This document shows positions 1-64,000 of a stretch of DNA of 64,000 nucleotides, piece by piece. The stretch spans positions 1 through 64,000 of the forward strand of contig JADLFL010000030.1 in NCBI GenBank assembly GCA_020845575.1, read 5' to 3'. The position numbers and the translations under genes are program-made. The notes under the pieces were generated by a model that saw only the letters and a program-made list of their open reading frames with translations, ran no database searches and was not told where the DNA came from. Origin of the DNA: Acidobacteriota bacterium (GTDB lineage: Bacteria > Acidobacteriota > Vicinamibacteria > Vicinamibacterales > Vicinamibacteraceae). Position 1 is the first letter of the stretch. Each line of letters begins with the position of its first letter.

Positions 1-621
<621 letters not shown>

Positions 622-909
622 TTACGCCATCACCGCGAGGACTTCGTCCTCACGCATGATCAGGTACTCCTTGCCGTCGACCTTGATCTCCTGGCCCGAG
701 TACTTGCCGAAGAGGATCGTGTCGCCTTCCTTCACGTCGAGGGGCGCCACCTTGCCGTCGTCCTTGATCTTGCCCTTGCCGACCGCAACGACCTTGCCCT
801 GTTGCGGCTTTTCCTTGGCAGAGTCGGGGATGATGATCCCGTTGACCTGCTGCTCCCCTTCTTCGATACGTTCGACGATGAGCCGATCGTGGAGAGGTCG
901 GAGGTTCAT
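622..909 (-). CDS. groES: 10 kDa co-chaperonin GroES
   Basis: Heptameric lid of the GroEL chamber. The 95-residue product has the normal family length and shows the N-terminal [12 protein letters not shown] strand, the mobile loop around GGIIIP-equivalent residues (here [18 protein letters not shown]), and the C-terminal [14 protein letters not shown] much longer open frame continues upstream, but the ATG at 909 is the family start and the region upstream holds the promoter and operator. First gene of the groES-groEL operon, 80 bases downstream of the inverted repeat at 991-1017. Confidence 0.98.
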
Positions 910-990
910 GGTGTGCACTCCAGTCCGGATTGAGAGATGAGGGCGGGCGTTCGGTGCCCGCCGGAAACGATGCCACTGCGTCACGGCGAC

Positions 991-1017
991 TTGGCAGTCG
1001 ACGTCGACGACTGCCAA
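991..1017. promoter_or_regulatory. CIRCE-type inverted repeat (HrcA operator), divergent sequence
   Basis: TTGGCAGTC at 991-999, a 9-base spacer (1000-1008), then GACTGCCAA at 1009-1017: a perfect 9-9-9 palindrome, extended by one more pair (990/1018). The classical CIRCE is TTAGCACTC-N9-GAGTGCTAA, so both half-sites match at seven of nine positions with the same geometry. It overlaps the predicted transcription start of groES, which is where the heat-shock repressor HrcA normally binds. A third half-site, again TTGGCAGTC, lies at 1034-1042 over the -35 box. hrcA itself is not in the window. Confidence 0.85.
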
Positions 1018-1044
1018 GTATACAGCGTCGGTTTTGGCAGTCAA
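1017..1044 (-). promoter_or_regulatory. Sigma-70 type promoter of groES-groEL
   Basis: On the minus strand TTGACT (1044-1039) is followed by a 16-base spacer and TATACT (1022-1017). Transcription would start near 1010, inside the CIRCE palindrome, about 100 bases before the groES ATG. This is the best -35/-10 pair seen in the window. Confidence 0.8.
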
Positions 1045-1136
1045 GCCCCACGAGTGCCAGCGCCCTCCGGGGCGACGGAACGCAGGGGCCGGGCTCGGAG
1101 CGCTGGCCCAATCGGTGCAGGGGCAGAGGCCTGTAG

Positions 1137-1157
1137 GGGCGACCCTTGTGGTCGCCC
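1137..1157. repeat. GC-rich hairpin downstream of the fis-like gene
   Basis: GGGCGACC and GGTCGCCC are separated by a 5-base loop, 11 bases beyond the stop of the fis-like gene. There is no T-run, so it could be a terminator-like structure or a small REP-type repeat. Its left flank is the 11-mer GTAGGGGCGAC (1133-1143), which recurs at 30779 and 41907. The rest of the 910-1168 gap holds only the groES promoter and operator. Confidence 0.6.
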
Positions 1158-1168
1158 GCACCGTCGAC

Positions 1169-1369
1169 CTATTTCAGCTTGTATTCCGTGATCTTCCGCG
1201 TGAGGGTGTTGCGGTGGAGGCCCGTGAGCTCGGCACAGCGGGTGATGCTGCCCTGACTGCGTTCGAGGGCGCGGGCGAGGAAGCGGCGTTCGAACTCGCA
1301 CGCGGCGTCGGCGTAGCGGATGCCGTTGTCGACCATCTCGGTCACGAGGCGTTCGATCTGGCGATGCAT
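1169..1369 (-). CDS. Small Fis-type helix-turn-helix DNA-binding protein
   Basis: A 66-residue protein starting [13 protein letters not shown]. Its C-terminal half is a Fis/NtrC-type helix-turn-helix: [19 protein letters not shown], then [16 protein letters not shown], with the HRNTL recognition helix typical of Fis. It lacks the AAA+ and receiver domains of NtrC-like regulators, so it is a stand-alone DNA-bending or regulatory protein. The ATG at 1369 (GTG at 1375 is an alternative) lies 17 bases after the purC stop, so it is probably co-transcribed with purC. Similar purine-gene-linked fis homologues are known in other phyla; the target genes here are unknown. Confidence 0.8.
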
Positions 1370-1386
1370 CTCCACAGGCGGCGCGC

Positions 1387-2292
1387 TCAGGCCAGGTCGG
1401 TGCCCGTCAGGCGGCGGAAGGCGTCGAGGTACTTGTCGCGCGTGCGCGCCACGACATCGTCTGGCAGCGACGGCACGGGCGGTTGCTTGTCCCACGCGAT
1501 GCGTTCGAGGTACTCGCGCACGAACTGCTTGTCGAAGCTCGGTTGCGGCCCGCCGGGCGCGTACGCGTCGGTGGGCCAGAAGCGCGAGGAGTCGGGCGTG
1601 AGCACCTCGTCGATCAGCAACACGTGCGTGCGGCCATCCTCGTGTACGAGCCCGAACTCGAATTTCGTGTCGGCCACGAGGATGCCGCGCGTCGCCGCGT
1701 GCGCGGCCCCGGCCGTGTAGAGGGCCAGCGTCAGCGCCTTCACCTGCGCGAAGACGTCAGCACCGAGCACGGCTTCGGCCTGGGCTTCGGTGATGTTCTC
1801 GTCGTGTCCCGACTCGGCCTTCGTCGCCGGCGTGAAGATCGGTTCCGGCAGCTTGTCGCACTGGCGCAGGCCTGCCGGCAGTCGATGTCCGCACAGCGTG
1901 CCCGTGGCCTGGTAGTCCTTCCAGCCGGACCCTTCGAGATACCCGCGCGCGATGCACTCGACGGGCAGCGGCTGCGTCCGTCGCACGAGCATCGACCTGC
2001 CGGCGAGTTCGGCGGCGAGCGGCGCGGCGGCGGGGACGTCGCTGACGCGTGTCGAGATCAGGTGGTGCGGGGTGATGTGTCCCAGCGCGTGGAACCAGAA
2101 GGCCGACAACTGCGTGAGGATGCGCCCCTTGTCGGGGATGCCCGATCCGAGCACGTGATCGAAGGCCGAAATCCTGTCGGTGGCAACGATGAGCAGGCGA
2201 CCGTCGCCGGCTTCGAACACGTCACGCACCTTGCCGCGACGCAGCAGCGGCAGGTCGATGTCAGGCGTGGAGAGCAGGGGAGTCGTGGACAC
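1387..2292 (-). CDS. purC: Phosphoribosylaminoimidazole-succinocarboxamide synthase (SAICAR synthase)
   Basis: Joins aspartate to CAIR with ATP in de novo purine synthesis. Signatures include LLRRGKVRDVFEAGD near the N-terminus, ATDRISAFDHVLGSGIPDKG, the RGYLEGSGWKDYQ segment, HDENIT, and VADTKFEFG near the C-terminus. At about 301 residues it is of the long, yeast ADE1-like type rather than the short 237-residue enteric type. The frame is open back to a TTG at 2313, but GTG at 2292 (VSTTPLLSTPDIDLP) fits family N-termini, and a -10-like TATCCT would cover the TTG. Forms a minus-strand unit with the DUF4097-like gene upstream and the fis-like gene downstream. Confidence 0.95.
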   Translation of the reverse strand: MSTTPLLSTPDIDLPLLRRGKVRDVFEAGDGRLLIVATDRISAFDHVLGSGIPDKGRILTQLSAFWFHALGHITPHHLISTRVSDVPAAAPLAAELAGRSMLVRRTQPLPVECIARGYLEGSGWKDYQATGTLCGHRLPAGLRQCDKLPEPIFTPATKAESGHDENITEAQAEAVLGADVFAQVKALTLALYTAGAAHAATRGILVADTKFEFGLVHEDGRTHVLLIDEVLTPDSSRFWPTDAYAPGGPQPSFDKQFVREYLERIAWDKQPPVPSLPDDVVARTRDKYLDAFRRLTGTDLA

Positions 2293-2334
2293 GGCAGGAA
2301 CGAGGACCGCCAAGGATACCGCGAAAGACCGCGC

Positions 2335-3423
2335 TCAACGGATCCGAAGACTGCCCTGGTCGAGCGTGAGCTTCACGAGTGGGCCGCCGCCGGCGACCGG
2401 GCCCGCGAATGTCTTGCGGCCGTCGGTATCGGTGACCGCGAGTCCCTGCGGCAGGCGGAGGTCGCCGTTGGTGACGGTGGCGTCGAGGGCCACGCCGCTG
2501 TTTTTCGGGAGCGTCACTTCCACCTCGTCGCGTTCGATGCCGATCATCGTGGGCACGGCTGCCACGAGTTCAGCCGTCACCGTGAGGCGCTCGGCCTCGA
2601 TGGTCAGCGGATGCGAAACCTGGCGGAGCACGATCGTGCCGCCCTCGCCCGTCACTTTCACCGGGCCGCCGGTGCCGCGAATGTCGGAGCGGCACTGCTG
2701 CTGCGTGAACGTGATGGGACCCGTGGGATCGATGATGTCCACGGTGGCGCGTTCGGCGTCGAGCGTCACTGACGCGGGCGCGTCGAGCCGCAGACGTCCT
2801 CGATCGGCCGTGAGGTTCACCGTCGCGCCCGGCCCGAACTCCGCGCCGCTGTCGCGCAACTCGCCGGTGACGGGGCCCGCGATACGTTCGGCTGTCAGGT
2901 CGCCCCGATAGGCCTGCAGGTGCAGCCCGGCGACGTCGCGGATCTCCGCCGAGCCGCGTCCGCCGATCCTGACGGCCAGACGGCGGGGCAGCGTGACGCG
3001 CATCTCGTATCGGGGCGGCCTCATGTGGTCGTCGCTCCGCACACCGGCGACGACCCGATCGCCGTCCTCCTCGAGCGTCACCGTGAGCTGTCGTTCCTGC
3101 CGTGCGGCGTCGGCCTCGTCCATGGCGGCGACCATCGCCTCGAGTTCGACTTCGATGTCGTCGCCGTCGCCACCCTCGACCACCACGCTCGCCCGCGTCT
3201 CGCCGAAATCGAGCGTCGTGACGTCCGCCGATGGCGTGACGCTGGCTCTCCTGGTCACGGTGCGCCGGATGGTCGGGCCGCTGAAGTGCGCGCGCGCCAT
3301 CTGGAAGATCCGGCTGAGCGAGAACCCCGGCGCGTCGGCTGGCGCGGCAGGCGCCGAGACCTGGTAGACGCCGATCCCCAGCACGACGAAGACCACCAGC
3401 AGTAGCAGTTCTCGCTTTCCCAT
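2335..3423 (-). CDS. Membrane-anchored DUF4097-like beta-repeat protein
   Basis: A 362-residue protein with an N-terminal hydrophobic anchor (MGKRELLLLVVFVVLGIGVYQV). The rest is rich in short alternating beta strands of the kind found in DUF4097 / putative adhesin beta-helix proteins (RLAVRIGGRGSAEIRDVAG, LTADRGRLRLDAPASVTLDAE). The anchor and lack of cytoplasmic motifs suggest the body faces the periplasm. No catalytic residues are recognisable. It starts at ATG 3423, just inside a 54-base divergent promoter region shared with the flippase-like gene, and stops 42 bases before purC. Function unknown; a role in envelope homeostasis is only a guess. Confidence 0.7.
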   Translation of the reverse strand: MGKRELLLLVVFVVLGIGVYQVSAPAAPADAPGFSLSRIFQMARAHFSGPTIRRTVTRRASVTPSADVTTLDFGETRASVVVEGGDGDDIEVELEAMVAAMDEADAARQERQLTVTLEEDGDRVVAGVRSDDHMRPPRYEMRVTLPRRLAVRIGGRGSAEIRDVAGLHLQAYRGDLTAERIAGPVTGELRDSGAEFGPGATVNLTADRGRLRLDAPASVTLDAERATVDIIDPTGPITFTQQQCRSDIRGTGGPVKVTGEGGTIVLRQVSHPLTIEAERLTVTAELVAAVPTMIGIERDEVEVTLPKNSGVALDATVTNGDLRLPQGLAVTDTDGRKTFAGPVAGGGPLVKLTLDQGSLRIR

Positions 3424-3451
3424 AGCCTCGGAAACCCCACCTATAGTACAG

Positions 3452-3458
3452 TTCGCCC
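3452..3458. promoter_or_regulatory. Overlapping divergent -10 boxes
   Basis: The sequence TATAGTA reads as TATAGT on the plus strand (3452-3457, 20 bases before the flippase-like ATG) and as TACTAT on the minus strand (3458-3453, 29 bases before the DUF4097-like ATG). No convincing -35 is seen for either. The same face-to-face arrangement recurs between polX and nagZ. Confidence 0.5.
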
Positions 3459-3477
3459 CGAACAGCCCACCTTGCAG

Positions 3478-4530
3478 ATGCCGGGCTACCTCAAGCACGC
3501 AACCATCCTGCTCGTCACCGTGGGGCTCGTCGCACTCTTCCTGCGACAAGCCGACTTGTCGGCCGTGGCCCGCGAACTCTCACAGGCCACCCCCGGCGGC
3601 ATCATCCTGGCGTTGGTCGCGTCGGTGACCACGTACGTGTTCCGCACCATCCGCTGGCAGTACCTGCTCCTGCCGAGCGGCCATGTGCCGTTCTGGCCGG
3701 CGTGCCGTGCCACCGTCATCGGCTTCGGTGCCAACGCCATGCTGCCGGGGCGCGTCGGCGAGGTGATTCGTCCCTACCTGCTCGCACGCACGCAGCGCCT
3801 CGACCCGACGGCCACGTTTGCCACGATTGTCCTGGAGCGCGCCCTGGACATGATCACGCTGCTCCTGTTGTTTGCCGTGAGCGTGGCGTGCTTCGATTCG
3901 CGCTTCGCGGTCAATGACGGGCAAATGCTGCGGACGGTTCAATTGGGGGGACTCATGGCGGCCGCCGCGGCGCTGGCCGGACTCGTGATGGCCTTCGTGT
4001 TTGCCGGTCACGCGGACCGCGTCGGCGTGGTGGCCGATCGCCTCACGCGGCCGTTGCCCGCGCGCGTGGGGCGTGTGGTGCTGAAGGTGATCGCCGCGTT
4101 CGGCCAGGGCTTCGCCGTGCTGCGATCGCCGGCTGCGCTCGGGTTCGCCTTCCTGTGGTCGGTGGCGGTCTGGCTGTCGATCGCGCTCATGACGTGGTTG
4201 ATGGCGCGCGCGTTCGGGCTGCCGCTGCCGTTCGCGGGTACATTCACGTTGCTCATGTTCATGGCCGTCGGCGTGTCGGTGCCGACGCCTGGCGGCGTTG
4301 GCGCATTCCATGAGTCGGTGCGTCTGGCGCTCACGTCCCTGTATGCCGCCGACAACGACAGGGCCGTAGCCTACGCCGTGGCGCTGCATGCGCTGTCATT
4401 CATCCCGATTTCGCTGGCGGCCCTCGTGCTCGTCGCGCGGGAGGGGCTCAGCCTGCGCCGCATCGGCGACATCACGCGCGACAACGTGCCACCGTCGGTC
4501 GCGCGCCTCGAAGAGAGTCAGGCCGGATGA
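3478..4530 (+). CDS. Flippase-like integral membrane protein (lysylphosphatidylglycerol synthase TM region family, UPF0104)
   Basis: A 350-residue polytopic protein with about eight hydrophobic segments. It matches the AglD/YbhN/MprF-type transmembrane domain: [21 protein letters not shown] near residue 80, [17 protein letters not shown], and [17 protein letters not shown] near residue 260, the family's signature PGGxGxxE loop. It lacks the cytosolic aminoacyl-transferase half of MprF. Members are thought to move lipids or lipid-linked glycans across membranes; the substrate cannot be told. ATG at 3478 is chosen over TTG at 3472. Its last codon overlaps the nrdR start by 4 bases (ATGA), placing it at the head of the long plus-strand run to gpsA. 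Confidence 0.85.
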
Positions 4531-4985
4531 AATGTCCTTACTGCAGCCACCTGCACGACAAGGTGGTAGATTCGCGTGAGAGCCGCGAGGGGGAGGTCAT
4601 CCGCCGGCGGCGTGAATGCCTCGAATGCGGGCGGCGGTTCACGTCGTACGAACGGGTGGACGAGATCCCGTACATGGTCGTCAAGAAGGACGGCCGGCGG
4701 GAGCGGTTCGACCGGCAGAAGCTCATCGCAGGCCTGCTCAAGGCGTGCGAGAAGCGACCGGTCCGTGTGAATGCGCTCGAGGCCGTGGCCGATCGTGTGG
4801 AGGCCGCGCTGCAGGAGCGTCCGGACAAGGAGATCAGCACCACCGAGGTCGGTCAGCACGTGATGGCGGAACTCCGGCAGCTGGACAAGGTCGCCTACGT
4901 GCGATTCGCGTCCGTCTATCGGCATTTCCGCGACATCGGCGAGTTCATGACCGAGCTCGAGGATCTGATCAAGTCGAAGGATTGA
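4527..4985 (+). CDS. nrdR: Transcriptional repressor NrdR
   Basis: Repressor of ribonucleotide reductase genes that senses dATP/ATP. At 152 residues it has the family length. It shows the N-terminal zinc ribbon (MKCPYCSH at residues 1-8, then [14 protein letters not shown]) and an ATP-cone domain beginning [16 protein letters not shown]. The C-terminal [17 protein letters not shown] is diagnostic. It overlaps the preceding membrane gene by 4 bases and is followed 2 bases later by the DUF4390 gene, so it is co-transcribed. No ribonucleotide reductase gene is in the window. Confidence 0.98.
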
Positions 4986-4987
4986 CG

Positions 4988-5521
4988 ATGCGGCTGCACG
5001 CGCTGCTGCTGGTCTGCCTGCTGTCACTGGCCTCGTCTGTGTGGGCCGCCGACACCCTGGTGCGCGTCGAGACGACGCTGCACGATGGTGAGGTGCGTGT
5101 CAGCTTCGAAGTCGACGACGCCGTGTCGGAGGCCGTGCGCGCGGCGATCCAGAGCGGGCTGCCGACCACGTTCGCCTACGACGTCACGCTCCAGCAGTCG
5201 TCGCGCTGGTGGTTCGACAAGACCATCGCGTACATGCGCGTGTCGGCCGTGGTGCGATTCGACAATCTCACGCGCCGCTACCAGATCACGTTCATCGAAG
5301 ATGGCCGCGTCGAGGAAGTGCGGACCACCGACGACGAGGCCACGGCGGTGCAGTGGCTCACGCGGTTCTACGGGCGTCGCCTGTCGTCGCACCGGCTGGT
5401 CGACGGCGGCGACTACCACGTCAGCGTCAAGGCCCAGACGCGTCCGCGCATGCTCGGATGGGCGTGGCCGTGGACGCCCGGCTCCGTGCTCGGCAGCGTG
5501 AGCTTCCGCTTCCGCCCGTGA
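4988..5521 (+). CDS. Secreted DUF4390 protein linked to NtrY
   Basis: A 177-residue exported protein with a signal peptide (MRLHALLLVCLLSLASSVWA, cleavage near residue 20) and one all-beta domain with the SRWWFDKTIA segment typical of DUF4390. DUF4390 genes sit directly before ntrY-like kinases in many Proteobacteria. Here the next gene, 1 base downstream, is exactly such a kinase. Location and conservation suggest a periplasmic partner or ligand-sensing accessory of the kinase, but no biochemical role is established. Confidence 0.8.
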   Translation: MRLHALLLVCLLSLASSVWAADTLVRVETTLHDGEVRVSFEVDDAVSEAVRAAIQSGLPTTFAYDVTLQQSSRWWFDKTIAYMRVSAVVRFDNLTRRYQITFIEDGRVEEVRTTDDEATAVQWLTRFYGRRLSSHRLVDGGDYHVSVKAQTRPRMLGWAWPWTPGSVLGSVSFRFRP

Positions 5522-5522
5522 C

Positions 5523-7829
5523 GTGTCCATCCTCAACCTGACCGAGTCGTCCGTCGCGCCATCGACGCCGACCGCGCCTGACACGCCGGTGCCGAGTGCG
5601 CCTGCCGGCCCACCTCCGCAACGACCCCTTCGCGACAACCCGATCTTCGTCCTGCTGGCCATCGGCCTGCTGGTGGTGGCGCTCGTGGCGCTCGTCACGC
5701 TCGCCGATCAGTCGGCGGGTCTGTCGCCCGCGCTCCTCAGCGAGGTGGTGCTCTACGCCCTGGTCGCCGTCGACCTCACGATGCTGTGTGCGCTGGGGTT
5801 CGTGCTCGCGCGCAACGTCATCAAGCTGGTGGTCGAGCGCCGGCGTGCGCTGCCGTTCGCGCGGTTCCGCGCCAAGCTCGTTGCCGCGATGCTCGGCCTC
5901 GCCCTGGTGCCCGCCGTCCTGGTTCTCATCGTGGGCAGCGAGCTGATTCGCAACAGCGCCAGCCGCTGGTTCGCACCACCCGTCGACGATGTGCTCGCCG
6001 CCGCGCGCGAGATCGCGAGCGACTACTACCAGGACGCGCAGATGCTCACCAGCCGCCAGGCCGTGCGCCTGGCCCGCCTGCTGGCGACGGCGGGGATCGA
6101 TCGCGGCGACGTGGCGACGATCCGCGCGCGCGTCTCGCCGGAAGTGGCCTCGGGCAGGTCCACGCTGATCGAGGTGTATCGGGTCGTCCCCGACACCGAT
6201 CCGCTGGAAGTGCTGCCGCTGTTCGAAGTGGCGGCGCCGAACGTGCCGCGCGACGTGCCGCGCGCGTCAGCCGATCGTCTCGCGGCGCGTGTGGCGGCGG
6301 GCAGCGCCGACACGCGCGTCATCGAACCGCTCGGCAGCGGCGGCGAACTGGTGCGATCGGCGTCGCTGGTGCGCCCGCTCGACACCATGACCCCCGTGGG
6401 CGTCGTGATCGTCAGCGAGCACCTGTCGGGCAGCCTCGCGCAACACAGCCGCCGCATCATCGAGGCCTACGAGGGCTATCAGCAGTTGCGCGTCCTGCGC
6501 CGGCCGATCGAAGGCGTGTACCTGTCGTTCTTCCTGATGATGACGCTGTTCATCCTGGTGAGCGCGACGTGGCTCGGGCTCTACACGGCCAAGCGCATCA
6601 CGCGTCCCATCGGGCTGCTGGCGGCGGGCGCGCGCGAGATCGGGCAGGGCAACTTCGGGTATCGCATCGAGCCGGAGACCGCCGACGAGTTCGGACGGCT
6701 GGTCGACGCCTTCAACACGATGGCCGGGGAACTCGAACTGTCGCGAGCCGAGGTGCAGCGCAAGGGACGCGAGGTCGAAGGTCGCGGCCGCTACATCGAG
6801 ACGATCCTCAAGCGAATCGCCACGGGTGTCATCTCTCTCGATCAGAGCGGCAGGATCAACACGATGAACAGCGCCGCCGCACGACTGCTCGGGCTCGATC
6901 AGTCGGCCGTGGGGCAGATGTTCGACGACGTGTTCGCGCGTCAGGATCTGCGCCCGCTGCTCTCGATTCCACAGGGCGCGGCACGCACGCGCGGCGGCAC
7001 CGCCGGCCACGAGATCACCCTGGTGCGCGACGGACGCGACCTCCATCTGGCCGTTGCCGCCACACCGCTGCGTGACGAGGGCGCGTCGGTCGGCACGGTG
7101 CTCGTGTTCGACGACGTCACGCCGCTGATCCGCGCGCAGCGGGTGTCTGCGTGGCGCGACGTCGCACGCCGCCTGGCGCACGAGATCAAGAACCCGCTCA
7201 CGCCGATCCAGCTCAGTGCCGAGCGCCTGCGGCGCCACTTCAGCGCCGCCCCGCCGGCGACGCGAGAGCTGGTCGACGAGTGCTCGACCAACATCGTCGG
7301 CGCCGTGGAATCGCTGAAGGGACTCGTCGACGAGTTCTCGCAGTTCGCGCGCATGCCGGCGCCCAAGGCCGTGCCGTCGGATCTGCACGTCCTGCTCGAC
7401 GAGGCCCTGGCGCTCTATGCCGGTCTGCCGCGCGTGACCGTCGTGAGGGAGTACGATGCCGCCATGCCCGTGATCCGGGTCGACCCGGAGCAGTTCAAGC
7501 GCGTGGTGATCAATCTGGTGGACAACGCCGTCGAGGCGCTGGCGTCGGAGCGTGATGGCCTGCCCGCGAGTGCGCAGGGCACCATCAGCGTGCAGACGAC
7601 GTGGGACGAGAGCCACAGGCTGGCCCGCCTGGTCGTGAGCGACAACGGGCCGGGTCTCGGCGTGGCCGACAGGAGCAAGGTGTTCCTGCCGTACTACTCC
7701 ACCAAGGGGCGCGACAGCGGGCTGGGCCTCGCGATCGTCAGGCGCGTCATCGTCGAGCACGGCGGGACGATCGAGGTCTCCGACCATGCGCCTCGCGGGG
7801 CGGCGTTCACGATGGAGCTTCCGGCCTAG
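5523..7829 (+). CDS. ntrY: NtrY-like membrane sensor histidine kinase
   Basis: A 768-residue kinase. Hydrophobic segments lie at about 41-60, 74-98, 119-137 and 333-353, with a roughly 190-residue extracytoplasmic loop between the third and fourth. HAMP follows at about 355-405, a PAS domain at about 425-530, HisKA with phospho-acceptor His553 in RRLAHEIKNPLTPIQLSAE, and HATPase_c with DNAVEAL, DNGPGLG and GLGLAIV. This order is that of NtrY. It is preceded by DUF4390 and followed 2 bases later by its response regulator. The stimulus (nitrogen, redox or envelope state in known NtrY proteins) is not evident. GTG start at 5523; the proline-rich first 40 residues precede TM1. Confidence 0.93.
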   Translation: MSILNLTESSVAPSTPTAPDTPVPSAPAGPPPQRPLRDNPIFVLLAIGLLVVALVALVTLADQSAGLSPALLSEVVLYALVAVDLTMLCALGFVLARNVIKLVVERRRALPFARFRAKLVAAMLGLALVPAVLVLIVGSELIRNSASRWFAPPVDDVLAAAREIASDYYQDAQMLTSRQAVRLARLLATAGIDRGDVATIRARVSPEVASGRSTLIEVYRVVPDTDPLEVLPLFEVAAPNVPRDVPRASADRLAARVAAGSADTRVIEPLGSGGELVRSASLVRPLDTMTPVGVVIVSEHLSGSLAQHSRRIIEAYEGYQQLRVLRRPIEGVYLSFFLMMTLFILVSATWLGLYTAKRITRPIGLLAAGAREIGQGNFGYRIEPETADEFGRLVDAFNTMAGELELSRAEVQRKGREVEGRGRYIETILKRIATGVISLDQSGRINTMNSAAARLLGLDQSAVGQMFDDVFARQDLRPLLSIPQGAARTRGGTAGHEITLVRDGRDLHLAVAATPLRDEGASVGTVLVFDDVTPLIRAQRVSAWRDVARRLAHEIKNPLTPIQLSAERLRRHFSAAPPATRELVDECSTNIVGAVESLKGLVDEFSQFARMPAPKAVPSDLHVLLDEALALYAGLPRVTVVREYDAAMPVIRVDPEQFKRVVINLVDNAVEALASERDGLPASAQGTISVQTTWDESHRLARLVVSDNGPGLGVADRSKVFLPYYSTKGRDSGLGLAIVRRVIVEHGGTIEVSDHAPRGAAFTMELPA

Positions 7830-7831
7830 CC

Positions 7832-9247
<1,416 letters not shown>

Positions 9248-9270
9248 CCTCGCCACGAACGGATTGATCG

Positions 9271-10152
9271 ATGCGGTGTCCCAAGTGCAGTTACCTGAGC
9301 TACGACGATGTGGAGCGCTGCCGCAATTGCGGCTACGACTTCGCGCTGGCTACCGCGCCGCGTGAGGCCGACGCGCCCGTGCTGGAGGACCCGCCGCGCG
9401 AACCGCGCGCGTGGGAACCGCAACGCCGCCGTCGTCCGTCAGGGACCGATGCAGCGCAGGCAGAGGACGGCGGTCCTCTGGATCTGCCCTTGTTCGAGGA
9501 GCCCGGCGTGCCGGACCCGCCGCCGGTGGCGATTCCGCCGGCGGGACCGCCGCTGTCGGTGCGACGCAAGTACGACATCACGCGCCCGTCGCCGCCTGCG
9601 CCGAGATCCGCGCCCGTCACGCCGCCGCACACCGAGCCCGCGGCGTTCGAGTGGCCCGACGAGCCGGTCGTGGAGGAGAGCCCCCTTACGCCGGACATCG
9701 ACATCCCGGAACCGGTGTCGCTGCCGGTGGCGGTCGACGCCGTCGAGTCGTCGAGCCCGCGCCTGCGCGCCGGCGCGATCGACGTGGCGGTGATGCTCGC
9801 CATGGATGTCGTGGTGTTCTGGCTGACGATGCGTGTGGCGGGTGTATCGACCGACGAATGGCGCCTCCTGCCGTTGGCTCCACTGATCGGGTACCTCTTC
9901 CTGCTCGACACCGCGTATCTCGTCACGTTCACGGCGGCATCCGGTCAGACGATCGGCAAGATGCTCGTCGGCCTGCGCGTGGTGTACGGCGAGGCGTCCC
10001 GCGTGCCGTTCGGGCATGCCGTCCTGCGCAGCGTCGCGCTGCTGCTCTGCCTGGCGCCGCTGGGCCTCGGTCTGCTGCCCATCCTGTTCGATCCGGAGCG
10101 TCGCGGCGCTCACGATCGTCTCGCCGGCACGCGTGTCGTGCCGGCGGCGTGA
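9271..10152 (+). CDS. RDD-family membrane protein with N-terminal zinc ribbon
   Basis: A 293-residue protein. Residues 1-25 form a zinc ribbon (MRCPKCSYLSYDDVERCRNCGYDF; two CxxC pairs). A proline-rich linker of about 120 residues follows. The C-terminal half is an RDD domain with about three membrane segments, including RLRAGAIDVAVMLAMD, GQTIGKMLVGLRVV and the terminal ERRGAHDRLAGTRVV. RDD proteins are poorly understood membrane proteins, some linked to ion exchange. It sits between the two-component pair and pgpA, 23 bases after the ntrX-like gene. Function cannot be assigned. Confidence 0.8.
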   Translation: MRCPKCSYLSYDDVERCRNCGYDFALATAPREADAPVLEDPPREPRAWEPQRRRRPSGTDAAQAEDGGPLDLPLFEEPGVPDPPPVAIPPAGPPLSVRRKYDITRPSPPAPRSAPVTPPHTEPAAFEWPDEPVVEESPLTPDIDIPEPVSLPVAVDAVESSSPRLRAGAIDVAVMLAMDVVVFWLTMRVAGVSTDEWRLLPLAPLIGYLFLLDTAYLVTFTAASGQTIGKMLVGLRVVYGEASRVPFGHAVLRSVALLLCLAPLGLGLLPILFDPERRGAHDRLAGTRVVPAA

Positions 10153-10165
10153 GGAGTTCCCCGTC

Positions 10166-10636
10166 GTGACTTCGCGTGTGTCCCTGGCCGTGGCAACGGC
10201 TCGCGGTGTGGGCTATGTGCCGTTCGCGCCAGGCACGTTCGGATCGCTTGCCGGTCTGGCGCTGTATGCGGGCGTCAGGACGACGGGCATGCCCATCGTC
10301 GAGACGGCAGCCATCATTCTGGTCTTCGTGATTGGCGCCTGGTCGGCTACGGCGGCCGAAGGACATTTCGGTCACATCGACCCGGGCCCGGTGGTCATCG
10401 ACGAGGTGCTCGGCATGCTCGTCACGCTGGCGTTCGTGCCGGTGTCCCTCACCGGTGCGCTGGTCGGCTTCTTCTTCTTCAGGCTCTTCGACGTCATCAA
10501 GCCGCCGCCGTGCAACACGCTGGAAGCGCTGCACGGTGGGTGGGGCATCATGAGCGATGATGCGATGGCCGCCGTGTACGCGCACCTGTGCGTGCGCGGA
10601 TTGGCGTGGCTGGCGCCGACGTGGATGCTCGCGTGA
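10166..10636 (+). CDS. pgpA: Phosphatidylglycerophosphatase A
   Basis: Dephosphorylates phosphatidylglycerol phosphate to phosphatidylglycerol in the inner membrane. A 156-residue PgpA-family protein with GYVPFAPGTFGSLAG near residue 15, the conserved acidic DPGPVVIDEVLGM segment near 75, and FFFFRLFDVIKPPP near 110. The start is GTG 10166, preceded by a good Shine-Dalgarno (GAGGAG, 9 bases upstream), although the frame is open further back. Its stop overlaps the cinA start (GTGA). With gpsA two genes later, it makes this stretch a small phospholipid-synthesis cluster. Confidence 0.93.
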   Translation: MTSRVSLAVATARGVGYVPFAPGTFGSLAGLALYAGVRTTGMPIVETAAIILVFVIGAWSATAAEGHFGHIDPGPVVIDEVLGMLVTLAFVPVSLTGALVGFFFFRLFDVIKPPPCNTLEALHGGWGIMSDDAMAAVYAHLCVRGLAWLAPTWMLA

Positions 10637-11922
10637 CACCTCCGCCGTTCGCCCGCTGCGAGACGATCGCCGTCGGGAGCGAGTTGCTGGCGCTGGGCCG
10701 CGTGGACACCAACTCCGCGGTCATCGCCGAGCGCCTGGCATCGCTCGGCATCGACGTCATCGCCCGAAGTGTTGTCGGCGATCATCTGCCGCATCTCGAA
10801 CTGGCGGTGCGCACGGCGCTCCAGCGTGCGGACCTCGTCGTGCTCACGGGCGGGCTGGGACCGACAGACGATGACCTCACGCGACAGGGCGTGGCGCTCG
10901 CACTCGGACGCGGGATGACGGAAGACCCCGTGCAGATGTCGCGCATCGCGGAGCGGTTCACGCGCCGCAATCTGCCGATGCCGGCGATCAATCGACGGCA
11001 GGCGATGGTCATCGACGGCGGCGTGCGGCTCGACAACCCGAACGGCACCGCACCCGGTCAATGGATCGACGTCGGCGATCAGGCGGTGGTCCTGTTGCCG
11101 GGGCCGCCGCGAGAGATGGAGCCGATGCTGCACACGCTCGTGGCGGGCGTCCTCGCGCGTCGCGCCGGCACGGAGCGCACGTTCAGCAAGGGGCTGAAGG
11201 TCGCGGGACGCAGTGAATCGGCTGTCGAGTCCGTGCTGCTGCCGCTCTACCCGGACTGGCGTACCGCGACGCCGCCCATCGACGCGACCATCCTGGCAGC
11301 CGCCGGCCGCATCGAACTGCATCTCTTCACGCGAACGGCCGACGCCGATGCCGCGTCGGTGGCGCTCGACGAGGCCATCGCGCGTGCGGCGGCGGCGCTC
11401 GGCCCCGCGGTGTACACGACGCAGGACGAGTCGCTCGAAGAAGTGGTGGGCCGGCTCCTGCACGCGATCGGCTGGCGTGTGGCAGTCGCCGAGTCGTGTA
11501 CCGGAGGCCTGCTCGGCGCGCGACTGACGGACGTACCCGGGAGTTCGGCCTGGGTGGACGGGGGGGCGATCGTGTACAGCAACGCGCTGAAGTCCGTCCT
11601 GGCGGGCGTGCCACCAGCGCTCATCGCGAGGCACGGCGCCGTGAGCGAGCCCGTGGCGCTCACGCTGGCGGCTGGCATCCGCGAGCGATGTCAGACACAG
11701 GTTGGTGTCGGCATCACGGGCATTGCCGGTCCCGACGGCGGCAGCGACGCCAAGCCCGTGGGCACCGTGTACATCGCCATCCAGACGCCCATGGGCTCGG
11801 CATGCCGGCACGCGCGCTTCGTCGGCGATCGGGCTGTCGTGCGCACGCAGGCCGTGACGGCCGCGCTGGACATGGTGCGCCTTGCGCTCACCGGGCACGA
11901 CCCCGTCGGCCTTGCGCGCTGA
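10633..11922 (+). CDS. cinA: CinA: damaged-nucleotide pyrophosphatase / nicotinamide-nucleotide amidase
   Basis: A 429-residue two-domain protein. The N-terminal MoCF-like (COG1058) half begins CETIAVGSELLALGRVDTN and has LTGGLGPTDDDLTR. The C-terminal PncC half begins near residue 270 and contains VAVAESCTGGLLGARLTDV and GVGITGIAGPDGG. The C-terminal domain deamidates NMN in pyridine-nucleotide recycling; the N-terminal domain hydrolyses oxidised nucleotides such as ADP-ribose. GTG 10633 overlaps the pgpA stop by 4 bases and is preferred over upstream starts that would add unrelated residues. Confidence 0.93.
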   Translation: MTPPPFARCETIAVGSELLALGRVDTNSAVIAERLASLGIDVIARSVVGDHLPHLELAVRTALQRADLVVLTGGLGPTDDDLTRQGVALALGRGMTEDPVQMSRIAERFTRRNLPMPAINRRQAMVIDGGVRLDNPNGTAPGQWIDVGDQAVVLLPGPPREMEPMLHTLVAGVLARRAGTERTFSKGLKVAGRSESAVESVLLPLYPDWRTATPPIDATILAAAGRIELHLFTRTADADAASVALDEAIARAAAALGPAVYTTQDESLEEVVGRLLHAIGWRVAVAESCTGGLLGARLTDVPGSSAWVDGGAIVYSNALKSVLAGVPPALIARHGAVSEPVALTLAAGIRERCQTQVGVGITGIAGPDGGSDAKPVGTVYIAIQTPMGSACRHARFVGDRAVVRTQAVTAALDMVRLALTGHDPVGLAR

Positions 11923-11947
11923 CGGCACGAGTGGCTGGACCACGTTC

Positions 11948-12943
11948 ATGAAGACGACGGTGATCGGTGCGGGCGCGTGGGGGACGGCGCTGGCGATCCA
12001 CCTCGCACGTGTGGGCCATCAGGTCCCGCTGTGGGCGCGCGATGCGGCACTGGCGGCGCGCATGCGGGACGCACGCGAGAACGCCGACTACCTGGCGGGT
12101 GTGCCGTTGCCACGCGCGGTGTCGCCCGTCCACGACGTTGAGGAAGCCGTTGCTGACGCATCGATGATCGTGTGGGCGGTGCCGTCGCATGGCACGCGCG
12201 ACACGCTGCGCATCGTGGCGCCCCTGGTCAGGCCGGGCACCATCGTTGTCAGCGCGACGAAGGGACTCGAACTGTCGTCGTGGACGCGCATGTCGCAGGT
12301 GCTCGCCGAGGAACTGACGGCCGAATGTCCCGTCGTCGTGTTGTCGGGCCCGAGCTTTGCCCACGAAGTCGCGCACGAGTTCCCGACGGCCGTCGTGGCT
12401 GCCTCCGCCAGCGCTGATGCGAGCCAGCGCGTCCAGGACGCGTTTGGTGGCAAGCGCTTCCGTGTGTACGCGAGCGACGATGTGGTCGGCGTGGAGATGG
12501 GCGGGGCCTGCAAGAACGTCATCGCGATTGCGGCGGGCGTGGTCGAGGGGCTGGGCCTCGGGCACAACGCGCTCGCAGGCCTCGTGACGCGAGGACTGGC
12601 CGAGATGACGCGCCTGGCGGTGGCGATGGGTGGACGATCGGAAACGCTGGCGGGTCTGAGCGGACTCGGCGATCTGGTGCTGACGTGTACCGGCACCGCG
12701 AGCCGGAATCATCGCCTGGGAATCGAGCTCGGTCGCGGCAGGTCGCTGGCCGAGATCCTGTCAGCCACGCACGCCGTCGCCGAAGGGGTCAACGCCGCGG
12801 AGGGCATGCTCGCGCTCGGCCATCGCGTCGGCGTCGAGCTACCCATCGCCGCGCAGATGGCCGACGTCCTCGCGGGCCGCACCCACCCGTTGACGGCCAC
12901 CGAAGCCCTGATGCTCCGCCCCCAGAAATCGGAACGGTCGTAA
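11948..12943 (+). CDS. gpsA: Glycerol-3-phosphate dehydrogenase [NAD(P)+]
   Basis: Makes sn-glycerol-3-phosphate from dihydroxyacetone phosphate for phospholipid synthesis. A 331-residue protein with N-terminal Rossmann motif VIGAGAWGTALA (residues 5-16), the SATKGLE segment, VVLSGPSFAHEVA, catalytic lysine region ACKNVIAIAAG, and LSGLGDLVLTCTG. Starts at ATG 11948, 25 bases after cinA. It closes the plus-strand run that began at 3478; the hairpins at 12970-13031 follow. Confidence 0.96.
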   Translation: MKTTVIGAGAWGTALAIHLARVGHQVPLWARDAALAARMRDARENADYLAGVPLPRAVSPVHDVEEAVADASMIVWAVPSHGTRDTLRIVAPLVRPGTIVVSATKGLELSSWTRMSQVLAEELTAECPVVVLSGPSFAHEVAHEFPTAVVAASASADASQRVQDAFGGKRFRVYASDDVVGVEMGGACKNVIAIAAGVVEGLGLGHNALAGLVTRGLAEMTRLAVAMGGRSETLAGLSGLGDLVLTCTGTASRNHRLGIELGRGRSLAEILSATHAVAEGVNAAEGMLALGHRVGVELPIAAQMADVLAGRTHPLTATEALMLRPQKSERS

Positions 12944-12969
12944 GGGCCGGGCCGGTCGAAGCGCGGCGA

Positions 12970-13039
12970 GCCGACCCTACCTACGGCGACGGTGGGCAGG
13001 GTCGGCGCTGACCAACGGGTTGAAACCCGTTCACTCCAT
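12970..13039. repeat. Two intergenic hairpins between convergent genes (dispersed repeat copies)
   Basis: GCCGACCCT (12970-12978) pairs with AGGGTCGGC (12998-13006). AACGGGTT (13014-13021) pairs with AACCCGTT (13024-13031) across a 2-base loop. Read on the minus strand, the second hairpin is flanked by TGGAGTGAA and GGTCAGC, flanks that recur around the hairpin at 47553-47574. The element sits between the 3' ends of gpsA and the esterase gene, so it may serve both as bidirectional terminator and as a copy of a small repeat family. Confidence 0.65.
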
Positions 13040-13077
13040 CGGAAGGGAGACGTAGCTCGTCGTGCCTGTTCCGGTCG

Positions 13078-14091
13078 TCAACGTGTGCGCTGGTGTTGCT
13101 TGAAGAACGCCCACATCTCCTCGGTGGCGTCGAATGCCCTGGTTGGTTCCGGGGCGCCGCGCCGGCCCGGCTGGCCGCCGGGCCACGCATGGCCGTTGCC
13201 CTTGACGCTGTGGAAGACCACCGGTGCGCCGCGACATGACGTCCACGCGCTCCGGATCGACACGCGGGATTCGGTTCGCTCAGGCTCGCCGCACCCGTTG
13301 TGGCGCGCCCAGTACTCGGCCTGCGCGATGGCCGGCGCGACGTCGTGATCCGCGGCGGACTGGTTACCGAGCGAGGACCGCAGCTGCAGTGGTCCACCGC
13401 CCGGCGGCACGACCTGATCGTCGGCGCCGACGACGATGAAGGCCGGTACCGGTGCCTGCGGCGGCGGCTCGTCGCCGAACACGGCCCCGACGACGGGTGC
13501 GATGGCCGCGATCCTGGTGGACAACTCGCGACCGAGACGGTGCGACATCATCGCGCCGTTCGACATGCCCGTGACGTAGACGCGCGACCGGTCGGCCCTG
13601 CCCGACGCCACCATGGCGTCGATGACCGCGCCGATGAACGCCACATCGTCGACGCGGCCGGCCATCGCCGAGGCGCAGCAGTGTCCGGCGTTCCATGTCA
13701 GGAGGAACTCCCGTTCTCCGCCGAGCACGCCTCGACCACCGCGCCGCTCGCGCGCGTTGTCGCTGCCTCGGGTGCCGTTGGGATACACCACGATGAAGCG
13801 GTCGCGTGCGGCGACGCGATTGAAGCCCGTCATCTGCACGGCGTTCTGCGCGTTGCCGCCACCGCCATGGAGCACGATGACCATCGGTGCGGAGCCGCGT
13901 TGGCCTGCGAAGTCGTGGACGAGATAGGTACGTTGCCGGCCGTCGATCGTGAGCGTCCGCTCGTTGCCGTCGGACACCGGCTGCCGGGCTCGACCCGCCC
14001 GGCGGCGCATCTGCGCGTCAAGGCCCGTCCACAACGTCAGGACCGTGACGACGATGGCGACGATGCGAACGCGTGTCATCGCTCCTGCCAT
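13078..14091 (-). CDS. Secreted PHB-depolymerase-like / feruloyl-esterase-like hydrolase (LpqC family)
   Basis: A 337-residue exported alpha/beta hydrolase. It has an N-terminal membrane-spanning signal (MAGAMTRVRIVAIVVTVLTLW), the oxyanion motif VIVLHGGGGNAQ, nucleophile motif VTGMSNGAMMSH (G-M-S-N-G), Asp in VGADDQVVPPGG and His in GNGHAWPGG. The AGHCCASAM segment is typical of the LpqC / polyhydroxybutyrate depolymerase-like esterases that often act on plant-derived esters. ATG 14091 is chosen because GGGGAGGG lies 8 bases upstream. The substrate cannot be told. It is divergent from the DUF6544-like gene. Confidence 0.85.
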   Translation of the reverse strand: MAGAMTRVRIVAIVVTVLTLWTGLDAQMRRRAGRARQPVSDGNERTLTIDGRQRTYLVHDFAGQRGSAPMVIVLHGGGGNAQNAVQMTGFNRVAARDRFIVVYPNGTRGSDNARERRGGRGVLGGEREFLLTWNAGHCCASAMAGRVDDVAFIGAVIDAMVASGRADRSRVYVTGMSNGAMMSHRLGRELSTRIAAIAPVVGAVFGDEPPPQAPVPAFIVVGADDQVVPPGGGPLQLRSSLGNQSAADHDVAPAIAQAEYWARHNGCGEPERTESRVSIRSAWTSCRGAPVVFHSVKGNGHAWPGGQPGRRGAPEPTRAFDATEEMWAFFKQHQRTR

Positions 14092-14177
14092 GGACGTGCC
14101 CTCCCCGATTTCGGACTGCATCAGCGCGAAGGAGTCCGCGCCGCCACAGTGTATCCGCCGGGCGTAGACTGCCACGC

Positions 14178-15287
14178 ATGGCCCGGGTGTTCGCTGTCGG
14201 TCTGGCCCTGCATGGCCTCATTCACCTGCTCGGCGTCGCCAAGGGGTTCGGCCTCGCCGCACTGCCGCAGTTGACGCAGCCCATCTCGCGATCCATGGGC
14301 GTCGTGTGGCTCGCCGCCGGGCTCCTGTTCGTGGCGTCCGCCGTCGCGCTTGCCATGTCGTCGCGGTGGTGGTGGCTCATCGCGGCCTGCGCGTTCGTCG
14401 TGTCGATGGTGGCCATCGTGCCGTCGTGGTCAGACGCGAAGGCAGGTGCCGCAGTCAACGTCGTGGTGTTGGCCGGCGTGGTGTTCGGTGCGCTCGCGTC
14501 CGGCCCTGGCAGCCTGTTGTGGGTGTACGAACGTGACGTCACGCAACGACTGGCTCGCACTGGTGCGCCTGCGGCAATCCTCGGCGACGCTGACCTCGCG
14601 CATCTGCCCGTTCCGGTACAGCGCTATCTGCGTACGGTTGGCGTTGTCGGCCAGCCGCGCGTACGGAACTTCCGCGTGCTGATGCACGGACGCATCCGCA
14701 GCGGGCGCGACGCGGCGTGGATGCCCTTCACCGCGGAACAGCACAACACCGTCGGTGATGCCGCACGGCTGTTCTACATGAGAGCGTCTATGTCACTGGT
14801 ACCGGTGCAGGTGCTGCACCGGTACGCGGATGGCGAGGCGTCGATGCGCGTGAAGGCCGCCGCGCTCGTCCCGGTCGCCGACATGTCCGGCGCGGCCATG
14901 ACGCAGGCCGAGACCGTCACGCTGCTCAACGACATGTGCATCATGGCGCCGGCTACGCTGATCGACTCGGCCATCACGTGGGAAGACATCGATGCACGAA
15001 CGGCGCGGGCCACCTTCACCAACGCCGGTCACACGATCCACGCGGACCTGGTCTTCAACGATGCCGGCGAACTCGTCGACTTCGTGTCCGACGAGCGCCT
15101 CAAGGCGTCGGCGGATGGGCGGACGTTGACGCCAGCACGCTGGTCGACGCCGGTCGGCGGCTACCGCCAATTCGGTCCCGTGCACCTGGTATCGCGTGGC
15201 GAGGGCCGGTGGCACGAAGACGGCAGCGACTACGCGTACCTCGAGCTGGAGATCACCGGCGTGCAGTACAACGTGGAGCGACAGTAA
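14178..15287 (+). CDS. DUF6544-like membrane protein
   Basis: A 369-residue protein. The first 120 residues contain about four hydrophobic segments (LALHGLIHLLGVAKGFG, GVVWLAAGLLFVASAVALAM and two more). The remaining 250 residues form a soluble domain opening with LPVPVQRYLRTVGVVGQPRVRN and later DMCIMAPATLIDSAITWEDID. The VQRYL...GxPxVRN signature is that of the DUF6544 family as I recall it. No catalytic motif is evident, and the role is unknown. It stands alone between the divergent esterase gene and ftsY. Confidence 0.6.
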   Translation: MARVFAVGLALHGLIHLLGVAKGFGLAALPQLTQPISRSMGVVWLAAGLLFVASAVALAMSSRWWWLIAACAFVVSMVAIVPSWSDAKAGAAVNVVVLAGVVFGALASGPGSLLWVYERDVTQRLARTGAPAAILGDADLAHLPVPVQRYLRTVGVVGQPRVRNFRVLMHGRIRSGRDAAWMPFTAEQHNTVGDAARLFYMRASMSLVPVQVLHRYADGEASMRVKAAALVPVADMSGAAMTQAETVTLLNDMCIMAPATLIDSAITWEDIDARTARATFTNAGHTIHADLVFNDAGELVDFVSDERLKASADGRTLTPARWSTPVGGYRQFGPVHLVSRGEGRWHEDGSDYAYLELEITGVQYNVERQ

Positions 15288-15335
15288 CCGGTCTGCGGTC
15301 CGACCCCGGACCAGGTGGGATGGCACCGGTCCCTG

Positions 15336-15341
15336 TACACT
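15336..15341 (+). promoter_or_regulatory. -10 box of ftsY with almost no leader
   Basis: TACACT lies 6 bases before the GTG at 15348, so transcription should begin at or within a base or two of the start codon. No Shine-Dalgarno is visible. The same hexamer occurs before ffh (21129) and the tRNA (41939). No clear -35 is seen. Confidence 0.5.
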
Positions 15342-15347
15342 TTCGTG

Positions 15348-16280
15348 GTGAGCTTTTTCGACCGCCTCAAGTCGAGTCTTCAGAAGACCAAGGACCAGCT
15401 GTTCGGGGCCTTCGACGAGGGTACCGCCGCGCCGGAGGCACTCGGGGGGACGGCCACCGGGACGGCGACGCGCCGTATCGAGTCGCTCGACGCGCTCGAA
15501 GAGGCGCTGATCACGTGCGACGTGGGTGTGGCGGCCACAGACCGGATCGTCGAGGCCGTGAAGCGCAAGGCGCGTCGGGGCGACGACCTGCTGCCGCTGG
15601 TGCGTGCGGAGATCCTCGCCATTCTCGAGGGCGCCGCGCCGCCGCCGGCGCAGGGCGGCACGCCGCGCGTGGTGCTCATCGTCGGCGTCAACGGAACAGG
15701 CAAGACGACGTCCATCGGCAAGCTCGCGAACCTGCTGAAGCAGCAGGGCGCGAAGCCGTTGGTGTGCGCGGCAGACACTTTCCGCGCCGCGGCCGTCGAG
15801 CAGCTCGAAGTGTGGACGCGCCGCGCGGAGGTCGGCTTCGTGCGGGCGCAGCCCAACTCCGATCCCGCGGCCGTCGTGTTCGATGCGATCCAAGCTGCTC
15901 GTGCGCGCCAACTGGACCCCGTGCTCGTGGATACGGCGGGGCGACTGCACACGCGCGTCAACCTGATGAACGAGCTCGAGAAGATCAAGCGCATCGCGTC
16001 GCGTGAGGTCGACGGCGCGCCGCACGAGGTGCTCCTGGTGCTCGACGCGACGGTCGGCCAGAACGGCGTGCAACAGGCGCGCGAGTTCATGAAGGTCTCG
16101 GGCGTCAACGGCATCATCCTCACCAAGCTCGATGGCACGGCCAAGGGCGGCGTGGCCGTGTCGATCGCGCAGGACCTGCGACTGCCGATCCGGTATGTCG
16201 GCACCGGCGAACAGATCGACGACCTCGTGCCGTTCAGCCCACGCGAGTACGTCGATGCACTCTTCGAAGAGGCGTGGTAG
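15348..16280 (+). CDS. ftsY: Signal recognition particle receptor FtsY
   Basis: SRP receptor GTPase that docks ribosome-SRP complexes at the membrane. A 310-residue protein with a short N-terminal stretch (VSFFDRLKSSLQKTKDQL), the helical N domain, and the G domain with GVNGTGKTTSIGKLA, DTFRAAAVEQLEVW, DTAGRLH, TKLDGTAKGG and GTGEQIDDL. The long acidic A domain of E. coli FtsY is absent, which is normal for many bacteria. GTG 15348 is preferred over the upstream GTG 15315 because VSFFDRLK matches family starts and a -10 box sits just before it. Its stop overlaps ribD by 7 bases; its partner ffh is encoded 5 kb downstream. Confidence 0.96.
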   Translation: MSFFDRLKSSLQKTKDQLFGAFDEGTAAPEALGGTATGTATRRIESLDALEEALITCDVGVAATDRIVEAVKRKARRGDDLLPLVRAEILAILEGAAPPPAQGGTPRVVLIVGVNGTGKTTSIGKLANLLKQQGAKPLVCAADTFRAAAVEQLEVWTRRAEVGFVRAQPNSDPAAVVFDAIQAARARQLDPVLVDTAGRLHTRVNLMNELEKIKRIASREVDGAPHEVLLVLDATVGQNGVQQAREFMKVSGVNGIILTKLDGTAKGGVAVSIAQDLRLPIRYVGTGEQIDDLVPFSPREYVDALFEEAW

Positions 16281-17377
16281 ACCTGCGCGACGTCGAGGGC
16301 GATCTCCGTCCGGAGGATGCCCGGTTCATGGCCCGCGCCTTGTGGCACGCGGAGCGTGGGCGCGGCAGTACCACACCGAATCCCCTGGTCGGTGCCGTCA
16401 TCGTCGATGATCAAGGCGTGGTGGTTGGCGTGGGACACCATCAGGCTGCGGGTGGCCCGCACGCGGAAGTCGTCGCGCTTGGCGCGGCGGGTGTGCGCGC
16501 GACAGGAGCCACGTTGTATTGCACGCTCGAGCCGTGCAGTCACACGGGCCGCACGGGACCGTGCTGCGTGGCGGTGGTTGGCGCGGGCATTCGGCGCGTG
16601 GTGGCGGCGGCTGGGGATCCATTCCCCCAGGTGGCAGGACGCGGATTCGCGTACCTGCGCTCGCGCGGAGTCGCCGTGACCACAGGCGTGGGATTGCAGG
16701 AAGCGCGGCGCCAGAACGCACCGTTCTTCATGGCCGTCGAGCGCGGCAGACCGTGGGTTCACCTGAAATGTGCGATGAGCCTTGATGGCGCGGTCGCGGC
16801 GCGAGCCGGCGAGCGGACGCCGTTGAGTGGTCCCGAGGCGACGCGCTGGTCGCAGCGTCTGCGCGGGGAAGTCGATGCCATCGCCATCGGATCGCGGACC
16901 GCCATCGTCGACGACCCGATCCTGACGGCGCGTGACGTGTATCGCCATCGACCGCTGGTGCGCGTGGTGTTCGACAGGCACCTGCGACTCACGTCCGACG
17001 CGCGACTGACGCAGACGCGCGACGCTGGGCCGGTGGTGGTGCTGACATCCTGTGCGGCGGCCGACTCGTCCGCAGCGGCGCGAATGCGCGACAACGGCGT
17101 CGACGTGGTCGCCACGGATGGCTCGGTGCGCGACGGCTTGCGCGTGCTCGTGACGCGCGATGTGCAGTCGCTCCTCGTCGAAGGCGGCCCGACGCTGCAC
17201 GCGGCGTTCTGGCAGGCGGGCGTCGTGGATCGGGTCAGTGAGATCGTGAGCGATCGCGCACTGGGGCCTGATGCCGTACGCTGGAACGTGCCCATCCGTC
17301 TGAGCGCGTGGGCACCGCGCACCGTGCCGCTGGGGCACGACGTCCTCCTCCAAGCCGATGTTCACAGGACTGATTGA
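16274..17377 (+). CDS. ribD: Bifunctional riboflavin deaminase/reductase RibD
   Basis: Catalyses the second and third steps from GTP to riboflavin: deamination of the pyrimidine intermediate, then NADPH reduction of its ribosyl side chain. In 367 residues it shows the deaminase zinc site (PHAEVVAL and TLEPCSHTGRTGPC, with His, Glu and two Cys in the usual spacing) and, after about residue 155, the reductase domain (WVHLKCAMSLDGAVA, AIGSRTAIVDDP, LLVEGGPTLH). GTG 16274 overlaps ftsY; the conserved DARFMARAL lies downstream of it, supporting this start over ATG 16328. The last 20 bases overlap ribE. Confidence 0.96.
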   Translation: MVDLRDVEGDLRPEDARFMARALWHAERGRGSTTPNPLVGAVIVDDQGVVVGVGHHQAAGGPHAEVVALGAAGVRATGATLYCTLEPCSHTGRTGPCCVAVVGAGIRRVVAAAGDPFPQVAGRGFAYLRSRGVAVTTGVGLQEARRQNAPFFMAVERGRPWVHLKCAMSLDGAVAARAGERTPLSGPEATRWSQRLRGEVDAIAIGSRTAIVDDPILTARDVYRHRPLVRVVFDRHLRLTSDARLTQTRDAGPVVVLTSCAAADSSAAARMRDNGVDVVATDGSVRDGLRVLVTRDVQSLLVEGGPTLHAAFWQAGVVDRVSEIVSDRALGPDAVRWNVPIRLSAWAPRTVPLGHDVLLQADVHRTD

Positions 17378-17957
17378 AGCAACGGGCACCGTGCGCACCC
17401 TGACCCCCGTGGCGGGCGGTCAGCGCGTGACGATCGAGACGTCGCTGGCGGCCGACCTCGCACTCGGCGAGAGCGTGGCCACGAGCGGCGTCTGCCTGAC
17501 CGTCGTATCGCACGACGCGGTTTCGTGGAGCGCCGACGTCTCGCCGGAGACGCTGCGGGTGACGGTGCTGGGGGCGCTTGCGACAGGCGACGTCGTGAAC
17601 CTGGAGCGACCCCTCGCCGTCGGAAGCCGCCTGGGCGGGCATTTCGTGCAGGGGCATGTGGACGGCACGGGCCGGATCGAGACCGTCACACGCGACGGCG
17701 ACTTCTGGCGCGTCACGATTTCGTTCCCGCCGGCGCTGGCCGCATACTTCATCGAGAAGGGGTCGGTGGCGGTCGACGGCATCAGCCTGACGATCGCGTC
17801 GCTGGCCGCCGAAACCTTCGACGTCCAGATCATTCCGCACACCTGGACGTCCACCACGCTGCAGTACGCGCGGCCAGGTGACCGCGTGAACCTCGAATGC
17901 GACATGGTCGGCAAGTACGTCTTGCGCGGCCTGTCGCTCGGAACGCCTCGCCCATGA
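17358..17957 (+). CDS. ribE: Riboflavin synthase (alpha chain)
   Basis: Dismutates two 6,7-dimethyl-8-ribityllumazine molecules to riboflavin. The 199-residue protein shows the two internally repeated lumazine-binding barrels: MFTGLIEATGTV at 1-12 with GVCLTVV, and a second repeat with GHFVQGHVDGTG and DGISLTIASL. Overlaps ribD by 20 bases and ribBA by 4 (ATGA), indicating tight translational coupling. Lumazine synthase (ribH) is missing from this cluster and must lie elsewhere. Confidence 0.97.
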   Translation: MFTGLIEATGTVRTLTPVAGGQRVTIETSLAADLALGESVATSGVCLTVVSHDAVSWSADVSPETLRVTVLGALATGDVVNLERPLAVGSRLGGHFVQGHVDGTGRIETVTRDGDFWRVTISFPPALAAYFIEKGSVAVDGISLTIASLAAETFDVQIIPHTWTSTTLQYARPGDRVNLECDMVGKYVLRGLSLGTPRP

Positions 17958-19210
17958 CTCGCAATCTCCGCATCGCCAAGGGATCCACAGTCGCCCGCGC
18001 CGCCCGTAATCCGTTCGCCACCGTGGAGGAGGCCATCGCCGCCTTCCGCGCCGGTCAGATGATCATCGTGGTCGACGATGAGGATCGCGAGAACGAGGGT
18101 GATCTCACGATGGCGGCGGAGCTGGTGACGCCCGCGGCCATCAACTTCATGGCCACGCATGGCCGCGGTCTCATCTGTCTCGCGATGACGCCGGAGCGGC
18201 TCGACGCGCTCGACATCCCGTTGATGGTGCAGCACAACTCCTCGCGGACCGAGACGGCGATGTGCGTCTCGATCGAAGCGAAGGGGAAGACGTCGACGGG
18301 CATCTCTGCGCCCGATCGCGCCGCCACGATCAGGACCGCGATCGATCCGGCCACGCACGCGTCCGATCTCGCGCGACCCGGGCACGTGTTCCCGCTGCGT
18401 GCGCGTGCCGGTGGCGTGCTGGTGCGGACTGGTCACACCGAAGCGGCAGTCGATCTCGCGCGCGCCGCTGGCCTCGCGCCGGCCGGCGTCATCTGCGAGA
18501 TCATGCGCCCGGACGGCGAGATGGCACGCGTGCCGGACCTGGCTCGTTTCGCGCGCAAGCACAAGCTGCTGATGATCACCAGCGCCGATCTCGTGCGGTG
18601 GCGCCTGCGACACGAGCAGCTCGTGCAGGCGGCGGCGACGGCGACGTTGCCGACCGAGTTCGGCGACTTCCACGTCCACGCCTTCGACAGCCCCGTGGAC
18701 GGCCTGACGCACGTGGCGCTCGTGCGCGGCGACGTGAGCGATGGCGACGACGTGATGGTGCGTGTGCATTCGAGCTGCCTGACCGGCGATGTCTTCCACT
18801 CGGCGCGCTGCGATTGCGGCGCGCAGCTCGAGACGGCGATGCGACGGATCGCCCATGAAGGACGCGGGGTACTCCTGTACCTGAATCAGGAGGGACGCGG
18901 GATCGGCCTCGCGAACAAGATCCGCGCGTATGCCCTGCAGGATCAGGGGCTCGACACGGTGGAGGCCAACGAGCGCCTCGGCTTCAAGGCCGATCAGCGC
19001 GACTACGGGATCGGCGCGCAGATCCTGCGCAGCCTCGGCGTGCGGTCCATGCGCCTGCTCACCAACAATCCGCGCAAGTTCGTGGGGCTGGAAGGTTACG
19101 GGCTCTCGGTGACGCGCACCGAGCCGCTCGAGATTCCGGCCGGCGAGCACACGCTGAAGTACCTCAAGACCAAGAAGACGAAACTCGGTCACACGCTGAA
19201 GGGCGTCTAG
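17954..19210 (+). CDS. ribBA: Bifunctional DHBP synthase / GTP cyclohydrolase II
   Basis: Supplies both precursors of riboflavin: dihydroxybutanone phosphate from ribulose-5-phosphate, and the pyrimidine from GTP. In 418 residues the N-terminal RibB half has [28 protein letters not shown] and [13 protein letters not shown]. The RibA half has the zinc site [17 protein letters not shown] (three Cys in order) and [14 protein letters not shown], ending in [15 protein letters not shown]. Both active sites look intact. Last gene of the ftsY-rib run; ggt follows after 33 bases with its own -10 box. Confidence 0.97.
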
Positions 19211-19229
19211 CCCGGACGCTCGACGCCGG

Positions 19230-19235
19230 TACAAT
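19230..19235 (+). promoter_or_regulatory. -10 box of ggt
   Basis: TACAAT ends 8 bases before the ATG at 19244; no Shine-Dalgarno is visible between them. This suggests a leaderless or nearly leaderless transcript separate from the rib operon. No -35 is evident. Confidence 0.45.
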
Positions 19236-19243
19236 CTCGCGGC

Positions 19244-21019
19244 ATGGAACACACGCGGGTGGCGGGAGCGGTGTCGGCGGTCCTCGTGCGTGCGGGGCTC
19301 GCTGTCGGCCTGGCGTCGATGGTGGGGCTGGCCGCGGCGTGCGCCAGGCAGGAGCCGGAGCCGACGTGGACACTCACGCAGGCTGTCGCACGTACCGCCC
19401 CGGCCACCGGTGGGATGGTCACGACGACCGATCCTGTGGCGACCGATGTCGGGATGGCGGTCCTCGCGCGCGGCGGCAATGCCATCGACGCCGCCGTGGC
19501 CACGCACTTCGCGCTGGCTGTCGTCAATCCCGAAGCGGGCAACATTGGCGGCGGCGGATTCCTCGTCGCGCGCATGACCGCCGGCGAGACGGTGGCGCTC
19601 GACTTCCGCGAGACGGCACCTGCCGCTGCGAGTCGCGACATGTTCCTCGGCCCTGATGGTCAGGCCACAGATGCCTCCGTCGTCGGCCACCTCGCCGCCG
19701 GCGTGCCGGGCTCGGTCGCCGGCATGTGGGAGGCCCATCGTCGATTCGGGTCGCTGCCGTGGGCCGATCTCGTCGCGCCCGCCATCGAGTTGGCCGATGG
19801 CCTCGTGGTCCACGACAGACTGGGGACGTCTCTGGCGTCGGCGACGCAGCGGCTCTCGCGGTACGCATCGACGGCGGCCGTCTTCCTGCCCGGCGGAGCG
19901 GCGCCCGCCGTGGGGGAGCGGTTCGCCCAGGCCGCTCTCGCGGCGACGCTGCGCCGCGTCGCTGCCGACGGCCGCGACGGCTTCTATCGCGGCCGGACCG
20001 CGGAACTCGTCGATGCGGAGATGCGTCGCGGAGGCGGCGTGATGACGGCCGCCGATCTGGCCGCGTATGAAGCCAAATGGCGCGATCCGCTCCGGTTCGA
20101 GTATCGCGGGCATGCGATTGTGTCGATGCCGCCACCGTCCTCGGGCGGCGTGACGCTGGCCGAGATCCTGAACGTGCTCGAAGGCTACGACCTGCGGGCG
20201 TCTGGCTTCCTCTCCGCCGACCACGTGCACGTGTATGCCGAAGCCGCCAAGCGCGCGTTCGCCGACAGGAACACGTATCTCGGCGATCCCGATTTCGTGT
20301 CGCAGCCGATCGAGCGCATGGCCTCGGATGCGTACGCGGTCGAGCGCCGCACGACGATCGACATGGCCCACGCCACGCCCTCCACGGCTGTGGAGCCGGG
20401 ACTCGGAGTTCCGGGGGGCGGTGCCGGTGCCGTCGCCGAAGGCGCGCACACCACGCACTATTCGATCGTGGATGGCGCGGGCAATGCCGTCGCGGTGACG
20501 ACGACGATCAATTCGTTGTATGGGAATCTGGTCACGGTGACGGGAGCGGGGTTCCTGCTCAACAACGAGATGGACGACTTTGCCGCCAAGCCGGGATCGC
20601 CAAACCAGTTCGGGTTGGTGCAGGGCGAGGCCAACGCGGTCCAGCCCGGCAAGCGCATGCTCTCGGCGATGGCGCCCACGATCGTGCTGCGTCCGGACGG
20701 GCGGCTGTGGCTCGTGACAGGGTCGCCCGGTGGGCCGACGATCATTTCCACCGTCGCGCAGACGGTGTCGCAGGTCATCGATTTCGACATGGATCTCGTC
20801 CAGGCCACGTCGTCGCCGCGCCTGCACCATCAGCACCTGCCCGACCGCCTGATGTTCGAGAAGGGCGGGCTGCCGGCAGACCGCGTCGAGGCCCTGCGCG
20901 CGAGAGGGCAGGTGGTCGAGGAACGCGGCGGCTACCAGGGCGACACCCAGTCGATCCTGATCGCCGAGGACGGCACCCGCATCGGCGTCGGCGACCCCCG
21001 CCGCACCAGCTACCGCTAG
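19244..21019 (+). CDS. ggt: Gamma-glutamyltranspeptidase
   Basis: Exported N-terminal-nucleophile hydrolase that cleaves gamma-glutamyl bonds such as in glutathione. The 591-residue precursor has an N-terminal membrane segment ending LAAACARQ (a possible but imperfect lipobox). It shows NAIDAAVATHFALAVVNPEAGNIGGGGF and the autoprocessing site HTTHYSIVD, whose first Thr (residue 403) would be the nucleophile and new N-terminus of the small subunit. Downstream GTGSPGG-type residues appear as LVTGSPGGPTI, together with NNEMDDF. The cleavage site and catalytic residues look intact. It could feed glutamate or 5-oxoproline metabolism (compare pxpBC at 36073). Confidence 0.95.
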   Translation: MEHTRVAGAVSAVLVRAGLAVGLASMVGLAAACARQEPEPTWTLTQAVARTAPATGGMVTTTDPVATDVGMAVLARGGNAIDAAVATHFALAVVNPEAGNIGGGGFLVARMTAGETVALDFRETAPAAASRDMFLGPDGQATDASVVGHLAAGVPGSVAGMWEAHRRFGSLPWADLVAPAIELADGLVVHDRLGTSLASATQRLSRYASTAAVFLPGGAAPAVGERFAQAALAATLRRVAADGRDGFYRGRTAELVDAEMRRGGGVMTAADLAAYEAKWRDPLRFEYRGHAIVSMPPPSSGGVTLAEILNVLEGYDLRASGFLSADHVHVYAEAAKRAFADRNTYLGDPDFVSQPIERMASDAYAVERRTTIDMAHATPSTAVEPGLGVPGGGAGAVAEGAHTTHYSIVDGAGNAVAVTTTINSLYGNLVTVTGAGFLLNNEMDDFAAKPGSPNQFGLVQGEANAVQPGKRMLSAMAPTIVLRPDGRLWLVTGSPGGPTIISTVAQTVSQVIDFDMDLVQATSSPRLHHQHLPDRLMFEKGGLPADRVEALRARGQVVEERGGYQGDTQSILIAEDGTRIGVGDPRRTSYR

Positions 21020-21068
21020 CGAATGCCGAATGCCGCGATGCCGAATGCTGCATGACGGCAACAGGTAG
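21020..21068. repeat. Short tandem repeat element ending GGCAACAGG
   Basis: Two 7-base units GAATGCC from 21021, then a degenerate third and fourth copy, then GGCAACAGG (21057-21065). A sister element with three ATGACGA units and the same GGCAACAGG tail is at 51614-51645. The remainder of the 21020-21180 gap holds the ffh -10 box (TACACT, 21129-21134) and a duplicated TTGCCGG(T/C) motif. Confidence 0.6.
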
Positions 21069-21128
21069 CCGCTGTTCCGGTCCATCCGGAGACCCGGTTG
21101 CCGGTTCCCGTTGCCGGCCTTTCCCTGT

Positions 21129-21134
21129 TACACT
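21129..21134 (+). promoter_or_regulatory. -10 box of the ffh-rpsP-trmD-rplS operon
   Basis: TACACT at 21129-21134, about 46 bases before the ffh ATG. TTGCCG hexamers occur at 21098 and 21111, but neither has ideal spacing, so the -35 is uncertain. Confidence 0.45.
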
Positions 21135-21180
21135 CTCTGTTTGCCACGGGGCCGCAGGGCGGTCCGGGTGGACGTGTGTG

Positions 21181-22557
21181 ATGTTCGACTCGCTCAGCAA
21201 CAGGCTCCAGGACGTCTTCGCCAACCTCGGGAGAGAGGTGCGCCTGACGCCGGAGACCGTGGAAGTCGCCCTGCGGGAAATCCGCATGGCGCTGCTCGAG
21301 GCGGACGTCAACTTCAAGGTCGTCAAGGCGTTCGTCGACAAGGTGCGGGATCGCGCGGTCGGCGAGGAGGTGCTCAAGAGCCTCAGCGCCGGTCAGCAGG
21401 TCGTGCGCATCGTGCGCGACGAGATGCTGGCGTTGTTCGGCGACACGCAGGGTGGGCTGCCGCCGGCAAGCGCAACCCCGCGCGTGATTCTCATGCTCGG
21501 CCTCCAGGGCTCGGGCAAGACGACCACGACGGGCAAGCTCGCGAAGTGGCTCGTCAGGCAGGGGAAGCATCCGATCGTCGTGTCCACCGACGTGCGTCGG
21601 CCGGCGGCGATCGAGCAGTTGAACCTGGTCGCGAAGCAGGCGGGAGTGCGCGCGCACGACCCGGCCGGCAATCTCGACCCGGTCTCGCGCGCATCGGGCG
21701 CGCTGCAGGAAGCCCGCACTCTCGGTTTCGACACGGTCATCGTCGACACCGCGGGCCGACTCCACATCGACGATGAGTTGATGGGGGAGTTGGAGGCGAT
21801 CAAGGCGGCTGTCGGACCGACAGATCAGCTGTACGTCGCCGACGCGATGACGGGGCAGGACGCGATCAAGAGCGCGGGCGAGTTCAACCGCCGCGTCGGG
21901 GTCACGGGCGTCGTGCTCTCGAAGATGGACGGCGATGCGCGCGGCGGTGCCGCGCTGTCGGTCGTCTCCGTCGTCGGCGTGCCGATCGCGTTCACGGGCA
22001 GCGGCGAGCGTCTCGACGACCTCGAGCCGTTCCACCCCGATCGCGTCGTGTCGCGCGTGCTGGGCATGGGCGACGTGCTGTCGCTCATCGAGAAGGCCGA
22101 ATCCGTCGTCACGCACGAGGATGCGGCCAGGCTCGAACAGAAACTCCTCGAGAACGACTTCACCCTCGAGGACTTCCGCGAGCAGCTCCAGACCATCAAG
22201 AAGATGGGGCCGCTCGAGAACCTGCTCGGCATGCTGCCGGGCATGGGGCAGGTGAAGCAGCAGTTGCAGGGGAAGGTCGATCAGGGGCAGATGGCGCGCG
22301 TCGAGGCCATCATCCTGTCGATGACTCCCCGGGAACGCCGGAACCATCAGCTCCTCAACGGGAGCCGCCGCCGGCGCATCGCGCGCGGCAGCGGCACGTC
22401 GGTGGAAGAGGTCAATCGTCTCGTCAAGCAGTTCCTCGACAAGAAGAAGATGATGAAGATGATGGGCGGGCTGGCGGGCGGCAAGGGCGGCGGGAAGCTG
22501 CGCAGGCAGTTCGGCATGATGAAGGCCGCCGTGCAGGCGCAGCGGTCGCTGCGGTAG
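21181..22557 (+). CDS. ffh: Signal recognition particle protein Ffh
   Basis: SRP54 GTPase that binds signal sequences and 4.5S RNA. A 458-residue protein with N domain (MFDSLSNRLQDVFANL), G domain (GLQGSGKTTTTGKLA, DVRRPAAIEQL, DTAGRLH, SKMDGDARGG, GSGERLDDLEPF) and a methionine-rich M domain near 330-458 with LLGMLPGMG and the RNA-binding GSRRRRIARGSGTS. The frame is open far upstream, but MFDSLSNR is the family start. Heads the ffh-rpsP-khpA-rimM-trmD-rplS-rnhB operon, a standard bacterial order. Confidence 0.98.
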   Translation: MFDSLSNRLQDVFANLGREVRLTPETVEVALREIRMALLEADVNFKVVKAFVDKVRDRAVGEEVLKSLSAGQQVVRIVRDEMLALFGDTQGGLPPASATPRVILMLGLQGSGKTTTTGKLAKWLVRQGKHPIVVSTDVRRPAAIEQLNLVAKQAGVRAHDPAGNLDPVSRASGALQEARTLGFDTVIVDTAGRLHIDDELMGELEAIKAAVGPTDQLYVADAMTGQDAIKSAGEFNRRVGVTGVVLSKMDGDARGGAALSVVSVVGVPIAFTGSGERLDDLEPFHPDRVVSRVLGMGDVLSLIEKAESVVTHEDAARLEQKLLENDFTLEDFREQLQTIKKMGPLENLLGMLPGMGQVKQQLQGKVDQGQMARVEAIILSMTPRERRNHQLLNGSRRRRIARGSGTSVEEVNRLVKQFLDKKKMMKMMGGLAGGKGGGKLRRQFGMMKAAVQAQRSLR

Positions 22558-22577
22558 GAGAGGTCAAGAGAGAGCAG

Positions 22578-22850
22578 ATGCTTACCATTCGGTTGCGCCG
22601 TCAGGGCGCCAAGAAGTCACCGTTCTATCGCATCGTGGTCATCGACTCGGCCAACGCCCGCGAGGGCGCGTTTGTCGAGATCCTCGGCTACTACAACCCG
22701 CGCCAGACGCCGGAGACGCTCGTGGTCGATCGCGATCGACTGCAGCACTGGCTGAGCGTGGGCGCACGGCCGTCGGACTCGGTGCGTACGCTCGTCAAGC
22801 GTGCGCCTGTGGCGGCTCCCGAGGCCGCAGCGCCTGCGGCGACGGCCTAG
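22578..22850 (+). CDS. rpsP: Small ribosomal subunit protein S16
   Basis: A 90-residue S16: MLTIRLRRQGAKKSPFYRIVVID at the N-terminus and GYYNPRQTPET in the middle, with a short alanine-rich tail. It lies 20 bases after ffh, preceded by a purine-rich RBS (GAGAGAG), and its stop abuts the khpA ATG. Confidence 0.98.
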   Translation: MLTIRLRRQGAKKSPFYRIVVIDSANAREGAFVEILGYYNPRQTPETLVVDRDRLQHWLSVGARPSDSVRTLVKRAPVAAPEAAAPAATA

Positions 22851-23099
22851 ATGGGCAGCGCGCGCCAACTCGTGGAGGTCGTGGCCCGGGCGCTGGCCGA
22901 CGACCCCTCGCAGGTGACCGTCACGGAGGCCGAGCATCGTGGCGTGGCCGTCCTGGACGTCTACATGGCGCCCGGCGAACTCGGACGGTTGATCGGAAGG
23001 CAGGGCCGCACGGCGCAGGCGATTCGCACGCTGGCGCAGGTGACAGCCGGCGATCGCAAGGTGCAGGTCGAGTTCCGCGACGGCGCGCCCCGGCGCTGA
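22851..23099 (+). CDS. khpA: KH-domain RNA-binding protein KhpA
   Basis: An 82-residue single KH domain (YlqC/KhpA) with the RNA-binding GxxG loop in LIGRQGRTAQAIRTL. Position between rpsP and rimM is the classic place for khpA. In other bacteria it pairs with KhpB and affects ribosome biogenesis, small RNAs or cell elongation. The ATG directly follows the rpsP TAG with no gap, so translation is coupled. Confidence 0.93.
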   Translation: MGSARQLVEVVARALADDPSQVTVTEAEHRGVAVLDVYMAPGELGRLIGRQGRTAQAIRTLAQVTAGDRKVQVEFRDGAPRR

Positions 23100-23104
23100 C
23101 AGCC

Positions 23105-23734
23105 GTGGATCGCTGGGACGACATGGTGTTGGTCGGCCGGTTCGGCCGTCCGCACGGGTTGAAGGGCGAGGTGCTGATCCTGCCCGAGACCGACTTCCCG
23201 GAGTTGCGCTTCGCCGTAGGGGCGACCGTGTATGCCCTGCGTGGCGGCACGGTCGTGGCGCTCGAGATCGATCGGTCGCGCATGCACGCCGGACGGCCGC
23301 TGGTCGGCTTTGCCGGGCTCGACGCGATCGAGGACATCGACGCGCTCGGGCGCGGCGACCTGAAGATTCCCGAGGCGGCGCTCGCGCCGCTGCCCGAGGG
23401 CGAGTACTACTGGTACCAGTACGTCGGGGCACCCGTGCAGACGGAAGCCGGCGACGCGATCGGCACCGTGGTGCGCGTCGAGCCGACGGGCGGATCGGGC
23501 GTGCTGATCGTGGCGCGCGGGCAGGAGGAAGTGCAGGTCCCGCTGTCGCCGGCGTTGTGCCCGGTGCTGCGGCCGGACCTGATCGTGGTACGGCCGCCGG
23601 ACGGGCTGCTGGACCTGAATACCCCGGGGCCGGAGCGTCGTGCGCATCGACATCGTGACCATCTTCCCCGCCATGGTGCGGGCCGGCGTGCAGGACGGGG
23701 TCCTCGGCCGGGCGGTGGCCAGCGGCCTGATTGA
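23105..23734 (+). CDS. rimM: Ribosome maturation factor RimM with unusual C-terminal overlap
   Basis: Assists assembly of the 30S head. The first 175 residues are a complete RimM: DDMVLVGRFGRPHGLKGEV at the start, ALAPLPEGEYYWYQ marking the PRC-barrel, and PPDGLLDLN where family members normally stop. The frame has no stop there and runs another roughly 35 residues (Arg/Gly/His-rich, low in family character) to 23734, so the gene overlaps trmD by 95 bases. The tail is just trmD's 5' sequence read in another frame. GTG 23105. A lost stop codon or a nearby sequencing frameshift are both possible. Confidence 0.88.
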   Translation: MDRWDDMVLVGRFGRPHGLKGEVLILPETDFPELRFAVGATVYALRGGTVVALEIDRSRMHAGRPLVGFAGLDAIEDIDALGRGDLKIPEAALAPLPEGEYYWYQYVGAPVQTEAGDAIGTVVRVEPTGGSGVLIVARGQEEVQVPLSPALCPVLRPDLIVVRPPDGLLDLNTPGPERRAHRHRDHLPRHGAGRRAGRGPRPGGGQRPD

Positions 23735-24392
23735 CCTGCGGGCGTACGACCTGCGGGACTTCACGTCGGACCGCCACAAGGTGGTCGACGACACGCCGTT
23801 CGGCGGCGGACCGGGGATGGTGCTGAAGGCGGAACCGTTCTTCCGCGCGGTGGAGCACCTGCGGGAGACGCGGGGCACGCCCGATGCGGTGCTGCTGCCG
23901 TCGCCACAGGGGCGGCGCTTCACGCAGGTGGTGGCCGAGGAGTACAGCCGCCGGAATCACCTGGTGATTCTGTGCGGACGGTACGAAGGCGTGGACGAGC
24001 GGGTGAGTGCGGCGCTGGTCACCGAGGAGGTCTCCATCGGCGACTTCGTCCTCTCGGGTGGAGAGTTGCCGGCACTGGTGCTGGTGGACGCGGTGGCGCG
24101 GTTGGTGCCCGGCGTTGTGGGAGACGCGGAGTCGGTGGTGGCCGATTCCTTCACGCGCGGGTTGCTGGATCACCCGCACTACACGCGGCCGGCGAGTTTT
24201 CACGGCCTCGACGTACCCGAGGTGCTGCTGTCGGGGCACCACGGCGAGATTGCACGCTGGCGACGCCAGCAGGCCCTGCGGCGCACGTACGACCGGCGCC
24301 CGGACCTGTTGCGCGACGAGGCGCTGACCGACCAAGAGCGAACATGGCTGGCCGCATGGATGGCCAGCGAGAAGAACGGAGCAGAGTCATGA
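23640..24392 (+). CDS. trmD: tRNA (guanine-N1)-methyltransferase TrmD
   Basis: Methylates G37 of tRNAs reading CNN codons, preventing frameshifts. A 250-residue SPOUT enzyme: [43 protein letters not shown] and the knot segment [15 protein letters not shown]. Starts at GTG 23640 inside the 3' end of rimM; the ATGA overlap at its end couples it to rplS. All catalytic-region residues look present. Confidence 0.97.
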
Positions 24393-24748
24393 CCCCGATT
24401 GAAGCCATCGAATCCGCGCAGCTCACCCAGCGGCCGGCCGTCAAGTCCGGTGATACCGTCCGCGTGCACGTCAAGGTGCGCGAGGGTGACAAGGAGCGCA
24501 TCCAGGTGTTCGAAGGGCTCATCATCGGCATGCACCGCGGCAGCACGCGGGCGTCGATCACGGTGCGCAAGGTGTCGTTCGGCCAGGGCGTCGAGCGCAT
24601 CTTCCCACTGCACTCGCCGGTGATCGACAAGATCGAGGTCGTGCGCACCGCGAAGGTCCGCCGCGCCAAGCTGTACTTCCTGCGCGCCCTGCGCGGCAAG
24701 GCGGCCCGCATGAAGGACGCGACGCGCAAGACCGCTCCCCAGGCGTGA
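24389..24748 (+). CDS. rplS: Large ribosomal subunit protein L19
   Basis: A 119-residue L19 with [54 protein letters not shown] and the [15 protein letters not shown] tail. Starts in a 4-base overlap with trmD and ends overlapping the first base of rnhB's ATG. Normal length and content. Confidence 0.98.
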
Positions 24749-25425
24749 TGGCGGCCGGGCCCTCAGCCCGCCGCAACATCGAGAACGCGCGGCGCCGTGC
24801 GGGCTACCGCGCCGTGGCCGGCGTGGACGAGGTGGGCCGCGGCTGTCTGGCCGGGCCCGTCACGGCCGCTGCCGTCGTGCTGGATCCCGCCAGGCCCATC
24901 GCTGGCCTGCGGGATTCCAAGCTCCTCTCCGCCGACGCGCGCGACCGCCTGTACGACCGGATCCTCCGGTGCGCGCTCGCCTGGCGTGTCGCATCCAGGC
25001 CTGTCGCCGACATCGATCGCCTCAACATCCACAAGGCTTCTCTGGCCGCCATGCGGGACGCAGTGTTGGGATTGACCCCTGCGGCCGATTACGTGCTCGC
25101 GGACGGCTTTGCCATCCCCGACCTCCCGGTTCCCCACGAGTGCCTCGTGAAGGGCGACCGCCGGTGCGCCTGCATCGCGGCCGCCTCGATCGTCGCCAAG
25201 GTCACCCGGGATCGTCTGATGATGGCGCTCGATGAGGAAGATCCCCGGTACGGCTACGCCCGACACAAGGGTTATGCCACCGAGGAGCATCTGGCGGCCA
25301 TCCGGCAACACGGGTTGAGCGATGCGCACAGGCGGTCGTTTCGCCAGCCCACCTTGTTGGACTTGTTGAACGACGCACGACCGGCTTCCGATGAGCAACC
25401 GCGAGGAATTGACCACCCTGGCTGA
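24748..25425 (+). CDS. rnhB: Ribonuclease HII
   Basis: Removes RNA primers and single ribonucleotides from DNA. A 225-residue protein with the active-site blocks AGVDEVGRGCLAGPV (Asp and Glu), LRDSKLL, and KGDRRCACIAAASIVAKVTRDR (the third and fourth acidic residues), then YGYARHKGYAT. ATG 24748 shares its A with the rplS stop; a GTG three bases earlier is an alternative. The last 35 bases overlap the next gene. Confidence 0.96.
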   Translation: MAAGPSARRNIENARRRAGYRAVAGVDEVGRGCLAGPVTAAAVVLDPARPIAGLRDSKLLSADARDRLYDRILRCALAWRVASRPVADIDRLNIHKASLAAMRDAVLGLTPAADYVLADGFAIPDLPVPHECLVKGDRRCACIAAASIVAKVTRDRLMMALDEEDPRYGYARHKGYATEEHLAAIRQHGLSDAHRRSFRQPTLLDLLNDARPASDEQPRGIDHPG

Positions 25426-28123
25426 CAAGGCACTCCGCCAGGGGCGCGTGGACGAGGCCATCGGGCACTACCAGGTGCTGGCGCAGATGACGCCCGTCGA
25501 CTGGGGCGTGGTCAAGCAACTCGCGGATCTGCTCGAGCGCGCCGGCCAGCGTGAAGCCGCCGCCGGTCAGTTCGCCCGTTGGGCCGACTACCTCTTCGAA
25601 GAAGGCTTCCACTCGAAAGCCGCCGCGCTCTACAAGAAGGTCCTCAAACTCGATACGTCCGACGAGCACGCCCTGTGGCAACTCGCCGAGGTCTCCGTCG
25701 CTCTCAAGCTCAGGGCCGATGCCCGCGTGGCGTACCAGCGCGTGGCGGACATGCGCACGCGCCGCGGCGACGCGTCCGGTGCGAGCCTTGCGCGTGAGCG
25801 CCTCGCCACGCTGGAAGGTGCCCCGACCACCGCGCCCTCCACGGGGTCGCCACGGATGTTCCCGCTGCCCGAACCCGCGCCGCGCGTTGACGACGCGATA
25901 TCCGAACCACCCCCGACTCGTGACCCCGCCCCCGACATCATGGGGGCGGTTGGTGAATCCGTGCCGGACGACGTGCCGGCGGCCGGTGGACCTGCCGCGG
26001 CCCACGCATGGTCGGCCGGCGGTTCTGCGCCGGACGAGGTCGGGGCGGCGCCAGCGGCCGCTCGTGACGCTGACGCTCCCGAAACACCGTCCCAACGGCT
26101 GGCGCGGCTCCGCGCCGACGCGGCCGCCGCCGACGCGGCGGACGACGTCGATGCCTGGCGCCGATGGCAGGCCGTGCTCGACGCCGATCCAACCGACGAT
26201 GGCGTCAGACTGCGCCTGGCGCAGGCCGCCTGCGATCGCGGCGATCTCGAATCGGCGGCGCGGCTTGCCGCGCTACTCGACGCGTCGACGATTCCCGTGC
26301 TCGCCGTGCTGGTCGAGATCGCCTCGCGCCAGCACCGTCACGACACGATCGACAGGCTGGTGGCGGGCCGTCTCCACGCCGGCGCCTCGCCGGAGATGCT
26401 CGTCGCGCTCGTCGACCGCCTGGCGGCGCGCGACCCCGGAGCGGCGCGCGCGGCAGCGACATCCGCCGTCGCGGTGTGGTCAGGCGTGGGGAGGGCCACG
26501 CGCGCGATCGCGTTGCTCGCTCACGGGGCCGCGGGCGGCTGGCTGTCGGCGGCACAGCATCTCCGCTGGGTGGAGTTGTGCGTCGAGGGTGATCTGGCAT
26601 CGCTCGGCACCGCGCAGTGCGCGCTCGGCAGGGTCTACCTGACCGAAGGGCGGCTGGCCGAAGCACGGGCCATCGCCGAAGACGTTGTCCTGCGCGAGCC
26701 TGCGTCGGCCGTCGCGCGGGAGCTGTTCATCGACGTGCTGACCGCGCAGGGTTCCGACAGTCCCTGGCGGGCACTCGACGACCTTGTGGCACCGCCCGCC
26801 GTCGCGCGGCCTGTGCCGGAGCCCGTGGCGCCGCCGGAACCGTTGGCGGCGCCGGTCGAGGACGTCATCGTCCTCGCGGTCGATGCCCAACCGACGTACG
26901 CGGCACCGACGCCTGGACCGGCGCCTTCACCAGCACCTTCAGCAGCACCGGTATCGGGCTTCGTGTTCGACTGGGCCGACCTTCTGGGCCGTGATGTACC
27001 TGCGTCTCGCCACTCGCCGCTGCCCGGCGCGGCGGCGGCAGCCGAGGACGTCGGGCTCCTGTCGTGGCTCGGCGTGCAGGACGCGCCATCCCCGCACGGA
27101 AATGCGTTCGGCAGCGCTTACGAGATCGAGCCGCAAGCTCCTGCGGACGAGGTGGTCGAGGCCGTCGCCGAGGATGCCGCAGTCGCGCCCCCGGTCGAAG
27201 AGGACACCGAGGAGCCGGAGTTCCCCACCGTGGTCGAGGACCCTCGGAACGAGGTGGAGGAGATCGAGGAGGTCGAGGAGGCCGAGGCCGCGCCGTGGAT
27301 CGATGTCGTGCCGGCCGAGCCCACGGGCGATTCCGCGATGGCGGAGGTCGTGACCATCGACGAAGAGATCGACCTCACGGATCTGCTCGATCAGTTGAAG
27401 CAGTGGGATCCGGCGCTGCCAGAGCCGTTGCGCGCCGTGCGGGATGGCGCGCCGCAGCCCGGGATGTCCGAGCCTGTTCCCGAGCCGGAACCCGCGCTGG
27501 AGCTCGCGCCGGAACCGGTCCCGGCACAGGAATTCGCTCCCGAACGCGAGCCTGTGCTCGCCGACGAACCCGAGCCTGTCGTCGAGACGGCAGACACGGT
27601 CGAGATGCCCGGCCAATGGTCGGGCGACAACGAGCCGGGCATGGAGGAACTGCCTGTTGCACCCGTGACGCCGCCCGCCGACGAGGGACGGACGGAGCTC
27701 GATGCCGTTTTCGCCGACCTGCAGCAGCGGCATGGGGAAGACCGTACGGTGGCCGAACAGCAGCTCGCGGCGGGCCGGGTATTCCTGGCGGCAGGTCTGG
27801 CGTCGGAGGCGGCGCGTGCCTTCGAGCGCGCGTCGGCGGAGCCGCGCATGTGCTTCGAAGCGTCGCACGTGCTCGCGGAACTGCACCGCTCGCGCGGCCA
27901 GCTCGTCGAAGCCGTCGCGTGGTACGAACGGGCGACCGAGGCGCCGGTGCCCGATGCTGCGATGAAGCACTCGGTGCTGTACGATCTGGCGGAGTCGCTC
28001 GAGTCGCTCGGTGAGTCCGACCGTGCTCTGGGTGTGCTGCTGGATCTGCTGTCGCAGGTCGAGGACTATCGTGATGCGCGCGCACGGCTCGACAGGCTGC
28101 TGCGCGTCGATGCCGGAGGCTAG
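25391..28123 (+). CDS. Large TPR protein with long acidic, proline-rich linker
   Basis: A 910-residue cytoplasmic-looking protein with no signal peptide or membrane segment. The first 140 residues are tetratricopeptide-like (EAIGHYQVLAQ, KAAALYKKVLKLDTSDEHALWQLAEV). A second helical region covers about 235-450. From about 455 to 770 the chain is very rich in Pro, Glu, Ala and Val, with EPVPEP-type runs, and is probably disordered. The last 130 residues return to TPR-like helices (AARAFERASAEPRMCFEASHV). It starts 35 bases inside rnhB. It looks like a scaffold; partners are unknown. A smaller protein of similar layout is at 61109. Confidence 0.75.
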   Translation: MSNREELTTLADKALRQGRVDEAIGHYQVLAQMTPVDWGVVKQLADLLERAGQREAAAGQFARWADYLFEEGFHSKAAALYKKVLKLDTSDEHALWQLAEVSVALKLRADARVAYQRVADMRTRRGDASGASLARERLATLEGAPTTAPSTGSPRMFPLPEPAPRVDDAISEPPPTRDPAPDIMGAVGESVPDDVPAAGGPAAAHAWSAGGSAPDEVGAAPAAARDADAPETPSQRLARLRADAAAADAADDVDAWRRWQAVLDADPTDDGVRLRLAQAACDRGDLESAARLAALLDASTIPVLAVLVEIASRQHRHDTIDRLVAGRLHAGASPEMLVALVDRLAARDPGAARAAATSAVAVWSGVGRATRAIALLAHGAAGGWLSAAQHLRWVELCVEGDLASLGTAQCALGRVYLTEGRLAEARAIAEDVVLREPASAVARELFIDVLTAQGSDSPWRALDDLVAPPAVARPVPEPVAPPEPLAAPVEDVIVLAVDAQPTYAAPTPGPAPSPAPSAAPVSGFVFDWADLLGRDVPASRHSPLPGAAAAAEDVGLLSWLGVQDAPSPHGNAFGSAYEIEPQAPADEVVEAVAEDAAVAPPVEEDTEEPEFPTVVEDPRNEVEEIEEVEEAEAAPWIDVVPAEPTGDSAMAEVVTIDEEIDLTDLLDQLKQWDPALPEPLRAVRDGAPQPGMSEPVPEPEPALELAPEPVPAQEFAPEREPVLADEPEPVVETADTVEMPGQWSGDNEPGMEELPVAPVTPPADEGRTELDAVFADLQQRHGEDRTVAEQQLAAGRVFLAAGLASEAARAFERASAEPRMCFEASHVLAELHRSRGQLVEAVAWYERATEAPVPDAAMKHSVLYDLAESLESLGESDRALGVLLDLLSQVEDYRDARARLDRLLRVDAGG

Positions 28124-28143
28124 TCGTTTCCCTGTTCAGTCGC

Positions 28144-28383
28144 GTGCTGCTGTCGCTCTACCTCCTCGAGGCGGGGCTGCTGCTGATCCTGGCGCCGTGG
28201 ACGCAGTTCTGGGACCGCAACTACTTCTCGGCGCTGCTGCCGAGACTGGCGGCGTTCATGACGCATCCGTACGTGCGCGGGGCCGTCACGGGCGTCGGCA
28301 TCGTGAGCGTCGTTGCGGCGCTCGTCGAGATCGGGGTGATGCTCACGCGTCGCCGCGCCACGCCGCACGTGCCTGGCGCGTGA
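28144..28383 (+). CDS. Small two-helix membrane protein
   Basis: A 79-residue protein with two hydrophobic segments (LLSLYLLEAGLLLILAP and GAVTGVGIVSVVAALVEIGVML) separated by a WTQFWDRNYFSALLPRL loop. GTG 28144 is the first standard start, but the upstream codons (SLFSRV) look native, so the true start may be a non-standard codon a little earlier. It lies between the TPR gene and thiE on the same strand. Not recognised. Confidence 0.6.
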   Translation: MLLSLYLLEAGLLLILAPWTQFWDRNYFSALLPRLAAFMTHPYVRGAVTGVGIVSVVAALVEIGVMLTRRRATPHVPGA

Positions 28384-28405
28384 TCGGAGTCCGGAGCCGA
28401 ACGGG

Positions 28406-29074
28406 ATGTGGCCGCCGCGCACCATCGTTGTCACGGACCGTCGCCGGTTGTCCTGCGGTTCGAGCGACGACGCGGCGTCGGCGCTCGTGGCGTTTGCTGC
28501 CGCCGTGGCCGCCGCCGGCGTGGATGTCGTGCAGATCCGCGAACGCGACTGGGACGATGGCACCCTGGTGCGCGTCACGCGCGCGGTGATGCGGGCGACG
28601 GCCGGGAGCGGGTGCGAGGTGTTCGTGAACGAACGTGCGCACGTCGCGGTGGCCGCCGGTGCACATGGCATGCACTTGAGAGGCAACGGCATGCCCGCCG
28701 CGCGCGTGCGTGCCGCATGGCCGACGGGATTGCGCATCGGCAGGTCGGTACACGGGAGTGACCAGGCGACGGTCGCGGATGGCGTTGACGTGGCTTTGTT
28801 CGGTACCGTGGTCCCGTCCGTGTCGAAAGGCGGCGACGCGGTGATTGCCGGTGTGGCTGCGCTCGCCGCATGGGTGGGTATTGCCGGTGCGACGCCTGTC
28901 GTCGCCATCGGCGGCATCGACGTGGAGCGCTGCGCGGCGGTGCGCGCCGCCGGGGCGTGTGGCGTGGCCGGGATCGACGTGTTCGTGCGGGCATGGGAGC
29001 AGGGCGGTGCCGCACTGGCGGCGCTGGTGAGGGAGATGCACGCGGTGCTTGGAGAGCGGGAGCGGACACAGTGA
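28406..29074 (+). CDS. thiE: Thiamine-phosphate synthase (ThiE/TenI family)
   Basis: Couples HMP pyrophosphate and thiazole phosphate to thiamine phosphate. A 222-residue TIM barrel: VVTDRRRL at the N-terminus, VDVVQIRERDW (substrate-binding QIRE), EVFVNERAHVAVAAGAHGMHLRG, and VVAIGGIDVERCAAV. No other thiamine genes are nearby. Shorter-motif TenI-like proteins without synthase activity exist, so activity is likely but not certain. Confidence 0.85.
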   Translation: MWPPRTIVVTDRRRLSCGSSDDAASALVAFAAAVAAAGVDVVQIRERDWDDGTLVRVTRAVMRATAGSGCEVFVNERAHVAVAAGAHGMHLRGNGMPAARVRAAWPTGLRIGRSVHGSDQATVADGVDVALFGTVVPSVSKGGDAVIAGVAALAAWVGIAGATPVVAIGGIDVERCAAVRAAGACGVAGIDVFVRAWEQGGAALAALVREMHAVLGERERTQ

Positions 29075-29910
29075 CCGTTGGTGAGCGTTTGCGCGAGGCG
29101 CGGGAGCGCCGGAAGGTCTCGCTGCACGCTATTGCAGAGAAGACCAACGTGTCGGCCCGTTTTCTCGAGGCGATCGAGAAGGGGCAGTACGACAAGCTGC
29201 CCGGCGGCATCTTCACACGCGGGTTCATCAGGTCGTATGCCGTGCAGGTGGGTCTCGACCCCGATGCGATCGTGGCGCAGTTCCTGTCCGACGACCCTGG
29301 CCAGCGCGACGACGACATCGACGAGGCGCCGCCGTCGAGCCGTGAAGGTGCGCCGGTGGCCACCATGCTGATCGTGGCTGTTGGCGTGATCGCCGCGGCG
29401 TTGCTGGCGGTCTATCTCCTGAAACCTGACTGGATCGGTAGCGGCTCGCGTTCGGCTCCCGTTCAGGAGCCGGTATCGGCCGAGGGGAGGCCGTCGCCTG
29501 CCCTCGGCGACGCGCAATCGGAGGTGGTGGCGGCGGTGTCCGCCCCGGTGGCGCTGCCGACCCCGGATGCTCCCGGACAGGAGGCGCCTGCGACGACTGA
29601 TGCCGGAGGTTCTGCACCAGCCGCGAGTACCACCGACGTGCCGCTGTCGCCCTTGCGACTGGTGATCGCGCCGACGGGACGCTGCTGGGTGCAGGTCTCG
29701 GCCGACGGGCAGATGCGCGTGGCGCGAGAGGTGAGCGTCGGCGAACGCATCACTGTCGACGCCTCCGAACGATTGAGCATCACCGCCGGTGATGCGGGCG
29801 CGTTTGCCTACGAGTTGAACGGCCGGCCGGGAACCTCGCTCGGCGCCGCCGGCCGCGTGGCGCGCGCCACGATCGTGCCGTCCACCGTCGCGCAGTTCCA
29901 GGTGCCGTAG
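29071..29910 (+). CDS. rodZ: RodZ-like protein (HTH_25 plus DUF4115)
   Basis: A 279-residue bitopic membrane protein. Residues 1-80 are a Cro/CI-type HTH with the RodZ signature (VGERLREARERRKVSLHAIAEKTNVSARFLEAIE, then LPGGIFTRGFIRSYA). One membrane helix lies at about 93-113 (VATMLIVAVGVIAAALLAVYLL), followed by a Pro/Ala linker and a periplasmic DUF4115 beta domain (LVIAPTGRCWVQVSADG). In other bacteria RodZ links MreB to the cell-wall elongation machine. GTG 29071 overlaps the thiE stop by 4 bases. Confidence 0.85.
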   Translation: MTVGERLREARERRKVSLHAIAEKTNVSARFLEAIEKGQYDKLPGGIFTRGFIRSYAVQVGLDPDAIVAQFLSDDPGQRDDDIDEAPPSSREGAPVATMLIVAVGVIAAALLAVYLLKPDWIGSGSRSAPVQEPVSAEGRPSPALGDAQSEVVAAVSAPVALPTPDAPGQEAPATTDAGGSAPAASTTDVPLSPLRLVIAPTGRCWVQVSADGQMRVAREVSVGERITVDASERLSITAGDAGAFAYELNGRPGTSLGAAGRVARATIVPSTVAQFQVP

Positions 29911-29913
29911 GCC

Positions 29914-30777
29914 GTGCCCTTCGGCGTCTCGTCGCCCATCGTCGATGTGTTCGCGCGCGACCAGGTGCCGCGCGACGTGCGCCTGCTCGCGGCGCGCGGC
30001 CAAGTCGGTGCGGAAGGTGTGGACCGGCTCGTCCTGCTCGCGATGATGGCCGAAGACGAGGACGGCGACGTCGCAGCGTTGGCCGCGGCCACCATCGACG
30101 GTCTGCCGGAGTCGGCAGTGCGCGATTTCATCGGCCGCGACGGCGTGCCGGCCCAATTGCGCGCGTGGTACGAGGCGCGAAGTGGTGCGCCTGTGGCTGT
30201 GGCCAGTCCCGATCCGATCGAACCGCCGATAGACCAGTCCCGCGGTGGAGCCGCCGGACTGTGTCCGGCGGGCGGTGACGACGTCGAATCGGACGACGTG
30301 ACCGAGCCCACGGAAGCCGAGGTCGCGGCGATGGCGGCCGAGGCGCTTCCAGACGACGAGGAGGAGGCACACCAGCTCCTGACGTCGCTGCCCGTACCCA
30401 AGAAGCTGAAACTCGCCACGCTCGGCCGGCGCGAGCAGCGTGCCATCCTGATCCGCGATCCGAACCGCCTCGTGTCGACGGCCGTGTTGGCCAGTCCGAA
30501 GCTCACCGAGACTGAGGTGGAGAACTTCTCGCGGATGCAGAACGTGTCCGACGAGGTGCTGCGCATCATCGGCACGAGCCGCGTGTGGACGAAGAACTAC
30601 ACCGTGGTGTCATCGCTCGTGCGGAACCCGCGCACGCCAACGGCGATCTCGCTGCCGCTCCTCGGCCGTCTCGCCGAGCGTGACGTGAAGGGGCTCACGG
30701 TGAACCGCAACGTCCCCGAGAGCGTCCGCCTCGCCGCCCGCAAGCAGCTCGACGTCCTCCAGTCACGCAAATCGTGA
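29914..30777 (+). CDS. Helical repeat protein of unknown function
   Basis: A 287-residue soluble protein (GTG start). The N-terminal 95 residues resemble short HEAT-like helices (VPRDVRLLAARGQV, GDVAALAAATIDGLPESAV). An acidic linker follows at about 105-145. The C-terminal 140 residues repeat a pattern of about 35-40 residues (IRDPNRLVSTAVLASPKLTETEVEN, then RMQNVSDEVLRIIG and VRNPRTPTAISLPLLGRL). That repeat resembles an alpha-solenoid domain widespread in Acidobacteria and Myxococcota, but I cannot name a family. It ends the ffh-led plus-strand run, 22 bases before the convergent polX stop. Confidence 0.7.
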   Translation: MPFGVSSPIVDVFARDQVPRDVRLLAARGQVGAEGVDRLVLLAMMAEDEDGDVAALAAATIDGLPESAVRDFIGRDGVPAQLRAWYEARSGAPVAVASPDPIEPPIDQSRGGAAGLCPAGGDDVESDDVTEPTEAEVAAMAAEALPDDEEEAHQLLTSLPVPKKLKLATLGRREQRAILIRDPNRLVSTAVLASPKLTETEVENFSRMQNVSDEVLRIIGTSRVWTKNYTVVSSLVRNPRTPTAISLPLLGRLAERDVKGLTVNRNVPESVRLAARKQLDVLQSRKS

Positions 30778-30799
30778 CGTAGGGGCGACGCATGCGCCG

Positions 30800-32521
30800 C
30801 TACACGTGTCGACTGCGGCGGAGGTAGCGGCGCAGCTGGTCGAGGGGGAGGCAGTTCAGGACATCGCCGGGTGAGAGCCAGGCGCGGCGGGCGGTGAACG
30901 TGGCCCAGTGGAGGTGCTCGAAACCCGCCACGGCGTGCGCGTCGCTGGACAGCACGATCTTCACGCCGCGATCGCGCGCCAGGCGCGCATGAGTGTCGTT
31001 CAGATCGCGGCGATGCGGCTGGCCGTTGATCTCCATGGCCACGCCCAGATCGGCCGCGCGTGCGATCACGGCTTCGATGTCGATGGCACTCGCCTCGCGC
31101 CGGAGCAGCATGCGTCCTGTCGGATGTCCGAGCACGTCGACGTACGGACACTCCAGCGCGCGGAGTACACGGTCGGTCATGCGCGCCGGCTCCTGCGACA
31201 GCCCCGAGTGGACCGACGCAATGACGATGTCGAGCTGGGCGAGGCAGTCGTCGGCGAGATCCATCGTGCCGTCGGTGCGGATGTCGCACTCGATGCCGGC
31301 CAGCAGCGTGATGCCCTCGACCTCGTCGTCGCAGGCCCTGATTGCCGCCGCGTGTGCCAGTGCACGCGTTTCATCGAGGCCATTGGCCATCGCGAGCGCC
31401 TGACTATGGTCGGTGATCGCGAGATAGCTCAGTCCGGCGTCGCGCGCGGCCATCGCCATCGCACGAATCGTGTCCTTACCGTCGGTGGCCGTCGTGTGGC
31501 AGTGCAGATCGCCGCGCAGATCCGCACGCTCGACGAGGAGAGGCAGCCCTTCGTCACGCGCGGCGTCGAACTCGCCACGGTTCTCGCGAAGCTCCGGCGC
31601 GATCCACGGCAGCCCCAGCGCCGCATAGATCTCCGCTTCCGTCTCCCCGGCCACACGCGTCTCATCGTCCACCCGGAACAGGCCGTACTCGTTCAGCTTC
31701 AGTCCCTGGCGCAGCGCGCGGTCCCGCAACTCGATGTTGTGTGCCTTGCTTCCGGTGAAGTACTGCTGTGCCGCGCCGCGCGATTCGGCAGGTACCAGGC
31801 GCAGATCGGCCTGCAGCCCCTTCGAGAGACGGACGCTGCTCCTGGTCGGCCCCTGTCCGAGCACGCGCTCCACGCGCGGGAACGACACGAAGTGCGCCAT
31901 CACCGCCGACGGCGCGGCCGTCGCGAGGACATCGAGATCGCCGCACGTCTCGGCGCCGCGCCGCAGGCTGCCCACGAGATCGAACGTGGCGTCCGGACAC
32001 GCGGCGCGCAGGTGGGTGAGCAGGGCATGCGCCTGCTGCCACACCTCCGAGGCAAGGTATCTGCCTGCGAAGGTCGCGTGATCCTCGATGGCCTTGGCGA
32101 GCGCGGCTTCCTTGCCGGGGCCCATGCCCTTGACCTTGCGGATCGTGCCGGCCGCAATGGCGGCGCGGAGATCGTCGATCGACCCGACGCCGAGCTCGCG
32201 GTACAGCAATGCCACCGTCTTCGGACCCACACCCTGCAGCCGCAACACGTCGAGCAGGCCTGTCGGAAACTCCGCCGCCAGTTCGCGATGGAACGACGAT
32301 ATGCCGGTCGCGGCGAGCTCTTCGATGCGCGCGGCGATGTCCTTGCCGATACCCGGCAGCGCGCGAAGGTCGGCAGCCGTGAAGTCCGCGACGCGCTCGC
32401 CCGTGTCGCGAATCACCTGTGACGCGTTGCGATACGCGCGGATCTTGAACGGGTTGTCGCCCCGGATCTCGAGCAGATCGCCAATCTCGGCGAGGACGCG
32501 GGCGATGGCGGTGTTCTCCAC
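30800..32521 (-). CDS. polX: Family X DNA polymerase/3'-5' exonuclease PolX
   Basis: Gap-filling repair polymerase with a C-terminal PHP nuclease domain; 573 residues, normal for bacterial PolX. Residues 1-150 hold helix-hairpin-helix modules (LRALPGIGKDIAARIEEL, LQGVGPKTVALLY). The nucleotidyltransferase site is GSLRRGAETCGDLDVLA with Asp195 and Asp197, and the third Asp is Asp239. The PHP domain opens with GDLHCHTTATDG (His340, His342), followed by AITDHSQALA, GIECDI, SVHSGLSQ and GHPTGRMLLRRE. GTG 32521 (VENTAIARVLAEIGDLLE) matches family starts. A second, decayed PolX-like gene lies at 40127-41884. Confidence 0.96.
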   Translation of the reverse strand: MENTAIARVLAEIGDLLEIRGDNPFKIRAYRNASQVIRDTGERVADFTAADLRALPGIGKDIAARIEELAATGISSFHRELAAEFPTGLLDVLRLQGVGPKTVALLYRELGVGSIDDLRAAIAAGTIRKVKGMGPGKEAALAKAIEDHATFAGRYLASEVWQQAHALLTHLRAACPDATFDLVGSLRRGAETCGDLDVLATAAPSAVMAHFVSFPRVERVLGQGPTRSSVRLSKGLQADLRLVPAESRGAAQQYFTGSKAHNIELRDRALRQGLKLNEYGLFRVDDETRVAGETEAEIYAALGLPWIAPELRENRGEFDAARDEGLPLLVERADLRGDLHCHTTATDGKDTIRAMAMAARDAGLSYLAITDHSQALAMANGLDETRALAHAAAIRACDDEVEGITLLAGIECDIRTDGTMDLADDCLAQLDIVIASVHSGLSQEPARMTDRVLRALECPYVDVLGHPTGRMLLRREASAIDIEAVIARAADLGVAMEINGQPHRRDLNDTHARLARDRGVKIVLSSDAHAVAGFEHLHWATFTARRAWLSPGDVLNCLPLDQLRRYLRRSRHV

Positions 32522-32563
32522 GGCAGGACGCAGGTGCGCACGCGTCGGGCGCGCAATCGCGCC

Positions 32564-32571
32564 ATTATAAT
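32564..32571. promoter_or_regulatory. Shared palindromic -10 (ATTATAAT) of divergent polX and nagZ
   Basis: ATTATAAT is its own reverse complement, so a perfect TATAAT faces both ways: 31 bases before the nagZ ATG on the plus strand and 42 bases before the polX GTG on the minus strand. Neither side has a good -35. Only one direction could be occupied by polymerase at a time. Confidence 0.6.
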
Positions 32572-32576
32572 GACGC

Positions 32577-32593
32577 GTCCGGCACGGCCGGAC
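32577..32593. repeat. 7-bp inverted repeat in the nagZ leader
   Basis: GTCCGGC-ACG-GCCGGAC, a perfect palindrome just downstream of the plus-strand -10 and 9 bases before the nagZ ATG. It may be an operator or a leader hairpin covering the ribosome site. Confidence 0.55.
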
Positions 32594-32602
32594 ATCCTCT
32601 CG

Positions 32603-33697
32603 ATGAACCAGCGCGACAGACGACGGCAGGTGGGGCAGTTGCTGCTGGCGGGATTCAGCGGACACGCGATTCCCGCCGAACTGCGCGCGCTCGCGCGCGA
32701 GTTCGACCTCGGCGGTGTCGTGTTGTTCTCGCGCAACGTGGCCGAGCCGGCACAGGTGGCGGAGCTGGCGCGCGAAGCGCAGGAACTGTCGCGCACGCCG
32801 GTGTGGGTGGCCATCGATCAGGAGGGTGGCCGCGTACAACGCGTGAAGGCGCCGCTCACGCTGTGGCCACCGCCCGCAACGCTCGGCAGGGCAGACGATG
32901 TCGAGCTGACCCGCCGCTTCGTGCGCGCGCTGTCGCGCGAGTTGCGCGCGATGGGCATCACCTTCAACTTCGTGCCCGTGCTCGACGTGTTGACGCGACG
33001 CGACAATCCGGCGATCGGCGACCGCGCGTTCGGCGAGACCGCTGACGTCGTGGCACGTCATGGCGTGGCGACGATCGAGGCCCTGCACGCCGAAGGCATG
33101 CCCGCGTGCGCGAAGCACTTCCCGGGGCATGGCGAGGCGGCTGTCGACTCGCACGACGAACTGCCCGTGGTGGACCTCCCGCCGGACAGGCTCGAGCGCG
33201 TCGAGTGGAAGCCCTTCGTCGAGGCATTCGCGGCGGGGCTCGACGCGGTGATGTCGTGCCACCTCCTGCTTCCGAGCCTCGACGAGCACAATCCCGCCAC
33301 GCTCTCGGACGCCGTGATCAGCGGACGGCTCCGCGGTCAGCTCGGCTTCGACGGTCTCGTGTTCACCGACGACATGGACATGAAGGCGATCGCCTCGCAC
33401 GTGGAGCCGGGGGATGCGGCGGTTCGTGCGCTGTCGGCGGGATGCGACGCGATCCTGCAGTGTGGCGGCGATCCCGATCGCGTGGCGGCGTCACTCGAAG
33501 GTCTGGTGCACGCCCTCGAAGCCGGGACGCTCTCGGCAACACGCGTGGACGAGGCGCTCGCGCGGCACGAGGCACTCAAGGCGCGGTATCTCTCGGACTC
33601 CGCGCGTCGTCAGGCACCGATGCCACCTTCGCTGCGAGACGTGATCGGATCGGCGGAGCACGCCGCGATCGCCGAGCAGATGCGGCAGTTCGCGTGA
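32603..33697 (+). CDS. nagZ: Beta-N-acetylhexosaminidase NagZ (GH3)
   Basis: Removes GlcNAc from GlcNAc-anhydroMurNAc peptides during cell-wall recycling. A 364-residue GH3 barrel without signal peptide, consistent with the cytosol. It has WVAIDQEGGRVQRVK, NFVPVLDVLTRRDNPAIGDRAFG, the acid/base loop KHFPGHGEAAVDSHDELP, and the nucleophile region VFTDDMDMKAI. First gene of a cell-wall recycling run with ldcA and mpl; overlaps ldcA by 4 bases (GTGA). Confidence 0.95.
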   Translation: MNQRDRRRQVGQLLLAGFSGHAIPAELRALAREFDLGGVVLFSRNVAEPAQVAELAREAQELSRTPVWVAIDQEGGRVQRVKAPLTLWPPPATLGRADDVELTRRFVRALSRELRAMGITFNFVPVLDVLTRRDNPAIGDRAFGETADVVARHGVATIEALHAEGMPACAKHFPGHGEAAVDSHDELPVVDLPPDRLERVEWKPFVEAFAAGLDAVMSCHLLLPSLDEHNPATLSDAVISGRLRGQLGFDGLVFTDDMDMKAIASHVEPGDAAVRALSAGCDAILQCGGDPDRVAASLEGLVHALEAGTLSATRVDEALARHEALKARYLSDSARRQAPMPPSLRDVIGSAEHAAIAEQMRQFA

Positions 33698-34647
33698 CGG
33701 CGCTCAGGCCACTCCTGCGTCCGCATCGGCTGCGTGCAGGCGATCGCGTGGCGCTGCTCACGCTGGCGAGTCCGTCACGCGAGGCGGATGTCGAGGCTGG
33801 CGCCGACGAGTTGCGCGCACTCGGCTTCGAGCCTGTGGTGGTGGCACCACCGGCTCACATCGCTGCGTCTGGCGCCCCGTACGTGGCCGGCGCACCAGAA
33901 GCCCGTGCGACGCAGTTGCGGTCGGCTTTGGCTGATCCGGAGGTGCGCGCCGTGATCGCGGTGCGTGGCGGGTATGGGTCCGCGCATCTGCTCCCGTTCC
34001 TCGACGTCGACCAACTGCGCGCGTCGCGCACGCTCTTGATTGGCTACAGCGACATCACGGCGCTGCTCGACGTGACCACCGGGCACGCGGGACTCGTCAG
34101 CATCCACGGACCCATGGTCGAAGGTCGCCTCGCGCGCGGTCCGGCCACGTACGATCGCGACAGCTTCCTGCGCCTGACGATGGAACCGGTGGCGTTCGGC
34201 CGTGTCGACACCACCGGCGTACGCGTCGTTCGTCCTGGCGAAGCGTCGGGCGTCCTGCGCGGCGGCACGCTCACGCAACTGGCCGCGTTGCTCGGTACGC
34301 CGTGGGCGCTCGCGGCCATGGAGCCGACGGTCCTGTTCATCGACGAAGTGAACGAGCGTCCGTATCGGATCGATCGTCTGTTGTGGCAACTGCGCGCCGC
34401 AGGCGCGCTCGCGCACGTCACGGGCATCGTCTTCAACGAACTGCCGGGATGTGATGAGCCCGGCGGCGCACTCATGGCACTCGATGCCGTCAGGGCGGGG
34501 CTGGAAGGTGTCGACGGCCCGATCGTGGCGGGCGTGGCGAGCGGGCATACGGCGCGGCCGATGCTCAGCCTGCCGTTCGGCGTACAAGCCACGCTGATCG
34601 CCGCAGACGATGTCGTGCTGTCGATCGACGAGGCCGCCGTCGAGTGA
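33694..34647 (+). CDS. ldcA: LD-carboxypeptidase (muropeptide, S66 family)
   Basis: Cleaves the terminal D-Ala from tetrapeptides so that tripeptide can be reused. The 317-residue S66 serine peptidase shows VIAVRGGYGSAHLLPFLD, the nucleophile motif LIGYSDITALL (Ser119), a Glu in FIDEVNERPYRIDRLLWQL, and a C-terminal His in GVASGHTARPMLSLPFG. No signal peptide. Sits between nagZ and mpl, which fits cytosolic recycling. Confidence 0.94.
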   Translation: MTALRPLLRPHRLRAGDRVALLTLASPSREADVEAGADELRALGFEPVVVAPPAHIAASGAPYVAGAPEARATQLRSALADPEVRAVIAVRGGYGSAHLLPFLDVDQLRASRTLLIGYSDITALLDVTTGHAGLVSIHGPMVEGRLARGPATYDRDSFLRLTMEPVAFGRVDTTGVRVVRPGEASGVLRGGTLTQLAALLGTPWALAAMEPTVLFIDEVNERPYRIDRLLWQLRAAGALAHVTGIVFNELPGCDEPGGALMALDAVRAGLEGVDGPIVAGVASGHTARPMLSLPFGVQATLIAADDVVLSIDEAAVE

Positions 34648-34660
34648 CGAGGAGACCATC

Positions 34661-36076
34661 GTGCGCATTCACCTGATCGGCGTGGCGGGAACCGCGATGG
34701 CGACGCTTGCCGCCATGCTCCAGCGGCGTGGGCATCGCGTCACGGGATCGGACGCAGGCGTATACCCCCCGATGAGCGATTTCCTGCGCGCCGAGAAGAT
34801 CAACGTCTTCGACGGCTACGACGCGGCGCACGTCGATCCAGACGCCGACCTCATCGTCGTCGGCAATGCCATCTCGCGGGGGAACCCGGAACTCGAAGTG
34901 GTGCTGTCGCGACGGCAGCGATACTGCTCGCTGCCTGAACGCATCCGCGACGAGTTTCTCTGGCAGCGCGATCCGATCGTCGTGGCGGGGACGCACGGCA
35001 AGACCACGACAACGAGCCTCGTGGCATGGGTCCTGACGCACGCAGGTCTCGATCCGTCGCTGCTCGTCGGTGGCATTGCGGCCAATTTCGATGCGAGCTA
35101 CAGGCTTGGCGACGGTCGCGACTTCGTCATCGAGGGCGACGAGTACGACAGTGCCTTCTTCGACAAGACGGCCAAGTTCCTCAAGTACGTCCCGCACACC
35201 GTCATCGTCAACAACGTGGAATTCGACCACGCCGACATCTATCCCGACGTGGACGCGATTCTCACGGCGTTCACCAGGCTCCTGCGACTCGTGCCTGCCG
35301 ACGGTCGCGTGTTCATCGGCGTGGACGATGCGGGCGCTGCGTCGCTGACGGGCACGGCGTTCGGCGTCGTCGAGACGTTCGGGGTGTCTGCGTCGGCCGA
35401 CTGGCAGGCGCGCGAGGTGCGCGCGGAACCCGGCGGCACGACGTTCGAGGTCTGGCGACGCGAGGGCTCGGCCGCGCACGTCCTCGCCGGCGACGTGCGC
35501 ATCCCGATGACGGGCATGCACAACGTGCGCAATGCGCTCGCGGCGGTCGCAGTCGCGTCGTCGCGCGGTGTGCCGTTCGAGGCGATTGCGGCCGGCCTGG
35601 CGGCGTTCGCGGGCGTGAAGCGACGCACGGAGCTGCGCGGCGTGGTTCGCGGCGTCGCCGTGTACGACGACTTCGCCCATCACCCGACGGCGATCGCGGA
35701 GACGCTCCACGGCGTCAGGCGCGCGAACCCGTCGTCTCGCATCTGGGCGATTTTCGAGCCGCGCTCCGCGTCGAGTTGCCTGGCCGTGTTCCAGCAGGCC
35801 TTTGCCGATGCGTTCGTGGATGCTGACGACACGGTGCTGGCGTCGGTGTTCAGGACGAACCTTCCCGAAGGGCGCCGCTTGTCGGTCACTGCGCTCGTAC
35901 AGGACCTGATCGACCGGGGACAGCGCGCGAGACATCTCCCGACAACGGCCGCCATTGTCGATGCCGTTGCTGCCGAAGCGACGGAGGGCGACCTCGTGAT
36001 CGTGATGTCCAACGGCGGGTTCGACGATCTTCACACGAAGCTTCTCACCGCGCTCGCGAGGGGAGGGGGCGCGTGA
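34661..36076 (+). CDS. mpl: Murein tripeptide ligase Mpl
   Basis: Ligates recovered L-Ala-gamma-D-Glu-mDAP to UDP-MurNAc, short-cutting peptidoglycan synthesis. A 471-residue Mur ligase: RIHLIGVAGTAMATLAAML at the N-terminus, P-loop GTHGKTTTTSLVA near 110, EGDEYDSAFFDKTAKFL (distinguishing Mpl from MurC), VYDDFAHHPTAI and the C-terminal MSNGGFDDLH. GTG 34661 has a strong Shine-Dalgarno (GAGGAG, 7 bases upstream). Overlaps pxpB by 4 bases. Confidence 0.95.
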   Translation: MRIHLIGVAGTAMATLAAMLQRRGHRVTGSDAGVYPPMSDFLRAEKINVFDGYDAAHVDPDADLIVVGNAISRGNPELEVVLSRRQRYCSLPERIRDEFLWQRDPIVVAGTHGKTTTTSLVAWVLTHAGLDPSLLVGGIAANFDASYRLGDGRDFVIEGDEYDSAFFDKTAKFLKYVPHTVIVNNVEFDHADIYPDVDAILTAFTRLLRLVPADGRVFIGVDDAGAASLTGTAFGVVETFGVSASADWQAREVRAEPGGTTFEVWRREGSAAHVLAGDVRIPMTGMHNVRNALAAVAVASSRGVPFEAIAAGLAAFAGVKRRTELRGVVRGVAVYDDFAHHPTAIAETLHGVRRANPSSRIWAIFEPRSASSCLAVFQQAFADAFVDADDTVLASVFRTNLPEGRRLSVTALVQDLIDRGQRARHLPTTAAIVDAVAAEATEGDLVIVMSNGGFDDLHTKLLTALARGGGA

Positions 36077-36729
36077 CGCACGAGTGCCGGCTCACGTGGC
36101 TCGGCGACGCGGCGCTGTCGATTCGCGCCGACGAGCGGGACGTGCTCGCCGCCAACACGCGCGTGCACGAATGGGCGGCGCGCATCCGCGCCGCGAATGT
36201 CGCCGCCGTTCGCGACGTCGTGCCCGGCATGCGGGAACTCGTGGTCCACATCGATCCGCTCCACGCCGACGTCGGCGAGATCGAACGCGCGCTGCGGACC
36301 GACGCGACGAGGGGGGCGACGACACCTGTGGCGCCACGCACCATCGAGATCGTCGTGACGTACGGTGGTGATGGCGGGCCAGACCTCGATGACCTCGCTC
36401 GCGCGACGGGCCTGACGTCCGACGAGGTCTGCCGGCGTCACCGCGAGACCATCTACACCGTGCACTTCGTCGGATTCCTTCCGGGATTCCCGTATCTCGG
36501 TCCTCTCGATCCGGCCCTCCAGGTTCCACGGCGCACCACGCCACGGCCGCGCGTGCCACCCGGGTCGGTGGCCGTGGCGGGGGAGTACACCGGCATCTAT
36601 CCCTGGCCGAGTCCGGGCGGCTGGCACGTGATCGGTCGCGCCGACGTCACGTTGTTCGATGCGGCGGCACGTCCCCCTGCACTGTTGTCGCCCGGCGATC
36701 GCGTGCGATTCGTGGAGCGACGGTCGTGA
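36073..36729 (+). CDS. pxpB: 5-oxoprolinase subunit PxpB (KipI-type)
   Basis: With PxpA and PxpC it forms an ATP-dependent enzyme opening 5-oxoproline to glutamate. The 218-residue protein shows TWLGDAALSI at the start, VVPGMRELVVHIDP, the family hallmark VGFLPGFPYLGPLDP, PRRTTPRPRVPPGSVAVAG, and PWPSPGGWHVIG. Starts inside mpl and overlaps pxpC by 4 bases. PxpA (LamB/YcsF) is not adjacent. Confidence 0.93.
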   Translation: MTHECRLTWLGDAALSIRADERDVLAANTRVHEWAARIRAANVAAVRDVVPGMRELVVHIDPLHADVGEIERALRTDATRGATTPVAPRTIEIVVTYGGDGGPDLDDLARATGLTSDEVCRRHRETIYTVHFVGFLPGFPYLGPLDPALQVPRRTTPRPRVPPGSVAVAGEYTGIYPWPSPGGWHVIGRADVTLFDAAARPPALLSPGDRVRFVERRS

Positions 36730-37652
36730 GCGGTGCAACAGAGCCTTCCCGCATCGTCGTCACGCGCGCGGGCCTGCACACCACGGTGCAGGACGCCGGT
36801 CGATGGGGCTATCAGCACGTGGGCGTGCCGGTCGGCGGTGCGCTCGATCTCGCCGCGCTGCGCCGGGCCAATGCGCTCGTGGGCAATCACCCCGACGAAG
36901 CAGGTCTCGAAGTGACGCTGGTCGGCTGCGCGCTCCGTGCAGAGGGGCCGGCGTGCGTGGCCGTGACAGGCGCGAGGTTCGCTGTGTCGGTGAACGGCGT
37001 ATCAGTGCCGCAGGACGAAGCACTGACCCTCGCTCCGGGCGACGAACTCGTGCTCGGCGCCAGGCTGCACGGTGCGCGAGCGTGTGTCGCCGTGCGGGGC
37101 GGACTCCAGCTACCCCTGGTGCTCGGCAGCCGGAGTGCGTGGCCGCTGGCGCCGCGGCGCGGTGCGCTTGCCGACGGGGCAATCCTGGCGATCGGCACGC
37201 GCACGGGAGGAAGTCCTCGCGTCGAACCGTGGCCGACGCCGCCGTTCGAGACGACGCTGCGTGTGATCCCGGCATCAGATGGGTGGGTGAATGCTGATGC
37301 GTTCGAAGCGCTGTGCGCAGGCGTGTACGTTGTGGCGTCGACCGCCAGCCGGATGGCCTATCCCCTCGACGGCCCCGCCGTGCCACTGGTCGTGCCGATG
37401 CGGCCCTCGAGCGGGACCGTCCACGGGGCGATCCAGGTATTGCCGTCGGGTAAGCCCGTGCTGCTCATGGCGGAGTGTCAGACCACGGGCGGGTATCCCG
37501 TGGTGGGCGTCGTGTATGGCGCGGACCTCACGCACGCCGCGCAGGTGGCGCCAGGTGAGTCCATCAGGTTCGTGGCCGGCACCCGCGCCGAAGCCGTCAT
37601 CGCCCTGCGTCAGCGTGACGGGACGGGGGAAGGCGGCAGCGTGCGGGGCTGA
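36726..37652 (+). CDS. pxpC: 5-oxoprolinase subunit PxpC (KipA-type)
   Basis: Biotin-dependent-carboxylase-like partner of PxpB. The 308-residue protein has GLHTTVQDAGRWGYQHVGVPVGGALD at the N-terminus, EVTLVGCALRAEG, and the C-terminal QVLPSGKPVLLMAECQTTGGYP and GADLTHAAQVAPGE segments. It ends the nagZ-led run; its last 43 bases overlap the 3' end of the convergent secretin gene. Confidence 0.93.
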   Translation: MSGATEPSRIVVTRAGLHTTVQDAGRWGYQHVGVPVGGALDLAALRRANALVGNHPDEAGLEVTLVGCALRAEGPACVAVTGARFAVSVNGVSVPQDEALTLAPGDELVLGARLHGARACVAVRGGLQLPLVLGSRSAWPLAPRRGALADGAILAIGTRTGGSPRVEPWPTPPFETTLRVIPASDGWVNADAFEALCAGVYVVASTASRMAYPLDGPAVPLVVPMRPSSGTVHGAIQVLPSGKPVLLMAECQTTGGYPVVGVVYGADLTHAAQVAPGESIRFVAGTRAEAVIALRQRDGTGEGGSVRG

Positions 37653-39433
37653 GCCGGTGCCGGCTGTTCCGGCAGGAACGGCACGCGCGGGAACGGTTCC
37701 TCTTCCGCGTCGACGGGAGGCTGCACGGGTCGCAGCGGCACGGGTGTGATGGCAGGACCGGCACCGGCGGCCCCACGCCCGGCGAGGAACGGACGCAGGT
37801 CGTCCTCCTGGAGGTCGAGCACGCGGACGATGCGTGGCGTGAGCATGAGGACGACGTCCGACTGCTGCGTCTCGCGTTCGTTACCGGCGAAGAGCCTGCC
37901 GATGAGCGGCAGGTTGCTCAGCCCGGGCACGCCTTTCATCACGCTGCGTTCGTTGTCGCGAATCAGGCCCGCGAGCAGGTTCGTCTCGCCGTCGTGCAGC
38001 CTGATCGTCGTGGCGATCGATCGCGTGTTGAACGTCGGCAGGCCCGAATAGCCCGTACCTGCGACGCTGCTCACCTCGATCTTCACTGCCAGGCTCACGT
38101 CCGCGTCGTGATGCGCGCGCGGCGTGATGTCGATGTTCACGCCGACATTCCGATACTGGAATGACGTGATGGGCTGCTGGTTGATGCCACCGCTCGCGAT
38201 CGGCGCGAACGTGACCTGCGGCACGGGGACCTCTTCACCGAACCTGGCCTGCGCGGGCAGGCCATCCGACGTGCGCAACTGCGGATTGGCGAGCACGCGC
38301 GTGTCGCTGTCCTGCTTGAGGAGCCTGTAGTACAGGCCGGGCAGGCTGGTGAAGAAGACGTCGCCGCGTCCGAGGTTCGCGAGCTGATCGAGGCTCAGTC
38401 CGCCGTCGCGGTTGACGTCCACCTGGCCGGCGATGCCGACGTCGTTGCCCGGCGAGAGGAGTTGCAGGCCGTACTGCCTGAAGCGCGTGCGATCGATCTC
38501 CAGCAGTTCGACGTCGATCACGATCTCCGGCCGTGCCTTGTCGATCGCGGCGATGAGCCGCGCCGCCGCCTCGACGCGCTCGGGGGAGTCCTTGATCGAG
38601 ATCGCATTGGTCGCGGTGATCGGCGACAGGCGCCGCGCGTCGACGACGACGCGCAGGAGATCGAGGGTCTCCTTGATGTCGGCGTTGCTCAGATAGAACG
38701 TACGAATGACATCTTCCTCGTACTCACGCCGCTTGGCGGCGGTGTCGGGGACGACGGCGACCGTACGGTCCGCCGTGGTTCGCCAGAACGACGCCGTCGC
38801 ACGCGTCACGGCATCGAGGGCCGCCGGCAGCGTGGCGCCGCGCAGGTCGATCGAGACGGGCACGCTGCGATAGTCGGGATCCAGGACGAGGCTGACGTCG
38901 GCAAAGCGCGCGATCGACGTGAGCACGTCGCGGCTGGCGGCGCTGCGGAACACGAGCGAATCGGGAAGCGTGACGTCGGGCAGCGTCCGCCCCACGGGAG
39001 CGAGCGTGCGCGCGCGAGAAATCAGGGACTCGAGGCGCGTGCCGCTCTCGCCGCCGACGGCCACCTTCGTCCGGAGGATGTGGCGGGTCTCGTTGACGGC
39101 AACTGCTGCATCGCCGTTCTCGGGGTGCAGTTCCAGGGCGATCCGGAATTCGACGAGTGCCTCGTCATGCCTGCCGGTGCCGGAGAGCCGGCGGCCCTTC
39201 GCGAGGTGCTGCGCGGCGGCGCGCACTTTCGCGCGCGTGAGGACGGCGGCGATCTCCGCGTCGTCGGGGCGCAACACCAGCGCCTGCGCGTAGGCAACGA
39301 TGGCCTTGTCGTAGTCGTGGCGCTGCTCGGCGAGTTGTCCGACGCGATACGGACCAGGCGCCGTCGCGCACGACGCCAGCGTGCAGGCCAGTGCCGCGAC
39401 CGCGACGAACGCGAGACGCGTGCGGCGCTCCAT
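37610..39433 (-). CDS. Lipoprotein secretin with N-terminal TPR (type II/III secretion family)
   Basis: A 607-residue outer-membrane secretin. It has a signal peptide with lipobox (ALACTLASCATAP; Cys lipidation) and TPR-like repeats at about 30-110 (DYDKAIVAYAQALVLRPDDAE, DEALVEFRIALELHPENGDAA). A secretin N0/STN-like module lies at about 155-230, an N1 module with TFYLSNADIKETLDLLRVV, and the secretin barrel domain at about 320-560 with GVNIDITPRAH, LLAGLIRDNERSV and VPGLSNLPLIGRLF. The tail is Pro-rich. It differs from pilQ at 57588 by the TPR and lipobox. Four bases separate it from the LolA-like gene; no other secretion genes are nearby. Confidence 0.85.
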   Translation of the reverse strand: MERRTRLAFVAVAALACTLASCATAPGPYRVGQLAEQRHDYDKAIVAYAQALVLRPDDAEIAAVLTRAKVRAAAQHLAKGRRLSGTGRHDEALVEFRIALELHPENGDAAVAVNETRHILRTKVAVGGESGTRLESLISRARTLAPVGRTLPDVTLPDSLVFRSAASRDVLTSIARFADVSLVLDPDYRSVPVSIDLRGATLPAALDAVTRATASFWRTTADRTVAVVPDTAAKRREYEEDVIRTFYLSNADIKETLDLLRVVVDARRLSPITATNAISIKDSPERVEAAARLIAAIDKARPEIVIDVELLEIDRTRFRQYGLQLLSPGNDVGIAGQVDVNRDGGLSLDQLANLGRGDVFFTSLPGLYYRLLKQDSDTRVLANPQLRTSDGLPAQARFGEEVPVPQVTFAPIASGGINQQPITSFQYRNVGVNIDITPRAHHDADVSLAVKIEVSSVAGTGYSGLPTFNTRSIATTIRLHDGETNLLAGLIRDNERSVMKGVPGLSNLPLIGRLFAGNERETQQSDVVLMLTPRIVRVLDLQEDDLRPFLAGRGAAGAGPAITPVPLRPVQPPVDAEEEPFPRVPFLPEQPAPAQPRTLPPSPVPSR

Positions 39434-39437
39434 CACG

Positions 39438-40103
39438 TCAGTCCTGCGAGACGACATCGACGCCCCTGGGCATGGAGAACACGAATCGGCTGTCGGGCAC
39501 GCCGACATTCTCGCGCAGATTCGTGAACGTGAACGTGGACGTCCCGCCCTGGCCATCCACGACCACCAGTTGACGCCACGCGAGCGTGCTCGCGTCGACC
39601 ACCAGCGTGAGCGTCTCGTACTCCTGTTCCTTGCGCACGGGGCGCAGTTCGAGCGCCCGCGTCCCGGACGAGCCTTGTGGTGCCGGTACTTCCTTGACCG
39701 TGAAGTCGCGCAGCAGGTCGCCGCGGCCGGCCAGGAAGACAATCGGCGTGGGGACGCGGCCGGCCTCGGGCATCGCGCTGACGCGCACCTGCCTGTCGGC
39801 GGGCACGTAGAAGTAGATCCGTGTGCCGTCGGAGATGAACAGCTTCTTCTCCGGCGACTCGTAGTCCCAGCGCATGCGACCCGGCTTGCGAATGGCGACG
39901 GTGCCCTTCTCGACGGTGCGTCGCTTCAGCACACCTCCGACGTAGGCCTGCTCGAACGACGCCGTGAAGTCGCGCACCTGCTGGTAGTGTGCCTGGACGG
40001 CCTTGGCGAGGCTCTCGGTTTCCACCTGCGCGTGAGCATGTGACGCCGGCAGCGACACGGCGACGAGCGCGAGGCAGGCCGGCAGCAGCGAACGTCGAGT
40101 CAT
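39438..40103 (-). CDS. LolA-like periplasmic lipoprotein carrier
   Basis: A 221-residue exported protein: signal peptide MTRRSLLPACLALVAVSLPA, cleaved after about residue 25. It has a LolA-type beta fold with QVRDFTASFEQAYVGG, GTVAIRKPGRMRWDYESPEKKLFISDG and IVFLAGRGDLLRDF. LolA ferries lipoproteins from the inner to the outer membrane. Its neighbour downstream is a predicted lipoprotein secretin, a natural client. ATG 40103 is chosen because GGAGA lies 6 bases upstream; ATG 40130 would overlap the preceding stop (ATGA). It may be a paralog of the main LolA. Confidence 0.82.
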   Translation of the reverse strand: MTRRSLLPACLALVAVSLPASHAHAQVETESLAKAVQAHYQQVRDFTASFEQAYVGGVLKRRTVEKGTVAIRKPGRMRWDYESPEKKLFISDGTRIYFYVPADRQVRVSAMPEAGRVPTPIVFLAGRGDLLRDFTVKEVPAPQGSSGTRALELRPVRKEQEYETLTLVVDASTLAWRQLVVVDGQGGTSTFTFTNLRENVGVPDSRFVFSMPRGVDVVSQD

Positions 40104-40126
40104 TGCGTGTCTCCGACTGCAGGCAG

Positions 40127-41884
40127 TCATTCGGACCTGGGCAGGCCCGGCCCTCCGGGCCCGACCATCCCGGTGCTGGCGACGACGCCGGCACGTTTGG
40201 CGGCGACGAAGGCGCGGATGTCGTCGATCCCGCGTGTGTTCAGGACGCGATCCTTCGTGAGCGCCGCGCGCCGCGCCAGCCCGACACCGAAACGCATCTG
40301 GCGCCCGAGGCGATCGGCCATGTGGCAGTCGCTGTCGATGACGAGCGTCGCGCCGATGGTGCCCGCCAGTTCCGCGAGCGGTGCGTCGAGGTCCATGTGC
40401 CCGGGCGCGCCGTCGATCTCGACCGCCGTCCCCGTGCGAGCGGCCTCTTCGAACAGACGCGCGAAGGGCAGGGCGTAGCCGGGCTGCCGGCCGGGCGATC
40501 TGTTGGCGGGGTGCGTGATCACGTTGACGAGCGGATGGCGCAGGACGCGCTCGTAACGCTGCATGATGCGCGCGGGCGAGTGGCCGTGGCTCTCGTGCAT
40601 CGATGCCAGCACGATGTCGAGCCGTTCGAGCAGCGAGTCCGGCACGTCGAGCGACCCGTCCTCGAGGATGTCGCACTCGATGCCCTGGAGGATCGTGATG
40701 TCAGGCGCCAGGGCGCGGACGGCGGCGATCTCCTCGGCCTGCGCCGCGATGCGCTCGAGCGTCAACACCCGTGCGGCCCTCGCCGTTGGCGAATGATCGG
40801 TGATCGCCATGTAGCGGTAGCCGAGCGCGCGCGCGGCGTGCACCATGCCGGCGACGCTGTCGCGACCGTCGCTGTACACGGTGTGCATGTGCAGGTCCCC
40901 CTGGATGTCGCTGACCTCGACCAGTTGCGGCAACTCGCCACGCACTGCCGCGTCGAGCACGCCGGGACGCGCGCGGAGTTCCACGGGGATGAGCGGGAGG
41001 TCGAGTCGTGCGTACAGGGTGGCCTCGTCAGCCAGCGGGATCGGGGTCTCGCGGTACCGCAGCGCGTCGCGCGTGAGCGTGAGGTGCCGCTCCGCCGCGT
41101 GCGCCCGCAGCGCGCGGACGTGCGCGCGTGGACCGGTGTACCAGGTGAGGCTCGTCGCTGCCGCGTCGGGCGTCACCGCGTGGACGACGATCGGCTCCGG
41201 ATCGGCACCGATGGCGAGCGATCGCTGGCCTGCGGCGATGAGGACGTCGCGTGGCAGGGCACCCGCCGCGCGGCGAATCCAGGCATCAGGGTCGCCGGTG
41301 ACGGCGAGCATCGCCACATCGGGGCTCACGGGATCGGTGCGGCGCAGGCCGCCGACCTGGTGCCACGCGTCTGGGGCGCCAGCGGCTGCCGACAACTCAC
41401 GCCGCGCCTGCTTGGCCTGCATCCACGCCCGCCCCAGCGGGACGAGCGCATCGTCGGGTGAATCGGGAACCAGGGTGTCGACGAGATCCGGCGGGAGCAG
41501 GCGTTCGAGGTCGGCGTCGAGCAGCAGGTCCTCGTCGGCGATGCGATGCCGCAGAGGATGCTGACCGTCGCGGATGAGGGCGCGCCCCCCGGCGGGCAGC
41601 CGGCGCAGGAAGTGCGCAACCTCGTCGTGGTCGGCGCGCCGCAGGCGGTCGAGCAGTTCGACGTCGCGCGCGGTGATGAACCCCTGGCCTTCGAGCGCAC
41701 GACGGACGAGGCTCCACGGCGTTCGCGGTTGATGGTCGAGCACGCGACGGATTGACGTCGATACCTGCGCGAGGTGCAGCGCCTCGGAGGCACGCCCCAC
41801 CGCCCGCGCGAGCCCAGCCATGTGGTCCAGCGTGTCGGCAACGACGAGAGGCGAGCGACGACGGAGGTAGAACAGAACCTCCAT
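40127..41884 (-). CDS. PolX-like protein with decayed polymerase site and intact PHP domain
   Basis: A 585-residue relative of PolX. The C-terminal PHP phosphoesterase is intact: GDLHMHTVYSDG (His332, His334), AITDHSPTARAA, GIECDILEDGSLDV, ASMHESHGHS, THPANRSPGR, IDSDCHM. The PolX-specific linker is also recognisable (YARLDLPLIPVELRARPGVLD). At the place of the catalytic GDLDVLA it reads SPDVAMLA, so the second Asp is Ala191, and the third Asp region (VVHAVTPD) also lacks it. The N-terminal HhH motifs are not evident. It should not polymerise; a stand-alone phosphoesterase or nuclease role is likely. ATG 41884. Heads the unit with lolA-like and secretin genes. Confidence 0.8.
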   Translation of the reverse strand: MEVLFYLRRRSPLVVADTLDHMAGLARAVGRASEALHLAQVSTSIRRVLDHQPRTPWSLVRRALEGQGFITARDVELLDRLRRADHDEVAHFLRRLPAGGRALIRDGQHPLRHRIADEDLLLDADLERLLPPDLVDTLVPDSPDDALVPLGRAWMQAKQARRELSAAAGAPDAWHQVGGLRRTDPVSPDVAMLAVTGDPDAWIRRAAGALPRDVLIAAGQRSLAIGADPEPIVVHAVTPDAAATSLTWYTGPRAHVRALRAHAAERHLTLTRDALRYRETPIPLADEATLYARLDLPLIPVELRARPGVLDAAVRGELPQLVEVSDIQGDLHMHTVYSDGRDSVAGMVHAARALGYRYMAITDHSPTARAARVLTLERIAAQAEEIAAVRALAPDITILQGIECDILEDGSLDVPDSLLERLDIVLASMHESHGHSPARIMQRYERVLRHPLVNVITHPANRSPGRQPGYALPFARLFEEAARTGTAVEIDGAPGHMDLDAPLAELAGTIGATLVIDSDCHMADRLGRQMRFGVGLARRAALTKDRVLNTRGIDDIRAFVAAKRAGVVASTGMVGPGGPGLPRSE

Positions 41885-41938
41885 TATGTCAGGACGGAGG
41901 CAGGCCGTAGGGGCGACAAGGGCAAGGCGCGGGTGTGC

Positions 41939-41944
41939 TACACT
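41939..41944 (+). promoter_or_regulatory. Extended -10 box of the tRNA-Ala gene
   Basis: TGC-TACACT gives an extended -10 about 75 bases before the tRNA 5' end. The 11-mer GTAGGGGCGAC (41907-41917) lies where a -35 might be expected but is a repeat copy rather than a -35. Confidence 0.45.
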
Positions 41945-42018
41945 GCCTGTTCGTTCATGGGCTGCCAGGCGCGGCTGATGGACGGGTGCTTCGGTCCGTG
42001 AGGGCCAACGCCACGAGT

Positions 42019-42094
<76 letters not shown>

Positions 42095-42123
42095 CACACC
42101 CCACACGCCGAACCGGGATCCGC

Positions 42124-42160
42124 AGGCCCGAGGCCACCTCGCCTCCGGGCCTTTGTCGTT
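42124..42160 (+). terminator. Rho-independent terminator of the tRNA gene
   Basis: AGGCCCGAGGC pairs with GCCTCCGGGCCT (one bulged base) around a 6-base loop, followed by TTTGTCGTT. Located 30 bases past the tRNA. Confidence 0.7.
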
Positions 42161-42186
42161 CGAAGGGGCCTTGACGGCAAGACAGG

Positions 42187-42215
42187 TCTGACCAGCGGCG
42201 AGTTTGCTTTATACT
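42187..42215 (+). promoter_or_regulatory. Promoter of pfkA
   Basis: TCTGAC (42187-42192), 17-base spacer, TATACT (42210-42215). The leader is about 60 bases and ends with a Shine-Dalgarno-like AGAGGA some 15 bases before the ATG. Confidence 0.6.
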
Positions 42216-42280
42216 TCATCAGTTCGACCCGTGCGCGAGTGCGGCACATCCTGTCTTCCCCAGAGGATTGAAGTCTTCGT

Positions 42281-43366
42281 ATGAGCAAGGTCCGTCGGAT
42301 TGGTGTACTCACCGGTGGCGGCGATGCCCCCGGCCTGAACGCGGTCATCCGCGCCGTGGTCAAAGCGTCCTACAACCACGGGATCGAGTGCCTCGGCCTC
42401 GAGAACAGCTTCGACGGACTCCTCGAGACGAACCGTCACGCCGTGCTCACCCCGCGCGACGTCACGGGCATCCTGCGCCTCGGAGGCACGATCCTCGGCA
42501 CCGTCAATCGCGGGAACCCGTTCCTCAAGCCGATCGAGACCTCCGATGGGCCGCGCGACTACGCCGATCGCTGCATGGAGATGTTCTACAAGCTGCAGAT
42601 CGACGGCATCGTCGTCATCGGCGGTGACGGAACGCTCTCGATCGCGCACGAGTTCAGCAAGAAGGGGATGCCGATCATCGGCGTGCCCAAGACGATCGAC
42701 AACGACATCGTCGGGACCACGAACTGCTTCGGGTTCGATACGGCGGTGACCTTCGCCACCGACGCGATCGATCGACTGCACACTACGGCACAGGCCCACC
42801 AGCGCGTGATGGTGGTGGAGGTGATGGGGCGGTACGCCGGCTGGATCGCGCTCTACTCGGGCGTGGCCGGCGGGGCCGACGTCATCATGATCCCGGAGAT
42901 CCCGTACGACATCGACCGCATCGCGGAGCGCATCAAGCAGCGGGACGCGTATGGCGCGAAGTTCAGCATCGTGGTCGTGGCTGAAGGCGCCGTGCCCAAG
43001 GGCGGGAAGGTGTCGCTCGTGAAGGCGGCCGACGGCGGTTACGTCGAGCGCCTCGGTGGCGTGGGACACCGCGTGGCGGCCGAGTTGGAGAAACTCACGG
43101 GCAAGGAGACGCGTACCGTGGTGCTCGGCCACCTGCAGCGCGGGGGGTCGCCCACGAGCTTCGACCGCATGCTGGCCACGCGCTTCGGTGCGATGGCTGT
43201 CGAACTGCTCGTCAAGGGACAGAGCGATCGTATGGTCGCGTTCCATCCTCCGGAAATCGGCTCCGTGCCGCTCGCCGACGTGGGTGGCAAGATGCGCCTC
43301 GTGCCGGCCGACGGCGATGTCGTTCGCACCGCCAAGTCGCTCGGCATCACCTTCGGCGACGAGTAA
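42281..43366 (+). CDS. pfkA: 6-phosphofructokinase
   Basis: Phosphorylates fructose-6-phosphate in glycolysis. A 361-residue PfkA-type kinase: IGVLTGGGDAPGLNAVIR at the N-terminus, VVIGGDGTLSIAHEF, the substrate loop GVPKTIDNDIVGT, VEVMGRYAGWIALYSG, and LGHLQRGGSPTSFDRML. The Lys in PKTIDND, instead of the Gly of E. coli, is typical of the mixed ATP/PPi clade. The Gly in GGDGT (E. coli Gly104 position) leans towards ATP. The phosphate donor cannot be settled from sequence. Monocistronic with its own promoter. Confidence 0.95.
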   Translation: MSKVRRIGVLTGGGDAPGLNAVIRAVVKASYNHGIECLGLENSFDGLLETNRHAVLTPRDVTGILRLGGTILGTVNRGNPFLKPIETSDGPRDYADRCMEMFYKLQIDGIVVIGGDGTLSIAHEFSKKGMPIIGVPKTIDNDIVGTTNCFGFDTAVTFATDAIDRLHTTAQAHQRVMVVEVMGRYAGWIALYSGVAGGADVIMIPEIPYDIDRIAERIKQRDAYGAKFSIVVVAEGAVPKGGKVSLVKAADGGYVERLGGVGHRVAAELEKLTGKETRTVVLGHLQRGGSPTSFDRMLATRFGAMAVELLVKGQSDRMVAFHPPEIGSVPLADVGGKMRLVPADGDVVRTAKSLGITFGDE

Positions 43367-43436
43367 CACCCGGACGAGCCAGGCCCCTGTCGTCCTCTTT
43401 TGTCCCTCCTGTTCAAGCTGAACCGTAAGCGCACTC

Positions 43437-43465
43437 TTGCAGATGGGTCCGTGTGAGCGTAGGCT
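43437..43465 (+). promoter_or_regulatory. Candidate promoter of the FN3/TonB-receptor pair
   Basis: TTGCAG (43437-43442), 17-base spacer, TAGGCT (43460-43465). Predicted start near 43472, giving a leader of about 118 bases that includes the hairpin at 43537-43556. Confidence 0.5.
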
Positions 43466-43536
43466 GCTGCGCACACGCGATGCCCGTTGGGTGCGCTGAC
43501 GCCGATTCGCGGTGCCGCGCGCTGAACCCTGGGTGA

Positions 43537-43556
43537 TCTCGTCGCTCGCGACGAGA
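43537..43556. repeat. 8-bp hairpin in the leader of the FN3 gene
   Basis: TCTCGTCG-CTCG-CGACGAGA, a perfect stem with a tetraloop, 33 bases before the ATG at 43590. No T-run follows, so it is more likely an operator or mRNA-stabilising hairpin than a terminator. Confidence 0.5.
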
Positions 43557-43589
43557 CTGCCTGCGCGGGTGGTTCGCGGAGGGTCGACC

Positions 43590-44072
43590 ATGTTCCTCCA
43601 TCGTCGCCGCTTCCTCCGGTCCGGGCCTGTCGCCGGATTGCCTGGCCTTGTGGGGCATCCCGTCCTGGGGCAAGGGGTCGCCAGACCTCCAGAGAACTTC
43701 CGCACGCTCGGCGCGCCTGTGGTGCAGGCCCCGACGGGCACGTCCGCCGCTGTCGCATGGGCCGTCAACGACACCAGCACGGGCTGGATCGAATACGGTG
43801 AAACCGAGGAACTGGGCCAGGTCGCGTTCGGGACCAACGAGGGCCTGCAGCCGCTCGACGCCTTCGTCCACAAGGTCCGGATCGAGGGGCTGCAACCCGG
43901 CACGAAGTACTTCTACCGCACCGTGAGCGTGCCCATCGCGTTCATGGGACCGTACGACATCCGGCGCGGACGGCCGTTCGAGAGCGCGACGCATCACGAA
44001 CTCGCCGTGACCATGCGGAAACTCGACGGCACCACCATCGGTACGTACACCTACGGACGTCGGGCGTCCTGA
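43590..44072 (+). pseudogene. Twin-arginine FN3 protein lacking its metallophosphoesterase core (probable internal deletion)
   Basis: A 160-residue frame with a Tat signal (RRRFLRSG) and a fibronectin-III / purple-acid-phosphatase N-terminal domain (QAPTGTSAAVAWAVNDTSTGWIEYG, IEGLQPGTKYFYRTVSVP, MGPYDIRRGRPFES). In related proteins a calcineurin-like phosphatase of about 200-250 residues follows PFES. Here the chain jumps to HHELAVTMRKLDGTTIGTYTYG, which resembles the far C-terminal strand of such enzymes. None of the metal-binding DxH, GDxxD, GNHE or GHxH motifs is present. Good RBS (GGAGGG). It may still be secreted as a binding domain; the deletion is inferred from memory of the family. 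Confidence 0.6.
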
Positions 44073-44099
44073 CGTCTCGTTACAGGAGGACCCTCCCCC

Positions 44100-47000
44100 A
44101 TGAACATGAATTCATGTCCTCATTTCGAACGAACCCGCTTGGCCAGACTCATGACGGCCCTGGCGTTGTGTGGCAGCCTTGCCGTCCTGCCACGTGCGGC
44201 TGGTGCGCAGACGCTCTACGGGAGCGTCGTCGGCACCGTCGTCGATGAATCGCAGAGCCACGTGCCCGGCGTGTCGATCACCGTCAAGAGCGCGGCGACG
44301 GGACTCACGCTCACGACGGTCTCGGGCGACACGGGCACGTACACGGTTGCCAACGTGCTGCCAGGGACGTACGACATCGTCGCGTCGCTCCAGGGCTTCC
44401 GCGAGATCACGCGTACGGGCGTCCCCGTCACGGCGGGCACCGTCGTGCGTGTCGACGTCGTGCTGCTCGTCGGCGATCTCACCGAGTCGGTGACGGTTGC
44501 GGCAGACGCGGCCGTGCTGCAGACAGACAAGTCGGATACGCGCGTCGAGCTCCGCTCGCGCGACATCGTCGACATGCCGCTGCCGGCGTATCGCAACTTC
44601 CAGAGCCTGATGAACCTCGTGCCAGGCGCCACGCCGCCTGTCGGTGCCAACACGAACGACACGCCGGGCAAGTCGCTGCGCTCGGTGGTCAACGGCACCA
44701 ACTCCAACAACAACGGCACGAAGCTCGATGGCCAGGTGAACATGAACGTCTGGCTCACGCATCACCTCGGATACGTGCCACCCGCCGAGACGATCGACAC
44801 CGTGGCGATCTCGACCAGCAGCTTCGACGCCGATCAGGGCATGGCCGGCGGCGCGGCCGTCACGGTGGTGACCAAGTCGGGCACCAACGACCTGAAGGGA
44901 TCCGCGTTCGGCTTCCACGGGTACGACGGGCTGAACGCGCGGCCGTACTTCGCGCCGTCCAAGCCGGACATGTCGCGGACGATCGTCGGCGGCACGCTCG
45001 GCGGCCCCGTGCGCAAGAACAAGCTGTTCTACTTCGCGTCGTGGGAGGGCATGTTCGAGCGCGAGACCACGTTCTCGTTCTTCAACGTCCCGACAGAGAG
45101 GATGCGCGCCGGCGATTTCGGCGAGGTGAGCAACGTCATCTACGACCCCGCGACGGGTGCGGCCAACGGTGCCAACCGTCAGGCGTTTGCCAACAACGTC
45201 ATTCCCGCGAATCGACTCAGCCAGTCCGCGCTGCGCCTGCAGGAGTACTACCCACGTCCCAACCTGCCTGGCCTCGCGCGCAACTACGTGCAGGATTTCG
45301 AGGCGAACCTCGATCGCAACAACTACGACGTCAAGTTGAACTGGAACCGGTCGGCGGCCCATCAGGTGTGGGGCAAGGTGAGCGTCATGGACGCGCTCAG
45401 CCAGAACCTCGCGCGGTTCGGGTTCGAGGGCAAGGGGCGCGGAAACACCACCTCGGTGCTGACGTCGCTCGGCCAGACGTACACGCTCACACCGACCACC
45501 ATCCTCGACGGCACGATCGGCTTCAACACGTACAAGCAGGACTTCAGGCCACCCGACTACGGCGTCAACTATGGCCTCGACGAACTGGGCATTCCCGGGA
45601 CCAACGGCCCCGACGAGCGCCAGAGCGGATTCCCCTGGTTCGCGACGGGACTCTCGACGATCGGCGAGAGCCGTTCGTGGTATCCGATGAAGCGCGACGA
45701 CGGCAGCTTCTCGATGTCGGGCAACCTGACGATGCTGCGTGGACGGCACGAACTGCGGTTCGGCGGAGAAGCGGCACGCCTGTGGCTCAATCACTGGCAG
45801 CCTGAAGTGGGTGCCGGGCCGCGCGGGGGCATCACGTTCGGCGGCGGACCAACGGCGCTGCGGGGCGGTGCGGCACCGAACCTGTACAACCAGTACGCGG
45901 CGTTCCTGCTCGGCCTTCCCACGGTGGTTGGCAAGAGCATCCAGAACGAGCTGATGACCGCGCGCGAGTGGCAGTTCGGACTGTACGTGCGCGACCGCTG
46001 GCAGGTGAACTCGAAGGTCACCATCAACGCGGGCATTCGCTGGGAGTACTACCCGCTGATGATGCGCGACGGACGCGGCATCGAACTGCTCGACCTCAAC
46101 ACGATGGAAGTCCTCCTCGGTGGCGTGGGCGGCAACGCCGACGACCTCGGGATCAAGGTCAGCAAGGGACTCTTCGCGCCGCGCGTCGGCGTGGCCTGGC
46201 GTGTCGACGATGACACGGTGTTCCGCACGGGCTTCGGCGTGACGTACAACCCGCAGCCGTTCGCGCGGCCGTTCCGTGGTTTCTATCCGCTCACCATCGC
46301 GGCCGACTACGCGACCCTCGACAACTTCGTGCCCTACGGCCGGCTCGAGAACGGCATCCCCGAGATTCCGATTCCCGACACGTCGAGCGGCCGCACGCCG
46401 CTGCCCTCCAATGTGCTGATGCGGTCGCCAGACCCGAACAACATCGATCGCGGCTACGTGCAGTCGTGGAACGTGACGGTCGAGCGCCGCCTGCCGCTCG
46501 ACATCTCGCTGAGCACCGCGTACGTCGGCACGCGCACCGACCGCGGCTTCGCCTACCAGGACATCAACGCCGGTGAACCCGGACGCGGCGCGGCGGGCCG
46601 GCCGTACTTCGCGCAGTTCGGCCACCAGGCGTCGATCCAGTGGTTCGGCGGCATCACGCGCTCCAACTACCACTCGCTCCAGCTCGCGGTGAACCGTCCG
46701 TTCAAGAACGGGCTGCTCCTGAAGGGCGCGTACACGTTCGCCAAGGCCATGAACATGACCGATGACGATGGGTGGGCGGGCCTGTCGTGGAACACGGCCT
46801 ATACGTTCGAGCGCAATTACGCGCGGGCGGGCTTCGACAGGCCGCACGTGTTCCAGATGGGCTTCGTGTACGAGCTGCCGTTCGGCCGCGAGCGCTCGGG
46901 CGTGCTGGCGTCGATCATCCGCAACTGGCAGGTCAACGGCATCTTCGCGCGGTACTCGGGCACGCCGTTCACCGTCACGACGTCGGCCACGTCGCTCAAC

Positions 47001-47357
47001 GCGCCTGGCAACACGCAGACGGCCGACATCGTGGGGGAGATTCGCAAGGTGGGCGACATCGGCCCCGGCGTGAACTACTACGATCCGTCGGCGTGGGCGA
47101 CGGTAACCGAAGCGCGCTACGGCACCACCGGCCGCAACAGCGTGCGCGGCCCGCGCGCGACGCGTCTCGACCTGTCGGTGTTCCGCGGCTTCCAGGTCGG
47201 CCGCCGGCGTCTGGAGGCCCGCGTCGAGGCGTTCAACCTCACGAACACACCGCAGTTCAACAACCCGGCTGCCAACGTCACGGGCGCCAACTTCATGCAG
47301 ATCACGTCGGCGACAGGCGAACGCAACGTCCGCGTCGGCTTACGCTTCGCATTCTGA
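44100..47357 (+). CDS. TonB-dependent receptor with CarboxypepD_reg-like domain (Oar-type)
   Basis: A 1085-residue outer-membrane transporter. The signal peptide ends near residue 36 (PRAAGAQ). A carboxypeptidase-regulatory-like beta domain follows at about 40-120 (GTVVDESQSHVPGVSITVKSA, GTYTVANVLPGTYDIVASL), then a plug domain at about 125-250 (NFQSLMNLVPGATPP, GGAAVTVVTKSGTNDLKGSAFG), and a long beta barrel ending VRVGLRFAF with terminal Phe. This architecture is expanded in Acidobacteria. It follows the FN3 gene by 27 bases with AGGAGG upstream of the ATG, so the two are co-transcribed; the imported substrate is unknown. Confidence 0.93.
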   Translation: MNMNSCPHFERTRLARLMTALALCGSLAVLPRAAGAQTLYGSVVGTVVDESQSHVPGVSITVKSAATGLTLTTVSGDTGTYTVANVLPGTYDIVASLQGFREITRTGVPVTAGTVVRVDVVLLVGDLTESVTVAADAAVLQTDKSDTRVELRSRDIVDMPLPAYRNFQSLMNLVPGATPPVGANTNDTPGKSLRSVVNGTNSNNNGTKLDGQVNMNVWLTHHLGYVPPAETIDTVAISTSSFDADQGMAGGAAVTVVTKSGTNDLKGSAFGFHGYDGLNARPYFAPSKPDMSRTIVGGTLGGPVRKNKLFYFASWEGMFERETTFSFFNVPTERMRAGDFGEVSNVIYDPATGAANGANRQAFANNVIPANRLSQSALRLQEYYPRPNLPGLARNYVQDFEANLDRNNYDVKLNWNRSAAHQVWGKVSVMDALSQNLARFGFEGKGRGNTTSVLTSLGQTYTLTPTTILDGTIGFNTYKQDFRPPDYGVNYGLDELGIPGTNGPDERQSGFPWFATGLSTIGESRSWYPMKRDDGSFSMSGNLTMLRGRHELRFGGEAARLWLNHWQPEVGAGPRGGITFGGGPTALRGGAAPNLYNQYAAFLLGLPTVVGKSIQNELMTAREWQFGLYVRDRWQVNSKVTINAGIRWEYYPLMMRDGRGIELLDLNTMEVLLGGVGGNADDLGIKVSKGLFAPRVGVAWRVDDDTVFRTGFGVTYNPQPFARPFRGFYPLTIAADYATLDNFVPYGRLENGIPEIPIPDTSSGRTPLPSNVLMRSPDPNNIDRGYVQSWNVTVERRLPLDISLSTAYVGTRTDRGFAYQDINAGEPGRGAAGRPYFAQFGHQASIQWFGGITRSNYHSLQLAVNRPFKNGLLLKGAYTFAKAMNMTDDDGWAGLSWNTAYTFERNYARAGFDRPHVFQMGFVYELPFGRERSGVLASIIRNWQVNGIFARYSGTPFTVTTSATSLNAPGNTQTADIVGEIRKVGDIGPGVNYYDPSAWATVTEARYGTTGRNSVRGPRATRLDLSVFRGFQVGRRRLEARVEAFNLTNTPQFNNPAANVTGANFMQITSATGERNVRVGLRFAF

Positions 47358-47364
47358 TGTCGAT

Positions 47365-47574
47365 GTAGGGCCGGGCTCGGAGAGCCGGCCCTACCCACTA
47401 CGGCGGCAGGTAGGGTCGGCCTTCCGGGCCCGACCCACCCTTCACCCGCGCCAGGGGCTGAAGCCCCTGGCCTCCATCCGATGGTTTGGACCCTTTCCGG
47501 AATGGAGCGAGGAGGCCCCGGTCGCCTGGTCCCGCGTTCTTGGTAAATGGAGCGAAGGGGCTTCAGCCCCTTCG
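47365..47574. repeat. Cluster of four dispersed-repeat hairpins
   Basis: In this 255-base gap: GTAGGGCCGG...CCGGCCCTAC (47365-47394, 10-bp stem); GGGTCGG...CCGACCC (47413-47436); CCAGGGGCT-GA-AGCCCCTGG (47451-47470); and CGAAGGGGCT-TC-AGCCCCTTCG (47553-47574, flanked by ATGGAG and TCAGCC). Copies or relatives lie at 12970-13039 and 62888-62945. No gene is supported here; an ATG at 47547 is part of the repeat. Confidence 0.75.
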
Positions 47575-47598
47575 TCAGCCTGCGACGACGTGGCGCTG

Positions 47599-47604
47599 TA
47601 GAAT
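47599..47604 (+). promoter_or_regulatory. -10 box before the VWFA gene
   Basis: TAGAAT with a TG two bases before it (TGTAGAAT), ending 8 bases before the TTG at 47613. Implies a very short or absent leader. Confidence 0.4.
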
Positions 47605-47612
47605 TCCGGGGA

Positions 47613-49214
47613 TTGTCTGTCTTCAGAACCAGAACCTGCGTGTTCCTTGCGATCGCGAGCGGCGTGAGCCTTGGTCTCGCACTGGCGCAGACCGTGCAGC
47701 CGGGGTTCAGGACGACAACGCTGGCCACCGAGATCGAGGTGGCGGTCTCCGATGCGACGGGCGCCGCGCCGCGCGATCTGACAAGCGCGGACTTCGTTGT
47801 CGAAGAAGACGGCGTGCGTCAGCGCATCCTCCACGTCGAGTTCCTGGGCGGGGAGGCGCTGATGGCACCCTCCGCAGTCGCGCCTGCGGACGCCGGTGTG
47901 GTCGTGCGGACCAATCGCGACATGCGGACGTCGCGGGCGTGGGTACTGCTCGTCGATGACCTGCGCGTGACCGGCGTTCTCAGAGACGGCGTGAAGGCGG
48001 CGCTGCGTGCCGTGGTCGACGGCATTCCCGACGGCACCTGGATCGCTCTCGTCCCGACGAGCGGCGACAGGCGTGTGGCGCACGAGTTCACCACCGACCG
48101 TCGCGCGCTGCTCGAACGGATCGAGCGATTGCGCTTCATGCAGCCGATCCGCGAGGCTCCGGGGCTCGATGTGAGGACCGACGATCCACGACCGGGCGGT
48201 GATGGGACTCCCACGTTCCAGGCGGGACCCGACCTGCGCGAGCAGTCGGCGATCGACCACCTGCTCTCGAGTCTCGGCAATATCGGCCTGATGCTCGGTC
48301 GTGCCGGGGCACGACACGCCACGATCGTGCTCGTGAGCGCGGGACTTCCACTCGCTGTCGACAAGGAGGCGATTCGTGCGCGCTCCGCGTCTGGCGGTGG
48401 CGGGGCAGACAAAACACTGCAACGGATAGCGGAGATTGTCGAGGCGATCGACAAGGTGCGGCGCGGCGGCGCGACGATCCACGTCATGGATCCGACGGCC
48501 TTCGACGCGGGACACCTCGCGCGCGTCGCGCGCATCGAACGCGGCTTTCGCGGGCGGTCGGACACCATGGCTACGTCGGACGATCCCCACGCCGCGGCAC
48601 GCGTTGCCGCCGAGCGCACGGGCGGCGTGTACGTGCGCGCGCCGGGCTCCGGTGACGCCGCAGCGGCGGTGCTTGCCGCCACGCGTGATGTCTACCGCGT
48701 GAGCTACATGCCCGCGGACGATGCACGCGACGAACGATTGCGTGAGGTGCGGGTAGAGGTTCTGCGTCCGGGGCTCACCGTGCGTGCGCGGACGGCGTAC
48801 GCCCGCGTGACCGATCGGACCTTCGAAGCGCAGCGTGCGACAAAGCCGCTGGGTGCGGCAGTGGCGAGCGCGCTGCCGAACGATGCGCTCGGCCTGCGCG
48901 TGAGCGCGCAGGCGAGTCGTTCAGCCACCGGCCGTCCTTCGATGACGGTCGTTGTCACGCTGCTCGACGCTCCGGACCACGGCGATCCCCCGACGGATAC
49001 CGTGGAAGTGCTCGCGCTGGCCATCGATCGACGGGGACGGACGGCGGGGAAGGCCGGCGGCCGGTTCGATGTGCGTGAGAGTGAGGGTTCCCTGACGGCA
49101 CCACCGCTGCGGCTCGAGAACCTTTCATCAGGACGCTACCAGTTGCGCATCGCGGCGCGGAGCCTCGGCCTCGACCGCGTGGGAAGCGTGTTCCTCGACG
49201 TTGATGTCCCCTAG
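47613..49214 (+). CDS. Secreted VWFA-related (acidobacterial type) protein
   Basis: A 533-residue exported protein resembling the VWFA-related acidobacterial family (TIGR03436-like). It has a signal peptide (SVFRTRTCVFLAIASGVSLGLALAQ) and an N-terminal beta domain with DLTSADFVVEEDGVRQRI. The Rossmann-like VWA region has VLLVDDLRVTG in the place of the MIDAS DxSxS, HATIVLVSAGLPL, and the conserved AERTGGVYVRA followed by YRVSYMP. The MIDAS serines are not obvious, so metal binding is doubtful. TTG 47613 (or GTG 47640) is preferred over the ATG at 47547, which lies in a repeat. Overlaps the convergent asparaginase gene by 4 bases. Confidence 0.8.
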   Translation: MSVFRTRTCVFLAIASGVSLGLALAQTVQPGFRTTTLATEIEVAVSDATGAAPRDLTSADFVVEEDGVRQRILHVEFLGGEALMAPSAVAPADAGVVVRTNRDMRTSRAWVLLVDDLRVTGVLRDGVKAALRAVVDGIPDGTWIALVPTSGDRRVAHEFTTDRRALLERIERLRFMQPIREAPGLDVRTDDPRPGGDGTPTFQAGPDLREQSAIDHLLSSLGNIGLMLGRAGARHATIVLVSAGLPLAVDKEAIRARSASGGGGADKTLQRIAEIVEAIDKVRRGGATIHVMDPTAFDAGHLARVARIERGFRGRSDTMATSDDPHAAARVAAERTGGVYVRAPGSGDAAAAVLAATRDVYRVSYMPADDARDERLREVRVEVLRPGLTVRARTAYARVTDRTFEAQRATKPLGAAVASALPNDALGLRVSAQASRSATGRPSMTVVVTLLDAPDHGDPPTDTVEVLALAIDRRGRTAGKAGGRFDVRESEGSLTAPPLRLENLSSGRYQLRIAARSLGLDRVGSVFLDVDVP

Positions 49215-50224
49215 CTGAGCGGGTCGTCGAAGATGGTGCGGAGGGCTTCTCGATCGGTGGTGTGGCCGAGGGCGAGCATCAGTTTGATGCGCGCCTTCAC
49301 GCCGCTCAGGCGACCCGCGAAGATGAGGCCGAGATCGCGCAGGCCGCGTCCGCCACCTTCATACCCGTAGCGCTCGCGCACGCTGCCCGCGCCGCAGCGC
49401 GACGTGAGGACGACGGGGAGGCCTGCGTGGACGGCCGCCGCCAGGTCGTCGAGCATCGCCGGCGGGACGTTGCCGCGCCCGAGCGCCTCGACGACGAGTC
49501 CCTTCGCGCCGCTCGCGATGGAGCAGCGCACGAACCGGCCGTCCATGCCGGCGGCCACCTTCACGAGATCGACGTCGGGCTCGACACGCCGCACGCGCAG
49601 CAGGCCATCGGCCTCCGCGTCGTACCACGCTGTCTCGCGTGGACTCGATCGCAGATACCGCACCACACCCGCGTCGACCACACCGACAGGTCCGAACTCG
49701 CGCGACTGGAACGACGCGGCAGCCTCTGTATGGACCTTCTCGACTTCGCGGGCCGACAGGATCTGCTCGTTCATCGCCACCATCACGCCGCGCGCGCGCG
49801 ACGCCGGTGCGCTGGCCACCTGCACGGCATGCACGAGGTTCGCCGGTCCATCCCAGCTCGGCTCGGACATCGTCCTGATCGCGCCGACGAGGACGACGGG
49901 CTTGTCGGTGCGGAGGGCGATGTCGAGGAAGTACGCCGTCTCTTCGAGCGTGTCGGTGCCGTGCGTGATGACGACACCTTCGACGTCGGGCCGTTCGAGC
50001 CACGCCGCCACGCGTCTCGCGAGGCGCCACATGTGTTCCGGCGTGACATGCGGACCGGGGAGTTGCGAGACGTCCTCGAGCTCCACGTCGGCGATGGCCG
50101 CAAGCTGCGGCACGTGCGCGAGGATGTCGTCGCCGCGCATGGCGGGTACCGCCGATCCCGATCGCGCGTCGATGCGCATCGAGATCGTCCCGCCCGTGAA
50201 GAGGATGGCGACCGTGGGCGTCAC
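49211..50224 (-). CDS. L-asparaginase (type I-like)
   Basis: Hydrolyses asparagine to aspartate and ammonia. The 337-residue protein has the first threonine motif AILFTGGTISM at residues 6-16, the second motif VITHGTDTLEETA near 85, the AAGMDGRFVRC segment, and GLVVEALGRGNVPP. It lacks a signal peptide, suggesting a cytosolic AnsA-like enzyme. GTG 50224 overlaps the frr stop by 4 bases, so it is translated at the end of the ribosomal-protein/frr operon, an uncommon partner. Confidence 0.9.
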   Translation of the reverse strand: MTPTVAILFTGGTISMRIDARSGSAVPAMRGDDILAHVPQLAAIADVELEDVSQLPGPHVTPEHMWRLARRVAAWLERPDVEGVVITHGTDTLEETAYFLDIALRTDKPVVLVGAIRTMSEPSWDGPANLVHAVQVASAPASRARGVMVAMNEQILSAREVEKVHTEAAASFQSREFGPVGVVDAGVVRYLRSSPRETAWYDAEADGLLRVRRVEPDVDLVKVAAGMDGRFVRCSIASGAKGLVVEALGRGNVPPAMLDDLAAAVHAGLPVVLTSRCGAGSVRERYGYEGGGRGLRDLGLIFAGRLSGVKARIKLMLALGHTTDREALRTIFDDPLS

Positions 50225-50790
50225 ACCGTGAGGAGTTCCAGGTCCTTCTGCTTCTGCAGCGTGTCGATCTGCCCCACGTGCTGATCGGTGAGCTTCTGCA
50301 CCTCGTCGAGGCCGCGCCGCTCATCGTCTTCCGAGATCGCGTGGTCCTTGAGCAGGCGCTTCATGCGATCGTTGGCGTCGCGACGTACCTGCCGCACGCC
50401 GTTGCGCGCTTCCTCGGACAGCTTGTGGACGACCTTGGTCAGTTCCTTCCGGCGCTCTTCGGTGAGCGCGGGCAGGGGAATGCGGACCAGCTTGCCGTCG
50501 TTGGCGGGATTGAGCCCGAGATTGGCGGCGCGGATGGCCTTCTCGATCGCGCCCATCAACTGCGGGTCGAACGGCTGCGCGACGATCATCGTCGACTCGG
50601 GGACCGAGAGCTGCGCCACCTGGTTGAGCGGCATCGACGAGCCATAGGCCTCGACGTGCACGCCATCGAGGAGGGCCGTCGACGCGCGGCCGGTGCGCAC
50701 GCCCGCCATTTCGCGCTTGAGGTGATCGACGGCACCACCCATCCGCTTGCGTGATTCGTCGAACAGCGATTTCAGATCCGGGACATCCAT
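50221..50790 (-). CDS. frr: Ribosome recycling factor
   Basis: Splits post-termination ribosomes together with EF-G. The 189-residue protein has HLKREMAGVRTGRAS, VPESTMIVAQPFDPQ, GLNPANDGKLVRIPLPALTEERRKEL and the basic hinge RQVRRDANDRMKRL. Follows pyrH by 24 bases; a standard tsf-pyrH-frr order. Confidence 0.98.
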   Translation of the reverse strand: MDVPDLKSLFDESRKRMGGAVDHLKREMAGVRTGRASTALLDGVHVEAYGSSMPLNQVAQLSVPESTMIVAQPFDPQLMGAIEKAIRAANLGLNPANDGKLVRIPLPALTEERRKELTKVVHKLSEEARNGVRQVRRDANDRMKRLLKDHAISEDDERRGLDEVQKLTDQHVGQIDTLQKQKDLELLTV

Positions 50791-50814
50791 CGTCGTGTCT
50801 TCCTGCTCCGTTGA

Positions 50815-52541
<1,727 letters not shown>

Positions 52542-52612
52542 GACGTTTGGATCCAGAGAATGAGACACAGGGGAGGGCGCCCGGGCCGGACGCCGATGAA
52601 TGGACACAGAAA

Positions 52613-52643
52613 ACGCCGGCCGGAGGGAAGCTCGGGCCGGCGT
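52613..52643 (-). terminator. Terminator/attenuator between rpsB and tsf
   Basis: On the minus strand ACGCCGGCC and GGCCGGCGT form a 9-bp stem with a 13-base loop, followed by a short T tract (TTTTC, ending near 52609). It probably lowers tsf read-through relative to rpsB; an rpsB-tsf attenuator is known in E. coli. Confidence 0.6.
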
Positions 52644-52672
52644 CTGGAACGCTCCGCGGCGAACGGCCTCGA

Positions 52673-53518
52673 TTAGACCGAGGCCGGTGCAGCGGGTGTC
52701 GCGGGTTCCGTCTTCGGCGCGGCGGCGCGGGCGACGGACGGACGCTGCTGGGCGCGCAGCGGTTCACCACCGGACTTGGCCACCGCTTCACCATCGGGTC
52801 CGACGGCGACGGCCGATTCGACCTGCGCCGACTCACGCACGCCACGACCGGCGAGCACGGCGTCGGCGATGCGCGAGGCGAACAACCGGATCGCCCGCAG
52901 CGCGTCGTCGTTGCCGGGGATGGCGAAGTTCACCTGGTCGGGATCGCAGTTGGTGTCGACGATACCGATGACGGGGATTCGCAGCTTGCGGGCTTCGTCC
53001 ACGGCGATCTGCTCGTGCCGCGTGTCGACGATGAACACCGCGTCGGGCAGGCGATCCATGTGACGGATGCCGTCGAGATTCTTCTGGAGCTTGCGCTTCT
53101 CCTTCTCGAGCCGCGCGATCTCCTTCTTCGAGAGCATGTCGTACCGGCCGTCGGTCTCCATGGCCTCGAGATCGCGCAGACGGGCGAGACTGCGCTGAAT
53201 CGTCGTGAAGTTGGTGAGCAGCCCACCCAGCCAGCGCTGGTTGACGTGGAACATGCCGCAGCGGGCGGCTTCCTCCGCAATCGCGTCCTGCGCCTGCCGC
53301 TTGGTGCCGACGAACAGCAGCGTCCGGCCCTCGGCGGCCAACTGCATCACGAACTGCTCGGCATCGCGGAACAGGCGCGCGGTCTTGCCGAGGTCGATGA
53401 TGTAGATGCCATTGCGCTCGCCGAATATGTAGGGCTTCATCTTCGGATTCCAGCGCTTGGTTTGGTGGCCGAAGTGTACGCCGGCCTCCAGCAGGTCTTT
53501 GACAGCGATCGGGGTCAA
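52673..53518 (-). CDS. rpsB: Small ribosomal subunit protein S2
   Basis: The 281-residue protein has [59 protein letters not shown], and [30 protein letters not shown]. The Ala/Pro-rich tail of about 50 residues is longer than the minimal S2. There is no ATG or GTG at the proper place; TTG 53518 directly follows GGAGGA at ideal spacing and gives [13 protein letters not shown], matching family starts. Confidence 0.96.
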
Positions 53519-53572
53519 GCTTCCTCCAACACGAGACACACAAGGCCGGGCCACGCCGGCCGGACAGCAGGG

Positions 53573-53965
53573 TTAACGCTTGCTGAACTGGAAGCGCTTG
53601 CGGGCGCCCGCCAGGCCGTACTTCTTCCGTTCCTTGGCGCGCTGATCGCGCGTCAGCAGCCCGGCCTTCTTCAGGCGGCCACGCAGTTCGCCGCTGTAGA
53701 GGCACAGCGCGCGGGCGATGCCGAGGCGCAGCGCGCCGGCCATCCCGGAGATGCCGCCGCCGGCGGTCGTGGCCACCACGTCGAACTTGTCGAGCGTCTC
53801 GGTGAGCACGAGCGGGGAGCGGACCTGCAGACGGAGCGACTCGGTGTTGACCGCGTCGGCAATCGGCTTGTGATTGATGGTGATCTGGCCGGTGCCAGGG
53901 CGCAGGAACACCCGAGCCGTCGAAGACTTGCGACGCCCGGTGCCGTAGTACTGGATGACTGACAC
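53573..53965 (-). CDS. rpsI: Small ribosomal subunit protein S9
   Basis: The 130-residue protein has [19 protein letters not shown] at the start, [26 protein letters not shown], and the basic C-terminus [19 protein letters not shown] that reaches the P-site tRNA. GTG 53965 lies 2 bases after the rplM stop. Confidence 0.97.
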
Positions 53966-53967
53966 GT

Positions 53968-54399
53968 TTACTGGACCTCGAGGGACTGGGGCTGCTGCGC
54001 CGCGTGCGGATGATCGGCGCGCTCGTACACATTGAGCTTCCGGTACATCTGGTCGCCCATCTTCGTCTTCGGGAGCATGCCGCGGATGGCTTCCTCCATC
54101 AGACGGGCCGGACGGCGCTTCCGCAGGTCCTTGGCGCGCTCCTCGCGCAGCCCGCCTTCGAAACCGCTGTGATACCGGTACATCTTCTGTTCTTCCTTCT
54201 GCCCGGTCAGCACGGCCTGACCCGCATTCACCACCACGACGTGATCGCCGCAGTCGATATAGGGGGTGTACGTCGGCTTGTGCTTGCCCTGCAGGACCTT
54301 GGCGGCCAGGCTGGCCACCCGCCCGAGCGACTGGCCCGCCGCATCGATGACGTGCCACCGTCGCTCGATGGACTTGGCGCTCGGAATGAACGTGCTCAT
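53968..54399 (-). CDS. rplM: Large ribosomal subunit protein L13
   Basis: The 143-residue protein has [41 protein letters not shown], and [35 protein letters not shown] 54399 is the family start, with AAGGAG upstream. First gene of rplM-rpsI-rpsB-tsf-pyrH-frr. Confidence 0.98.
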
Positions 54400-54439
54400 G
54401 ATGACCCTTTGACTCCTTGCTGACACACAGCAAAAGGAA

Positions 54440-54469
54440 ATGATAGTTGGCGCCGACGCTACATGTCAA
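54440..54469 (-). promoter_or_regulatory. Strong promoter of the rplM operon
   Basis: On the minus strand TTGACA (54469-54464), 18-base spacer, TATCAT (54445-54440), about 40 bases before the rplM ATG. A perfect -35 consensus. Confidence 0.8.
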
Positions 54470-54491
54470 GCGCCGCCCGCCTGCGATGAGT

Positions 54492-54522
54492 CCGGTGCCC
54501 GCTGACCGGTGCCCGGTGCCCG
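54492..54522. repeat. Three copies of CCGGTGCCCG
   Basis: The 10-mer CCGGTGCCCG occurs at 54492, 54506 and 54513 (the last two overlap by 3 bases). It lies in the 337-base divergent gap between rplM and pilM, which otherwise holds the rplM promoter and the pil sigma-54 promoter. Confidence 0.6.
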
Positions 54523-54623
54523 GCAATGACCGTGCCGGCCATCCGACCCCCCTGTCACAATTCTGCCAGCGTACCGACGAGGTCCGATAGCAGATATCGC
54601 ACACGCGACCCCATTCCTCGCTC

Positions 54624-54657
54624 ATTTGATTGCAAATCTGGTTGGCACCGCCCTTGC
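54624..54657 (+). promoter_or_regulatory. Sigma-54 (RpoN) promoter of the pil operon, with adjacent AT-rich palindrome
   Basis: TGGCAC (54643-54648), 5 bases, TTGC (54654-54657) gives the -24/-12 elements with the invariant GG-N10-GC spacing. Immediately upstream is ATTTG-ATTG-CAAAT (54624-54637), a short AT-rich inverted repeat that could be a protein-binding site. Predicted start near 54669, about 68 bases before the pilM GTG. An NtrC-family activator would be needed. Confidence 0.75.
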
Positions 54658-54736
54658 CTATAGCTGGTGCGGTTACGAACCTGCGTGCTCGGCAGTTGGG
54701 CCGGGCCCTGGGACGTCCCCAGTGAGTGAGGTCGAC

Positions 54737-55801
54737 GTGCTGTTCCGCAAGCAGAAGCCAGTCGTCGGACTGGACATCGGATCGAGCGCCATCAAGGCTG
54801 TCGAACTGAAAGCCTCCGGCAAGGGCTGGAAGGTGGTCGCGTTCGGCATCGAGCCGCTCCCGTCCGACGCCATCGTCGACGGGGCCATCATCGACGGGAC
54901 CGCCGTGGCCGAGGCCATTCGGCGTCTCTTCGAGCGGCTCGGCATCAAGAACCGCGACGTGGCCGCCTCGCTGTCGGGCAACGCCGTGATCGTCAAGAAG
55001 ATCACGCTGCCGGCCATGACCGACTCCGAACTGGCGACGTCGATCACCTGGGAAGCCGAACAATACATCCCGTTCGACATCCAGGACGTCAACCTCGACT
55101 ACCAGATCCTGACGCGGCCGCCCAAGGGCGCCGCCGCGGGGGCCACGATGGACGTGCTCCTGGTGGCGGCCAAGAAGGAGACGATCGCCGACTACACGGG
55201 CGTCATCGCCCAGGCCGGCCGCGTGCCCGCCATCGTCGACGTCGACGCCTTCGCGCTCCAGAACGCCTACGAAGCCAACTACGGGGCCCGCGATGCCATC
55301 GTCGCGCTCCTGAACATCGGGGCGAGCGCCATCAACATCAACATCGTGCGCGGCGACCAGTCGCTGTTCACGCGCGACGTGCCGATCGGCGGCAACGCCT
55401 ATACCGAGGCCCTCCAGAAGGACTTCCAGATCGCGCAGGAGAGCGCCGATCTGCTCAAGCGCGGCTATCCGGCCGACGGCCTCGACCCCACGCAGACGGG
55501 GCCGAGCCTCCAGATGGTCACCGAGGCCGTGCTCCTCGAAGTGCAGAAGACGCTCGACTTCTTCCGCGGCACCACCGGTGCGGATCACATCGACCTGCTG
55601 CTCGTCACGGGCGGCGGATCGCAGGTGAGTGGCCTGGTGGAGGCCCTCCACGACCGCCTCGGCTATCCCGTCGAAGTGCTCGACCCGTTCAAGACCGTCA
55701 GCTTCGACGCCGCGAAGTTCGGCGTGCCGGTGCTGACCGAAGCCGCCGCGGCGTCGACCGTCGCCGTCGGACTGGCCCTGCGCCGGATGGGGGACCGATG
55801 A
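54737..55801 (+). CDS. pilM: Type IV pilus assembly protein PilM
   Basis: Actin-like cytoplasmic ATPase-fold protein that binds the PilN tail and links the inner-membrane platform to the pilus motor. A 354-residue protein (family length) starting [24 protein letters not shown], with [23 protein letters not shown], the phosphate-binding [15 protein letters not shown] and [18 protein letters not shown] 54737 follows a GAGG Shine-Dalgarno; the frame extends upstream to another GTG at 54722. Overlaps pilN by 4 bases. Confidence 0.95.
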
Positions 55802-56421
55802 TTCGCGTCAACCTGCTCGCCTCCGAACAGCACGTCGCGAAAGCGCCGGCGTTCTCGGGGCTGAGCGCCAACAAGATCCACATCCTCGGCGCCCTCATCG
55901 TGCTCGCGGGCGCCGCGGCCACGGGCTACCGGCACTTCGATCTGCAGGCGCAGCAGCGTAACGCGGACCTCCAGCTCGAACAGGCGAGGGCCGAGGAGAC
56001 GCGCCTCAAGTCCGTCAAGGAGGAGCGCGCCAAGCTCGAGGCGCAGGAAGCCCTGCTGCAGCAGCGCGTCGCACTCATCGAGCAGCTCCGCAAAGGGCAG
56101 CGCTCGCCGGTGCTCCTGCTCGACCAGGTCAGCCGCCAGTTGCCCGAGCGCCTGTGGCTCACGCAGATGCAGCAGGCCGGCGCCGACGTGACTCTCGAGG
56201 GACGCACGACCACGCTCACGGCGTTGTCGGACCTCATCGGCAACCTCGAGAACTCCGGGGCGTTCAACCGTCCTGTGGAAATCATCAACACCGAAGTCGA
56301 GAACGGGCGCGGGGAAGGCGACCTGATGAAGTTCACCGTCAAGGCTGCCTTCCCGATGGGCGCCATCGAGACGCCTGAGCCTGCCCCCGCCGCCCCTGCG
56401 GCGCGCGCGGCCCGTCGCTGA
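55798..56421 (+). CDS. pilN: Type IV pilus inner-membrane protein PilN
   Basis: A 207-residue bitopic protein starting [11 protein letters not shown], the conserved tail that inserts into PilM. One membrane helix lies at about 27-45 ([18 protein letters not shown]), then a coiled coil ([20 protein letters not shown]), then a periplasmic ferredoxin-like domain with [11 protein letters not shown]. Pairs with PilO. Confidence 0.93.
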
Positions 56422-56426
56422 GGACC

Positions 56427-57068
56427 ATGGCCATGGATCTCGGACTCAAGAAGCTGCCCTTGTGGGGCCAGGTGGCCCTGTACGTGGTGCTCGCGGCCGG
56501 TCTCTTCGGCGCGCACTACTACGTCTACGGCACGGACATGGCTGCCGCGGTGGCCAGGACACAAGCCGACGCTCAGAAGATCGAGGTGGAGAACGCGCGC
56601 GCGCGCATCGACGAGAAGCGACTGCCCGAGCTGCGGGCGGGCATCGCGGAGCAGACCGCGCGTCTCACGGCCCTGCGCAACGTGCTGCCCGAGCAGAAGG
56701 ACGTGGGCGACCTGCTGCGCCGCATCCAGACGCTCGCCACGCAGTCGAGCCTCACCATCCGGGGCTTCAAGCCGCAGGCGGTGGCGCAGAAGGCGCAGCA
56801 CGCCGAATGGCCGATCTCGCTGCAGCTCGAAGGCACGTACCACGACCTCGGCGCGTTCTTCGACAAGGTCAGCCGGATGCCGCGCATCATCAACATCTCG
56901 GGCATCCAGATCAAGGCGCACACCGCCAACGACCCTACGCCGGCCACCGTCGACGCGCAGTGCACCGTCACCACGTTCGTCCTCCAGGAGGCGCCCGCCG
57001 CGCCTGCCGCAGCCGGAAACAAGCGTCCCGGTGCCGCCGGTGCCCGTCCGCCGACGGCCGCTCGCTGA
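56427..57068 (+). CDS. pilO: Type IV pilus inner-membrane protein PilO
   Basis: A 213-residue bitopic protein: KLPLWGQVALYVVLAAGLFGA is the membrane helix, then a coiled coil to about 100, then the PilO ferredoxin-like domain (LEGTYHDLGAFFDKVSRMPRIINIS). The tail is Ala/Pro-rich. Five bases after pilN; forms the PilN-PilO heterodimer. Confidence 0.93.
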   Translation: MAMDLGLKKLPLWGQVALYVVLAAGLFGAHYYVYGTDMAAAVARTQADAQKIEVENARARIDEKRLPELRAGIAEQTARLTALRNVLPEQKDVGDLLRRIQTLATQSSLTIRGFKPQAVAQKAQHAEWPISLQLEGTYHDLGAFFDKVSRMPRIINISGIQIKAHTANDPTPATVDAQCTVTTFVLQEAPAAPAAAGNKRPGAAGARPPTAAR

Positions 57069-57078
57069 GGTGTCCGCC

Positions 57079-57591
57079 ATGTCCATCACTCCCATCCGCC
57101 TCGTCCTGCTGGCGCTGGCCGTCGTCCTGCCGGTCACGGCGCCCGCCGCGACCAACGACAACGGCACCACACCCGCCACGCCACCGGGGGCGCGTGCGGC
57201 GGCAGCGGCGGCTGCCGCGCAGGCCGCCGTCGTGCCGGAAGACCGCGTCGGGTACGACCCGGCCGGACGCCGCGATCCGTTCGTGAGCCTGCTCTCGCGG
57301 GGTGACGCGCGTCTGCCGGCGGGCGACCGCACCGCGGGCACCAAAGGGCTGCTCATCAACGAGTTGGCCGTCCGCGGCGTGTTGCGCAGCGGCGGCGCGT
57401 TGCTTGCGATCGTCCAGGCGCCCGACAAGAAGAGTTACACCCTCCGCCCCGGCGATCCCCTCCTCGACGGTGCCGTCAAGGTGGTCGCCAAAGACGCCGT
57501 GATCTTCGTGCAGCGGGTGGACGACCCGTTGTCGCCCGTGAAGCAGCGTGAAATCCGCAAGACCCTGAGAACCCCCGAGGAGAACCGATGA
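57079..57591 (+). CDS. pilP: Type IV pilus protein PilP
   Basis: A 170-residue exported protein with signal peptide (SITPIRLVLLALAVVLPVTAPAA), an Ala-rich linker, and the PilP HR domain: DPAGRRDPFVSLL, LAVRGVLRSGGALLAIVQAPDKKSYTLRPGD. It connects PilNO to the secretin PilQ. No lipobox cysteine is seen, whereas many PilP are lipoproteins. Overlaps pilQ by 4 bases. Confidence 0.9.
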   Translation: MSITPIRLVLLALAVVLPVTAPAATNDNGTTPATPPGARAAAAAAAAQAAVVPEDRVGYDPAGRRDPFVSLLSRGDARLPAGDRTAGTKGLLINELAVRGVLRSGGALLAIVQAPDKKSYTLRPGDPLLDGAVKVVAKDAVIFVQRVDDPLSPVKQREIRKTLRTPEENR

Positions 57592-59657
57592 TGCGCCCGC
57601 GCACGCCGATCCTCGCCGTCCTCACCGCCGTTCTCGCCGTCAGTGCGTCCGTCGCGACGCTGGCGTCGAGCGTGGGGCGTGAGGCGCGCGAGATCCCGCA
57701 GCAGGTCCAGGATGGACAGCGCCTGGTCATCGACACGCCGTGGCGCGTGTCACCACCCCTGATGGCTCGCCTGGCCGCCCAGGCCACAGCCCCAGAATCG
57801 GAGGCCGCGCGCGCGCTGACGGCGCTCCGCACGGCGAGCGAGGACGGCGACGTTCTCATCACCGTGGAGGGCAACGGCAAGCTGACGGCATCGGCGGTGC
57901 AGATTCCCGACGCGTCACCCGCACGACTGGTGCTGGACTTTGCCGGGGTCACGCCGAAGGTCGCGGCTACCACCGCCGTCAACACCGGGCTGGTGCGCCG
58001 GGTACGCGTGGCGCGCCACAGCGTGACGCCGGTCGTCACGCGCCTGGTGGTGGATCTGAACGGCACCTTCCTCTACAAGGTGCGGCCCTCGTCGGATCAG
58101 CAGTCGCTGGTCATCACGATCGGCGATCCGAATCAGCGCGCGCGCCGTGACGATGAAGCGCAGAGCCGCGCGTTCGGCAAGGCAGCGGCGCCCACCGCCG
58201 TGGCGGCCAAGGCGCCGCCGTCTGGCCCCGAGGTCGTGCCCGCCTCCGCTCCCGCCGCGCCGCGTCCCGCGAGCCCTGCGCCACCGCGGACAGCTCGTCG
58301 CACCGCGGCGACACCGCCCGTACCCGCAGCGCCACCAGCCGCAGCGCCGCCCGTGCCGCAGACGGTGCAGCTGCCGGATGCCAAGGCGATGGCCGACGGC
58401 CGGTACACGGGTTTCCCCATCTCGCTCGACTTCGAGGGTGTGGATCTGCGCGCCGTCCTTCGCACGCTGGCGGAGGTGACGGGGCTCAACCTGGTGCTCG
58501 ATCCGGGCGTCAAGGGCGTGGTCGACGTGGCGCTCAGGGACGTGCCGTGGGACCAGGCGCTCGAAATGATCCTCCGCGCCAACCAGCTCGCCTACAGCGT
58601 CGACGGCACCATCGTCAGGATCGCTCCGACGCAGACCTTCTCGAACGAGGCCGCCGAGCGTCGCAAGCAGGCCGAAGAGCGGATGCGCGAACTGGCCGTG
58701 TCGAAGAAGGAATACAAGACGTCGCGCCTCAGCTACGCGAACGCGAAGGATCTGGCGCCCCTCATCAAGAAGTCGGGCATGACGACGTTCGGTGACGTCC
58801 AGGTGGACGAGAACACGAACACACTGATCCTGTTCGACATCCCGGACGGTATCGCCAAGGCCGAGCAGCTCATCGCCGAGCTCGATCGCCCGCAGGCACA
58901 GGTGGAGATCGAGGCGCGCATCGTGCGGACCACCAAGACCGCCGCGCGGGAACTCGGGCTCTTGTGGGGCTTCGGTGGCGCCGCGACGCCCGAACTCGGC
59001 AACACCACGAAGATGGCGTTCCCGAACTCGATCAACACCGGCGGCACTGCAGGCACGATCAACACGGCCGTGGACAACGCGTTCATCAAGCTCGGGAGCG
59101 TGAACGGCGCGTTCAACCTCGACGTGGCGCTGTCGGCACTCGAGACGCAGGGCCGGGTGAGCATCATGCTCCGTCCGCGCGTGGTGACGCAGAACAACAT
59201 CAAGGCCACGATCACGCGCGGCCAGGAGATTCCCTACACCACGCTGCAGACGCCGGGCGCCGGCGAAGGCGTGAACGTCATCCAGCCCGTGCCGCAGGTG
59301 CAGTTCAAGACGGCGGCCCTCACGCTCAACGTGACGCCGCGCATCACCGAAGCGAACACGGTGATCCTCGACGTCGACGTCGACAACGGATCGCCGGGCC
59401 AGATCGAGGCCAACGGCAACCGCTCGATCAACACGCAGCGCGTGACCACGCGCGTGCTCGTGGCCGACCAGGGCACCACGGTCATCGGCGGCATCAACGA
59501 AGCCACCACGCAGTTCACCGAGGACCGCACGCCGGGCCTGCACCGCCTGCCGCTCGTCGGCCGGCTGTTCCGCCGCGACACGGCGACCGACGACGAAGGC
59601 GAACTCCTGATCTTCATCACGCCGCGCATCCTGCGTGACGGAGGACCCGTCAAATGA
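57588..59657 (+). CDS. pilQ: Type IV pilus secretin PilQ
   Basis: Outer-membrane channel for the pilus. The 689-residue protein has a signal peptide and one AMIN-like domain at about 85-180 (LVLDFAGVTPKV, TRLVVDLNG) for wall binding. An Ala/Pro linker covers about 200-255, the secretin/TonB short domain about 262-340 (ISLDFEGVDLRAVLRTLAEVTGLN), an N1 domain, and the secretin barrel from about 440 with IMLRPRVVTQNN, VLDVDVDNGSPG, TTVIGGI and PLVGRLFRRD. Overlaps the next gene by 4 bases. Confidence 0.96.
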   Translation: MMRPRTPILAVLTAVLAVSASVATLASSVGREAREIPQQVQDGQRLVIDTPWRVSPPLMARLAAQATAPESEAARALTALRTASEDGDVLITVEGNGKLTASAVQIPDASPARLVLDFAGVTPKVAATTAVNTGLVRRVRVARHSVTPVVTRLVVDLNGTFLYKVRPSSDQQSLVITIGDPNQRARRDDEAQSRAFGKAAAPTAVAAKAPPSGPEVVPASAPAAPRPASPAPPRTARRTAATPPVPAAPPAAAPPVPQTVQLPDAKAMADGRYTGFPISLDFEGVDLRAVLRTLAEVTGLNLVLDPGVKGVVDVALRDVPWDQALEMILRANQLAYSVDGTIVRIAPTQTFSNEAAERRKQAEERMRELAVSKKEYKTSRLSYANAKDLAPLIKKSGMTTFGDVQVDENTNTLILFDIPDGIAKAEQLIAELDRPQAQVEIEARIVRTTKTAARELGLLWGFGGAATPELGNTTKMAFPNSINTGGTAGTINTAVDNAFIKLGSVNGAFNLDVALSALETQGRVSIMLRPRVVTQNNIKATITRGQEIPYTTLQTPGAGEGVNVIQPVPQVQFKTAALTLNVTPRITEANTVILDVDVDNGSPGQIEANGNRSINTQRVTTRVLVADQGTTVIGGINEATTQFTEDRTPGLHRLPLVGRLFRRDTATDDEGELLIFITPRILRDGGPVK

Positions 59658-60286
59658 GACTTACGCGATATCTCACGCAGTCAGGCCGGAGCCGCACGAT
59701 GCGCGCTGCCGTCCTCGTCCTGGTGGCGGGCGGCGCCACGCTCGTCGCCGGCTGCAGCAGCACTGTGCGCACGAGCCAGGCTTCGTCCTACCTGGTGCTG
59801 CAGCGGCTCGAAGGCTCGTCCGGTGCCGACCAGGGCGGCGGCACGTTCATGTCGGTCCTGCGGTCGGACGTGATGACCAAGGGCGGCATCTTCGAGGACA
59901 ACGGGCGCGTCACGCTGTCGCTCGCGATGAAGGACGTCACCAACCCCACGGGGCCGACGACCAACAACCTCGTCACGCTGAACCGCTATCGCGTGGAGTA
60001 CCGCCGGACCGACGGCCGCAACACGCAGGGTGAGGACGTGCCGTACGCGTTCGAGGGCGCCATGGGCGCGACGATCGGCGAACAGCCGACCTCGGTCGTG
60101 TTCAGCATCGTTCGCGCGCAGGCCAAGCTCGAGAAGCCGCTCGTCACGCTGCGTGGCGGCAACGGCGCGCTCCTCATCTCGACCATCGCCGACGTGACGT
60201 TCTTCGGCAAGGACCAGACCGGGCGCGACGTCACCGTGACCGGTTCGATGAGCATCAACTTCGCCGACTGGGCGGACCCCGACTAG
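59654..60286 (+). CDS. Pilus-operon lipoprotein of unknown function
   Basis: A 210-residue predicted lipoprotein: hydrophobic signal RAAVLVLVAGGATLVAGCSS with lipobox LVAGC. The mature part is beta-rich (VTLNRYRVEYRRTDGRN, LLISTIADVTFFGKDQTGRDVTVTGSMSINFADW). Tight 4-base overlap with pilQ argues for a role in pilus biogenesis, perhaps like a PilQ pilotin or stabiliser. No family recognised. Confidence 0.75.
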   Translation: MRLTRYLTQSGRSRTMRAAVLVLVAGGATLVAGCSSTVRTSQASSYLVLQRLEGSSGADQGGGTFMSVLRSDVMTKGGIFEDNGRVTLSLAMKDVTNPTGPTTNNLVTLNRYRVEYRRTDGRNTQGEDVPYAFEGAMGATIGEQPTSVVFSIVRAQAKLEKPLVTLRGGNGALLISTIADVTFFGKDQTGRDVTVTGSMSINFADWADPD

Positions 60287-60300
60287 GGCCAGGTGCAGCC

Positions 60301-61083
60301 ATGACGACCGCACGACGCAATTCTCTTCTGCTGCTGGCACTGGCCGGCGTGTGGGCCACCGCGGCCTGCACGAACAAGCCGGAGATTCCGAAGGCCACGG
60401 GCCCGTCGGAACTCGGCCTCTCGCTCCAGGTGCTCGCATCGCCGGACATCCTCAATACCGACGGCATGTCGACGTCGCAGATCACCGTGACCGCGCGCGG
60501 GCCCAACAGCGAGCCCAAGCCGAACGTGCCGCTGCGTGCCGACATCCGCGTGGGCGGCGCCATCGTCGACCTCGGGTCGCTGTCGAGCAAGCACTTCAGC
60601 ACGGGTGCCGACGGTCGCGCGACGGTCGTGTACACGGCCCCGCCGGGAGGCCTCTCGGGCAACCCCGATGGCGGTAACCTCGTGCAGGTGACGTTCACGC
60701 CGCTCAGCGGCGACTACATGAACGCCGTCGAACGATCGGTGGCCATCCGGCTCGTGCCGCTCGGCACCATCGTGTTCCCGGGACAGCCGATCGCCAACTT
60801 CACGTGGCGTCCGACCGAGCCGTACGTGATGGAGGAAGTCACGCTCGATGCCGGCCTGTCCAGGGACTGCTCGCTCACGGCGAGCGCGCCCGCCGATTGC
60901 TACGACTCGCCGTCGCTGCAGTACGAGTGGAACATGGACGACCGCAACATCATCCTGTCGGGTCGCGTGATCAGGTATCAGTTCCCGCGGACCGGTGACT
61001 ACTTCGTGAAGCTCACGGTCACCAACGCACTTGGCAACAAGGTGTCGGTGACCAAGCAGATCGATGTGATCGCGCGGCCATAG
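60301..61083 (+). CDS. Lipoprotein with Ig-like and PKD-like domains
   Basis: A 260-residue predicted lipoprotein (signal SLLLLALAGVWATAACTNK; Cys near residue 23). Two beta domains follow: an invasin/Big-like domain at about 40-160 (TDGMSTSQITVTARGPNSEPKPNVPLRADI, HFSTGADGRATVVYTAPPGG) and a PKD-like domain at about 165-260 ending RYQFPRTGDYFVKLTVTNALGNKVSVTKQI. Fifteen bases after the previous gene. Probably an outer-membrane or surface partner of the pilus; unproven. Confidence 0.78.
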   Translation: MTTARRNSLLLLALAGVWATAACTNKPEIPKATGPSELGLSLQVLASPDILNTDGMSTSQITVTARGPNSEPKPNVPLRADIRVGGAIVDLGSLSSKHFSTGADGRATVVYTAPPGGLSGNPDGGNLVQVTFTPLSGDYMNAVERSVAIRLVPLGTIVFPGQPIANFTWRPTEPYVMEEVTLDAGLSRDCSLTASAPADCYDSPSLQYEWNMDDRNIILSGRVIRYQFPRTGDYFVKLTVTNALGNKVSVTKQIDVIARP

Positions 61084-61108
61084 CGCCGCCTCTCTCGAGA
61101 GACCCCGC

Positions 61109-62851
61109 ATGTCGACCGGGAACCCACTCGAACAGCTCCGGCGCCGCATGCAGTCGCATGCGTCACCGACGGCCTTTGCCGCCCTCGCGGAGGAACATCG
61201 CCGCGCCGGCCATTTCGCCGATGCGATCGAGGTGTGCCGCGACGGACTCGCGCAGTACCCGGCGTATGTTTCGGCGCGCGTGACCCTCGGTCGCGCGCTG
61301 CTCGACAGCGGCGACGCCGCGAGCGCCGTGGCGGAACTGGAGCAGGCCGTGGCGCAGGCGCCTGACAACCTGGCCGCGGCGCGCGCCCTCGAATCGGCGA
61401 AGGCCGCGCTCGGCGACGCGCCACCGTCGGATGGCGAGATGGCGTCGTACGCCGGCGTCGACCCGTCGCCGGCTCCGCCGTCGATCGTCGCGTCGGCGTT
61501 GTTCGATGCCGGCAACGATGCGCAGGGATTCGGCGACTACGCGTGGTCGACGCCGGTCTCTGATTCGTATCAGGTCGGTGGCGGCACGCCCGGCGAAGCG
61601 GTCGTCGACGTGCAGGCCGATGAGGCGTTCGGCGCGGCGTCGCTCCCGGATGCCGATGCGATCGCTCACGATGATGCGCCCACGATGCTGTTCGCGCCGC
61701 CCGTGCTCCAGGGCGAGGAGCCCGCTGGCGTGTGGCCCGTGCCCGTCCTCGACGCCGATCCCGCGACTCCCGCCGTGGCGGCTGGTGCGCCCGCCGCGCC
61801 GGTCGCGGCTGTCGTGGACCCCGGCGTGTGGGACGCGCCGACGATCCTGGCGCCGCTCGTCGACGTCTTCGCCGCCGAATCGTCAGGCAGCGAACCGTCA
61901 GCAGTGTCTGACGCATCAGTCGAGGCTGGCGCTGACGTTCAGGTGAGCGAGACCAGCGCTGCCGAAGCATCGGCGGCGGCCGCAGACGAATCGTCGCCGT
62001 TCTGGAGTGGTGCCTTCGGAGGTGAGCCGCAGGCCGAGTCGGTCCCGTTCTCCCGCTGGGAAACCGGCGCGCAGGAGCCGGAGACCGTCGTCGACGCGAC
62101 GGACTGGGCCGGCCACGCGGAGGAGGAGACAGGACCCTGGGCGATTCCCGACAGTCCCTCCGCGACATGGTCGGTGAGCGACCTGCACGACCCGTCAGGC
62201 GCGGACAACGTACCGACGGCCCACGCCGCCGAGGCCGACGTCGTGGAACCGCCACCGCTTCCACTGTCGGTCGAACCACCTCCGCTTCCCACCATCCCTG
62301 ACGTCGCCGCCGACTCCGCGTCCATTGCGACTGCGGATGAGGCCATCGACGTCGCAGGTGTAGCCGCCGCTCAGGCATCCATCGTTGCCGCCGATGCGGT
62401 CCGCGAGGCCGTTGACGTGGCCACCGCCGCTGATACGGAGTCCCCAGATGCGGCTGCTGATGCCGTCAGCGACGCCGTCGATGTGGCTGTCGCTGCAGCC
62501 GACGATGCGGATGCCCGACGTGTCGCCGCCGGATTTCCCACCTTCGCCGACGGCTACGGCGCGGCAGGTCATCCGGCGATCAGCGAACCCGCATCAGGCG
62601 ACATGTGGACCGGCTCTCTGAAGTCCGCACTCGGCGAGGTGTTCGCGCAGGCGGGGCTGTCCGATTCGCTCGAGCCCCCGGCGCATCCGTCGCCGGCCGT
62701 CCGCGCCGCCATGGCCGACGCGGCCGTCGACGCCGCGGTGGACGATGCGGTACTGAACGACGAGACGATGGCGCCCACGCTGCTGTCGCTCCAGCAGTTG
62801 CTGGATTCGGTCCGCGCCCGCCGCGCCGCCCTGTTCCACAACGGGCAGTGA
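61109..62851 (+). CDS. TPR protein with long acidic disordered region
   Basis: A 580-residue protein without signal peptide. Residues 10-105 are TPR-like (HASPTAFAALAEEHRRAGHFADAIEV, YVSARVTLGRALLDSGDAASAVAELEQAV). The following 430 residues are rich in Ala, Asp, Glu, Val and Pro, including an Ala/Asp/Val repeat at about 405-470. A short conserved-looking C-terminus (MAPTLLSLQQLLDSVRARRAALF) closes it. It lies 25 bases after the PKD lipoprotein. Its layout echoes the TPR protein at 25391. Possibly a cytoplasmic scaffold of the pilus machine. Confidence 0.72.
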   Translation: MSTGNPLEQLRRRMQSHASPTAFAALAEEHRRAGHFADAIEVCRDGLAQYPAYVSARVTLGRALLDSGDAASAVAELEQAVAQAPDNLAAARALESAKAALGDAPPSDGEMASYAGVDPSPAPPSIVASALFDAGNDAQGFGDYAWSTPVSDSYQVGGGTPGEAVVDVQADEAFGAASLPDADAIAHDDAPTMLFAPPVLQGEEPAGVWPVPVLDADPATPAVAAGAPAAPVAAVVDPGVWDAPTILAPLVDVFAAESSGSEPSAVSDASVEAGADVQVSETSAAEASAAAADESSPFWSGAFGGEPQAESVPFSRWETGAQEPETVVDATDWAGHAEEETGPWAIPDSPSATWSVSDLHDPSGADNVPTAHAAEADVVEPPPLPLSVEPPPLPTIPDVAADSASIATADEAIDVAGVAAAQASIVAADAVREAVDVATAADTESPDAAADAVSDAVDVAVAAADDADARRVAAGFPTFADGYGAAGHPAISEPASGDMWTGSLKSALGEVFAQAGLSDSLEPPAHPSPAVRAAMADAAVDAAVDDAVLNDETMAPTLLSLQQLLDSVRARRAALFHNGQ

Positions 62852-62864
62852 CGCCGGGCAGGAA

Positions 62865-62945
62865 TGATGAACGCCGAATGACGGACATGGAGCGAACGGT
62901 CTCGCCATAGCGCGTCGCGCGACGGCGGAAACCCGTTCGTCAGCT
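62865..62945. repeat. Degenerate copies of dispersed repeats
   Basis: GAATGATGAACGCCGAATGACGGA (period near 7) is followed by ATGGAGCGAACGG ... AACCCGTTCGTCAGC, matching the flanks of the hairpins at 13014-13031 and 47553-47574 but with an enlarged GC-rich loop. No gene is seen in 62852-62972. Confidence 0.5.
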
Positions 62946-62972
62946 CATTTCTCGTGCGACACTGGCGCCGCC

Positions 62973-64000
62973 GTGTCAGCCGCTTCACTGCCCGCGTTCG
63001 ACTACCGGGCCCGCCTTGCGCGGGCGTCGGCGGCGGTGCAGGGCGCCGGGGCCGACGCCCTGTACATCTCGCACCTCACGAATCTGCGGTACCTCTGCGG
63101 TCTGGAGGCGACAGCCGGCGCGGGCCTGTTGACTGCCGACGGCCGGCTCCACGTGCTCGTGGACCCGCGGTATGAAGCGGCCGCCGGCGCTCGCGCCGAC
63201 GAGGTGGGGCGCGACCTGGTGATTCCCGTGCACACGTCGGCGATCCGCCCGGCCGCCTGGCTGGCTGACCGCTGCGTGGGAGAGGGCATGCGCGCGCTCG
63301 TGCTGGAGAGTCGCGTCTTGTCGCTGCACGACGGCCGCCTCCTCGAGCACGAACTGGCCGCTGTCGAGTGGCGCGGGACGCTCGTCGATGCGCCGCTCGA
63401 CCTCATCGAGGGACTTCGCCGCGTAAAGGATGCCGCCGAACTCGCGATTCTCCGCGAGGCGGGGCGCCGATTGAGCGACGCCGCACGGGGTATCCTCCGC
63501 GACGGCGTGGCGCGGGCCGGCCGCTCGGAACTCGAAGTGGCCGCCGACATCGACGCGCGCGTCAGGGCCGCCGGGTTCTCGCGCGCCGCCTTCGACACGA
63601 TCGTCGCGAGCGGGCCCCGGAGCGCACTCCCGCACGCCCGGCCGACGGACCGCCGCCTCTCTACTGATGAGGTGGTGGTACTGGACTTCGGTGGGGTCTA
63701 CGGCGGATACTGCGTCGACCTGACCCGGACCGTCTGTCTGGGAACCCCCTCGCCGGAGGTGGACCGCCAGTATCAGGCGGTGCTTGCGGCGCAGGTGGCC
63801 GGGTGCAGTGCCGTTGGTCCGGGCGCGGAACCGGGCGACGTGGACAAAGCCGCCAGGGACGTGCTGGACGCCGCGGGCCTGGGGGAGACATTCGGACACG
63901 GCACGGGGCATGGGCTCGGTCTCGAGGTACACGAGGCGCCACGGCTCGCACGACCCCGGCCGGACGACGCCGCCCAGCCATCCCTCGAGGCTGGCGTGGT
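62973..64000 (+). CDS. M24 family Xaa-Pro aminopeptidase (3' end cut by window edge)
   Basis: The frame is open from GTG 62973 (VSAASLPAFDYRARLARA) to the window end, 342 codons. The N-terminal creatinase-like domain spans about 1-150 (LYISHLTNLRYLCGL, LVDPRYEAAAG). The pita-bread peptidase domain has ASGPRSALPHARPTDR, the metal ligands DFGGVYGGYCVDLTRTV (two Asp) and the His ligand in GHGTGHGLGLEVHEAP. It removes an N-terminal residue before proline in peptides; whether it is PepP or PepQ is not settled. The final Glu ligands lie beyond base 64000. Confidence 0.92.
   Translation, partial: MSAASLPAFDYRARLARASAAVQGAGADALYISHLTNLRYLCGLEATAGAGLLTADGRLHVLVDPRYEAAAGARADEVGRDLVIPVHTSAIRPAAWLADRCVGEGMRALVLESRVLSLHDGRLLEHELAAVEWRGTLVDAPLDLIEGLRRVKDAAELAILREAGRRLSDAARGILRDGVARAGRSELEVAADIDARVRAAGFSRAAFDTIVASGPRSALPHARPTDRRLSTDEVVVLDFGGVYGGYCVDLTRTVCLGTPSPEVDRQYQAVLAAQVAGCSAVGPGAEPGDVDKAARDVLDAAGLGETFGHGTGHGLGLEVHEAPRLARPRPDDAAQPSLEAGV

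Follow-up and report, generated by a model that had tools for sequence, protein, structure and literature searches.

Why should a soil acidobacterium carry, about 8 kb from its canonical polX, a second PolX-like gene in which the catalytic centre of the polymerase is altered? We addressed this question in the window, the whole stretch of 64,000 nucleotides that was analysed. The initial annotation had described the second gene, here called ncPolX, as a duplicated repair enzyme that had lost its polymerase aspartates, kept its PHP domain and apparently become a stand-alone PHP phosphoesterase. The features of the locus are listed in Table 1.

Table 1. Features of the ncPolX locus, in window positions, with the evidence for each
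Feature	Position	Strand	Evidence
ncPolX (585 aa), PolX homologue with a dead polymerase and a PHP domain	40127..41884	-	ORF, translation, Pfam PHP and DNA_pol_B_thumb, identity to resident PolX, PolX fold
ncPolX residues 1-147, degenerate 8-kDa/HhH N-terminal region	41444..41884	-	hhalign, motif and lysine counts
ncPolX residues 148-245, palm; triad changed to D189, A191, V233	41150..41443	-	Alignment of triad columns
ncPolX residues 246-322, thumb and linker to PHP domain	40919..41149	-	Pfam DNA_pol_B_thumb E 1.5e-9
ncPolX residues 323-566, PHP domain with all nine metal ligands	40187..40918	-	Pfam PHP E 3.7e-10; ligands HHDHEHHDH
ncPolX residues 491-496, DGAPGH; D491 and H496 at N498 and R503 (B. 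subtilis numbering)	40397..40414	-	Column counts
Resident canonical PolX, DDD triad, HhH motifs	30800..32521	-	NF006375 477 bits, cut-off 426
lolA, downstream neighbour of ncPolX	39438..40103	-	Pfam LolA E 3.3e-26
Secretin with TPR, next neighbour after lolA	37610..39433	-	Pfam Secretin E 2.3e-39, TPR; start codon from translation

The reading frame of ncPolX runs on the minus strand from an ATG to a TGA codon and encodes 585 residues. A longer reading from an in-frame GTG at 42106 would cross a tRNA-Ala gene (CGC) that lies divergently on the plus strand at 42019-42094, which favours the ATG at 41884 as the start. A frameshift or an assembly artefact was ruled out as the source of ncPolX, since 59 genomes of the order contain orthologues.

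Pairwise BLAST aligned ncPolX with the resident PolX at 38% identity over 420 residues (E 2e-53), a kinship that is therefore not due to chance. The likeness of the linkers reported earlier is real (LYARLDLPLIPVELR versus IYAALGLPWIAPELR), a complete PHP metal site (HHDHEHHDH) was seen, and the description of ncPolX as a second PolX-like gene thus holds. On the curated PolX equivalog NF006375, ncPolX scored 269 bits, below the cut-off of 426 bits. Pfam matched all domains of the resident PolX and only the thumb and PHP domains of ncPolX; the palm and 8-kDa (HHH_8) models gave no Pfam match in ncPolX, and a Pfam search with its first 239 residues alone also gave none. The closest solved structures by sequence were the PolX proteins of T. 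thermophilus (E 2e-59) and D. radiodurans (E 6e-44).

The AlphaFold model of ncPolX (pLDDT 84.6, pTM 0.79), in which confidence was low in parts of residues 1-147, has a whole PolX fold, including the PHP domain. Superposition on D. radiodurans PolX gave a Z score of 37.7 with an rmsd of 3.0 over 405 residues, and superposition on T. thermophilus PolX gave a Z score of 40.9 over 498 residues with an rmsd of 13.5 across domains, indicating that the domain orientations differ. The N-terminus of ncPolX matched that of canonical PolX in a profile comparison (hhalign 96%, E 4e-9), and an unrelated N-terminal fold was ruled out by this comparison together with the model. No site with three acidic residues was seen. 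As the palm and thumb folds are still present in the model, the term 'stand-alone' does not fit the protein.

We then aligned the columns of the catalytic triad. The polymerase centre reads GDLDVLA in the resident PolX and SPDVAMLA in ncPolX, where D189 is kept, A191 takes the place of the second aspartate and V233 that of the third, in agreement with the losses first reported. This single triad aspartate is kept in the genus of the window. Columns were counted over 40 sequences of the ncPolX clade, 117 canonical PolX sequences and 10 other noncanonical ones; the 40 clade sequences share one ancestry, and counts among them do not represent independent events. At least one triad acid was altered in all 40 clade members, the combinations being DEG (9), DAV (5), DTT (4), DAT (4), DST (3) and others, and the loss of aspartates proposed to be clade-wide is indeed so. 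The dNTP-binding asparagine (N279 of Pol beta) is V256 in ncPolX of the window and was never present in the clade, in which the column holds a hydrophobic or other residue. Of the former dNTP pocket, the GxLRR and TG motifs are for the most part retained and nearly invariant in the clade.

Losses were equally extensive in the N-terminal region. The three HhH motifs, which read LPGIGKD, QGVGPKT and KGMGPGK in the resident PolX, were absent from all 40 clade members, whereas the PolX of D. radiodurans and the other noncanonical rows kept recognisable HhH motifs. The N-terminal region has 0-2 lysines in the clade, where canonical PolX proteins of the order have 5-11, and ncPolX in the window has none in its first 150 residues. 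Fewer than 40 residues precede the palm in 15 of the 40 members, which start at the palm and have no N-terminal domain. The dRP-lyase activity of the 8-kDa domain relies on a catalytic lysine; with the N-terminal lysines gone, this activity has probably also been lost in the clade, judging from the sequences.

In contrast to these regions, all nine ligands of the PHP metal site were intact in 40/40 clade members, in keeping with the complete site described at the outset. The surroundings of the metal site were remodelled. Positions fixed specifically in the clade include N461, D491, G492, H496 and S518, and the pocket carries the signature EIDGAPxHLD, with a histidine at the position of the DNA-guiding arginine. 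In B. subtilis numbering, which was set through a Bacillus-type row by its offset from the E-L-N motif, N498 is replaced by aspartate (D491) in all 40 members and R503 by histidine (H496) in all 40. Arginine occupied the latter position in every canonical (117/117) and every other noncanonical (10/10) PolX, and the asparagine was kept in 10/10 of the other noncanonical rows. Pairwise BLAST also paired H496 of ncPolX with R504 of the resident PolX without a gap. F440 was never a phenylalanine in the clade (0/40), and R474 was an arginine in just 15/40, being Q467 in ncPolX of the window.

These replacements fall on residues of known importance, since mutants N498A and R503A of B. subtilis PolX have AP-endonuclease efficiencies lowered 514- and 1674-fold, respectively; their exonuclease activity is also lowered, and F440A and R474A behave alike (PMC6616362). 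Not all of the pocket has changed, however. R469 was kept in 38/40 members, the K545 position is basic (arginine in 40/40), and T. thermophilus PolX itself has an aspartate at the N498 position. Net charge of the PHP domain did not differ between the clade and canonical PolX (-3.0 versus -2.8 per 100 residues), and any argument on the substrate therefore rests on the specific residues. PHP-only paralogues of the same order (L214, L215, L216) carry EIDGDPARQDL or a similar sequence, in which the aspartate and glycine are present and the arginine is kept; these paralogues were ruled out as the source of the histidine signature because of that arginine.

We next considered where the clade occurs and how it may have arisen. 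The orthologues span six families of the order, and within the searches made the clade was found only in Vicinamibacterales (Acidobacteriota). Named matches belonged to Acidobacteriota subdivision 6 or Vicinamibacteraceae; the protein of one record labelled Candidatus Sulfopaludibacter was removed when identical sequences were merged, since it duplicated one from this order, presumably that of G112. When 396 Acidobacteriota genomes were searched with the profile, full-length members scored 641-817 bits, one partial member 506 bits and the best outsider 488 bits; no clade member came from outside the order. In a tree of 92 rows the clade had full SH-aLRT support and a long stem, and stood apart from the resident polX lineage. 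Forcing the clade and resident polX together was not rejected (AU p 0.163), and neither was a common clade with the noncanonical PolX of Deinococcus and rhizobia (AU p 0.357). The tree thus gives no support to a recent tandem duplication of resident polX, and the duplication proposed earlier stands only in part: the clade is not nested in the resident lineage, but a grouping of the two is compatible with the data. Some near-complete genomes (e.g. G007, G128) carry ncPolX and have no match to a canonical PolX.

The same searches returned other unusual relatives. In another acidobacterial family the PolX palm (approximately 199-293) fell outside the model match (G165:C98, G180:C18, G205:C5), and these genes possibly encode independent noncanonical PolX proteins. 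Short matches that reach no further than about position 150 of the PolX model (G185:C27, G232:C31, G341:C15, G242:C6, G289:C401 and others) apparently represent stand-alone 8-kDa/HhH proteins with neither palm nor PHP domain.

The start codon of lolA lies 23 nt after the ncPolX stop codon, and in all 56 testable genomes lolA lay downstream on that strand, either close by or past a gene-sized gap of ~2 kb. Canonical polX, also on this strand, came 6-27 kb further downstream in all 24 genomes that could be tested. The conservation anticipated for the lolA/secretin neighbourhood was therefore borne out, but relatives lacking ncPolX have lolA and the secretin at the same locus. As the locus persists without ncPolX, it is weak evidence for a function, including one in the envelope, and a functional link to lolA and the secretin was dropped as a main argument. 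The arrangement reflects synteny common to the order and is consistent with co-transcription.

Two further features of this region were observed. The gap between ncPolX and lolA can hold a gene for a multi-pass membrane protein (L039:12427-14367, L048:3992-5911), which looks DUF2723-like on our own reading of the sequence rather than by a profile search; genes of this kind precede lolA in some genomes without ncPolX (L207, L212). On the other side of the secretin, relatives have two genes separating it from pxpC, namely murB and one of murA type (L033:8246-10484, L039:7528-9890). In the window the flanking genes on the pxpC and secretin sides abut and overlap at 37610-37652 with no such genes between them, and neither L033 protein had a match anywhere in the window genome (95.8% complete). 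One gene of the EPSP-synthase family was present in this genome and two or more in most relatives. Either this otherwise essential pair has truly been lost or relocated, or there is a gap in assembly or binning.

How, then, is ncPolX best understood? We propose, with a probability of roughly 0.6, that ncPolX is a neofunctionalised, PolX-derived, metal-dependent PHP phosphoesterase that would no longer be an efficient DNA-end nuclease. The sequences show that the catalytic centre of the polymerase, the HhH motifs and the lysines of the N-terminus have been lost and that the DNA-guiding residues of the PHP domain have been exchanged for a fixed set (N461, D491, G492 and H496), with strong constraint on the metal site and the PHP domain. 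Divalent metals in the PHP pocket would activate a water molecule for the hydrolysis of a phosphate ester, while the palm-thumb half, in which GxLRR and TG largely remain, would serve as a scaffold or at most as a ligand-binding module. The substrate would be neither a DNA 3' end nor an AP site but some other phospho-compound, for example a small nucleotide or a phosphate linked to a sugar or a lipid. The altered triad, intact PHP ligands and missing HhH motifs (40/40 each), the pocket replacements, the loss of lysines and the constraint on the PHP domain described below favour this proposal; the retained R469 and basic K545 position, the aspartate of T. thermophilus PolX, the equal PHP charge and the distribution of Ku speak against it. 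A wider proposal is more tentative, its chances being a little short of even: throughout this acidobacterial order, a PolX lineage would have become a metabolic phosphoesterase with a non-DNA substrate and a fixed EIDGAPxHLD pocket, after the residues for polymerase activity, lyase activity and DNA guiding had all been given up.

Alternatively, ncPolX could be an ordinary noncanonical PolX, polymerase-dead but acting in repair and perhaps end joining as a 3'-5' exonuclease or a cleaner of 3' ends, with pocket changes that only tune its substrate (for example to single-stranded DNA or RNA ends). Ku was found in 17/20 genomes with ncPolX and in 20/41 without it (p 0.011, uncorrected for kinship), which keeps a role in DNA repair alive. 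The metal site and the basic residues at R469 and K545 would suit a nuclease, the fold is shared with D. radiodurans PolX, itself an exonuclease (PMC9226535), and the common clade with Deinococcus and rhizobial sequences was not rejected. However, the 8-kDa domain is conserved in 95.3% of PolX (PMC9226535), whereas in this clade the HhH motifs are gone and the N-terminal domain is frequently missing altogether, and N498, R503 and F440 are replaced throughout the clade, unlike in the other noncanonical PolX that we examined. We therefore regard a role of this kind as unlikely, although far from negligible.

Constraint along the protein bears on the remaining alternatives. Mean pairwise identity in the clade was 0.61 for the PHP domain, 0.32 for the palm and 0.29 for the N-terminus, compared with 0.63, 0.57 and 0.59, respectively, in the canonical PolX proteins of the order. 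When species within the genus were compared, the PHP domain had a dN of 0.08-0.11 against a dS of 0.7-1.0, and the thumb was the fastest part of ncPolX, with a dN of 0.28-0.36. The PHP domain is thus as conserved as in canonical PolX while the rest has drifted, and its dN is far below dS, which indicates selection on a PHP enzyme. The near-invariant GxLRR and TG motifs could also be explained by a regulatory or scaffold protein whose palm-fingers remnant binds a nucleotide and whose PHP metal is mainly structural or sensing, but the invariance of all nine catalytic ligands and the drift of the palm beside a PHP domain that is the most constrained part make this improbable. Fast drift of the polymerase and N-terminal parts, and a local duplication that was not rejected, would also fit a decaying, functionless duplicate of polX, a reading that conservation largely refutes and that we consider very improbable, given the open frame and PHP ligands kept across six families, the low dN of the PHP domain and the genomes in which ncPolX has no canonical counterpart.

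The value of their PHP nuclease for repair is thought to explain why noncanonical PolX proteins persist. If the phosphoesterase proposal is correct, it would show that a PHP domain can take on another reaction while still part of a polymerase, in a clade that has given up DNA-binding parts and DNA-guiding residues under strong constraint on the metal site. The switch from arginine to histidine would be a single, directly testable change of specificity, and 'PolX' would be a misleading annotation for such genes.

Comparison with known systems places ncPolX as follows. It resembles canonical PolX (the resident protein and that of T. thermophilus, 3au2) in whole-length homology, fold and PHP metal site, but canonical PolX retains the DDD triad, the HhH motifs and the DNA-guiding PHP residues that ncPolX has lost. 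The PHP fold is shared with stand-alone phosphoesterases, namely E. coli YcdX (1m65; Z 28.3 and an rmsd of 2.2 over 222 residues) and a histidinol phosphate phosphatase (2yxo; Z 22.4, rmsd 3.0). Both are single-domain enzymes, whereas ncPolX is multi-domain, and its sequence is far nearer to the PHP domain of PolX (T. thermophilus E 4e-42, versus E 4e-9 for YcdX). A 2026 survey described Actinobacterial PolX-like proteins without a polymerase domain (PMC12926913); these likewise combine a PolX-type PHP domain with the absence of a working polymerase, but the whole polymerase domain is missing from them, while ncPolX keeps palm and thumb.

The closest parallel is noncanonical PolX, a polymerase-dead class with an active PHP exonuclease that makes up 27.5% of prokaryotic PolX and can share a genome with a canonical PolX; exonuclease activity without polymerase activity was demonstrated experimentally for two Deinococcus proteins (PMC9226535). 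Sequences from Acidobacteria are mentioned in that study as well. Like D. radiodurans PolX (PDB 2w9m), ncPolX has an altered triad, no dNTP-site asparagine, intact PHP ligands and a PolX fold. A dead polymerase joined to a live PHP domain is therefore not new. The suggestion that a repair enzyme had turned phosphoesterase is supported in part: a shift away from DNA is backed by the loss of HhH motifs, N-terminal lysines and F440 and by the N498D and R503H replacements. The clade differs from noncanonical PolX in having neither HhH motifs nor the usual N-terminal lysines, in lacking the N-terminal domain in 15/40 members, and in its replacement of N498, R503 and F440, the first two of which the other rows keep (10/10). 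The clade is set apart by its remodelled pocket and by the loss of its DNA-binding motifs.
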